Below are positions 1-38,990 of a stretch of DNA of 38,990 nt, piece by piece. Source of the DNA: a virus; IMG/VR virus record IMGVR_UViG_3300012270_000008, positions 1 through 38,990 of that record; one strand, 5' to 3'. The notes beneath the pieces are model-generated. The model saw only the letters and a list, made by a program, of their open reading frames with translations. It did not search any database and had not been told where the DNA came from. The translations under genes were made by a program, and so were the position numbers. Every line of letters begins with the position of its first letter. Position 1 is the first letter of the stretch.

Positions 1-1
1 A

Positions 2-2068
2 GCGGTCTATAAAGCCATGGGGGTAGAACACTACTATTTCCATTTGGCGTTGCTGCAACCGGCTTTGCAAGGCGTGGACCCTCATAATGAGGATGTCCTA
101 ACGCTTGAGCAAAAGACCATGATTTTGTACGAGTGCGATAACAATCCTTGGTACTACTTACGGGAGATCGTGCTCGATAAAGGCGCAGGCCTTGAGATTG
201 ACGACTGTCGATTCCGAGCCAACCGCTCAAACGTAGCGGCGTTGTGGCTCACGATAGCCTGTGTGGATTACATTCAGATTCAACCTCGACAGACTGGTAA
301 GTCGTTCGGGACCGATTGCAACTCGTTGTGGTTGCAGTATTTCTGTTACCGCAACACCGCGATGAACTTGATTACCAAAGACGAGTCATTGCGTAAGTCG
401 AACATCGCTCGCTTGAAGAAACTTCGCGACATGTGGCCTGACTACATCAATCGCAACGCCTCCAAAGACGACAACAACCAAATCTCTTTGAGTTGCAATT
501 CTTTGGAGAATAAGTACTACACCCACGTATCCCAAAGTTCGGAGAAAGCCGCCAACAATCTGGGTCGTGGTATGACCAGTCCGTTTATCCACGTGGATGA
601 GGGTCCCTTCATCAACCACATCGAAACGACGGTGTCGGCGGCGATGGGTTCTACCAGTGCCGCTCGTGAAATTGCTAAACGAAAAGGCAAACCTTACTGC
701 ACGGTGTTTACAACCACCGCTGGTAACCAAGAAGATCGTGACGGTCGTTACGTCTTTGGTATGATGGCGGGCGCGGCGATCTGGTCGGAACGGTTCTTAG
801 ATTGTCGAGATCGCGACGAGCTAGTGAACTACATTAAGACCAACTCCAATGGCCGAGCAACTATGGTGAACTTAACCATGTCTCATCGTCAGCTCGGTCT
901 GTCTGACGAATGGTTGTACGAAGCACTTGCCAACGCTCGGTCGGAAAGCGACAACATCGATCGGGATTATTTCAATCGGTGGACGAACTCTTCCAGCGGA
1001 TCGTTGATCCCTGATCACCTGGCAAAAGCAATGCGAGAGTCGGAGTCTGAAGCGGTGGGTAGTTGGATCTCTCAGGAGAACTACATCTTCCGCTGGTATC
1101 AAGAAATCGATCCTGAGGTTCAATACGTACTGATGGTCGATACCTCAGACGCGATTGGTCGAGACGACATTGGTATTGTGTTGTTGGATACGCGCAATGG
1201 TGAAACTGCCGGAGCGGCGGCATTCAATGAAACAAACTTAATTCGGTTTGCCCAGTGGTTGAGAGAATTCTTGGTTACCTATCGTAACACAACTCTGGTC
1301 ATCGAGCGTCGGTACAATGCGCAAACGATCATCGACTACCTCTTGTTGAAATTGCCGGAGCTGGGTATCGATCCTTTCAAACGGATCTTTAATCAGATTG
1401 TGCAAAAACGAGAGGAACGTCAGAAAGACTACGATCGAGTGATGGGTCCGGGTTTGAACCGGTCACGTCAGCTGTACGAGACACATCGACGAGACTTTGG
1501 GTTCGTTACCGATGCGGACAGTCGTAAGTTGCTCTACTCAAACGTCTTGATGAACGCTGCAAAAGACGCCGGACACCGAGTCCGAGATAAACAGTTGATT
1601 CAGCAAATCTTGTCGTTGGTGATTAAGAACGGTAGAATCGATCACAGCGCCTCTGGTCATGACGATATGGTCATTGCGTGGTTGATTGGTCATTGGTTCT
1701 TGAACTACGGAATCAACCTGCATCAGTACGGAATCAATCCGGCACGGGTCATGTCTGAACGTAGTAACGGAGGAAAGGAGATCACGCCCCAAGAAGAACT
1801 GGAGCGCCATGAGCAGAAGGAACTGATGGACACCATCGAACGTATTCACGAACGATTAAAGTCATCAACCAGTCAAATGGAGATTATGCGACTAGAAAGT
1901 GAATTGACCAGTATGATGAGTCGTTTGAAACAGGACGATTCTGATGGCATGACTTTAGACGCCTTGATTCAAGAGGCTCGTGAAACCAGGGAACGTCGTC
2001 TGGGCGGTGCCGCTGGCGGCGGCGGTCAAACCAAGTTGCTCATATCCCGATACGGTTCCGGTCGGTAA
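2..2068 (+). CDS. terL: Terminase large subunit (DNA packaging motor), 5' end outside window
   Basis: This is the ATPase and nuclease that cuts concatemeric DNA and drives it into the prohead. Numbering from the ATG at 17, a Walker A motif QPRQTGKS lies at residues 89-96, Walker B IHVDE at 191-195 and a coupling motif TTTAGN at about 232-237. The RNase H-like nuclease half shows the acidic triad: D375 in VDTSD, E430 in VIERR and D549/D550 in GHDDM. The frame stays open to the window edge and the ATG at 17 has no visible ribosome binding site, so the true start probably lies upstream. The last ~80 residues are charged and helical with a Gly-rich stretch near the end. It matches the phiKZ gp25 type of terminase in motif pattern and in genomic position upstream of PhuZ. 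Confidence 0.9.
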   Translation, partial: AVYKAMGVEHYYFHLALLQPALQGVDPHNEDVLTLEQKTMILYECDNNPWYYLREIVLDKGAGLEIDDCRFRANRSNVAALWLTIACVDYIQIQPRQTGKSFGTDCNSLWLQYFCYRNTAMNLITKDESLRKSNIARLKKLRDMWPDYINRNASKDDNNQISLSCNSLENKYYTHVSQSSEKAANNLGRGMTSPFIHVDEGPFINHIETTVSAAMGSTSAAREIAKRKGKPYCTVFTTTAGNQEDRDGRYVFGMMAGAAIWSERFLDCRDRDELVNYIKTNSNGRATMVNLTMSHRQLGLSDEWLYEALANARSESDNIDRDYFNRWTNSSSGSLIPDHLAKAMRESESEAVGSWISQENYIFRWYQEIDPEVQYVLMVDTSDAIGRDDIGIVLLDTRNGETAGAAAFNETNLIRFAQWLREFLVTYRNTTLVIERRYNAQTIIDYLLLKLPELGIDPFKRIFNQIVQKREERQKDYDRVMGPGLNRSRQLYETHRRDFGFVTDADSRKLLYSNVLMNAAKDAGHRVRDKQLIQQILSLVIKNGRIDHSASGHDDMVIAWLIGHWFLNYGINLHQYGINPARVMSERSNGGKEITPQEELERHEQKELMDTIERIHERLKSSTSQMEIMRLESELTSMMSRLKQDDSDGMTLDALIQEARETRERRLGGAAGGGGQTKLLISRYGSGR

Positions 2069-2490
2069 TGATTAAGCTCTTGTGGATGCGAGCGCTTAAT
2101 CAACGGAACCGATGGCTACGGCGTGTGCTGGACTTCTTCTCAAATTCGTACAGCGATACGGTTTGGATTGATCACTACGCCGCGCCGGAAGCCACGGGAC
2201 CGGGGCCGACGCTACTGTACGCTGAGGTGGAGCTTCGTCATCTCAAGTATCAGTTAGGAGGCTACGACGGCATTTGTGTCGTCGTCAAAATTGCCAAAGT
2301 AACTATAATTCAACACACGCTGGCAAGGGACATGTCAAGAACTCGGGTGACCTGGGAATACGTTGGGTTAAGTGAGAAAGACTTGTTTGTCCTATTAAAT
2401 CGAGACGTGCCGTGGATAGATAAATTACCTTCAGGACGCTGTGGTGTGGATCGAACCAGGGATCGCCGTCCACCAAGAAACATCGAGTAG
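2068..2490 (+). CDS. Hypothetical protein coupled to the terminase gene
   Basis: A 140-residue protein that I do not recognise. Its ATG overlaps the terminase stop codon (TAATG), so it is probably translated by coupling. The N-terminus is basic and tryptophan-rich (MIKLLWMRALNQRNRWLRR) and the C-terminus is again basic (CGVDRTRDRRPPRNIE), with a predicted beta-rich middle (YAEVELRHLKYQLGGYDGICVVVKIAKVTI). It has no signal peptide or clear membrane segment. The position right after the terminase would suit a packaging or head accessory role, but that is context only. Confidence 0.6.
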   Translation: MIKLLWMRALNQRNRWLRRVLDFFSNSYSDTVWIDHYAAPEATGPGPTLLYAEVELRHLKYQLGGYDGICVVVKIAKVTIIQHTLARDMSRTRVTWEYVGLSEKDLFVLLNRDVPWIDKLPSGRCGVDRTRDRRPPRNIE

Positions 2491-2519
2491 TACTTCAAGG
2501 TAGACAGAAGGGTTCTCTA

Positions 2520-3956
2520 ATGAAAAGTTTTTTGAAATTAACTTCTAAACTGTTCGGTGATAAATCGGTTGAAGACGATGGTGGATCTGATGAACCATCG
2601 TTAATTGATCTTCCGACGGCGTTGCGTCCTTATTTTCCATCGTCGAAGTTTCGACCGATCAAACTAGAACAAGAGCAACACTACCCCAAGCTCAAGATGG
2701 CGCACGTCAGCGCTGACAACACACCGGGTCAGGTGGTCTTTCGTGAAGACACCATGTTGGATATGGACCTACTGACTCGATATTCTGGAAAGAATTTCCA
2801 TCGGATGCCTCAAAGTCAATACCGACGTATGTTGACAAAAGTGGGGCTGAACATGACCCCACCAATACCTGAGTTAACGGGGAACGATACCTGGGTCGAT
2901 ATACGCGTGGACGAGTTAGACTACGCGCTGGTTGATGTCACTGGGTTTCGTGAGTATATGGTCATCGATCGAGAACGAATCCAACATTGGCTTGAAGACA
3001 TACCTCGAGAGCCGTTAACTATGGAGGTTCAACAGTTCGATCCTCACAGTGGAATCATCGCCAACGACGTCGATAAGATCAACTCCGCGATTCGTAAGAT
3101 GACTCGGTTGCGGATCGAGAAACGTCTAAAGGACACGTTGGATCTTCCTCCGTTGCCAAGTGTCGCTCGAAAGATCATTGAGTTACGGGCGAACCCTAAT
3201 GCAAACGCGTTTGAGTTAGTAGCCGTCGTTGAAAGCGACCCAACCTTAGCCGCCAACGTGATGCGTTGGGCAAATTCGTCTATGTACTCTATGAGCGGTG
3301 ACGTTCGGTCGATACACGATGCGATCAATCGGGTGTTGGGATTCGACCTGGTTATGAACCTGTCGATGGGGTTGGCGTTAGGTAAGATAATGGAAATACC
3401 GAAACATGAGACCACGCACATCCTGAACCATTGGGAGCAGGCGATTTGGGTGGCACATGCCACGACGGCGCTGGCGGATCTGATCGGGCCAGATTTTAAG
3501 GCGTGCAAGGGGTTGGCGTATCTGTGTGGGTTATTGCACAACTTTGGTTATCTGGTGTTAAGTCACACTTTCCCACCGCACTTTAAGATCATTACCGAGT
3601 CGACCGACATCAATCGACACGTAGATGTCAGTTTGATCGATGCACACATCTTAGGGGTGACGCGAGAACAAGTGGCGACAGAGTTGATGGAAAATTGGAG
3701 GTTGCCAAAGGAAGTGGTCTATGGGATTCGGTATCAGAAACAGTTGCTGTACGATGATGAGCACCGAGTATACGCGAACTTGGTGTACTTGGCTCGATCT
3801 AAGTTGATCCAATACGGGGTGGCTCTAGGGGCACCTATGGCGCAGCCTGGTTATCTGATAGAACAGCTTGAGTTGGAGGAGAGCGCGGTCGACAGTCGAA
3901 TCGTTGAGCTTCTCAAACAAGAAGATCGGATCTTAAGCATGGCACGGATGATGTAG
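2520..3956 (+). CDS. YbaK-like plus HDOD domain regulator-type protein
   Basis: A 478-residue protein. Residues about 203-400 are an HDOD domain: LPPLPSVARKIIELR, then VVESDPTLAANVMRWANS, then IHDAINRVLGFDLVMN and CGLLHNFGYLVLSH. HDOD domains are HD-fold relatives that usually lack catalytic metal ligands and act in bacterial signalling and regulation. Residues about 55-165 (from QVVFREDTMLDMDLLTRYSG on) resemble the YbaK/aminoacyl-tRNA deacylase-like domain fused to HDOD in some gammaproteobacterial proteins; this part is a looser match. The first 30 residues are charged and probably disordered. The gene is separated from its upstream neighbour by 29 bases and is followed by a strong terminator. 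Its role is unknown; it may be a host-derived signalling or translation-linked protein. Confidence 0.75.
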   Translation: MKSFLKLTSKLFGDKSVEDDGGSDEPSLIDLPTALRPYFPSSKFRPIKLEQEQHYPKLKMAHVSADNTPGQVVFREDTMLDMDLLTRYSGKNFHRMPQSQYRRMLTKVGLNMTPPIPELTGNDTWVDIRVDELDYALVDVTGFREYMVIDRERIQHWLEDIPREPLTMEVQQFDPHSGIIANDVDKINSAIRKMTRLRIEKRLKDTLDLPPLPSVARKIIELRANPNANAFELVAVVESDPTLAANVMRWANSSMYSMSGDVRSIHDAINRVLGFDLVMNLSMGLALGKIMEIPKHETTHILNHWEQAIWVAHATTALADLIGPDFKACKGLAYLCGLLHNFGYLVLSHTFPPHFKIITESTDINRHVDVSLIDAHILGVTREQVATELMENWRLPKEVVYGIRYQKQLLYDDEHRVYANLVYLARSKLIQYGVALGAPMAQPGYLIEQLELEESAVDSRIVELLKQEDRILSMARMM

Positions 3957-3984
3957 TTGTTTAGACTTGATAAACCGTCATTGC

Positions 3985-4018
3985 GACATAGGGGAGGGGC
4001 AATGCCCCTCCCTTTTAT
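3985..4018. terminator. Bidirectional intrinsic terminator
   Basis: A 9-bp GC stem (GGGAGGGGC at 3992-4000, GCCCCTCCC at 4004-4012) with an AAT loop is followed by TTTTATTT. It lies between the rightward HDOD gene and the convergent leftward gene ending at 4039 and can serve both. Confidence 0.85.
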
Positions 4019-4038
4019 TTCGACTTCCTTGTGAGGCG

Positions 4039-5340
4039 TTACAGAATCCCCATCGCCACCATTGGGTCTTCGTTGATCCCCGGTTGAAACGGAACTCTTG
4101 ACTCCATGGTACTGCCTTGACTGAAGTAGGTCATAGAGAACGTTCTTAACACAATGTACAGCATACACCCAGTGCGCACAGAAGCCAACAGCGATTTGTT
4201 GTTAGACTTCACCGCCCGGCGAGCGATAGCCAAACTCAGCTCTCGCATTTTCAACAACGACGCATCGGTAGACCGAGACGACATGTACAAACTGCGCAGT
4301 CGACTCAGTAAGGTAGCCAGATCGATGCTGTTACGAAATTCCCGACGGTTCTCGTTGATGTACTCAAACGCGTGCAACAGAGTTTCATCCACCAGTTCTT
4401 GAATCTTAGGATCACCCCGTCGACCGTAGTTGTCGGCCATGTATTCCAACGCACTGTTCAAATGTCGTTCAGGCATGGTGTGCATGACGTTCGCTACAAT
4501 GCCCGTCAGTTGCCCTCGAATGAAAGTGGCCCTATCAGTCAGGGTCGTGTGAATGTACCGTTTGTAGCGGCTGTTCTGGCGTGCTAGGTCACGTACGTGC
4601 ATCTCACCACCCAAGTCGATCATGTTCGACCGACTGGAGATCCGAGTAGGGCTGTCTTTGACCCGGTGGAAGATCGCGGTCATCTTCTTCACCACTTCTC
4701 GAATGCGACCTTGAACGTCACTGATCATCCGCTGGATCTGCTCGTCGTCGTCAAACTTATCGATGGTACTGGCGTGAATCGAACCGCGAGATAAGACGTC
4801 CTCACACCGGGCTTCGATCAAGGCCGCCCAACTGCCGTGTTGTTTAATGCTGAACTTGTAACTCAACGCAGCGTAAGTGGCCTCCGCGATTGCGCGATCG
4901 GGTTCGTACGGGTAGTAGTGAGCCATCAACGAACCCAAGAACCGATAGTGCATGGCTCGCAAAGCGTCCATCATACCTTGCTCTTTCTGACGACTGGACA
5001 GGCCTGATGCGTTGTGAATGGCGTGCACCAACCACACCACACTCAAGTTGAAGACGTCTGTCCTGACTCGTTGTGTAGGATCAACCGTCGGTAACGAATG
5101 CAATTCGTTGCGTAGCACGACGTCATCGGTTTGAAGAACTTCGTCAAACCAAGCGTTGCGATCGGATGTATGAAAACGCATAGGTGGGGTACCCAGAAGG
5201 TTACCGCCTAAGAAAGCGATGTGGTCTTCGTTCTTGTTCACGAAGTAACGTTCAAACTGACTGATCGTCTTTACCAACTTAACATCAATCTTCAGATGCT
5301 TCATTTCATCAGCAAAGACTTCTTTAATGGATCGTGACAT
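4039..5340 (-). CDS. Conserved-looking helical protein of unknown function, possibly structural
   Basis: A 433-residue protein from the ATG at 5338-5340 (MSRSIKEVFADEMKHLKI), chosen because a GAGAG-type Shine-Dalgarno precedes it at a normal distance. An in-frame GTG at 5404-5406 would add 22 residues, but that stretch runs through a very GC-rich low-complexity tract and looks less like coding sequence. The protein is mostly alpha-helical, with no signal peptide; a hydrophobic patch near the C-terminus (SVRTGCMLYIVLRTFSMTYF) could be a buried helix or a weak membrane segment. I recognise no catalytic motif. It is one of only four leftward genes in the window and has a long gene-free region upstream. 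A virion protein is a possibility from the position between terminase and PhuZ, with low certainty. Confidence 0.7.
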   Translation of the reverse strand: MSRSIKEVFADEMKHLKIDVKLVKTISQFERYFVNKNEDHIAFLGGNLLGTPPMRFHTSDRNAWFDEVLQTDDVVLRNELHSLPTVDPTQRVRTDVFNLSVVWLVHAIHNASGLSSRQKEQGMMDALRAMHYRFLGSLMAHYYPYEPDRAIAEATYAALSYKFSIKQHGSWAALIEARCEDVLSRGSIHASTIDKFDDDEQIQRMISDVQGRIREVVKKMTAIFHRVKDSPTRISSRSNMIDLGGEMHVRDLARQNSRYKRYIHTTLTDRATFIRGQLTGIVANVMHTMPERHLNSALEYMADNYGRRGDPKIQELVDETLLHAFEYINENRREFRNSIDLATLLSRLRSLYMSSRSTDASLLKMRELSLAIARRAVKSNNKSLLASVRTGCMLYIVLRTFSMTYFSQGSTMESRVPFQPGINEDPMVAMGIL

Positions 5341-5888
5341 GACGTCGATCTCTCGAATTAATGGGTTGTCTATATAATCCGCGGGGGGGCCGCGCGCCTG
5401 TTCCACTTGTATAGGTGCTAAAGACGCCAGGGGGGGTTGTTTGGTTTGTTATGAAGACTGTGAATGGATTGGTCTTTATTGTATCCGATGTCTCTGTTTC
5501 TTTCTAATCCATTAAAAACCCACAATCCATTCTTTATCTTTGGTCTTTACAAACCAAGCAATCCCTTTCAGGGTTTATCTTGGATGTGTAAAACTTTACA
5601 GGATTGAATTATTTTTTGCCAGAAAGAGGAGCGACAGCGACCATCCTTTCGAGCTTACCGTAGGCGGTAAGCGTGGGAGAAACGGTAGTAAGGGGGAGCG
5701 ATAGTCTGCGCAAATGCTATATTGACCTTTTTTCAAGGGTTTGTAGGGCTTTTTGAGTTTGCACAGGGGAACGTCGTAATTTTCCCGGTTAACGGCTTCT
5801 ATGGTATAGCACTTTAACAGTGCGCGTGGTTTAGACCTTAGGTGTTGGGGTGATAGTGGTTTGCACCTGGGGTCTGGACGTTGGTGGT

Positions 5889-6078
5889 GTCGAGGGGAGT
5901 ACGTGTGTGGAAGGTTTTTACGGGTTCCTTCCTAGCGCAGTTCCTGTACGGTTGTGTTTGCGCATAGCGAACGCGTTTTGCGCTTGTACACAAGCTCCCC
6001 TCGACGGGCCTCATGCAATAATGTTCATCTGTAGTGCGGGTAGATTGGGGACCTTCGGGTCCTCAGTTTATTTTGTTT
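5889..6078 (+). ncRNA. Candidate structured non-coding RNA with three-way junction
   Basis: A perfect 11-bp stem (GTCGAGGGGAG at 5889-5899 with CTCCCCTCGAC at 5995-6005) closes a 95-base interior. Inside it sit two hairpins: GGAAGG (5909-5914) with CCTTCC (5927-5932), and TTGTGT (5952-5957) with ACACAA (5988-5993), the latter continuing inward as GCGCA (5960-5964) with TGCGC (5979-5983). This is a three-way junction. It is followed 41 bases later by a UUCG terminator on the same strand. The transcript 5' end is not visible; it may start several hundred bases upstream. No known RNA family was recognised. Confidence 0.55.
6047..6078 (+). terminator. Intrinsic terminator with UUCG tetraloop
   Basis: A 7-bp stem, GGGGACC (6047-6053) with GGTCCTC (6058-6064), has the stable TTCG loop and is followed by AGTTTATTTTGTTTTG. 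It has no protein gene upstream on its strand, so it most likely ends a non-coding transcript. Confidence 0.75.
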
Positions 6079-6090
6079 TGACCGTATCTT

Positions 6091-6110
6091 AAGCACATAT
6101 TACTTGAGGG
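6091..6110 (+). promoter_or_regulatory. Candidate early promoter of the 6.2 kb operon
   Basis: ACATATTACTTGAGGG contains the core ATATTAC, as in the phiKZ early element TATATTAC, and shares ATATYAY..TTGAGG with the element upstream of PhuZ. Both are followed within 12 bases by TAGTCACA. A perfect 6-bp hairpin (AGTAGT, loop CACATA, ACTACT, 6110-6127) follows at what would be the transcript 5' end. The first gene begins at 6168. Confidence 0.6.
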
Positions 6111-6167
6111 AGTAGTCACATAACTACTTAACAACAACATTACATCAGAACCTGTAGGATCAGATCT

Positions 6168-6488
6168 ATGCACGAGCTCACGTTGGAGACCTTACCGCAG
6201 TACGCCGAGAAAGAACCGAAGTTGGTGACCGCTATGTTTTCTTTAGCAGACATCGCTCAACGGTTTGACGAAGCCGTGGCCCCTAAAAGCATTGACGTGT
6301 GGATTGCACGAAACATGCACGAGGTCAATGCTTTTTCAAATCGAGTCATCCCGGTAGGAAAGATCGAAGACTTGCCGTACCACCTGTTCATCGCCACGAC
6401 GGAGATCACTCAAAGCTACGTACTCGTCCCCAGTAAACAACGAATGAAATTGGTGACTGAACCTTTACGGTCCGGCATCTGTCTGTAA
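6168..6488 (+). CDS. Small hypothetical protein
   Basis: A 106-residue protein that I do not recognise, starting at an ATG with a weak TAGGAT ribosome binding site. It is acidic at the N-terminus and ends with KQRMKLVTEPLRSGICL. It is first in a run of three small rightward genes separated by hairpins and sits directly behind an early-type promoter. Small proteins in this position of jumbo phages are often early host-interaction factors, which is only inference here. Confidence 0.6.
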   Translation: MHELTLETLPQYAEKEPKLVTAMFSLADIAQRFDEAVAPKSIDVWIARNMHEVNAFSNRVIPVGKIEDLPYHLFIATTEITQSYVLVPSKQRMKLVTEPLRSGICL

Positions 6489-6490
6489 GT

Positions 6491-6516
6491 GGGGAGGGGT
6501 ACGCCCCTCCCTTATG
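6491..6516 (+). terminator. Hairpin terminator or attenuator
   Basis: GGGAGGGG (6492-6499), loop TACG, CCCCTCCC (6504-6511). The following tract (TTATGCCGTTTTG) is only moderately T-rich, so it may attenuate rather than stop transcription into the next gene. Confidence 0.6.
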
Positions 6517-6615
6517 CCGTTTTGCGTTGATCCCAACACATTTCGAACCTATATAACACAGGTGAGTTGGATACACAAACAACTTAACCCTAACCTTTAT
6601 ATCTGGAGAATACCC

Positions 6616-6975
6616 ATGAAAGTATCTTACAGCGCATCCATGACCAAGACCGAACTCACTGCTATCAAATCCTTCGCAGAGAAAGTGGCGACGCATTTCG
6701 GTGAGAGCTTCGACGCTGAGGCGTACAACGTAGAACTGTCCCAAAGAATTCGGGTGAAGTACACCGCTGGGAACGTGTTGGCGTTCATCAATTTAAAAGA
6801 TACCTACGAGGTATCGGTTGATGTGAGTGTTGATGAGTCCTACACGGTAGAGTACCTGGACTTGCTAACCCGTGCTCTGCCCCTGATCGGTGGGTTGGTC
6901 AACGTGATCAAAGAGCTAAACACGCTCAACGAATCAAAGTTCGAAGTCCTTGAGACGGAGTTCGAAACCCAATAA
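6616..6975 (+). CDS. Small hypothetical protein
   Basis: A 119-residue protein starting MKVSYSASMTKTELTAIKSF. The ATG at 6616 was preferred to upstream in-frame starts because CTGGAGAA precedes it at the right distance. It reads as an N-terminal helix, a beta-rich middle (VLAFINLKDTYEVSVDVSVDESYTVEYLD) and an amphipathic C-terminal helix ending in acidic residues. The function is not recognised. A palindromic hairpin lies just after the stop. Confidence 0.65.
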   Translation: MKVSYSASMTKTELTAIKSFAEKVATHFGESFDAEAYNVELSQRIRVKYTAGNVLAFINLKDTYEVSVDVSVDESYTVEYLDLLTRALPLIGGLVNVIKELNTLNESKFEVLETEFETQ

Positions 6976-6979
6976 GCGC

Positions 6980-7012
6980 TAGACGACATAAGGGGAAGCG
7001 ATCGCTTCCCTC
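6980..7012 (+). terminator. Perfect inverted repeat after small gene
   Basis: GGGAAGCGATCGCTTCCC (6993-7010) is a perfect 18-base palindrome preceded by TAGACGACATAAG, the same 13 bases that precede the terminator at 31613-31650. There is no T-run, so termination would be inefficient; RNA processing or 3' end protection is an alternative. Confidence 0.5.
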
Positions 7013-7050
7013 TAGAACCAACCCCAACCTTTAATAAAGCGAGACTTACC

Positions 7051-7479
7051 ATGAAAAACTTCAATCGCATCTTCGATCAAATCGACACCACGCTTTCTGC
7101 AGAAACGGTTCTCAAGGGTGAGAACGGAACCGGGTACTTCAACGGTCTAACGCTAGTGGACTTTGATGGCGATCTGGCCAAGTTCACCGACCGGCACGAC
7201 CGCCGGGGTATCGTGTGCAAGACCCGGTTGGGGAACATTGTGTTCTTTCAACGTCGCATCGATGGGGAGAGATTTGCATACAACGCCGCCGGGGCCCTCA
7301 GACTGATCATGAGTGCCGCGGTTCCCGAAAACGTATTAACGGACGATTCCCTGTCGATCTGGATCGGGAATTTCAAACCCACCAACACGATGAAGAAGAT
7401 CATCGATGAAATCTTAAACAGAGAACAAGACCGTCTGGAAGATGAGGAGTCTGCTAACGACACCGCCGGTATGGCGTAA
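7051..7479 (+). CDS. Small hypothetical protein
   Basis: A 142-residue protein (MKNFNRIFDQIDTTLSAETV...) ending in a strongly acidic tail (NREQDRLEDEESANDTAGMA). It is the third gene of the 6.2-7.5 kb run and is followed by a strong hairpin. The ribosome binding site is weak. The middle (FDGDLAKFTDRHDRRGIVCKTRLGNIVFFQRRIDGERFAY) looks beta-rich. No family is recognised. Confidence 0.65.
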   Translation: MKNFNRIFDQIDTTLSAETVLKGENGTGYFNGLTLVDFDGDLAKFTDRHDRRGIVCKTRLGNIVFFQRRIDGERFAYNAAGALRLIMSAAVPENVLTDDSLSIWIGNFKPTNTMKKIIDEILNREQDRLEDEESANDTAGMA

Positions 7480-7487
7480 TGCAAACG

Positions 7488-7538
7488 GCATAAGGGGAGG
7501 CTACGGCCTCCCCTATGTCATCGCTTTATTTTTTGTCT
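7488..7538 (+). terminator. Terminator hairpin with TTTTTTGTC tail
   Basis: An 8-bp stem at 7494-7501 with 7506-7513 (GGGGAGGC, loop TACG, GCCTCCCC), extendable outward through CATA/TATG with a bulged A. It is followed after 15 bases by TTTATTTTTTGTC, a tail shared with several other terminators here. Confidence 0.7.
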
Positions 7539-7705
7539 TAACGTTACAGGGTTGCCTTGTTCGCCGGGTAATGGATATCAACGGTTAGATCCAACACTGG
7601 TGCCGGGGCGGTAAGCGCAGACACAACATTACTACCGGCGTTCCGTGAGCCTTTTGCGTAGAACGAATTGGACTTTACATTAAGACGATTAATAGTTTAG
7701 ATCGA

Positions 7706-8524
7706 TTACTTACCCCGACCAACCATGGAGGCGATAAACTGACTCATACGCGGTCTATCGTTTGTGAAGCTGGCCTTGGCCCAGTTCTGAGCGTAGTACT
7801 CCTGATACATCTCGTTAGAGTCAGCGTAAGAGTCGACAACTTCACGAATCCTACCTAACGGTACGCCTCCGTTCAAAACCCCCTGATCCATGGCGATGTT
7901 GGTGTTCACGTAGATGTAGGCCTTGACGGCTAACTCGACCAACTTACCATACACCGGATAAATACCTGGGTTCAAGTTCGCCATACCGTGGTCGTTCTCA
8001 ACCATGCAGGTCATTCCCAACTGATCGCTCAGGTGGGTTACATCGTCTCTGACAAGTACGGTGTTGTCGCCGATGATTTGACAGTTAGCGGTTGAGACAA
8101 TGGGCATACTGGCAATGGCTTTGTACAGATCGTTGGCCGCCGCCAGTAGTTGATTGGTCTGTCCTTGGTGATGCGTTGGCATCCCATGGTAGGTGATGTA
8201 GTTCAGCGTCCGGACCGAGACGATGCGACGACCCCCCGTCAGTTCATAGGGAATACGAAACACACGTGTCGCCAGGTCGAATTGTTCCCACCCACAGCGA
8301 GCCAAATCGATGGCCACCATAGTGCCGCCTGTCAGATTGCAGTCGACGTTCACACGACTTTCAATAACCTTATCTCTAATAGCAGCGTCAATAGATACAG
8401 CGTCTTGATTTCCCCGCCAGCGAGACCCGAATCCAGTGATGGCTTGTGGCGAGAACGCCAATTGCAACACCGAATCAGGGATCGTGTGGCGGACATTATT
8501 AATGGCGTAGTTAATTGCGTTCAT
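7706..8524 (-). CDS. Conserved-looking protein of unknown function
   Basis: A 272-residue protein, MNAINYAINNVRHTIPDSV... The ATG at 8522-8524 is preceded on its strand by AAGGAG at 8 bases. It is rich in asparagine and aliphatic residues, of mixed alpha/beta character, with no signal peptide or catalytic motif that I can identify. Predicted beta content in the first half and helices in the second (LVELAVKAYIYVNTNIAMDQ) would suit a structural protein. It is divergent from PhuZ, sharing a 170-base intergenic region with it. Function unknown. Confidence 0.75.
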   Translation of the reverse strand: MNAINYAINNVRHTIPDSVLQLAFSPQAITGFGSRWRGNQDAVSIDAAIRDKVIESRVNVDCNLTGGTMVAIDLARCGWEQFDLATRVFRIPYELTGGRRIVSVRTLNYITYHGMPTHHQGQTNQLLAAANDLYKAIASMPIVSTANCQIIGDNTVLVRDDVTHLSDQLGMTCMVENDHGMANLNPGIYPVYGKLVELAVKAYIYVNTNIAMDQGVLNGGVPLGRIREVVDSYADSNEMYQEYYAQNWAKASFTNDRPRMSQFIASMVGRGK

Positions 8525-8579
8525 AACTGGACTCCTTGTATGATCATAAGATGGCCAGTAATTTGTGGAACCCTCAGGA

Positions 8580-8612
8580 TTTCAGGAATATATCATTGAG
8601 GTGCTATAGTCA
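8580..8612 (+). promoter_or_regulatory. Candidate early promoter of phuZ
   Basis: TTTCAGGAATATATCATTGA followed by GGTGC is the best copy of the window-wide element (core ATATCAT). It shares most of about 26 bases with the element at 32098-32123 and aligns with those at 10103, 27164 and 6091. TAGTCACA follows, as at the 6.1 kb copy. The phuZ start is about 95 bases downstream. Confidence 0.7.
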
Positions 8613-8651
8613 CACGCAGTTTTTACTGACAGCGTATGGCGAATAGAATGC

Positions 8652-8669
8652 AACTATTGCGCAATAGTT
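8652..8669. promoter_or_regulatory. 18-base perfect palindrome before phuZ
   Basis: AACTATTGCGCAATAGTT is a perfect palindrome with core TTGCGCAA, ending 25 bases before the phuZ ATG and just upstream of its TAGGAG ribosome binding site. A sister palindrome with the same core lies at the same distance before chimallin (17914-17931). It could be an operator or, in RNA, a hairpin by the ribosome binding site. Confidence 0.7.
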
Positions 8670-8694
8670 ACAAACGAGAACTTTAGGAGCAGAC

Positions 8695-9651
8695 ATGTCT
8701 AAGACATTAAGAATTTTCGGATGTGGCGGCGCCGGGATTAACCTGGTCAGTCATTACTTCGGCAAAGAAACAGCAGCTGGAACTGCAGAACTGGCACCAG
8801 CCTTGATCGACACCAGTCGGTCCAACCTCAGAGGCCGTAAGATCGACGAAGCTGCCACCTACCTGGTAGAAGGCCTGGACGGCTCCGGTAAGATTCGCTC
8901 AGAAAACTACGAGGAAATCAACAAAACGATCAAACAGATCTTGGTGCAGATACCCCCTGGGGATTTCAATCTGGTGGTCTTCAGTGCCAGTGGCGGTTCA
9001 GGATCGGTTGTCGGTCCTTTGCTGCTCAAAGCGCTCAACGAAAGAAAACTCCCTGCGATCGCTATTGTGGTGGGGACTGATGAGTCTACTATCGCTGCTG
9101 AAAACACATTGAAAACCATCAAGTCTCTGGAACTGGTTGCTAAGAACAGCGACCTGCCGGTGATCATGTCGTTCCACAAGAACGATCTGGGTGGCCGCCG
9201 CTCTGAAACCGACCGTGCCGTTTGGTCCGTCATCTCCTGCCTGAGTATTCTTACGTCTGGCGAAAACATGGAAATGGATTATCGCGACCTGGTACATTGG
9301 GTTCAGTACACTAAGGTGAACGGCGGGCGTTCTCAGTTGGCTACTATGCACGTAGCAACGTCCGCCGACCACATGAAACGCATCACTGCTCCGCTGTCCG
9401 TGGCCAGTCTGTACGGAGATCCCGACCAAGAACACTTGGCAACGTCTGCGGACTATCAGTCTGTGGGTTACGCCGATCTCTCCGGAACGGATTTTGACCA
9501 GGTACACTTCGTCATCGGCGTCAACGATCTTCAGCGTATCGGTCAAGACCTGAAAGCTCAGGTGTCAGGTATGATGGAAGAGCGTAACGCTCGAATCGAC
9601 GTGGATTCGCTGTTGGAAGACGGCGACAGCGAAGGCGATGTAGTTCTTTGA
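8695..9651 (+). CDS. phuZ: Phage tubulin PhuZ
   Basis: A 318-residue tubulin/FtsZ-fold GTPase. In phiKZ-like phages PhuZ builds the bipolar spindle that centres the phage nucleus and carries capsids to it. The nucleotide-binding N-terminus reads FGCGGAGINL (residues 8-17). The tubulin signature loop is SASGGSGS at 97-104, matching the GGGTG(T/S)G position of FtsZ and tubulin. GTDESTIAAENTLKTIKSL (128-146) lies where FtsZ has its T5/H6 region. The C-terminal ~25 residues are acidic (DVDSLLEDGDSEGDVVL), like the PhuZ tail that contacts the neighbouring subunit. Length is normal for PhuZ. ATG is preceded by TTAGGAGC. Leucine codons lean to CTG more than in neighbouring genes, a sign of high expression. 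Confidence 0.93.
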   Translation: MSKTLRIFGCGGAGINLVSHYFGKETAAGTAELAPALIDTSRSNLRGRKIDEAATYLVEGLDGSGKIRSENYEEINKTIKQILVQIPPGDFNLVVFSASGGSGSVVGPLLLKALNERKLPAIAIVVGTDESTIAAENTLKTIKSLELVAKNSDLPVIMSFHKNDLGGRRSETDRAVWSVISCLSILTSGENMEMDYRDLVHWVQYTKVNGGRSQLATMHVATSADHMKRITAPLSVASLYGDPDQEHLATSADYQSVGYADLSGTDFDQVHFVIGVNDLQRIGQDLKAQVSGMMEERNARIDVDSLLEDGDSEGDVVL

Positions 9652-9667
9652 TAAAACCGTTTGTATT

Positions 9668-9800
9668 TTTCGGACGCTGGTTTGCCGTCGCTTGTGGGAG
9701 ACTTAGTTACCTATTGAGTCTTGCCCTGGAACCGTTCTTGGTTCTTCCGGCGCTGGCGTCCGAAATGACGGATGGATGTGTGACGAGAGCGCGCATCCAT
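9668..9800 (+). ncRNA. Candidate structured non-coding RNA after phuZ
   Basis: A perfect 10-bp stem, TTTCGGACGC (9668-9677) with GCGTCCGAAA (9756-9765), encloses two hairpins: AGACT (9699-9703) with AGTCT (9717-9721), and GAACC (9729-9733) with GGTTC (9740-9744), forming a three-way junction. A separate 9-bp hairpin, ATGGATGTG (9772-9780) with CGCATCCAT (9792-9800), follows. It may be the 3' part of the phuZ transcript or a separately processed RNA. An 81-codon frame through it (9648-9893) crosses all stems and is not believed. Confidence 0.5.
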
Positions 9801-9921
9801 GTAAGCGTGGGTTGTTGTCGTCTGTCGGTGATTTTTGGGGTCGCGCCAGGCAATCGAACAGGTAACCCACTTGCTGTAATGAGGTCGTTATGAGACGACT
9901 GATCGTTTTGAGTAAAGCGGC

Positions 9922-10003
9922 AGGAAGTCGAGTTCTCTTTGGACACCGTGCTGTTTAGCACTGGCTCCATGTTGAGACTCGACTTCCTATATTTTTTTTG
10001 TCT
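9922..10003 (+). terminator. Long-stem terminator downstream of phuZ
   Basis: A 12-bp stem, AGGAAGTCGAGT (9922-9933) with ACTCGACTTCCT (9977-9988), encloses a smaller hairpin GTGCT-GTTT-AGCAC (9948-9961). ATATTTTTTTTGTCT follows. The large branched loop is unusual for a simple terminator; the whole 9652-10003 stretch is probably transcribed with phuZ. Confidence 0.75.
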
Positions 10004-10102
10004 TTGCTGAAAGCTCCTCAGATCGTCTCTGCTGCCATTCTATGTGAATCAGTACATAACTGCGCTTTTATATGTAATAGGCCGTACAGGCCACTCCAGA
10101 CG

Positions 10103-10130
10103 TTTTCAGGGATATATTATCCATGTGATA
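10103..10130 (+). promoter_or_regulatory. Candidate early promoter of the small-gene cluster
   Basis: TTTTCAGGGATATATTATCC followed by ATGTG matches the phuZ-type element (TTTCAGG, then ATATYAT) at the same internal spacing. The first gene of the cluster starts about 35 bases downstream. Confidence 0.65.
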
Positions 10131-10158
10131 GACATTCCTGACCGAGGTGAGACAGCCC

Positions 10159-10698
10159 GTGATATTAATCTTCAATGTCGATGAGCACCTTCACGACTTA
10201 AAGCATCATTTTGACTGTCCCAAGACGGCACTGCTACGAATAGTAGGATACCACCTGTACAGAGAATACCATCTCGATGCTGGTCTTCAATGCATGTATC
10301 TTGATAGACGCTATTCCCGGGAATACAGTCGATTCCATCTGTCGTTCTTACTTGAACTCAAACTGGTGGGCACGTCGATTGTGTACGGTGGTGCGTATTA
10401 CGGACGGTTGCAACTACATAAAACCGACCTCTGGGTCACTCTAGAGACGACTAGGATTGGAACGCATGCAGAACCCCCTCAAATCACAGCTGATGAATAT
10501 GCACGACTGGGCCGACATCACCACGGCACTCGTTCGTCAGTTCATCTACGAAACGCTCGAACCGCACACGACCCCATCGGACAAAGATACCGTGTCCCAG
10601 ACGTGGACAATGAAACAATCTATTCAGTGGGTTCAAGCGCAGTTAGACGACGAGTTCAATCGTCAAATGGCGTGGGCGAGCGCCACTACCGCCGCTGA
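10159..10698 (+). CDS. Small hypothetical protein with out-of-frame extension
   Basis: A 179-residue frame from the GTG at 10159, chosen because GAGGTGAG precedes it; a GTG at 10147 is the alternative. Residues 1 to about 100 look like a real protein (ILIFNVDEHLHDLKHHFD ... LWVTLETTRIG). The last ~75 residues (ARLGRHHHGTRSSVHLRNAR...) overlap the next gene by 233 bases in another frame and look like shadow translation. Both other frames have stops at 10442 and 10452, just where neighbouring paralogue-like genes end after a terminal beta strand. A lost stop or a one-base indel near 10440 is therefore likely. Function unknown. Confidence 0.55.
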   Translation: MILIFNVDEHLHDLKHHFDCPKTALLRIVGYHLYREYHLDAGLQCMYLDRRYSREYSRFHLSFLLELKLVGTSIVYGGAYYGRLQLHKTDLWVTLETTRIGTHAEPPQITADEYARLGRHHHGTRSSVHLRNARTAHDPIGQRYRVPDVDNETIYSVGSSAVRRRVQSSNGVGERHYRR

Positions 10699-10981
10699 CG
10701 ACGTCTTAATGGATTTCCTAAGCGAGCTGTTCTCTACCGAGCTGGGTCCTGAGATCACCACCAAGAAAAACCAAAAGAAACTTCTGAACAACCTCATCGA
10801 ACTCACCGACCCCGCAGTTATCGTGATAGGGGAAGCCGTTGCAGATCTGGTACAACCGAACCCCTGGATGGTGTGGAGTATCCGATACCGATATGACATC
10901 GCACTGATCGAACCCGACGACGACTATCGAATTAAAATCTTCAATCAGAAAGTTGAGGCTGGCGACTGGAAACTTAAGTGA
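10466..10981 (+). CDS. Small hypothetical protein, cluster member
   Basis: A 171-residue protein from the ATG at 10466 with an AGGA ribosome binding site. It is helical in the first two thirds (residues about 30-110), followed by strands (AVIVIGEAVADLV, WMVWSIRYRYDIALIEP) near the C-terminus. It overlaps the extension of the preceding frame and is followed 7 bases later by the next gene, so the two are probably co-translated. No family recognised. Confidence 0.7.
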   Translation: MQNPLKSQLMNMHDWADITTALVRQFIYETLEPHTTPSDKDTVSQTWTMKQSIQWVQAQLDDEFNRQMAWASATTAADDVLMDFLSELFSTELGPEITTKKNQKKLLNNLIELTDPAVIVIGEAVADLVQPNPWMVWSIRYRYDIALIEPDDDYRIKIFNQKVEAGDWKLK

Positions 10982-10988
10982 GGCGAGC

Positions 10989-11360
10989 ATGGTCTTTGAA
11001 TACGTTCACCGCATCAGCCTTTATGAAATTGGCAGCTACGTCCGTCACTACTTAGACGAACATGGGACAATTCCGATGAACGGTCGTCCTATGAATTATC
11101 TTTTAGAGATGCATCTGAATTTGCTCTTGTGCAACGACTTGAGTTATTTGGGCGCCATGCGACGCAAACTGCATCAATACTTATCACCACATCACGCGGA
11201 TACGTTAACCGATTTGGTTCACGACATGTTACTGTACGACACCCGACACTACTTAACGTTGGATGAGGGCGAAACGGTGATTGAAGTTAGTGTCAAGTCA
11301 AACTACGACGCGGTGGTGGTTGTCCACGAGCGAGACGGCGCGCACGCCCTCAACGACTAA
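10989..11360 (+). CDS. Small hypothetical protein, cluster member
   Basis: A 123-residue protein, MVFEYVHRISLYEIGSYVRHYLDEHG..., with ribosome binding site TGAGGCG. Helical N-terminal two thirds with many His and Tyr residues; the end is a beta pair (ETVIEVSVKSNYDAVVVVHE). It ends the first sub-operon of the cluster, before a clear terminator. Not recognised. Confidence 0.7.
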   Translation: MVFEYVHRISLYEIGSYVRHYLDEHGTIPMNGRPMNYLLEMHLNLLLCNDLSYLGAMRRKLHQYLSPHHADTLTDLVHDMLLYDTRHYLTLDEGETVIEVSVKSNYDAVVVVHERDGAHALND

Positions 11361-11370
11361 CCCCAACACA

Positions 11371-11397
11371 CGAGGACGGTTCCGACCGTCCTTTATT
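11371..11397 (+). terminator. Intrinsic terminator inside small-gene cluster
   Basis: GGACGGT (11374-11380), loop TCCG, ACCGTCC (11385-11391), then TTTATTCTC. Confidence 0.75.
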
Positions 11398-11413
11398 CTC
11401 ATTAGGTACTATT

Positions 11414-11935
11414 ATGCTGAATCGACCGATGCTACTTGACCTTTACGAGGCTTATGTTGATTTCCGGTCACGGATGACTGAGATACTTCGTCGGGAAACG
11501 TTGATGCATCCGATGAACGTCGTTATTGACGACTTCTTTCAAATCGCGATACACCGAGCCTCCGACAGCGTCTCGTTCTTTGACGACGCTGGAACTCAGA
11601 AGAAACACTTGCACCCAGTGGGTATACATCGAATCATGGTGTCGACTCACATGCAAGACATCTTCTTTGACGAGTTCACGGATTATGTATTTGAATGCAG
11701 TTACTTCGACAAAAACGCACTGGAAGACAGATTCATTCACCATCAAATTGCATCGTTGTGTGTACATGCTGTGGGTCAGATATTGCAATCCATCATGGCG
11801 GTGATCATTCAGACCAACGATGGTCGCATGTTCTTTCACCCAGACAACGCTACCCTTGACATGACGATGTCTGATCTGATCATTGACCCTATCCCAAATC
11901 GCCTGGATGTAAAAGTAACAGTGAGATTCGAATGA
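11414..11935 (+). CDS. Small hypothetical protein, cluster member
   Basis: A 173-residue protein, MLNRPMLLDLYEAYVDFRSR... It is helical, has a long hydrophobic helix (SLCVHAVGQILQSIMAVIIQ, about 119-138) and ends in a terminal strand LDVKVTVRFE. The layout resembles the 13656-14189 product (LAQIGVDVLVQLMIRTTEVM then TDVIVTIKLN), which suggests distant paralogy. Its stop overlaps the next start by ATGA. Confidence 0.7.
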   Translation: MLNRPMLLDLYEAYVDFRSRMTEILRRETLMHPMNVVIDDFFQIAIHRASDSVSFFDDAGTQKKHLHPVGIHRIMVSTHMQDIFFDEFTDYVFECSYFDKNALEDRFIHHQIASLCVHAVGQILQSIMAVIIQTNDGRMFFHPDNATLDMTMSDLIIDPIPNRLDVKVTVRFE

Positions 11936-12330
11936 GAGCTCATACCCCTATACGACGTATGATTCTGTCGATGTACGAATCGTTGACGTTCCTGACGGAA
12001 GTGTGTCATTTAGAGCCACATCTGGCTCAGGAACTGATCGAGCTGGTGATTCTGTCGCAGTGGTCCACGACCCGTATGAACGGGATCGAATGGATTCACC
12101 GGAACGGCCACGGATATACGACAGTGGATGAAGTTCTTGAAGACGCCTTAGAAGAGATGGCGTACACTGAAAATCTTCAAATACCCAGAGACCGTCTGCG
12201 CCACGCCGCGTTCGGTGTGTTGGTGGACCTGCCTGAACAGAAGAAGTACTGGGAAGAATTAAACGAACACGGCTCACTGGGTTGTCAGATTCACTGGCGG
12301 CGCTCTGACGTGTTAATTAAGTTTATGTGA
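11932..12330 (+). CDS. Small hypothetical protein, cluster member
   Basis: A 132-residue protein, MRAHTPIRRMILSMYESLTFL..., translated by ATGA coupling with the gene before. Helical, tryptophan- and glutamate-rich, ending in strands (LGCQIHWRRSDVLIKFM), again the helix-then-terminal-strand layout. Function unknown. Confidence 0.7.
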   Translation: MRAHTPIRRMILSMYESLTFLTEVCHLEPHLAQELIELVILSQWSTTRMNGIEWIHRNGHGYTTVDEVLEDALEEMAYTENLQIPRDRLRHAAFGVLVDLPEQKKYWEELNEHGSLGCQIHWRRSDVLIKFM

Positions 12331-12338
12331 GGTAATCT

Positions 12339-12722
12339 ATGCAAGGTACAATCATCTTGCCAACTGACCACGTCATGCAGGAATTCCACAACATGGCTAT
12401 GCGTATGCAGGCGTTGGACTTTGACGCGTATGAGTGCGTACGCATCGCTATGGATTCCTTGATCTTTGCTCAGAAGTATCCCCGCTCGTTTGAAACCGAG
12501 GTCTGTCTGACGTATGAGAACCGCGGCGTTCAAGACATGTCTATGGACGACATTAAAATTCTAAACGGGATGATGCGACTTCTGTATGAGAGACTGTATT
12601 GCGCACTCTGCTCGATGAGACTCTACGATTCAACGGGAAGACTGACGCATCAGTACTTCGAACTGAATCACGGAGACATCGTTGTTTCCGATCAAGCGTT
12701 TGATAACCAACCAACCTCCTAG
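12339..12722 (+). CDS. Small hypothetical protein, cluster member
   Basis: A 127-residue protein, MQGTIILPTDHVMQEFHNMAMRMQ..., with a GTGAGG ribosome binding site that overlaps the previous stop. Helical core (IKILNGMMRLLYERLYCALCSMRL) and a C-terminal strand (FELNHGDIVVSDQAF). Not recognised. Confidence 0.7.
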   Translation: MQGTIILPTDHVMQEFHNMAMRMQALDFDAYECVRIAMDSLIFAQKYPRSFETEVCLTYENRGVQDMSMDDIKILNGMMRLLYERLYCALCSMRLYDSTGRLTHQYFELNHGDIVVSDQAFDNQPTS

Positions 12723-12732
12723 GGAGATCGGG

Positions 12733-13089
12733 ATGCAAATCATCCTAACTGTGTCGTCGATCAAACCCGTGGTCGACATGGTGGAAGTTGACTTAGGTCA
12801 AGATGTCCCCGTAGATCGTTGCTCGGTACTGAACCGGATCAATGGTATGATCAATGAAGCTTTTGACTGCTTCCATTCAAGCGACGATATGGTCGAGACG
12901 ATTCAGAGAATGCTTGAAGACAACGAACTGGACGACGACGAGCTTTTGTTCGTGGCCCCGGAGGTGTATCTCTTTAAGTGTTTGCTGGAAGAACTCGAAA
13001 TCCATCCACTTACTCAGCAGAAAAAATTAAGTCTGCGATACGTAAGCGTTGTTGGGGTGTTTGGCGATTTCATGTTACACTACAAGTAA
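12733..13089 (+). CDS. Small hypothetical protein, cluster member
   Basis: A 118-residue protein starting MQIILTVSSIKPVVDMVEVD. The ATG at 12733 follows AGGGAG; the longer in-frame start at 12682 would overlap the previous gene and lacks a binding site. Acidic patch EDNELDDDELLF in the middle, helices after it, and a C-terminal strand region ending MLHYK. Not recognised. Confidence 0.7.
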   Translation: MQIILTVSSIKPVVDMVEVDLGQDVPVDRCSVLNRINGMINEAFDCFHSSDDMVETIQRMLEDNELDDDELLFVAPEVYLFKCLLEELEIHPLTQQKKLSLRYVSVVGVFGDFMLHYK

Positions 13090-13098
13090 GGAGCACCC

Positions 13099-13503
13099 AT
13101 GGCTACATCGGAACAATTCCAGATGGGCTCAGCCTACGACTTCATTACCTACGCTCCGTCGGTACTGGGATCGTTTAAGAACGTGAGAGTCACCGGTATT
13201 GTTGATTACCGCGGCGCTCAACAGTACATCGACCCTGCGTCGTATCACGCGAACGTGTTCAGCACACTACCAGCGAACAGTGCGCCCGATGACCATACTC
13301 GTTACTACTATTTGGTGGTCGTCCAATCTAACGGGACACGCACCGCCGTTGCTCTGCCTTGGATCGATGGTGCCAGCGTGGCAATTCGTGAGCGAGGTCG
13401 GGCAACTGTGAGTCTTGAAGATGTCGGACCGGACGATCTGGATCGCCTCAGACGGTCGTTGGCACACAACGGCTTTGTCATCGGTTCGATCGAATTGAAC
13501 TGA
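13099..13503 (+). CDS. Small hypothetical protein, beta-rich
   Basis: A 134-residue protein, MATSEQFQMGSAYDFITYAP..., with a strong AAGGAG site. Unlike its helical neighbours it reads as beta-rich with turns (RYYYLVVVQSNGTRTAVALPWIDGASVAIRERGRATVS) and ends with a helix and strand (LDRLRRSLAHNGFVIGSIELN). Function unknown. Confidence 0.7.
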   Translation: MATSEQFQMGSAYDFITYAPSVLGSFKNVRVTGIVDYRGAQQYIDPASYHANVFSTLPANSAPDDHTRYYYLVVVQSNGTRTAVALPWIDGASVAIRERGRATVSLEDVGPDDLDRLRRSLAHNGFVIGSIELN

Positions 13504-13598
13504 TTTAAGTTTAATTACGAACACAACCGTACATGATATGCATCGAAAAGTTCGTGACTGGTTTTCTTGAGCGTTGGCCAGATCCACGACGTTAGCTC

Positions 13599-13630
13599 CG
13601 GGGGGCCGTTTTGGTCCCCCGTTTTTTTTT
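13599..13630 (+). terminator. Strong intrinsic terminator
   Basis: A 9-bp stem, CGGGGGGCC (13599-13607) with GGTCCCCCG (13613-13621) including one G-T pair, loop GTTTT, followed by nine T. Confidence 0.9.
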
Positions 13631-13655
13631 CGCATCGACATTAAGAGTCCCTATT

Positions 13656-14189
13656 ATGTTAACTCTCATCATCGAGATGAACGACGTCATTGATGAGCTG
13701 TGTCTGAAGATCGATTCGATCCTTAAAGTCTCAGGTCTTGAGGTGGTCGACGATCTGACGAACGAACTCATGCTTATTAGCTTGGACTTTGCGACCACAG
13801 TCTACGAGTACATCGACAGTAACCGCCCGTTGAACGCGATGCAAGTGACGGACCTGCGTCAAGCATGGCATGACCAACGGTTTCATGAAACCTATCAAGG
13901 CGATTACTACACGGCTTTGATCGAGATGTGTAATGAGGAAAACGATGAACTCCGGCAATTGGCTCAGATTGGGGTTGACGTATTGGTTCAGTTGATGATT
14001 CGAACCACGGAGGTCATGTTAGCGCAGCCTGGGTGTCGTAACCTGATGCGGGAAATCGGGACTACCACCGATTTTTCAACGGGCAAGGATCTTCCTCTAT
14101 TAATGCCCAGTTTTACTCTGGCACCCAATTCTACCGATGTCATTGTCACAATCAAGTTAAACCCAGAACTCACCCATGCGGCTGCTTAG
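13656..14189 (+). CDS. Small hypothetical protein, cluster member
   Basis: A 177-residue protein, MLTLIIEMNDVIDELCLKID... ATG at 13656 chosen; the track upstream in frame runs through the preceding terminator. Helical throughout with a terminal strand TDVIVTIKLNPEL, like the 11414-11935 product. The stop codon lies inside the loop of the following terminator hairpin. Last gene before the DNA polymerase. Confidence 0.7.
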   Translation: MLTLIIEMNDVIDELCLKIDSILKVSGLEVVDDLTNELMLISLDFATTVYEYIDSNRPLNAMQVTDLRQAWHDQRFHETYQGDYYTALIEMCNEENDELRQLAQIGVDVLVQLMIRTTEVMLAQPGCRNLMREIGTTTDFSTGKDLPLLMPSFTLAPNSTDVIVTIKLNPELTHAAA

Positions 14190-14210
14190 GCCGCTTTATT
14201 TTTTGTCTAA
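14178..14210 (+). terminator. Terminator overlapping the end of the coding region
   Basis: GCGGC (14178-14182) with GCCGC (14190-14194), loop TGCTTAG that contains the TAG stop, followed by TTTATTTTTTGTCTAA. Confidence 0.75.
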
Positions 14211-14265
14211 GTTGTTTTTTTGGAAGCGACCACGTTATCGATATGCACACATCAGGAGGTGATAA

Positions 14266-16413
14266 ATGTCGTCTTTTTTCGTTAAACCCGTTGAAGAATA
14301 CCACCGTACCCTTGACATTCAGTCAGCGTATTTGAAAGACATGGCTACTGGCTTGGCTCGCGTTACCGGGCGATCCTTCGACGCTTGTTTTGAGTACGTG
14401 AAACAGGTCACGAGCGCGGGTGGTAGGCTGGCGTACGAAGACCCACCTATGAAGTACGTAGGTCGGAAGTCTTCAGGGGATAGGGTCCTTAAGGTAACAA
14501 CGTTCTTGAATTACATCAAGACTGTGGATCAACACCAATTGATTCTCGCTCCCTCAATGACGGTCTACCAGAACCCTAATGTAGAGAAGTCGGTGACGGC
14601 CATCTATATCGCTGAGAACATCAAGAAGCGATCGAAATCGAAGAAAGAAATGTTTGCTGCGAAAGAGGCTGGTAACAACTCCTTGCACGCGTTTAAGAAG
14701 AACGAACAACAGACGCACAAGATTAAGAACAACGCCTTGTCCGGTGCTCACTGTTCAGACTCAACGGTTTTGTACCTGGACACTATACACTCCAGTTTGA
14801 CATCAACCTGCCGCAGCGCCGCCGGTTACGGCAACGCAAATAATGAAAAGGTCTTGTCGGGTAATCGACACTACTGGTCGGCAGAGATTGTAATGGCCAA
14901 TATTCTAGCGGTGACCAATCACGTCAACTTCGAAGAGTTTGCTCAAGCGATGCAGCAGTACGACCTGATCGCACCCTCAATCGATGAAACCATGGAATGC
15001 ATTCAGTACAGTACAGATTTCTACTGGCGTGACCGAGGTAAGACGGATCAGATCCACCGCCTGGTTAGCGGTCTGTCTGACTTGGAAAGGGCGGCGTTTG
15101 TGTACACTGGCGATTTGTACCACCTGGCCAAACACAACCCCCAAGTGGTCCGGACGCTGCTTGAAGAAGTTGCGACCATCCCCGACGATACCGTTGAGAA
15201 CTGTGAACAGTACGTTAAAGGACTGACGGATGAAATGGGGGCTATGGTGTCCTTGCTGTGTGGTAAGTTCATGGGGGGTAAGAACATCTCGTCCTTCGAC
15301 GATTTAACCAAAGAGACCCAGAACCTACTCGGAGCGACCGCTAAGCGTTTGACGGAAACGCTTGAACATTACCGTCTGCTGATAAAGGTTTTGTTGGTTA
15401 GTGACGTTATGCCTGCGAGTATGGCCAATCTACCGAACATCATTCGACGTAACGCCATCACCTCCGATACCGACTCCACCATTTACACAGTACAAGACTG
15501 GTTGATCTGGTACGACGGTAAGATTTCATTTAACGAACAAGCCGTGAACATCGGTCATGCGGTGTCGTTTCTGTCATCGGCGTCAATCACTCACATCCTG
15601 GCGAAGATGTCGGCGAACATGGGTGTGGCTAAAGACCAATTACATCAGTACCAGATGAAGTCTGAGTTCTACTTTCCAGTGTTCGCATTGACCTCACGAG
15701 CGAAGACGTACTTTGCGCACGTAGGAGCCCAAGAAGGGCAGGTCTTTACGGAACCGGATTTGGAAGTCAAGGGCGCGGTACTTAAAGGTTCGGCGTCGCC
15801 GAAGTTCGTGATGGACGACGCGGATGCTTTGGTGAACGAAATCCTTGAAACGGTTGCCAGCGAGAAGAAGATTCAACTCACCCCGATTCTGGAGCGAGTG
15901 GCTAAAATTGAACAGACCATCATTGATTCGATCAAGCGCGGTGAGACGTTCTATTACAAACGAAGCGAAATCAAGACCGCAGACTCTTACAAGTTAGGAG
16001 AGTCGAACAGTCCTTACATGCATTACTTGTTGTGGACCGACGTCTTTGCTGACAAGTATGGGGCGATTGAATCCGTGCCGTATCGTGCTATTAAGGTATC
16101 GATCGATGCTGACTCTAAGACGGACTTCACTCGTTGGATTGATTCGTTTGACGATCCGGCCATTCGAGAAAAGCTTCTGATCTTCTTGAAGAAACACGGC
16201 AAAGATAAGTTAACCACAATCCAAGTTCCACAAGCCATTGCAGAAACCTCTGGCATCCCTCAGGAGATCGTTAACGGGGTTTCGTACCGTAAGGTGGTGT
16301 CTAACCTACTTGAACCACACTACGTGTTGCTGGAGACCTTAGGGTTCTACACAATCGACGACAACCAACTGCGATTGGTATCCGATAGCTACCTCCCAAC
16401 CAAAGCGTCATAA
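14266..16413 (+). CDS. B-family DNA polymerase, polymerase domain only
   Basis: A 715-residue protein proposed to be the replicative polymerase. Motif C is SDTDS (400-404). Motif B is K152-x3-N156-ALSG (Kx3NxxxG class) followed by a helix. A motif A-like segment LDIQSAYLKD has D17-x2-S20-x-Y22 near the start. No 3'-5' exonuclease motifs precede motif A, so proofreading, if present, must be encoded elsewhere. The roughly 240 residues between motifs B and C are much longer than usual. The last ~200 residues are thumb-like and helical. Ribosome binding site AGGAGGTGAT is near perfect. By recollection the phiKZ counterpart is gp44. Assignment rests on motifs and synteny only. Confidence 0.75.
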   Translation: MSSFFVKPVEEYHRTLDIQSAYLKDMATGLARVTGRSFDACFEYVKQVTSAGGRLAYEDPPMKYVGRKSSGDRVLKVTTFLNYIKTVDQHQLILAPSMTVYQNPNVEKSVTAIYIAENIKKRSKSKKEMFAAKEAGNNSLHAFKKNEQQTHKIKNNALSGAHCSDSTVLYLDTIHSSLTSTCRSAAGYGNANNEKVLSGNRHYWSAEIVMANILAVTNHVNFEEFAQAMQQYDLIAPSIDETMECIQYSTDFYWRDRGKTDQIHRLVSGLSDLERAAFVYTGDLYHLAKHNPQVVRTLLEEVATIPDDTVENCEQYVKGLTDEMGAMVSLLCGKFMGGKNISSFDDLTKETQNLLGATAKRLTETLEHYRLLIKVLLVSDVMPASMANLPNIIRRNAITSDTDSTIYTVQDWLIWYDGKISFNEQAVNIGHAVSFLSSASITHILAKMSANMGVAKDQLHQYQMKSEFYFPVFALTSRAKTYFAHVGAQEGQVFTEPDLEVKGAVLKGSASPKFVMDDADALVNEILETVASEKKIQLTPILERVAKIEQTIIDSIKRGETFYYKRSEIKTADSYKLGESNSPYMHYLLWTDVFADKYGAIESVPYRAIKVSIDADSKTDFTRWIDSFDDPAIREKLLIFLKKHGKDKLTTIQVPQAIAETSGIPQEIVNGVSYRKVVSNLLEPHYVLLETLGFYTIDDNQLRLVSDSYLPTKAS

Positions 16414-16415
16414 AC

Positions 16416-16460
16416 AGCGTGCTAGGCTAAGCAGGGTCGCCCTTGCTTAGCCTAGCCGCG
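16416..16460. terminator. Long-stem bidirectional terminator between convergent genes
   Basis: GCTAGGCTAAGC (16421-16432) with GCTTAGCCTAGC (16445-16456), continuing inward through AGGG/CCTT around a TCGC loop, about 16 bp in total. Neither side has a long T-run. It separates the polymerase gene from the leftward gene ending at 16463. Confidence 0.7.
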
Positions 16461-16462
16461 GT

Positions 16463-17551
16463 TCATAAGTACGCCATCACTGCTCGATCAATGCGATCGA
16501 GTATTTCTTTTGCCCTGGCGCTGCCTACGGCGCTCTCAAACTCTTTGTCACGTTTCAATTCCCGATACCGCTTGCGCAGAATCGACGCTTCTTGCGTATT
16601 GCGTGAACTGCCTGCTTCAAAGTCAATCTGCACGATGAACTCAATGATCGGCAATGTCCACAAGGTCATCGCCCAAGCATTCTGCCGGGTAATGGCCACT
16701 TCGGGGATCTCTGACAGCCCCTGCATGTTTTCAAGTGCCACCAACTTAACCTGCTGCATCATCGTACCGTACGTCATAGGTCGCTGAGTCAGGTAGGCGA
16801 TCCGATCAACTAAGTAGTTATCGACCTTACGGTCGTAGTCGGTCAAGTACATCGGCCAACTACTATAGAACGCCTCGGCCTCGTGTCCAGAAGACAGGGT
16901 CATGATGCGATTCAATAACGCCACGTCCAGATGAGACAGTAGGGCGTTGGCGAGAGGAAATTCAAACACGAACTGCATGGGACTTCGAACAAACGCGACG
17001 TTGGCTCGCTTCTGAGCCAAGTACCACTCTCGGTATTGTAACGCCAGTTTAGGGAGGTCGATTTGGATGACGGCCCACGATGGGTATTCGGTGTTTAATC
17101 GGCCGTCTAGTGGCTCTAAGGCGGTTGAGTTAAACGGATGCCGCAACACTTTGACCGGAAGCAGTTGTTTCCACGTCTCGTCAATTGTCAAGAGGTCTAC
17201 GTCTTCTGACGCCGATAGCAATACCTCTTGAACGTTGTCGCCATAGAAGGTCTCGCGTTCAAACATCTTACCGCTGGCCCCCGCAGTAGTCAGACCGTTG
17301 GCTCGCGCAAGGCGTTCTACCCGAGCGTCGACTTTTCGATGGTACTCAAACACAGGAAGTGTAGGGTCTACGTTTAACCCAGTCAGTAACTTGACCAGCA
17401 CATGGGCGCTGTCTACCGCATAACTGGCGCCCCGGCATTCGCGTAGGACGGCAGTAAGGTTCTTACGGAGACCGCGTTTAACGTAACCATACTCGGGTGG
17501 AAGCGATACTCTTGCTTCTACCTCCAAGAGGTTGGTAAACAGCGTATACAT
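16463..17551 (-). CDS. Conserved-looking protein of unknown function
   Basis: A 362-residue protein, MYTLFTNLLEVEARVSLPPEYGYVKRGLRK..., of mostly helical character. The only notable segments are an aromatic/basic region (LALQYREWYLAQKRANVAFVRSP) and a highly basic C-terminal helix (RKRYRELKRDKEFESAVGSARAKEILDRIDRAVMAYL). No catalytic motif recognised. The ribosome binding site is weak. It is divergent from chimallin across a 406-base region that holds chimallin's leader. A virion protein is possible. Confidence 0.75.
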   Translation of the reverse strand: MYTLFTNLLEVEARVSLPPEYGYVKRGLRKNLTAVLRECRGASYAVDSAHVLVKLLTGLNVDPTLPVFEYHRKVDARVERLARANGLTTAGASGKMFERETFYGDNVQEVLLSASEDVDLLTIDETWKQLLPVKVLRHPFNSTALEPLDGRLNTEYPSWAVIQIDLPKLALQYREWYLAQKRANVAFVRSPMQFVFEFPLANALLSHLDVALLNRIMTLSSGHEAEAFYSSWPMYLTDYDRKVDNYLVDRIAYLTQRPMTYGTMMQQVKLVALENMQGLSEIPEVAITRQNAWAMTLWTLPIIEFIVQIDFEAGSSRNTQEASILRKRYRELKRDKEFESAVGSARAKEILDRIDRAVMAYL

Positions 17552-17695
17552 AGCAAGGTCTCATAGTTAAAAGAAAACGAAGAGGAGTTAGGTCATAGTA
17601 TGCGAGTAAATCGCGTCCACCGTTCCCCAACGTTTCTAGAACGTTGGGGGACACCAGTTATACCCAGGGCGCTATGTAAAATCGCACGTAGACGC

Positions 17696-17716
17696 ATCAT
17701 TCATTGAGGATATGAA
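17696..17716 (+). promoter_or_regulatory. Degenerate early-promoter element before chimallin
   Basis: ATCATTCATTGAGGATATG shares CATTGAGG with the phuZ element but has only a partial ATATCAT core. If used, it gives a leader of about 240 bases. A weaker call than the other copies. Confidence 0.35.
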
Positions 17717-17768
17717 GGGAATCTATTATTTCTTACACAGCAGCATGACTGTATAGACACCATGCTGA

Positions 17769-17931
17769 CCGAGCGCCTCGACGGAGGATTGCTCGGGACA
17801 CCTCACAGTCTATTCGTTTTGAGTTTGCGAACGACTGGAGTTGGTGCGTTAAAACCGTTGATCGTAGATTATTTCAGACCTACATCATCCCTGTGCATAG
17901 CTCGTCGTAGAGCTGTGTTTGCGCAAACACA
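17769..17931 (+). promoter_or_regulatory. Structured 5' leader of chimallin
   Basis: Compound hairpin: CCGAGC (17769-17774) with GCTCGG (17791-17796) around CCTC-GACG-GAGG. Then CATAGCTC (17896-17903), loop GTCGTA, GAGCTGTG (17910-17917), an 8-bp stem with one G-T pair. The 3' arm of the second stem overlaps the palindrome at 17914-17931, so the two folds are mutually exclusive. That is the arrangement expected of a translation switch, though this is inference. Confidence 0.45.
17914..17931. promoter_or_regulatory. 18-base perfect palindrome before chimallin
   Basis: TGTGTTTGCGCAAACACA, core TTGCGCAA, ends 26 bases before the ATG. It is the counterpart of the palindrome before phuZ. The flank to the start codon is also similar (ACCAAAGAAACGTAGGAG against ACAAACGAGAACTTTAGGAG). 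Confidence 0.7.
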
Positions 17932-17957
17932 ACCAAAGAAACGTAGGAGAATACTTC

Positions 17958-19823
17958 ATGGGAATTACACGTGATGACGAAGGAGCATCCCCAAGCCAAG
18001 GCCAGGCTCAGGAAGCACCTAACGCTCAACCACAACAGCCAGATCCTGGGTACCAGCAGCGGAATCAACCCCGCGGAAGATTGGGTATGAGCTCACTCGG
18101 GGATCGCATTCAGCGCCCGATGAAGCGTAACCAGATGGGTGAAGTGCTGGCCGAATATGGCCGTGCTGTTGATCGTATCTTCGGCGATGCCATGGCTACC
18201 TACGGCACTGAGTTCAAGGTTCTGCCTCTGGACGCTGGCCGTCATGGCCTGCACTACTCAGCGATCATGTTGATTGGTCTGGTGAACGTAGGTGGCCGCA
18301 AGGTTGCTTCTACTTACACCATGATCCTGGAGGCTTCTGCTGCGGCCCCGCGCCCGACTGTGATGAACATGTACAACCAATCGGTTGAAGTGGTTCTGAC
18401 CGCCATGGACGCCTGGGACGAAGCCACCTGGTCCAAGGTACAATCAGTTGTCAAGCAGAACTATGGCGACGGCGTTGAAGTGATGAATGCCGGTGCGATG
18501 GTCGTTCCGCAGGACGTCGACGTTAAAGACGAAGAACGCGTCTGGCAAGTTGTTTGGGCTGCTCAAGAAGCTGTTCTTTCCACTATGGAATCCAGTTTCC
18601 CAGAAGAGTTTGCTCACTTCAACCTGACCGAAGTCTTTGACGCCAGCCGTGACCGCATGAACGCATCGTTTGTGTACAACGGCCCAGACGGTGAGTCGGT
18701 GACTGGTATGCCAGTTCGTAGCGACATCACCCTGGTTATGTCAAGCTCTGAGCGCAGTGCGAACAACAGCAATCAGGTCTCGTCGTTTCAGCACCAAACC
18801 GGAAAAGACCTCATTGAGGTTAACAGCTACGTGGATCTGGTGTACGCCCCGACCAATCAAGCTCCGGCTCCTGGTCAACAAACCCCGACACAGATCTTTG
18901 TGCCTCGGATAGTCCTCACCAAAATCTCCGCGTTGGACGCGCCCTTCACGCCGGAAATGTTCCTGCTGGGTCTGGCCACCAACGTACTGATCGGCGATAA
19001 TTACGCCTGGGCCTCGCAGTTCGCGAATTTCGCTCAGGAAGAAATTCACGACATCGGAGGCATCGGGTATCGTCTGAGCAACCCTAACGACTCGAAATCC
19101 TCCCCGCAGCCTGTCGATACCAAGACTAACACCTTCGGTCAGAACGAACTGTTCGATCTGATTCAACACACTTGCTGGAAGGACCCTGCGTTCTCCATCG
19201 ATTGTGAAGATGTTGGACCTGAATCGTGGTTGACCGGTGCCTTGACCGACTCGGCTCATGGTAATCCGAACTCCACGAACTTCTTGGTGGAGGCGGCCAA
19301 CAATCTGACCAACGATCACTTCGGTAAAGCGTGGCAGGGTGGTCACATCACCGTTAACGAGAATAGCCGTATCCACCTGGGTACCTATGTTGATGCCAAA
19401 GGCGTCACTCGTGACCTGCGTGAAATCGACAGCCTGGCGATCTTGAACCACTTCGGTCACAACGACATGAATGCCGTCAATGCGTGGGAATCTACGTTTA
19501 ACGACATGAATGCACCGATCGAGCTGCGTCTTGAGAAGCGTTTGCAGATGATCCGCAACCTCGCCGGTGGGAACCTGAAAGTCCGTGGCTTCGCTGAGCG
19601 TGTAACGTTCACGCCGGAGTTCATCGAGACACTGGTCGCTTCGGTTGTGCGCGCTGGTCTGATGGTTGATGAGAATGGCCTGCAGTCCATGTACGGCCAG
19701 AACTTCCAGGTTGGTAACAACTTCCTGAACCAGTACGCAGCGCATACAGGCGGTAGCGGTATGGTTAACAGCGGTGGCCCTCAGGGCAGTGCGATTTTCC
19801 GTCGCCCGATGTCTCGCTGGTGA
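17958..19823 (+). CDS. chmA: Chimallin, phage nucleus shell protein
   Basis: A 621-residue protein that in this phage family self-assembles into the one-molecule-thick lattice enclosing replicating phage DNA and shielding it from host nucleases. ATG at 17958 chosen: AGGAGA lies 7 bases upstream, while the longer frame starting at 17919 would begin inside the palindrome. Residues 1 to about 45 are disordered and Gln/Pro-rich (SQGQAQEAPNAQPQQPDPGYQQ); the chimallin N-terminal segment is known to be flexible and to reach a neighbouring protomer. The C-terminal ~25 residues (GGSGMVNSGGPQG...RRPMSRW) also look flexible. Length is close to that of 201phi2-1 ChmA (about 630). The gene directly precedes the beta-prime N-half, as phiKZ gp54 precedes gp55. 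Codon choice is CTG-rich, fitting very high expression. Confidence 0.88.
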   Translation: MGITRDDEGASPSQGQAQEAPNAQPQQPDPGYQQRNQPRGRLGMSSLGDRIQRPMKRNQMGEVLAEYGRAVDRIFGDAMATYGTEFKVLPLDAGRHGLHYSAIMLIGLVNVGGRKVASTYTMILEASAAAPRPTVMNMYNQSVEVVLTAMDAWDEATWSKVQSVVKQNYGDGVEVMNAGAMVVPQDVDVKDEERVWQVVWAAQEAVLSTMESSFPEEFAHFNLTEVFDASRDRMNASFVYNGPDGESVTGMPVRSDITLVMSSSERSANNSNQVSSFQHQTGKDLIEVNSYVDLVYAPTNQAPAPGQQTPTQIFVPRIVLTKISALDAPFTPEMFLLGLATNVLIGDNYAWASQFANFAQEEIHDIGGIGYRLSNPNDSKSSPQPVDTKTNTFGQNELFDLIQHTCWKDPAFSIDCEDVGPESWLTGALTDSAHGNPNSTNFLVEAANNLTNDHFGKAWQGGHITVNENSRIHLGTYVDAKGVTRDLREIDSLAILNHFGHNDMNAVNAWESTFNDMNAPIELRLEKRLQMIRNLAGGNLKVRGFAERVTFTPEFIETLVASVVRAGLMVDENGLQSMYGQNFQVGNNFLNQYAAHTGGSGMVNSGGPQGSAIFRRPMSRW

Positions 19824-19844
19824 GTTTGGTTAAGTAGGCAACTC

Positions 19845-19875
19845 AAGGAGGAGCTTCGGCTCCTCCTTTTTTTCT
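19845..19875 (+). terminator. Strong UUCG-loop terminator after chimallin
   Basis: AAGGAGGAGC (19845-19854), loop TTCG, GCTCCTCCTT (19859-19868), then seven T. It should isolate the chimallin transcript from the RNA polymerase gene 78 bases downstream. Confidence 0.92.
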
Positions 19876-19900
19876 CAACGCGACAGAGGAGTCCCAGTCG

Positions 19901-21364
19901 ATGCACATCCCTTCATCGACGCCGAGTGCGTCAACCATGAGTGGTGTATTCTGTGAAATGATCGATTACGATCGCCTCTATGAATCGGTATCCGATCATG
20001 CGATACTGGTTAATACCTTTAACATCCGAAACGACGCTGAGAAGGAACGATTGAACCGCTTGTTGTACACCGAGTACGACGGCGATACGCTGGACACCAT
20101 GCCTGCCTGCGACTGTGGCATCCTACGGGGTGAATACAACAAAGGCGTTCGCTGTACGAACTGTGGTACGGTGGTCGTGTCGGTAACAGAGCGTCCTATG
20201 GAATCTCTGTTGTGGATCAAATCCCCAGACGGTGTGAAGGCGTTCATCTCTCCGGCGGCCTGGAACGTGTTGAATTCCATGTTCAGTCACCGAGGCGTTC
20301 AGATGATCCGATGGTTGACCGATCCGACCTACACTCCGAACAAGGGTGTGGATAAGACCGATCCGCTGTTTGATAAATTTCGCGACATCAACTGGAAGCG
20401 GTCCATCAACCACTTCATCGAGCACTTCGATACGGCACTGAACGTTATGTTTGATGCCCGAGTGGTCAGTCCCATTCCAAGGCGTCGTCGTACGGAACAA
20501 TTCATTGAGGAGAATCGAGACAGGTTCTTCCCCACGTACTTACCCATCCCTAACCGTTCGATCTTCATCACCGAGAAGACGGCCATGGGCACTTACGCCG
20601 ACAACGTGATGTACTCAGCGATCGATGCTGTGCGCACCATGACGTCTTTGGACTCTGGTATTGGTCCAGCGACACAACGGATCAAGGAGAATCGGACTGT
20701 AAAGGTGATTCAGCAATTGTCCACCTATTACACCGAATACACCAAGAACAACCTGTCCAAGAAGCCCGGTATGTTTCGTCGGCAGGTCTACGGTTCTCGA
20801 CTGGATTTTTCTGGTCGGGCGGTAATCAGTTCGTTGTCGCACCCCCACAGTTATGACGAATTGCATTTCCCTTGGGGCTTAGCAGTAATGATGATGAAGA
20901 CTCACATTACTAGCAAACTCCTCAGGCGCGGTCTGACCCCATCGCAATCCGAAGAATTCTTGATGCTCCACACCACCAAACATCACCCACTACTGGAGAC
21001 GATCTTCAACGAGTTGATCAGTGAACATCCTCAAGGACGACTACCGGTGTTGTTTCAGCGAAATCCCTCGCTGGTACGCGGTTCAGCTCAACAGTTGTAC
21101 ATCAGTAAGATCAAACCGGACCCCAACGTCAACACCATTAGTTTCTCAGTCCTCGCCTTGGCAGCGCCTAACGCCGACTTCGATGGCGACGAGATGAACG
21201 TAGAGATGTTGCTTGATCAGAAAGAACTAAAGGCGTTCAGTCGATTGGCCCCACATATGGGCGTTCTTGATACACACGCCCCGTTTAAGATATCAGGAAA
21301 CATCAAGCTACCTGGGCCGGTCATGTCAACCATTGTCTCATGGATGCATGCTGGTGAGGAGTGA
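19901..21364 (+). CDS. Non-virion RNA polymerase beta-prime, N-terminal half (phiKZ gp55-like)
   Basis: A 487-residue subunit carrying the catalytic magnesium site. NADFDGDEMN at 424-433 is the invariant NADFDGD of bacterial RpoC. MFRRQVYGSRLDFSGRAVIS (291-310) matches the RpoC segment around KRVDYSGRSVI. C70, C72, C85 and C88 (CDCG, then CTNCG) form a zinc-ribbon like the RpoC N-terminal one. The split point corresponds to just after the active-site loop; the other half is the gene at 34706. ATG at 19901 follows AGAGGA; an ATG at 19939 is possible. This enzyme transcribes middle and late phage genes inside the phage nucleus, independent of host RNA polymerase. Confidence 0.92.
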   Translation: MHIPSSTPSASTMSGVFCEMIDYDRLYESVSDHAILVNTFNIRNDAEKERLNRLLYTEYDGDTLDTMPACDCGILRGEYNKGVRCTNCGTVVVSVTERPMESLLWIKSPDGVKAFISPAAWNVLNSMFSHRGVQMIRWLTDPTYTPNKGVDKTDPLFDKFRDINWKRSINHFIEHFDTALNVMFDARVVSPIPRRRRTEQFIEENRDRFFPTYLPIPNRSIFITEKTAMGTYADNVMYSAIDAVRTMTSLDSGIGPATQRIKENRTVKVIQQLSTYYTEYTKNNLSKKPGMFRRQVYGSRLDFSGRAVISSLSHPHSYDELHFPWGLAVMMMKTHITSKLLRRGLTPSQSEEFLMLHTTKHHPLLETIFNELISEHPQGRLPVLFQRNPSLVRGSAQQLYISKIKPDPNVNTISFSVLALAAPNADFDGDEMNVEMLLDQKELKAFSRLAPHMGVLDTHAPFKISGNIKLPGPVMSTIVSWMHAGEE

Positions 21365-21421
21365 GGTGCCTCAATTTGCACGGACAACCCGTACCGTATG
21401 AGACTCAGAAGGAGTACTTAA

Positions 21422-22048
21422 ATGCCTCAATTCTACACGGGCGATCAGAGTATGATCTCGGCATTTGCGCACGGTGAAACCCACCCCGGCACCGCGCGTT
21501 ATCTCGAGAACATGATCTCCCAACCCACACAAGCGCTGGGCGCTGCCAGTCAGGCGTTGATGCAACAAACCGGAGAACTCTATGATCGATTCATGGGTTC
21601 CGAGGCGATGCGGCGGATACGAGCAGCAGGCAGACAAATCGCCAGCCATTGGCAACGCAATGAAATCCTCCCGATGGAGACAACGGAGCAACTACAAACG
21701 GCCCCGCTGAAAATGCATCGCTGGTTGATGGCAGAACCCAACATTCGGGCTCTGTATCATCAAAACCAATGCGACGGCTACAGCGATACGTATGTAGATG
21801 CCGCACCAGGATTCATCGGTCCCGATCATGAGGATTACCAACGCGTTATGGACGGCATCGTCGAAGATAGCGATGAATCATCGGAATACGAGTGGTCGTC
21901 TACGGAATATATGTACGACTTGCCTGAAGATGAGCGAGAGTTTATCTTTGATGAGCAGTTTGACATCCTTCGTAGCTGGCACACCATGGCCGAGTCTGTA
22001 ATGGCCAAGGAAGACGATCCGACTTCTCGCTGGAACGCCGAGCTGTAA
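21422..22048 (+). CDS. Hypothetical protein, acidic
   Basis: A 208-residue protein, MPQFYTGDQSMISAFAHGETHPG..., with an AGAAGGAG site. Helical N-terminal half (residues about 20-85, Gln/Ala-rich) and a very acidic second half (GIVEDSDESSEYEWSS, LPEDEREFIFDEQFD). Not recognised. It follows the polymerase subunit gene by 57 bases and ends at a terminator. Acidic small proteins of early operons can be DNA mimics, but nothing here proves that. Confidence 0.7.
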   Translation: MPQFYTGDQSMISAFAHGETHPGTARYLENMISQPTQALGAASQALMQQTGELYDRFMGSEAMRRIRAAGRQIASHWQRNEILPMETTEQLQTAPLKMHRWLMAEPNIRALYHQNQCDGYSDTYVDAAPGFIGPDHEDYQRVMDGIVEDSDESSEYEWSSTEYMYDLPEDEREFIFDEQFDILRSWHTMAESVMAKEDDPTSRWNAEL

Positions 22049-22051
22049 TCT

Positions 22052-22092
22052 GGTTTAGGTAGGGGTGACGCCCTGCCTAAATTTTTTTGTCG
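22052..22092 (+). terminator. Intrinsic terminator
   Basis: TTTAGGTAGGG (22054-22064) with CCCTGCCTAAA (22071-22081), one G-T pair, followed by TTTTTTTGTCG. Confidence 0.85.
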
Positions 22093-22104
22093 ATAGGTGA
22101 CGAT

Positions 22105-22743
22105 ATGCTAGGTAGCATGCAGTCTTTCAACGACGATCAATCTGTAAGTCGAATTGCACCGCCGATGTATTTGGTTGATGGAAACGTCGTTGCGTTAGAA
22201 CGCCCCAACTCAGAACTGACGGTTGGTTGGCCGTTCGCTGAAGTAGTGGATGGTATGCCTCGGTGGTACATCCCAGCCGACGAAGCCTACCTTATCTATC
22301 GACGGCTAAAGAAGTCGATGACCGCGATTGGTTTAAGTTTTTTGGACTTAGAAAGTAGGTTCTTGTACAAGTCAAGTTCCCCCATGCCTCCTCCTAGGAG
22401 AATCAGAATGAGAAAATTAAGCGGTCTTCTTCTAGACCGGATGGCATCCATTGCGATCGATGTCGCCCACGCAGACGAAGCCAATAAAATGGCGTTAAAG
22501 TTGTATCAGATGTTGCCGGTGGATCATCGAGCGTGTTTGGACCATCACGTTCAAAAAGGACCCCATATTGCACAAGGATATGAGCTTCACGAACATCAGC
22601 AAGAACTTGTACAAATTGGTCTATTGACGCGCATTGTGGTTTCCGGTAAGACAGGTAGCATTGCGGCTAACATGACGGCCGTTCACGTCTATACTGCTGG
22701 ACTAGCCGTTTCCGCAGAATCTCACAAGGGTAATAACCGATGA
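22105..22743 (+). CDS. Hypothetical protein
   Basis: A 212-residue protein starting MLGSMQSFNDDQSVSR; the ATG at 22105 follows AGGTGA, and a TTG further up lies in the terminator. A beta-rich N-terminal third, then a Pro/Arg stretch (PMPPPRRIRMRKL) and helices, and a C-terminal part (TRIVVSGKTGSIAANMTAVHVYTAGLAVS) that looks like strands. No family recognised. It couples to the next gene by ATGA overlap. Confidence 0.7.
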   Translation: MLGSMQSFNDDQSVSRIAPPMYLVDGNVVALERPNSELTVGWPFAEVVDGMPRWYIPADEAYLIYRRLKKSMTAIGLSFLDLESRFLYKSSSPMPPPRRIRMRKLSGLLLDRMASIAIDVAHADEANKMALKLYQMLPVDHRACLDHHVQKGPHIAQGYELHEHQQELVQIGLLTRIVVSGKTGSIAANMTAVHVYTAGLAVSAESHKGNNR

Positions 22744-23132
22744 CACGGGTTCCAACACTGACACCGGCTGGTTGGGTCGATGACGTTGTGTCCATGAGCG
22801 TCAAGTTAATGGACTACTTTCTCGTCACCGAACACAGTCAATCACATTTGTACCGAGGTAACATCACGTCCTTAACGTACTTGGTGCAACAATACGGCAG
22901 CGAACCCGATGCCTTGGCTGAACACACTCGTGCAAACCTTCAGAACCACCTCTCACGGTACTTTGATGAGGTACAGGTCAACACCTCCATTACCAACTTA
23001 AATGGTCCTGACGGTCGTTACAACCTTATACTTGACGTCTTACTGTCAAAAGACGGCAAACAACACAGCTTGGGACGCTTGTTAGAAATAGGGGAATCTA
23101 AGGTTCTCTCGGTTTCTGACAAATCCGCTTGA
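22740..23132 (+). CDS. Small hypothetical protein (GPW/gp25-like pattern possible)
   Basis: A 130-residue protein, MTRVPTLTPAGWVDDVVSMSVKLMDYF... It has the layout of the small lysozyme-like gp25/GPW baseplate-wedge fold (N-terminal strand, helix with LVQQYGSEPDALAEHTRANLQNHL, then FDEVQVNTSITNLNGPDGRYNLILDVLL strands). That comparison is loose and could be chance. Translated by overlap with the upstream gene; the next gene is 17 bases on. Confidence 0.6.
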   Translation: MTRVPTLTPAGWVDDVVSMSVKLMDYFLVTEHSQSHLYRGNITSLTYLVQQYGSEPDALAEHTRANLQNHLSRYFDEVQVNTSITNLNGPDGRYNLILDVLLSKDGKQHSLGRLLEIGESKVLSVSDKSA

Positions 23133-23149
23133 TAAACAAGGAAACGAAT

Positions 23150-23794
23150 ATGCTTTCGAACAGTCAGCGCATTGAGTTAGTGCGGCGCATGGAAGTCATA
23201 ACTCAGGAAATGAACGACATCGCTCACATTCTGAACACCAACCCAGTACCAGTGACCGACGACGACATCGATCGTGGCGTGCGGTCTCTGTTGAAACAAG
23301 AAGCCACTCTCGTGTTATCGTCGTTGTCCCGTCAACTTGAGGACGGGATCGACAACACCGTATTGGCGACGTATCATCCCCGACAGTCGGGGGACAAATG
23401 TCTGAAGGCCTATGCCCGTGAGACCACCAAAGAAGCTTTGATGGTGTTTAAACGGATGTTAGAGCTGGGCAATTATCGATACGCCACCAAGGAAGATGAA
23501 GGGTCTGAAGCGTTCTGTGTTCAGTTGCAGTTCTCTGAAACAACTCCCGACGTCCGGCTGGAAATGGTTCGAGTAGAACCGTCTCAACCCATAGCGCAGA
23601 TTGGCCCTAATCGTCGAGTCCGCCAGCTTATGTCGGAGGAAACCTTACGACAACACCTAGATCACACCAAGGTTAATCGAGCTGACGTTGAACAGGCCGT
23701 TATTGAACAACAACGACAGATGTCCGAAGACGATATCGTCTGGTTCCACGTTGACGTTACCAATCAAAAAGCCGCCGATAAAGCGACTGGTTAA
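23150..23794 (+). CDS. Hypothetical protein
   Basis: A 214-residue protein, MLSNSQRIELVRRMEVITQEMND... ATG at 23150 follows AAGGAAAC; the frame is open further up but without an ATG. A helical first part; a middle containing the cluster CLKAYARETTKEALMVFKRML; strands (FCVQLQFSETTPDVRLEMVRVEP) and a C-terminal helix plus strand (DIVWFHVDVTN). Third gene of a co-oriented run. Not recognised. Confidence 0.7.
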   Translation: MLSNSQRIELVRRMEVITQEMNDIAHILNTNPVPVTDDDIDRGVRSLLKQEATLVLSSLSRQLEDGIDNTVLATYHPRQSGDKCLKAYARETTKEALMVFKRMLELGNYRYATKEDEGSEAFCVQLQFSETTPDVRLEMVRVEPSQPIAQIGPNRRVRQLMSEETLRQHLDHTKVNRADVEQAVIEQQRQMSEDDIVWFHVDVTNQKAADKATG

Positions 23795-23856
23795 TTTCGA
23801 CAGCTTTTCGTCATTATTTGACTAAGAGCCATCGATAAGAACAGGAAGGACACCCC

Positions 23857-24384
23857 ATGGCAGAACTTGATGAAAAGTCGTTAGATGCCATCCTCGACCG
23901 AGAGGAAAAAGACATCGCTCGAATCAGTGAGAACGAGTTTAAAATGCGTCTCTTACCGGTACTGGTAAATCAAGGCGATGAAAGTAACCTGCAAGCTTGG
24001 TTAGCCGTGGCTGGGACTTGGCGCCGTCAAGTTGAAGTACTCGACGACAAAACTGGTGAGCCGCTGTTCATTGTACCGGCGTTGGTTGGTGGTACGGGTC
24101 AACCGACCTTACAGACCGCCGCCAATTCAGCGTATGAGTTGATTGAGAACGCTCAGAAGAAGATGCGAGTCGTTCCCAGAGCCGGTGATGAAATGTTGAT
24201 TAAGGGATTAACGTCTCGAGTCAGCGTGGCAGGCGATCGTCAGAAAGCAATCGATGCGTGGAACTACATCTACCGTCGATACGGGTATGACGATCTCGTT
24301 GTTAAAAGCAACAGCGATTCAACCAAAGAAGATGAGGCACCAGTTAAGTCGGGATCGGATTTCTCCGGGTACGACGAAGCCTGA
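23857..24384 (+). CDS. Hypothetical protein upstream of the nuclease gene
   Basis: A 175-residue protein, MAELDEKSLDAILDREEKDIARISENEFKMRLLPVL..., with a strong AGGAAGGA site. Acidic helical N-terminus, helical middle (TLQTAANSAYELIENAQKKM), and an acidic disordered tail (DSTKEDEAPVKSGSDFSGYDEA). Its stop overlaps the ATG of the SbcD-like gene (TGATG), so the two products are made together. A replication or recombination accessory role is suggested only by that coupling. Confidence 0.7.
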   Translation: MAELDEKSLDAILDREEKDIARISENEFKMRLLPVLVNQGDESNLQAWLAVAGTWRRQVEVLDDKTGEPLFIVPALVGGTGQPTLQTAANSAYELIENAQKKMRVVPRAGDEMLIKGLTSRVSVAGDRQKAIDAWNYIYRRYGYDDLVVKSNSDSTKEDEAPVKSGSDFSGYDEA

Positions 24385-25502
24385 TGTTGAATCAAACCCT
24401 TCGTATCGCAACGTTCTCAGATGTCCACCTAGGGCACCGGAGAACGCCAACCGAGTCGATCATTGAAAACCTGAAACGCGACATTCCTGATACCGCTGAA
24501 ACGGGGAAGTTGGATGTGATCTTTATACCGGGCGATCTGTTCGACCGGTTTTTGACACTGCCAGACACCAACGTTTATGAGATCCATGCGTGGATTGCGC
24601 GGTTGCTTCGCACGTGTAAACGTCGTGACATCGTACTGCGTGTCTTAGAAGGCACGCCGTCGCACGATTGGAAACAGAGTCGTCTTGTTGAGAGCATCAA
24701 TGAGAACACGGGCATCGATGCTGATGCCCGCCACGTCCCTGATCTTTCAATCGAACACCACCAACGGTTTGACATGGACATCATGTACATTCCCGACGAG
24801 TGGTCCAGCGACAACGACGACACCTGGAAACAAGTCCAACAGCTGTTGAGCGAACATCGCTTAGAGCAGGTAGACTTTATCCTGATGCACGGACAGTTCC
24901 CATATCAGCTACCTCCCCACGTGAACGTTCCAACGCACGACCCCGATCGCTATGTGTCGATTTGTCGGCATTATGTGTTTTGTGGTCACGTGCACATACC
25001 CAGTCGATATGAGAACATCATTGTACCTGGGTCCTACGATCGTTTAACTCACGGTGAGGAACACCCGAAAGGTCATTGGCGCGTCTTAGTCAACCCCAAA
25101 GGGGACGACGAGGTTGTGTTCTATGAGAACCACGGGGCAACGCTGTACAAAAGTGTGGACTGCTGTCATTTAAGTGTAGAAGAGGCTTTAGAGAAAGTTG
25201 ACCAACTGGTGGAACCTTTACTGGCTGGCTCACACGTCCGTGTCGAGGCAGATCGAGAAGACCCCATTGCGTCCTCGCTGGATGTGTTGAAACGCAAGTA
25301 CCCTCAATTTAACTGGGCCAGCAAACTTCAAAGTAAAGCGAAGTCAGGAAAAGAGATGTTGCAGGACATGCGCGCCAAGTATCAGACCAAACCCATCACA
25401 CAGCGCACCATTGGCGATATGGTTGGGGGGCGGTTGAAACAAATGGAGTGCGATGATTCGACTATTCAACAGTGTTTAAACGCACTGGGTGAGGTCACCT
25501 GA
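24384..25502 (+). CDS. SbcD/Mre11-like metallophosphoesterase, DNA exonuclease candidate
   Basis: A 372-residue calcineurin-type phosphoesterase. Metal-binding motifs in order: D13-V-H15 in FSDVHLGH; G50-D-L-F-D-R; GTPSHD at 90-95, in place of the usual GNHD; H169 in ILMHGQ; and G201-H-V-H204. The spacing and the C-terminal region after residue 230 follow SbcD (Mre11), which trims DNA ends together with the SMC-like SbcC; T4 gp47 is the phage example. No SbcC/gp46-like partner lies in the window. The ends overlap both neighbours (TGATG at each), forming a tight three-gene unit. Confidence 0.85.
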   Translation: MLNQTLRIATFSDVHLGHRRTPTESIIENLKRDIPDTAETGKLDVIFIPGDLFDRFLTLPDTNVYEIHAWIARLLRTCKRRDIVLRVLEGTPSHDWKQSRLVESINENTGIDADARHVPDLSIEHHQRFDMDIMYIPDEWSSDNDDTWKQVQQLLSEHRLEQVDFILMHGQFPYQLPPHVNVPTHDPDRYVSICRHYVFCGHVHIPSRYENIIVPGSYDRLTHGEEHPKGHWRVLVNPKGDDEVVFYENHGATLYKSVDCCHLSVEEALEKVDQLVEPLLAGSHVRVEADREDPIASSLDVLKRKYPQFNWASKLQSKAKSGKEMLQDMRAKYQTKPITQRTIGDMVGGRLKQMECDDSTIQQCLNALGEVT

Positions 25503-26356
25503 TGAGACAGTCTGAAGACATCCTCGCAGAACGGGAAATGGGTCAGTACCCTATCTCGATAGGCACGTCGTTGGCGCTTGAAGGCGCCAACGGCGTCTAT
25601 CCGGAGCGGGAAGAAAGTCCACCCCCGATTCTTAAATACAACCGATTGTGGGTCAACGTCGACACCTTGTTCCGAAACCTCTTTGGCAGTCTGACTGCTG
25701 AGGAGCAGGCTCGGGTCGTTGCGAAGGATTTGGCAATCGCCATGGCATCTGAATTCGGCCCTATCGACGCTGCCGTTGCGGAGTCGGCGGGACAGAAAAT
25801 CAAAGTGACGTTCTATCAGAATTACCACAGTAAAATGTCGCAATGGTTTCCGAAAGCCAACCTGAAGAAACCCACGACTCCTAAACAGCGCATCTTTGCC
25901 GGACTCCGAGCAGAGACGCTGAGACACTTACCCGATTACCTAGACGAGGTCGATTACCGACGCGTCGATGGCATAATAGACGGCGATGGCCGTTCTCTCA
26001 TTCTAACGCACAGTGCGTTGGATTTACTGTCAGTGGCTCGTTTTGACGAGTTGGCTCTTCTGGAGTCTCACACTGGTAAAATAAAACCTCGATCTCAGTG
26101 GGGGACCAAACTGGGTGTGAAAGACGAAACGATTCCCTTCAATGCTTTCACCCTGCAAGTGTTTGGAGATGGATCAACGTTGTTCACCCCATTATCGATC
26201 AAGTACCGTCGAGCGATCTTAGAGGTTGCCAAGAAAGATCGATGGGTCAGCGTGTCAACTCTTGCAAAGATTCGCATGGGATTGAACACGATCAAAGACC
26301 CAGTGATTCGTCAAGAGATCCTTGACTTGATGGATCATACATCATTTCCAACATAA
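25502..26356 (+). CDS. Conserved-looking protein of unknown function
   Basis: A 284-residue protein, MRQSEDILAEREMGQYPISIG..., coupled to the SbcD-like gene by TGATG. N-terminal ~40 residues are charged and Pro-rich. The body has mixed helices and strands (RVVAKDLAIAMASEFG, AGQKIKVTFYQNYHSKMSQWFP, LILTHSALDLLSVARFDELALLESH). No motif I can name. Position between a nuclease and an SSB-like protein suggests DNA metabolism. Confidence 0.7.
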   Translation: MRQSEDILAEREMGQYPISIGTSLALEGANGVYPEREESPPPILKYNRLWVNVDTLFRNLFGSLTAEEQARVVAKDLAIAMASEFGPIDAAVAESAGQKIKVTFYQNYHSKMSQWFPKANLKKPTTPKQRIFAGLRAETLRHLPDYLDEVDYRRVDGIIDGDGRSLILTHSALDLLSVARFDELALLESHTGKIKPRSQWGTKLGVKDETIPFNAFTLQVFGDGSTLFTPLSIKYRRAILEVAKKDRWVSVSTLAKIRMGLNTIKDPVIRQEILDLMDHTSFPT

Positions 26357-26383
26357 ACCCGTAATCCTCTAGGAGGAACACAC

Positions 26384-27085
26384 ATGGACCAAGATAAACC
26401 CATCATCATTGATGATAAGAAGTTTGCGCTCTATGGTAAACCGGTTGAAGGCGGCCGCGGTGCTCCGAAGATGCAATTTGGCGTCTTTCGTGGTAACCCG
26501 AACGTGGTAGTCTTTACCAACGACCCGAGTGACCCTGAAAAGAAACCGATTCGTGCAGCTATGGACCCCGTTATCTGGGGTGGCTTCATTGAATTGATCA
26601 AGATGGCGGCCGATGCTGATCCGAACTGGCAGCGTCGTATCCCGAACCGGAAAGGGCCTCCTCAGAAGACGTTCGTTGAGTCGGTAACGATCGTTGGTAA
26701 AGATGCGGAAGGTGTGGTGTACATTGCTATTAACAAGCAAGGTCGTCCTACCAAGAAGATTCCCATTCTTCCTGGTATGTACGCTGATCTGACCGACGAT
26801 CAAGGCAACCCGATCCCGGACGGTGAGAAGTCGGTGGTGTTTGCGAAAGGGTTTGCAATCACTCTAAACCACATCATGCTGGACCTGATGCGTGAAACGT
26901 ACGAACCGGCTCAACCGCCAGGCGGACAGCAAGGTGGTGGTGGTGGTTACAACCGCGGCGGTGGCGGCGGTGGTGGTTACCAACAGCAACGCGGGGGTCA
27001 ACCCAGCGGCGGTGGCGGTGCTCCACAAGGTGGCGGCGGCGCTCCACAGGGCGGCGGCAGTTTCGAAGACGATCTGCCGATGTAA
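26384..27085 (+). CDS. SSB-like single-stranded DNA-binding protein candidate
   Basis: A 233-residue protein. Residues 1 to about 175 are beta-rich with aromatic and basic residues (FGVFRGNPNVVVFTND, FVESVTIVGKDAEGVVYIAINK). Residues about 179-225 are an extreme Gly/Gln-rich linker, and the protein ends in the acidic tip SFEDDLPM. The folded domain, glycine-rich linker and acidic-hydrophobic tip reproduce bacterial SSB (tip DDDIPF), whose tail recruits other repair proteins. The body is not a textbook OB-fold by eye, so this could be an unusual or divergent SSB. An ideal AGGAGG site and CTG-rich codons point to high expression. Confidence 0.65.
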   Translation: MDQDKPIIIDDKKFALYGKPVEGGRGAPKMQFGVFRGNPNVVVFTNDPSDPEKKPIRAAMDPVIWGGFIELIKMAADADPNWQRRIPNRKGPPQKTFVESVTIVGKDAEGVVYIAINKQGRPTKKIPILPGMYADLTDDQGNPIPDGEKSVVFAKGFAITLNHIMLDLMRETYEPAQPPGGQQGGGGGYNRGGGGGGGYQQQRGGQPSGGGGAPQGGGGAPQGGGSFEDDLPM

Positions 27086-27089
27086 GACA

Positions 27090-27133
27090 GCACCAAGACC
27101 CGAGGCCGTTTTGGCTTTGGGTCTTGGTTAATT
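27090..27133 (+). terminator. Long-stem terminator after the SSB-like gene
   Basis: CCAAGACCC (27093-27101) with GGGTCTTGG (27119-27127), extended inward by GAGGCC/GGCTTT with G-T pairs to 15 bp, loop GTTTT. The tail TTAATTT is only weakly T-rich. Confidence 0.75.
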
Positions 27134-27163
27134 TCCCAAGGCCATTTCGATTTTCCAAAAAAA

Positions 27164-27190
27164 TAGAATCACATATCATGCAGGTGCGTA
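27164..27190 (+). promoter_or_regulatory. Candidate early promoter of the sigma-like subunit gene
   Basis: TAGAATCACATATCATGC followed by AGGTGC shares ATATCATNNAGGTGC with the phuZ element. The start codon is about 55 bases downstream. Confidence 0.6.
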
Positions 27191-27234
27191 CCTTGACGGA
27201 CCAACAACGAACCGCGCCGTAGGAGAGTTAACGA

Positions 27235-28794
27235 ATGCAGATAATCGATGCTGGTGAATCGCACGAGCCGTTTTCCAGAGTGTTCACTGAACACAACGGA
27301 GAAAAGATCGCGTGGGACCTACAGAAGTTCTATGGACGTCCTACTAACGCTACTGTGGCTGGTGTGTTTGAACTGATTAATGGATATTGGTCCAGTCTCC
27401 CAAGTTCACGGCAAGATAAGATCTTCCGTGTCTACGTCAATGCGCGTCGTTGCATTGATGAAGTTATAGACCCTAACCAACTGCATGTGCGGTTGACTGA
27501 GATCGTGAAAGACCTGTACGAAGCCATGACGTTTGAAGAAGTGCGTTACTGGGCTCGTAACCATGGAAACATTCGAGTACCACCCTCTATTAAAAGCAAC
27601 TACTCTGAACTTGAAATCTCTGACCGCAATCAAGTGGGTATGGACTATCAGGCGAAGACATACCTAAGAGACGACTATTTGGAATTGGTCAACATGTCCG
27701 TTCTGATGAAGCCTATGATTCCGATCTGGGCGGAGTACGGTCGTCTATTGGAACAGCTGTCCTCAACCAACAGCTATCGCGAGTATCAGTCGATGAGCCT
27801 TCTGAGTCGATCTGGTGCCGTTAACATCCCACCTATGGATCGGTTACGCCGATACGTAGAAACCTCGTCACTGGACTCTAAGACGGCCATGAGCGCAGCC
27901 TTGGGCGGCATCGGCAGCTCGGAGCTTCCTGACTGGTTGATGTCGATGGTGATCATTCGGAAACTGGTGATCATTGAGCTGTCCTCGTACGAAGACAGTA
28001 GCAACATCGTAAGTGTGGTGTATCACCATGTACGCAACACCATCAAATCGGTAGACCGTAAGTTCTCTGGGCGTATTCGAGAGAAGTCGAAGCCGCGCGG
28101 GGAAGACGATGACGAAAACAAATCCATCATTGAGACGTACAAGATCAAGCAGGAAATCTCCGATGGGGATTTGATGGTGCTATCCGTCTACACCGAGCAG
28201 ACCTTGAACATGGCTCAACAGATCGTTCCCGACATGACCGCTAAGATGGTGGATGCGTGTCACAACGAAACCCGTAATCTCATGCATCAGCAGCCGACCG
28301 AAGGGCAACTTACCCTTCTACGGTGGATACTCGCTTCGGTGATCCCACCTCGGTCTATCGACAACATCAGCAAGCCCTCGTTACTGTCCTGCTTTGCAGC
28401 GGCACAAGCGATCTTGTGGTACCACGGTCAACCGGATCTGGCGTTGTTGTTAACCGCTGAAGAAGTCCGTGACAATCAGGGTTTCCTCATCGGGGGAATA
28501 GAGTCCCGCAGCCGTATCCCGAAAGATTATGTGGATCAGTTTGTGGATCTCTACCCGCACTATCAAGAGAAAGGTTCAAAAGAACGAGAGCGGCAAACCA
28601 ATGTCGCCTGCAAAGCGATTGATCAAACTGCAAAGGACTTTGTGAAGTGCGATTGGCGAGCCCATGCTCCCAACGAACTCATGGCACTTGGCTCAACTGT
28701 GGCCGATAGAAAAATGATCAGTGCCCCCACTGATATAAAGACACAGTTATCTGTCCTGGTACTTAGACTTGCAGAGATGCAAGAACAACTTTAG
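27235..28794 (+). CDS. Non-virion RNA polymerase sigma-like subunit (phiKZ gp68-like)
   Basis: A 519-residue protein, close to the length of phiKZ gp68 as I recall it (about 520), the fifth subunit of the non-virion RNA polymerase that occupies the place of sigma and has no clear sequence match to bacterial sigma factors. The sequence is helical with many basic helices (VYHHVRNTIKSVDRKFSGRIREKSKPRGEDDDENKS). The call depends on length, helical character and position between the SSB-like gene and the beta C-half; no diagnostic motif is visible. Ribosome binding site AGGAG is 9 bases upstream. Confidence 0.65.
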   Translation: MQIIDAGESHEPFSRVFTEHNGEKIAWDLQKFYGRPTNATVAGVFELINGYWSSLPSSRQDKIFRVYVNARRCIDEVIDPNQLHVRLTEIVKDLYEAMTFEEVRYWARNHGNIRVPPSIKSNYSELEISDRNQVGMDYQAKTYLRDDYLELVNMSVLMKPMIPIWAEYGRLLEQLSSTNSYREYQSMSLLSRSGAVNIPPMDRLRRYVETSSLDSKTAMSAALGGIGSSELPDWLMSMVIIRKLVIIELSSYEDSSNIVSVVYHHVRNTIKSVDRKFSGRIREKSKPRGEDDDENKSIIETYKIKQEISDGDLMVLSVYTEQTLNMAQQIVPDMTAKMVDACHNETRNLMHQQPTEGQLTLLRWILASVIPPRSIDNISKPSLLSCFAAAQAILWYHGQPDLALLLTAEEVRDNQGFLIGGIESRSRIPKDYVDQFVDLYPHYQEKGSKERERQTNVACKAIDQTAKDFVKCDWRAHAPNELMALGSTVADRKMISAPTDIKTQLSVLVLRLAEMQEQL

Positions 28795-28804
28795 GAGTAA
28801 TTCG

Positions 28805-30340
28805 ATGGCAAACTTTGTGGTTTCGCGCATGTTGATGTTTGAGACCGCTCGGTACGATGACGTGTTCCTGCGTCCGTACGAGTCTCACTTCAACCAGCAA
28901 ATCGGTAACATGCTGACCGAGTCAACGGATGGTGGTACAAAAGTCAATCCAACGACTCTGGCAGCGGCGGCAGGTGCGTTCCTAAAGCCGTCAACCGCGG
29001 CGACTGGCATAGCGAACCTGGCGAACGGTTTTGGCGAGAAGCGCTTCTCGTTCATGATGGAGCTCCGCCGAGATAACGTAGGTCACTTGGGCGGCGGCAG
29101 TCGTTACATCTTGACCGGTTACACCAATCACTTGGGGATCAGCAACCTTAACGGCACGAATCACCTCGACCCGAACATGATGTTCTACATCAACAATGTA
29201 TTTGAGTTGAGAGACACGTTCATCCCGACGCCTCACGGTAACGAACATCAAGTAAACGTGGCCAGCAGTCGACACGTGTTGCACAACCAAGGCTCGGCCG
29301 ATTACATGCAGCAAAGCCAGCCGCAGTACACGCTGAGGCCAGAAGACATCATGAGCGAGTTGGAGTACTCCGACACGGCTTTCACCCATGCGGACACGAT
29401 CAATGGGACTTCGGTACTCAGTGGTCCACGCATGAGCGACCGCCGTAACGAGTCGCGCCCGACGTATCTGACGAACACGATTCGGTGTTTCAAAGACGCA
29501 CAGATGGACACGGATGCTTACGACGGCGCAGACGGGGGTGGTTACGATCAGTTGCATTCCAATCAGATCTGGAGTCACACCCGAGACAAACTGCGCGACG
29601 TGCCGGTATCCAACAACGCCTTCATGCAACTACTGATGTCTTCGACATCGTACAAGCAGACAGGTTTTGTGAACTACCAAGAACTGTGTCGACTTCTGCC
29701 AGAGTTAGACCATGTGGCGGAAGTAGTCATGGCCTCGCCTGCAGCAAGGTCGGCTGAGTATCAGCCCGGCCAAGGTGAGAACTGGGCGTCTATGGGTCAA
29801 GAGACTCTGGCGTCAACGATCATCCAACAGATGACCCCGGCGATCATGTCGGACTGTCTATTGACCAATATCGGCTTCGTTGCCACCAACGATACGATCG
29901 GTTCTATGGACGATGTGCGTGTGTATGCGGCGAATGGGTTTACCGAAGGGTTGGACTACAGCCGCTACATCAGTCACTTTATTGAGAGACTGAAGCGAGA
30001 AGTGCTGATGGACATCAGTCATTTCAATCAAATCCGATACTCGGTAGAGGTTCACATCGACCTGCTCAATGAGAGCTACTACAAAATCTCATTGGACGGC
30101 GGTCCTTTCGTCTGGCACACAGCCCCATCGTTCTGCGACGGTCTGTACGCGCCGGTGGTGAGTGGCAATCACGATTCGCTGGAAAACATGTCGAGCGACA
30201 TCAGTACAATGTTGCACAACATCTCGGGAGAACTCTCTCAGATGGTGTCCGATGGAAACCCGGCCTACGGTTCGGTCAACTCACGTCATGGGCTAATCCC
30301 ATCGACTAATACCCCATACACAGGCGATACAAGTCTGTGA
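28805..30340 (+). CDS. Conserved-looking protein, possible virion or internal protein
   Basis: A 511-residue protein from the ATG at 28805 (MANFVVSRMLMFETARYDDVF...), TAGGAG upstream; a longer frame starting at 28769 would overlap the previous gene. Gly/Asn-rich, mixed alpha/beta, with repeated NxxGTN and HxD elements (NHLGISNLNGTNHLD). Amino acid composition (many N, S, T, Y, G) resembles structural proteins of jumbo phages. By position it is the phiKZ gp69 counterpart. No catalytic motif seen. Confidence 0.75.
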   Translation: MANFVVSRMLMFETARYDDVFLRPYESHFNQQIGNMLTESTDGGTKVNPTTLAAAAGAFLKPSTAATGIANLANGFGEKRFSFMMELRRDNVGHLGGGSRYILTGYTNHLGISNLNGTNHLDPNMMFYINNVFELRDTFIPTPHGNEHQVNVASSRHVLHNQGSADYMQQSQPQYTLRPEDIMSELEYSDTAFTHADTINGTSVLSGPRMSDRRNESRPTYLTNTIRCFKDAQMDTDAYDGADGGGYDQLHSNQIWSHTRDKLRDVPVSNNAFMQLLMSSTSYKQTGFVNYQELCRLLPELDHVAEVVMASPAARSAEYQPGQGENWASMGQETLASTIIQQMTPAIMSDCLLTNIGFVATNDTIGSMDDVRVYAANGFTEGLDYSRYISHFIERLKREVLMDISHFNQIRYSVEVHIDLLNESYYKISLDGGPFVWHTAPSFCDGLYAPVVSGNHDSLENMSSDISTMLHNISGELSQMVSDGNPAYGSVNSRHGLIPSTNTPYTGDTSL

Positions 30341-30357
30341 TGTAAGGAGAATACCTC

Positions 30358-31608
30358 ATGAGTAAAACCCAGCCACTGTTGGGCTTCTACGCGGGCATCT
30401 TGGAATCCTTGAACATCGAGGACGTCTCGGAAGGTCGATTGTCCCTGAAAGTACCGAACGAAAACGACGAGTACAGCGATACGCCGTGTTTGATCAATGG
30501 CAAGCGCGTTGTCCTACCGACGGATAAGATTCTTCGCAGTGGGTCTTTGGAAGGCATGATTGCTTTCCATCCCCTGTCCGAAAACATGCTTCGAGGCGAG
30601 AGTGAGATCGTCAAGTTCTTGCGTAAGATGATTAAGTTTCGTCTCTCGAGCGTTTCCTCTCAACTGCTGATCGAACTGATGAGCATCGCCGCCGATCCTG
30701 AGCGGCACGAGGAACTGAGTCCACGTCAGGCCGCGTATCTTCAATCGGTACCCAACGCCAACGAGAAGACTGTGAAAGCAATGAGTAAGCTTCTTCACAC
30801 GCACTTCGATGACTTGCTCAACATTTATCTTAAACGCCCAGACGCACGCTCCAACGAGAGTTACCGTCGACTGGCCGCCGTCAGCTTCCCAATTTGGGAT
30901 GAGTTGAGTGCACCTGGCAGTAAAGTGTACGAAGTAGACTGCGGTAGCGTCAAGAACAAGAAGACCATTGCGTCTCTGTTCGAGTACGTCTTCCCCAAGC
31001 CTGACGATCTGGAAGAATGGTCCGAAGGCAGCAACAGCGGTACAGCGCCTTACTTCGATTCGCTGATGAAGTGTTACTTGAACATCGGTCGTCATCTGGC
31101 GAAGCTGGTCTACAAGTATCGAAAGTATCTGGATCATCCGGACCTGCAGCGCAGCAACCTGGATTGGGAAGAAGATCTGGATCAGTTAGATCGTTGGAAG
31201 ACGTTGATTCCGCCGCTGCCGGGTAATGAAGGTGCCGTGGCAAAAGGTGAAAAGGAACCAGTCGCCGCTGAGAAGCCGAGAGGTCAAGGGTTTCGCCCAG
31301 ACTTTCAAGCGGCAGCCCAACAGACAACCAACGCCGCCCCTGAAGTCGAGGACACTCCCCCATGGGAGGAGCAACCCGTTCCTCAGGTTAACCCTAACCC
31401 CGAACACGTCACCACAACCGGCACTGGTTTGGATTGGCGAGGCGTCATGCAGAGTCGTCCTCCGACTGCTCAGGTACCCTCCTACGTTGGTGGACAACCT
31501 GTTCAAAGTCATACCCAGTTCCAGATGGGTAATGGAGGAGCACCTCAGCAGTCTCAGTGGGGTCAACCCCAACCCGCTTGGCAAGGCGGTGGTGGTACGT
31601 CACTGTAA
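30358..31608 (+). CDS. Hypothetical protein with disordered Pro/Gln-rich C-terminus
   Basis: A 416-residue protein. Residues 1 to about 285 are globular and mostly helical; residues about 285-416 are low-complexity and rich in Pro, Gln, Gly and Trp (PPWEEQPVPQVNPNPE, QQSQWGQPQPAWQGGGG). The tail resembles disordered scaffolding or condensate-forming tails. By position it is the phiKZ gp70 counterpart. Strong TAAGGAGA site. Function unknown. Confidence 0.7.
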   Translation: MSKTQPLLGFYAGILESLNIEDVSEGRLSLKVPNENDEYSDTPCLINGKRVVLPTDKILRSGSLEGMIAFHPLSENMLRGESEIVKFLRKMIKFRLSSVSSQLLIELMSIAADPERHEELSPRQAAYLQSVPNANEKTVKAMSKLLHTHFDDLLNIYLKRPDARSNESYRRLAAVSFPIWDELSAPGSKVYEVDCGSVKNKKTIASLFEYVFPKPDDLEEWSEGSNSGTAPYFDSLMKCYLNIGRHLAKLVYKYRKYLDHPDLQRSNLDWEEDLDQLDRWKTLIPPLPGNEGAVAKGEKEPVAAEKPRGQGFRPDFQAAAQQTTNAAPEVEDTPPWEEQPVPQVNPNPEHVTTTGTGLDWRGVMQSRPPTAQVPSYVGGQPVQSHTQFQMGNGGAPQQSQWGQPQPAWQGGGGTSL

Positions 31609-31612
31609 TCGT

Positions 31613-31662
31613 TAGACGACATAAGAGGAGGGGCGAACCCCTCCTCTTTGTTTTTTGTCTAA
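31613..31662. terminator. Bidirectional terminator between convergent genes
   Basis: AAGAGGAGGGG (31623-31633) with CCCCTCCTCTT (31638-31648), loop CGAA, then TGTTTTTT. An outer TTAGAC (31612-31617) can also pair with GTCTAA (31657-31662), where the leftward gene's stop codon lies. Confidence 0.9.
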
Positions 31663-32060
31663 GCAGCCTGTTGTTTCTTGGCCAACTTGAGGTTTACTCG
31701 ATGTATCCGTAACAACCCATCGATGACCCCTTGAGAAGGCACCAGAAGACTCAGGTGGTCCGCTCGGTACTGCATAGGACTCGTGTAGTCGTTGACTCTC
31801 ATGATGATCCAGTGCATCTGTGGTTCGACCTGGTAGTCTTGCAAAACACTCACCAAGTCACCCTCGCCTTTGTAGGCGCTCTGTGGATTGATGTCAACTA
31901 CTTCAGTGTTGTCGTGGTTGCGTAAGAATTGCAAATGATCTTCAATCAACTGTCGAAACCCTTGACTGTACATCAACGTAGGGCCTTCCGACGGCATGGT
32001 TTCATTCAATGTAATGGGCATTAGGAAAGCCTCGGGGATGGATGCGTTCGATACTATCAT
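31659..32060 (-). CDS. Small hypothetical protein
   Basis: A 133-residue protein, MIVSNASIPEAFLMPITLNETM... Acidic/aromatic in the middle (SVLQDYQVEPQMHWIIMRVNDYTS) and with a basic C-terminal helix (GLLRIHRVNLKLAKKQQAA). No clear ribosome binding site. It lies alone, leftward, between the polymerase genes. Not recognised. Confidence 0.65.
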   Translation of the reverse strand: MIVSNASIPEAFLMPITLNETMPSEGPTLMYSQGFRQLIEDHLQFLRNHDNTEVVDINPQSAYKGEGDLVSVLQDYQVEPQMHWIIMRVNDYTSPMQYRADHLSLLVPSQGVIDGLLRIHRVNLKLAKKQQAA

Positions 32061-32097
32061 TCATCGTTAGGGGTTAGGGTGGGTTGTCGTCAAGATT

Positions 32098-32124
32098 ATT
32101 TCAAGAATATATCATAGACATGCT
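32098..32124 (+). promoter_or_regulatory. Candidate early promoter of the RNA polymerase beta C-half
   Basis: ATTTCAAGAATATATCATAG followed by ACATGCT is nearly identical over about 26 bases to the phuZ element. A leader of about 150 bases follows, with hairpins CGTAC/GTACG (32140s) and GTCCCA-CTTACA-TGGGAC (about 32187-32204). Confidence 0.7.
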
Positions 32125-32274
32125 TACACATATCCTAACGTACTCTCATTTCGTACGCTACGGATCAATGGTTTGAGAAATCTAAGTCCCACTTACATGG
32201 GACGCTATGGCGCCTAAGCCTAATAACAAGAAAAACCGATTGTATTAATAAAATCAATACTCAAGGAGTTAACC

Positions 32275-33477
32275 GTGAGCGATGCAATTGTAAAAGAAAC
32301 TCGGCGTAATGAACTCAGACCGGACATTCTGTCCGTAAACAGTTTACATTGCTGGCCTGGACAGATATCTTCTCCTCGGCTGCAGATGTTTGGTAGTCAC
32401 ATCAGTCAGAGTTTGACAACCGTAGGGGCCAGTGAACGCCGTTGCTTTACCGGTATGGAACCTAAGTTCGGTAAGTACACGTTTGGGGTTCGACTTGAAC
32501 ACGATGCTCGGGTGATCAAACTCATCACCCGATACCCTCGCACACTGGGCGATAACACCATTAAAGAAAGTCCGGAAAGCATTCTGATCTACGAGTACGA
32601 TCGACGGCTGTCCAGTGGTCAGATGGTTAAGGAAGTGGATTTCATCAGTTGCCCCAGCCATCACACGCTGCATCAGAACTTTGGTTATCGCTATAAGTAT
32701 CTGGACGCGCCATCGGACTACATTGGCGAAGGTGAGGTTCTCGCTCAAAGCCCTGCCATCGCTGAAAACGGCAACTACAAATTCGGTCTGGAAGCCAACG
32801 TCGCTATGATGTCGGTACCTCAGATCATTGAAGACGGTGTGGTGGCCAGCGAGTCTTTCTGTAAACGAATGACCACAACGGGCATCGAGACATACGTGAT
32901 CAGCTTCGGTAAGAACAAATACCCACTGAACATCTACGGCGACTACGACAATTACAAGATCCACCCAGACATCGGCGAACACGTTGGTGAGGACGGTATC
33001 TTGATGGCGATGCGTCGGTACGACGACGAGTTGGCTCCGGTCAACATGTCTCGAGCTGCTTTGAGGAAACCTGATTTTAAGTACGACGAGTGTGTCTACG
33101 TAGAGCCAGGTGCTAAGATTGTGGACATCCGAGTCAGTCATGACGAGCGTCTGCGCGGCGTGATCCGTGGTAAAGGTATGAACACCCCGGTGGGCATGCA
33201 CGACCAACCCGACAAGTATTTGACGGCAGACCAAGTGTTCTACCGCTCGGTACTGAACGAGTACAAACGTCTGTTCGCTTCTCGTAAAGACGCTTTGCGC
33301 ATCACCCCTCGGTTCCACAACCTATTGGTACAAGCGCAAGCGGCGACCACCTCTGGTGACAAGCGTCGGATGATGCGAACGTATCGGGGGGTGCCAATCG
33401 ACGAGTGGCGTATTGAGATCACAGTTGAGTATCCCATCGTCCCCACGATTGGGTTTAAGTTGACAGGGTGTCATGGT
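32275..33477 (+). CDS. Non-virion RNA polymerase beta C-terminal half, exon 1 (phiKZ gp71-like)
   Basis: The first 401 codons of an interrupted gene. GTG start with AAGGAG 6 bases upstream. The exon ends in GFKLTGCHG, the first half of the RpoB motif KxAGRHGNKG that is invariant across bacterial beta subunits, and the frame hits a stop six codons later inside the intron. Joined to exon 2 it gives KLTGCHG-DKTKGVLCDIVKDEDMP, matching RpoB around the active centre (HGNKGV...EDMP). The mature protein is about 693 residues. In phiKZ the equivalent subunit, gp71-73, is likewise encoded by two exons. The beta N-half (phiKZ gp123-like) is not in this window. Confidence 0.88.
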
Positions 33478-33834
33478 GATGCGACTCTAAATTAACAGAT
33501 ATGAAGTTAGAGTCTGTCCGCCTCAGCAGCGATGTTGGGTGCGAATCTCTTTGAATTGCTGGGACGTCTTATTAGACGTACGCACCACTGTCGTGGGGAA
33601 ACCACACGATCACGGTCTGAAAAGCGTACGGTAGAGACAATCAGCAGCGAAGCTTCTACGTACTGTCGTGAGGCAGGATAGGAAGAACGTTCAACGACCA
33701 AGGCCTTACCAGCCTGTAGGGGTCAAGCGACCCCGAAGTGGAGAGCGTCTCACTGAGACGAAGATATGGTCTGGTCCTTATGGAGACATAGGGCGGGTGT
33801 CTTAGCACACCGGCTGCACGTAGCGAGTGTAGTG
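33478..33834 (+). ncRNA. Self-splicing group I intron, ORF-less
   Basis: A 357-base intron. The 5' exon ends in T (GGT) and the intron ends in G, the two rules of group I splice sites, and the junction restores a continuous beta subunit. The core is visible: P-like AATTGCTGGGA (33554-33564), Q-like ATCAGCAGC with GAAGC (about 33640-33653), R-like GTTCAACGACCA (33689-33700) and S-like AAGATATGGTC (33761-33771). P4 pairs TGCTG with CAGCA; P7 pairs GACCA (33696-33700) with TGGTC (33767-33771). Local hairpins ACGTCT/AGACGT (33564-33579) and GTGG-GGAAA-CCAC support P5-type stems. There is no homing-endonuclease frame, whereas the phiKZ intron is reported to hold the gene 72 HNH endonuclease. P1 was not resolved by eye. 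Confidence 0.85.
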
Positions 33835-34713
33835 GACAAAACGAAAGGCGTACTTTGCGACATTGTTAAGGACGAAGACATGCCCGTGGACGCTGACGGC
33901 AACCGGGCAGAGTTGATCATGGATGGCCTATCGACTATTAAGCGGATGAACGTGTCTCGCTGTATGGAGCAGTATCTGAACGCATGCTCTCGAGACGTGA
34001 CGAAGAAAATTCAGGCGATGGTAAAGTCAGGCGAATCCAAGGAAGAGATCAACAACTATTTGATGCCGTATTATCAGATCGTCAGTCCTCGTATGGTTGA
34101 CTTGGTCTCGAAGAAGGGTATGGTGACCGATGAACATCTAGCGGCGATCGTTGAGGATGGAATCTATCTGTGGCAGCCTACTGATAACGAGGTGGAGCCC
34201 ATGGATGTAATCAAGCAACTCAACGAGCACTATGCTCCTACCTTTGGTCCAGTCACATACCGTGGCATGGGCGGTGAGATGAAACGCACGGCGAACAAGG
34301 TACTGATCGGGAGCATGTACATCATGTTGCTCGAGAAGACCGGTCGTAACTGGGCAGGTGTGGCCTCATCCAAACTCAGTCACTTCGGTACCCCAGCGAA
34401 GTTGACCAGCGCGGATCGTCACAGTCAACCTGGTCGTAACCAACCGATCCGATTCGGTGAATCCGAGGGTCGTCTGTTCGTCGCCATGGTTGGCGGTCGA
34501 GAAACGGCGGAACTCTTCGATCGGACCAACAACCCCGTGGTTCGTAAAGTGATTCAGGAACGGATCTTACGAGAAGCCAAACCCACCGCTATCGAGAGCA
34601 TCATTGACAGGAAGAAGTACCCCAGCGGCAACGGTCGCGTCTTGTCCTTGATACGCCACTTCGGTGAGTGTGCAGGTTGGCGCTTCAAACGTGAGGTAAC
34701 ACATAATGACTAA
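33835..34713 (+). CDS. Non-virion RNA polymerase beta C-terminal half, exon 2 (phiKZ gp73-like)
   Basis: Codons 402 to 693 of the spliced gene, beginning DKTKGVLCDIVKDEDMP, the RpoB segment after HGNKG. Later MNVSRCMEQYL matches RpoB MNIGQILExHLG, and MYIMLLEKTGR with RFGESEGRLFVAMVGG match the RpoB C-terminal HMV(D)DK.. and QPVRFGEME segments. An ATG at 33766 opens a longer frame but lies inside the S element of the intron, has no ribosome binding site, and its first 23 residues are intronic. The end overlaps the beta-prime C-half start by 8 bases. Confidence 0.88.
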   Translation, partial: DKTKGVLCDIVKDEDMPVDADGNRAELIMDGLSTIKRMNVSRCMEQYLNACSRDVTKKIQAMVKSGESKEEINNYLMPYYQIVSPRMVDLVSKKGMVTDEHLAAIVEDGIYLWQPTDNEVEPMDVIKQLNEHYAPTFGPVTYRGMGGEMKRTANKVLIGSMYIMLLEKTGRNWAGVASSKLSHFGTPAKLTSADRHSQPGRNQPIRFGESEGRLFVAMVGGRETAELFDRTNNPVVRKVIQERILREAKPTAIESIIDRKKYPSGNGRVLSLIRHFGECAGWRFKREVTHND

Positions 34714-36640
34714 ACCCGTAATAATGAAAGCCAGAGACGTTATAGCCCTTACCAAAGATCAGTTGTGGGCTTTGCCCCACGCTGACTCTTTGGAGTTGGT
34801 GTTTGACGACGGTAAGATTAAGACTACCGTCAAGCGAACGATCTACTGTGCGTATATGTGGAACGTCCACCGGCGGTACCCAAAGACCCCGTTGCTCACA
34901 CGGCATCACATGGGTATGGATCGGATCTCTGGCAAAGTCCACAGCACGCTACTGGAATCAATCTATCGAGACTGGTACGACACATACCGAGGTGAATCTG
35001 AGTACAACCGAGAAGACTGCTGGAAGTTGCTGTACGAGACGGTGAATGAGATCTACAACGATTTCACTCAACGCATCGACGATCACGTTGCGACATTAAG
35101 CATCCTGGATTTTATGGAGGTATTGGATACTCCAGAGATTCGCGACGCCAATCAAAGCGTGGTCCCTACGCAGAAATCCATCGATGACACGTACGACGTC
35201 ATCTCCAAATCTCTCAACGAGGATCAGTCTCTCAACAACAACGCCATTGCTCAAGCAGTGCGGTCTAACTTGGTCGACATCAAGCAAGTGTGTCAGTGCG
35301 TGGGGCCTCGGGGGTTCGTAACCGAGATCGACTCTACCATTTACAAACAACCCATCACGGTCGGGTATGCGAAAGGCATCATGTCGCTGTACGATTCGAT
35401 GATCGAGTCTCGGTCAGCGGCAAAGGCGTTGATGTTTGCCAAAGACCCGCTGGCTCAGTGCGAGTACTTTAACCGAAAGCTCCAGTTAGTGGGACAAGTG
35501 GTCACCGACATCGCTCCTGGCGATTGCGGTACTCAACACTACATGAGCTGGAAGGTAGAGTCTTCAGAACTGAAGGTCATGGACGGCATTCACTACGTGG
35601 ACAACGGGGTGGTGAAGCCAATCGGGCCAACGGATCATCACCTGGTCGGACAGATCCTACAGTTACGTACGCCGTTTGGCTGCGTGCATCCGGATCGTCA
35701 AACCGTGTGTGAGACGTGTTACGGTCAACTGGCCCACTCCATCCCAGATGGTACGGTGCCCGGTCACATCGCAGCCATCTCCATAGGTGAGAAGACCTCT
35801 CAGCTGGTATTGTCGACCAAACACGTCGATGGCTCCAGTAAGGTGGATGACATCGACTTGGGTGAGTTGTATTCACGGTACTTGGTTCCAGGAGCAGAGG
35901 ACAACACGCTACGCCTGAGTCGAGACTTGAAAGGACTGCCGGTTAAGATCGTGATTCCCTCAGACGGCGCTAAGAGCCTTCCCGACATCTACAACATCAT
36001 CAACTTGGAAGAAGTGAACGTAGCCCGCTTGACTGAAATGTCAGACGTGGTGTTCCAAGTAGGACGTGAAGAAGATGAGGGCGGTATGCATGAAATCGCC
36101 GTACCCGTCTCTATGGGTTCTCGACTGGGGTCACTGACGTCGGAAGCACTGTATTACATCAAAGAGCATGGGTATGGTGTGGATGAGAAAGGAGACTATG
36201 TGGTGGATTTGCATTCGTGGGACACGAGTATCGCGTTGTTCGAATTGCCTTTGAAGCACATCAACATGTTGGACTATCAGGACAGCGTGGAATCGGTGAT
36301 ACTGTCGGTCGATAAGAAACACGGGTTGAGCAGGTTCGAAGATCCCGTAGATGGGATTAAGTATCTACTCGCGTTGATCAGTTCTAAGCTGACCATCAAC
36401 CTGTCTCACGTCATGACCATTGCGTATGCGGTGTCAGCGGTTGATCCTAAAGGCGCAGATTACCGTCTGCCCCGTGGTGGTGAGGACTTTAAGTTCGTGC
36501 CAATCGGTGACCTCATGGTTAACCGATCCATGGGTGCTATGATGGCCTACGAGCGTCAGGAACAACCGTTTACGAACCCCGAGACGTACATGGTTAAGAA
36601 CCGACCCCGTCATCCGATGGACGCGCTCCTGATCGGCTAG
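34706..36640 (+). CDS. Non-virion RNA polymerase beta-prime, C-terminal half (phiKZ gp74-like)
   Basis: A 644-residue subunit. GIMSLYDSMIESRSAAKALM (224-243) followed by RKLQLVGQVVTDIAPGDCGT (257-276) matches the RpoC bridge-helix and following region (GARKGLxDTA... RRLVDVAQDVVI...DCGT). GHIAAISIGEKTSQLVLSTKH (353-373) matches the RpoC trigger-loop segment GxIAAQSIGEPGTQLTMRTFH. C326, C335 and C338 (CxxxxxxxxCETC) can form the second zinc site of beta-prime. Together with the gene at 19901 it makes a complete beta-prime. The start overlaps the previous stop, ribosome binding site GTGAGGT. Confidence 0.92.
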   Translation: MTKPVIMKARDVIALTKDQLWALPHADSLELVFDDGKIKTTVKRTIYCAYMWNVHRRYPKTPLLTRHHMGMDRISGKVHSTLLESIYRDWYDTYRGESEYNREDCWKLLYETVNEIYNDFTQRIDDHVATLSILDFMEVLDTPEIRDANQSVVPTQKSIDDTYDVISKSLNEDQSLNNNAIAQAVRSNLVDIKQVCQCVGPRGFVTEIDSTIYKQPITVGYAKGIMSLYDSMIESRSAAKALMFAKDPLAQCEYFNRKLQLVGQVVTDIAPGDCGTQHYMSWKVESSELKVMDGIHYVDNGVVKPIGPTDHHLVGQILQLRTPFGCVHPDRQTVCETCYGQLAHSIPDGTVPGHIAAISIGEKTSQLVLSTKHVDGSSKVDDIDLGELYSRYLVPGAEDNTLRLSRDLKGLPVKIVIPSDGAKSLPDIYNIINLEEVNVARLTEMSDVVFQVGREEDEGGMHEIAVPVSMGSRLGSLTSEALYYIKEHGYGVDEKGDYVVDLHSWDTSIALFELPLKHINMLDYQDSVESVILSVDKKHGLSRFEDPVDGIKYLLALISSKLTINLSHVMTIAYAVSAVDPKGADYRLPRGGEDFKFVPIGDLMVNRSMGAMMAYERQEQPFTNPETYMVKNRPRHPMDALLIG

Positions 36641-36651
36641 GGTAGGAGACT

Positions 36652-38190
36652 ATGCTCCCACGTACGAAAATCACCACCTACTCCCACGGGCTCTCTATTG
36701 AGCCCGGTAGTCAGCGTTGCAGAGAGGCCGTACTGGATTTCTGTCAAACGCTGATACAGTGGGAGTATACCAAGAAACCCCCGACATGGCGACCGGTTCG
36801 AACGATGAAGAAGGTCTATGCGGGGGCGACTCGAGATCGCAAGGAATTTCGATTCCATCGCAACTTGTTTAAAGACTTGATGCAGCATCTCCAAGCGTAC
36901 GGGTTGAGGACGTCCAACATGGACATTGTGGACAAACCCCCAACCGAACCGCTACGAGTAACCTTTCCGGTAAATGAAGACGTAGTGCCTCGAGATTACC
37001 AAGTCGGTCTGATTGATTTCTTGGGGGACTTCTCACTACGAACCAAAGTCACCAACCTCCAAACAGGAAAAGGAAAAACCTTAAGTGCGTTGATGGCCAT
37101 GGTGAAGATCGGAATGCGAACGGCGATTCAATTACGCGGGGGTTACGTCTCCCGCTGGATCGATGACCTTGAAGGCTTATTCAGCTTTAAGAAAGGAGAC
37201 ATCCTAGTCATTCGAGGTCGCGACGCGTTATTGTCACTGATCAACATGGCTAAAGCCGACGACCTTCAAGCTAAGGTCATCATCATCACCAACAAGACCC
37301 TCTACAAGCTGTTTGAAGAGTTCGAAAAGGACGGATCTGATAACTACTACGGCATCCGACCAGAAGAGCTCTACGACCTTCTCAGGGCGGGTCTGCGCAT
37401 TGTGGACGAAGTGCACGAAGATTATCACCTAAGCTTCCGCACCGACATCTATAGCAACGTGTCAAGTTCTATTCATTTGTCCGCCACCTTAGATACGGAA
37501 GATGTCTTTCGACGTCAGATGTATGACATCGCCTTACCTCAGCAATACTGGTACAAAGGCGTTGAGTACGATAAGTACATTCAGAGCTACGCCATGTTTT
37601 ACGCCACCACCAGCGAGTCACTGCCAAAGCTGAAGTTGAGTGAGCGAGGGCAGGACAGCTACTCCCACGGGGCGTATGAGAAATCCATCCTTAGACAGAA
37701 GGTGTTGAAAGACACATACCTGGAGATTTGCCGCTACCCCATCCAGCGTTTCTACATCGAAGACGATTGGCAAGGGGGTCAGAAGTGTATTGTCTTTTGC
37801 TATCTGGTGGAGTTCTGCGTAGTCTTGCGGGATTACCTCCGAGGCATCTACCCCGAACTGAACATTCGAGAGTTTGTGGCAGAGACCGATGAGAAAGTGT
37901 TGAAGGAGGCCGACATCATCGTCAGCACCATCAAATCGGCGGGCACGGCACAAGACATCCCGGACCTGAAGGTCTCGGTATTGACACAGGCGGTGCGTAA
38001 GAAAGAAGCGAACATCCAGACACTGGGTCGTTTGCGGAAACTCAAGCGCTGGCCCAACGTCACCCCGGTGTTTGTGTATCTCAACAACACCAGCATTGAA
38101 ACCCACATGAAGTACCACGAAGCTAAGAAAGAGATCTTTCAAGGCAAGGTACTCAGTCAGCGAGAAGAACACATCCCGCTGCGGTTGTAA
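36652..38190 (+). CDS. SF2 DNA/RNA helicase, UvsW-like (phiKZ gp75-like)
   Basis: A 512-residue superfamily 2 helicase. Motifs in order: Q-like PRDYQVGLIDFL (113-124); Walker A QTGKGKT (137-143); DEVH at 252-255; SAT at 277-279; motif VI-like QTLGRLRK near 460. The N-terminal ~100 residues are an accessory domain like that of T4 UvsW, which remodels replication forks and R-loops. Eleven bases separate it from beta-prime C, so the RNA polymerase and helicase are co-transcribed. A role in transcription or in resolving replication intermediates is inferred from context. Confidence 0.85.
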   Translation: MLPRTKITTYSHGLSIEPGSQRCREAVLDFCQTLIQWEYTKKPPTWRPVRTMKKVYAGATRDRKEFRFHRNLFKDLMQHLQAYGLRTSNMDIVDKPPTEPLRVTFPVNEDVVPRDYQVGLIDFLGDFSLRTKVTNLQTGKGKTLSALMAMVKIGMRTAIQLRGGYVSRWIDDLEGLFSFKKGDILVIRGRDALLSLINMAKADDLQAKVIIITNKTLYKLFEEFEKDGSDNYYGIRPEELYDLLRAGLRIVDEVHEDYHLSFRTDIYSNVSSSIHLSATLDTEDVFRRQMYDIALPQQYWYKGVEYDKYIQSYAMFYATTSESLPKLKLSERGQDSYSHGAYEKSILRQKVLKDTYLEICRYPIQRFYIEDDWQGGQKCIVFCYLVEFCVVLRDYLRGIYPELNIREFVAETDEKVLKEADIIVSTIKSAGTAQDIPDLKVSVLTQAVRKKEANIQTLGRLRKLKRWPNVTPVFVYLNNTSIETHMKYHEAKKEIFQGKVLSQREEHIPLRL

Positions 38191-38213
38191 CGACTCACCT
38201 AGAGGTAACTGTA

Positions 38214-38438
38214 ATGACCATGGTTTTAATTTTCCTTGTAGGGTTAGGCTGCGTGCCTGCCATCTTCGGATCGATGATGCTCTTTCACGTCTTCATTCGA
38301 AAGAAGAGTGCCCCGGTGGACAAGTCAAACCGGATTAATCATCTTCGACTGGTCTGGTTCGCCATGACGCGGGAAACCTTGTTTGTTGAATTGTTCTCTT
38401 GGTTGAAGAACGACGAATACGATAACGTCAAAGATTAA
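38214..38438 (+). CDS. Small membrane protein
   Basis: A 74-residue protein with one N-terminal hydrophobic segment (VLIFLVGLGCVPAIFGSMML, residues 4-23) followed by a positive patch (IRKKSAPVDKSNR), which predicts a cytoplasmic C-terminal domain of about 45 residues with an acidic end (KNDEYDNVKD). Ribosome binding site AGAGGT. It could be a host inner-membrane protein such as a superinfection-exclusion or infection-vesicle factor; no family recognised. Confidence 0.65.
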   Translation: MTMVLIFLVGLGCVPAIFGSMMLFHVFIRKKSAPVDKSNRINHLRLVWFAMTRETLFVELFSWLKNDEYDNVKD

Positions 38439-38512
38439 ACCTATCCCTCAATAATGGAATGAGGGTATCCAGCATGGACGCGGATGTACCTTAACCCAAA
38501 GAGAAAGTAGAT

Positions 38513-38990
38513 ATGAAAAAGATCGCTAAGTTCAATCCGAACATTCGTAACGTTGGTGACGTTCTCACTACCAGCGTAGCTTGGGGACTGCATGCAGATG
38601 TCCATAATGTGGACACCCACCTGACGAGGAGCTACAATCTTCTCAACGCGTCAGAACGAATCAAGATAGACCTCCCGGCCATTCATAAGGGCACCGTTGA
38701 ATTGATGCCATTGATTCTTGACATCGTTCGCCAGCTTCGACCTGAAGGATTTGTAGCGTTACACAATCCGAGATCGTCAAAGCCTATCGAGAAATACGGG
38801 AGAGCTCAGACAACCTTCTTTGCCGAAACCGATGACGGTGAATCGGTATTGCACATGATCCAGGCAGATCGGTATCCACACCCGATCCTTGAGAAGCGGG
38901 GTCAGAAGCTGTACTTTGTAAGTGACTACTACATCTACCCCGATCGTGTTGACGATGTCATTCATCGAGAAATCCAAGTGTTTGACAGCG
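38513..38990 (+). CDS. Hypothetical protein, 3' end outside window
   Basis: Read directly from the sequence: 159 residues from the ATG at 38513 (MKKIAKFNPNIRNVGDVLTT...) with no stop before the window edge. Ribosome binding site AGAAAGTAG is weak. Mixed helix and strand, with a Lys/Arg-rich region about residues 90-105 and an acidic/aromatic stretch (YFVSDYYIYPDRVDD) near the cut. Not recognised. Confidence 0.6.
   Translation, partial: MKKIAKFNPNIRNVGDVLTTSVAWGLHADVHNVDTHLTRSYNLLNASERIKIDLPAIHKGTVELMPLILDIVRQLRPEGFVALHNPRSSKPIEKYGRAQTTFFAETDDGESVLHMIQADRYPHPILEKRGQKLYFVSDYYIYPDRVDDVIHREIQVFDS

Follow-up and report, generated by a model that had tools for sequence, protein, structure and literature searches.

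Conserved perfect palindromes in the chimallin leader of nucleus-forming phages: a candidate operator with an additional copy before phuZ in one clade

Phage mRNAs carry stem-loops and translational operators in their 5′ leaders. The palindrome described here, in the leader of the chimallin gene chmA, is reminiscent of these elements in that it lies between promoter and Shine–Dalgarno sequence, and a neighboring hairpin, P1, is of this kind; however, the palindrome as an RNA structure (P2) would fold only weakly and lacks an unpaired loop, its perfect symmetry extending into the centre. It also resembles the operators of dimeric repressors (lambda Cro, TetR-type and XRE-type) in being a two-fold symmetric site of 14–18 bp close to the promoter of a single gene and in the symmetric changes of its half-sites. 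Unlike these operators, the chmA site is located ~39 nt past an early-promoter motif of the virion RNA polymerase and differs in sequence between lineages, and its cognate protein is only putative. The early promoters of phiKZ-like phages have an AT-rich motif centred at −10 (PMC7598289), and the chmA leader has such a motif, of the TATATTAC type, upstream of the palindrome; the palindrome, however, is a separate element between promoter and start codon. ChmC, a nucleic-acid-binding protein of the phage nucleus that binds phage mRNA (PMC12908238, PMC13282480), could read leader elements and is a candidate only. Our search of the open-access PMC literature returned no description of the chmA leader palindrome, which we provisionally regard as new, and the reviews consulted there do not discuss how the amount of chimallin is controlled while the phage nucleus grows.

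The window analyzed is the whole 38,990-nt stretch of the IMG/VR virus record IMGVR_UViG_3300012270_000008. It harbors phuZ (8695..9651, + strand), encoding a tubulin-like spindle protein of 318 aa with up to 39% identity to annotated PhuZ by tblastn, and chmA (17958..19823, + strand), encoding the 621-aa nuclear shell protein chimallin, which matches annotated nuclear shell proteins by tblastn (22–28% identity to the named ones). Two perfect 18-bp palindromes precede these genes, exactly where the earlier note had placed them: AACTATTGCGCAATAGTT, with the core TTGCGCAA, at 8652..8669 (strandless), 25 nt before the phuZ ATG at 8695, and TGTGTTTGCGCAAACACA at 17914..17931 (strandless), 26 nt before the chmA ATG at 17958. 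TTGCGCAA is unique to these two sites in the window, where 0.45 occurrences are expected by chance. The core resembles the C/EBP site, a likeness that we presume to be coincidental. Only one further palindrome in the window has 9-bp arms (three in total); this sequence, GGGAAGCGATCGCTTCCC at 6993–7010, has a different core, lies 40 nt before a 142-aa ORF and is possibly part of a terminator.

The inferred early promoter element of chmA is TACATCAT (17881..17888, + strand), the counterpart of TATATTAC in other chimalliviruses, and its context ACCTACATCATC is invariant within the window’s clade. It is followed by P1, a predicted 5′-proximal RNA hairpin (CATAGCTC-GTCGTA-GAGCTGTG; 17896..17917, + strand) whose 3′ strand shares bases with the 5′ arm of the palindrome, and by the Shine–Dalgarno sequence TAGGAG (17944..17949, + strand). 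Upstream of phuZ, TATATCAT (8589..8596, + strand) is tentatively assigned as an early-promoter-like motif by its resemblance to the phiKZ-type motif; it is present in a 170-kb relative and unrecognisable in a 222-kb relative. The likeness of the two flanks (A-rich, then TAGGAG) that had been pointed out earlier is real, but it mostly reflects ordinary Shine–Dalgarno context: TTTAGGAG, which stands at 8682..8689 (+ strand) before phuZ, is common in the clade and precedes start codons in all 12 of its 12 copies in the 222-kb contig.

Three relatives from IMG/VR were compared, namely one near-identical contig (99%), the 170-kb contig (87%/82% amino acid identity to the window) and the 222-kb contig (81%/73%). 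All three have both palindromes at unchanged distances from the genes. The longest invariant runs in the leader alignments are the palindrome cores together with the early-promoter motif at chmA and the Shine–Dalgarno context at phuZ, and TATTGCGCAATA of the phuZ palindrome is invariant. At the phuZ site, one outer pair reads C-G in the window, C.C in the near-identical (99%) contig and G-C in the 222-kb contig, indicating that symmetry was lost and then regained. The 222-kb contig contains TTGCGCAA 12 times, with arms of 9 only at the phuZ and chmA sites; the remaining ten copies have arms of 4–6 bp and lie within ORFs, and relaxed scanning of this contig yielded no third good site. A many-site regulon for this core is thus ruled out, with two sites only in this relative. 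No DNA-level matches to the chmA region were found among named phages, and no relatives of the window’s chimallin were found in bacterial genome contigs.

Sequence comparison across the family shows that nucleus-forming phages generally have a perfect palindrome before chimallin, and that its pairing with phuZ is a local detail. In most chmA leaders, an even-centred perfect palindrome stands downstream of a TATATTAC-type early promoter and ahead of the start codon, its centre lying on average 35 nt (sd 5) before the ATG and 39 nt (sd 6) after the promoter. Arms of at least 6 bp were observed in 15/20 leaders of named phages, which were collected without selection for the palindrome, and in 23/30 of all chmA leaders, compared with 2.1% of dinucleotide-shuffled leaders. 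The letters are lineage-specific (TTTGCGCAAA, CTTGATCAAG, CATTAGCTAATG, CATTGCAATG and others) and the symmetry is kept, with the outer arms varying on both sides together. The sites are TTCTTGATCAAGAA in phiKZ, Psa21, RVTF4 and PS119XW; TACTTGATCAAGTA in PhiPA3; TTAACTTGATCAAGTTAA in Phabio; ACATTAGCTAATGT in RAY, AH06 and Proteus phage 10; CAATCGCGATTG in SA002 and SNUABM_37; AATGACGTCATT in Goslar; ACACACTCGAGTGTGT in FLC9; TTTCATTGCAATGAAA in Moabite and Totoro; AAACATTGCAATGTTT in SNUABM_54; and TGTTCGCGCGAACA in LucasX. Weak palindromes with 5-bp arms only are found in 201phi2-1, L032 and L033, and an even perfect palindrome is absent from the chmA leaders of Noxifer, DT01, Eowyn and FLC6.

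The same analyses set chmA apart from other genes. Across 71 core ortholog groups in eight genomes, the mean arm is 6.5 for chmA (a value that includes two mis-called starts), 4.1 for the next-best group and 2.75 at the median. Genome-wide pattern searches with each lineage’s palindrome normally returned one non-coding copy, located before chmA, and additional copies were mostly short-armed and inside ORFs. Moreover, none of the phuZ leaders of 29 other chimalliviruses has an arm of more than 5 bp in the corresponding region. Because phuZ leaders elsewhere lack the palindrome and the chmA copy is usually single, we conclude that the phuZ copy was added in the window’s clade. The earlier note had taken the pair as a co-regulation element that balances spindle and shell. 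Within the clade, the data do support a common, conserved and sequence-specific site ahead of both genes; the emphasis was nonetheless misplaced, as the element belongs to chmA family-wide, and balancing of spindle and shell cannot be its general role, given those 29 phuZ leaders without a comparable palindrome.

Chimallins very distant from that of the window (21–29% identity) are preceded by one and the same 14-mer, TGTTTGCGCAAACA. In the chimallin tree, leaders of the GATC class form a single clade, those of the AGCT and CGCG classes fall next to each other, and the TTTGCGCAAA class occurs on both sides of the deepest split, many of its members in the tree having been found by searching for that class. 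The exact conservation of TGTTTGCGCAAACA across this split points to sequence-specific recognition. On the simplest reading, a TTTGCGCAAA-type site would be ancestral and replaced in derived clades; repeated origin of such sites is possible. Among the matches listed from IMG/VR (at least 119 stretches, many of them chance sites), TGTTTGCGCAAACA stands shortly before a chimallin gene in at least 11 further contigs, whose chimallins have 24–29% local identity to that of the window; these contigs were found through the palindrome itself. Chimallins diverge too far for an alignment of all of them to support a scan of the collection.

Whether the palindromes act as a shared operator or as an RNA element was left as a choice in the earlier note, and the data favor the side of DNA symmetry, the RNA hairpin being weak or disrupted, although the position of the site would suit either. 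For a stem of at least 5 bp around 4 nt, the central 4 nt are self-complementary in 20/20 leaders, with five different sequences, whereas a plain hairpin loop is expected to have such a centre in 1/16 of cases. Most palindrome copies have isolated RNA hairpin energies of 0 to −3 kcal/mol. In the window’s clade, the predicted pairing probability of P2 at chmA is 0.00–0.03, negligible because P1 uses the 5′ arm of the palindrome, and P1 is predicted to exclude P2 both in this clade and in L177. No Rfam match was obtained at the palindromes; the window’s single hit, a group I intron (33446–33793, + strand; 71.7 bits), lies away from them, between the ORFs 32275–33495 and 33766–34713. The self-complementary centres, the weak hairpins and the occupation of one arm by P1 collectively speak for a two-fold symmetric DNA site read by a dimeric protein rather than for an RNA hairpin.

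Based on these findings, we propose a plausible model, the chances of which we judge to be about even, in which the early chmA leader contains a two-fold symmetric DNA operator for a putative dimeric phage protein, to which phuZ was recruited in one clade. The operator would lie in the transcribed leader, ~39 nt past the early-promoter motif and ~35 nt before the ATG, and would be bound by a putative phage-encoded DNA-binding dimer. The bound protein would adjust chmA transcription after an initial burst from the virion RNA polymerase; a block of the promoter-proximal region would be the simplest way to do so. Coevolution of operator and protein would change the letters between lineages and leave the symmetry in place. 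In the window’s clade, phuZ would have gained a copy of the site with the core TTGCGCAA and come under the factor of chmA. Binding by a dimer, an effect on chmA transcription and the sign of that effect are what we infer here; what we observe is a site that is conserved, confined to chmA among core genes, lineage-specific in sequence and, in one clade, also copied before phuZ. A wider reading, held tentatively and somewhat short of an even chance, is that an ancestral chimallin-specific cis-regulatory site and a dedicated, coevolving regulator set the dosage of the shell, with one clade having rewired its spindle gene. As for the cognate reader, XRE-type helix-turn-helix domains (HTH_3, PF01381; HTH_26, PF13443) are scattered, with none above the cut-off in the window’s clade, and a universal reader of this type is unsupported since neither domain is universal.

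The most substantial alternative to this operator model is that P2 folds as a hairpin beside P1 in the chmA leader, and likewise in the phuZ mRNA of the clade, and acts after transcription. The palindrome is indeed downstream of the inferred transcription start, and it adjoins P1, which does behave like RNA in sequence comparison: with G-U and compensatory changes, its arms AGCTC/GAGCT become AGTTC/GAACT in the 222-kb relative. For phiKZ, Phabio, Totoro and Moabite, formation of P2 itself is predicted with a probability of 0.8–0.9, the series G-C, C.C and C-G at phuZ keeps pairing, a T-G pair in D6 is followed by further pairing, and the corresponding place in Noxifer is occupied by a looped hairpin, CCGAG-cataa-CTCGG. 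Set against the weak folding energies, the invariably self-complementary centres, the exclusion of P2 by P1 and the TTTGCGCAAA core kept across a very deep split, these points leave the hairpin possible but doubtful, and we would say the same of its conceivable modes, namely protection of the 5′ end, tuning of ribosome access or binding by a phage RNA-binding protein such as ChmC. Pairing between two chmA transcripts through P2, by kissing loops or a full duplex, would explain why the centre is self-complementary and why the sequence is free to vary, with predicted dimer energies of −12 to −29 kcal/mol for clear sites, and might make translation or export depend on how concentrated the transcript is in the small early vesicle. 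However, it leaves the persistence of one exact 14-mer across deep lineages unexplained, and no precedent was found in nucleus-forming phages; we consider both the pairing and this effect improbable.

A DNA site of another kind, such as an anchor, replication or resolvase site lying in the chmA leader by coincidence, would fit the usual single copy per genome at a fixed place, with two copies in the window’s clade. However, the palindrome keeps a nearly fixed distance from both the chmA start codon and the early promoter, with the small spreads given above, and the second copy of the clade stands at an equal distance before another gene, phuZ; we regard such a role as improbable. That the palindromes are a by-product of chance or base composition is hardly credible: some other genes are also preceded by palindromes, but conservation refutes this explanation, as do the shuffled and phuZ controls and the ortholog ranking.

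Returning to the operator, the conserved palindrome and the phuZ copy suggest an undescribed switch for building the phage nucleus. The position and sequence of this cis element of chmA are defined in phiKZ, PhiPA3, Goslar and RAY, where it can serve as bait for the regulator and as the basis of a reporter assay, and the phuZ copy offers an example of a phage rewiring a second gene into a circuit by gaining a site.

Palindromes were also seen in a few other places. The palindrome is not a leader device of early genes in general, as chmA is an outlier; yet some capsid-protein leaders carry palindromes. One ortholog group of 740–764 aa genes, probably the major capsid protein, has leader palindromes in RAY (AACTTATATAAGTT), Goslar (ACTTATATAAGT) and Moabite (TAAATAACGTTATTTA), with arms of at most 5 bp in the other genomes compared. 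In the 222-kb relative, GTTGTTGGCCAACAAC is found in the leader of a 523-aa gene related to a non-virion RNA polymerase subunit; a 181-aa gene of RAY has this leader palindrome in common with it (TTGTTGGCCAACAA), and the common palindrome is downstream of an early-promoter motif. Between genes of the window, terminator-type G-rich/C-rich hairpins (GGGAGGGG..CCCCTCCC and relatives) occur at 3992–4012, 6492–6511, 7493–7514 and 31623–31648. A 440-aa gene of Goslar is preceded by CACATTAGCTAATGTG, the chmA palindrome of RAY and Proteus phage 10. Finally, GTGTTTGCGCAAACAC, at position 301189 of LucasX inside the hypothetical gene LUCX_328, matches the chmA site of the window’s clade, and the chmA site of LucasX itself, TGTTCGCGCGAACA, is different.
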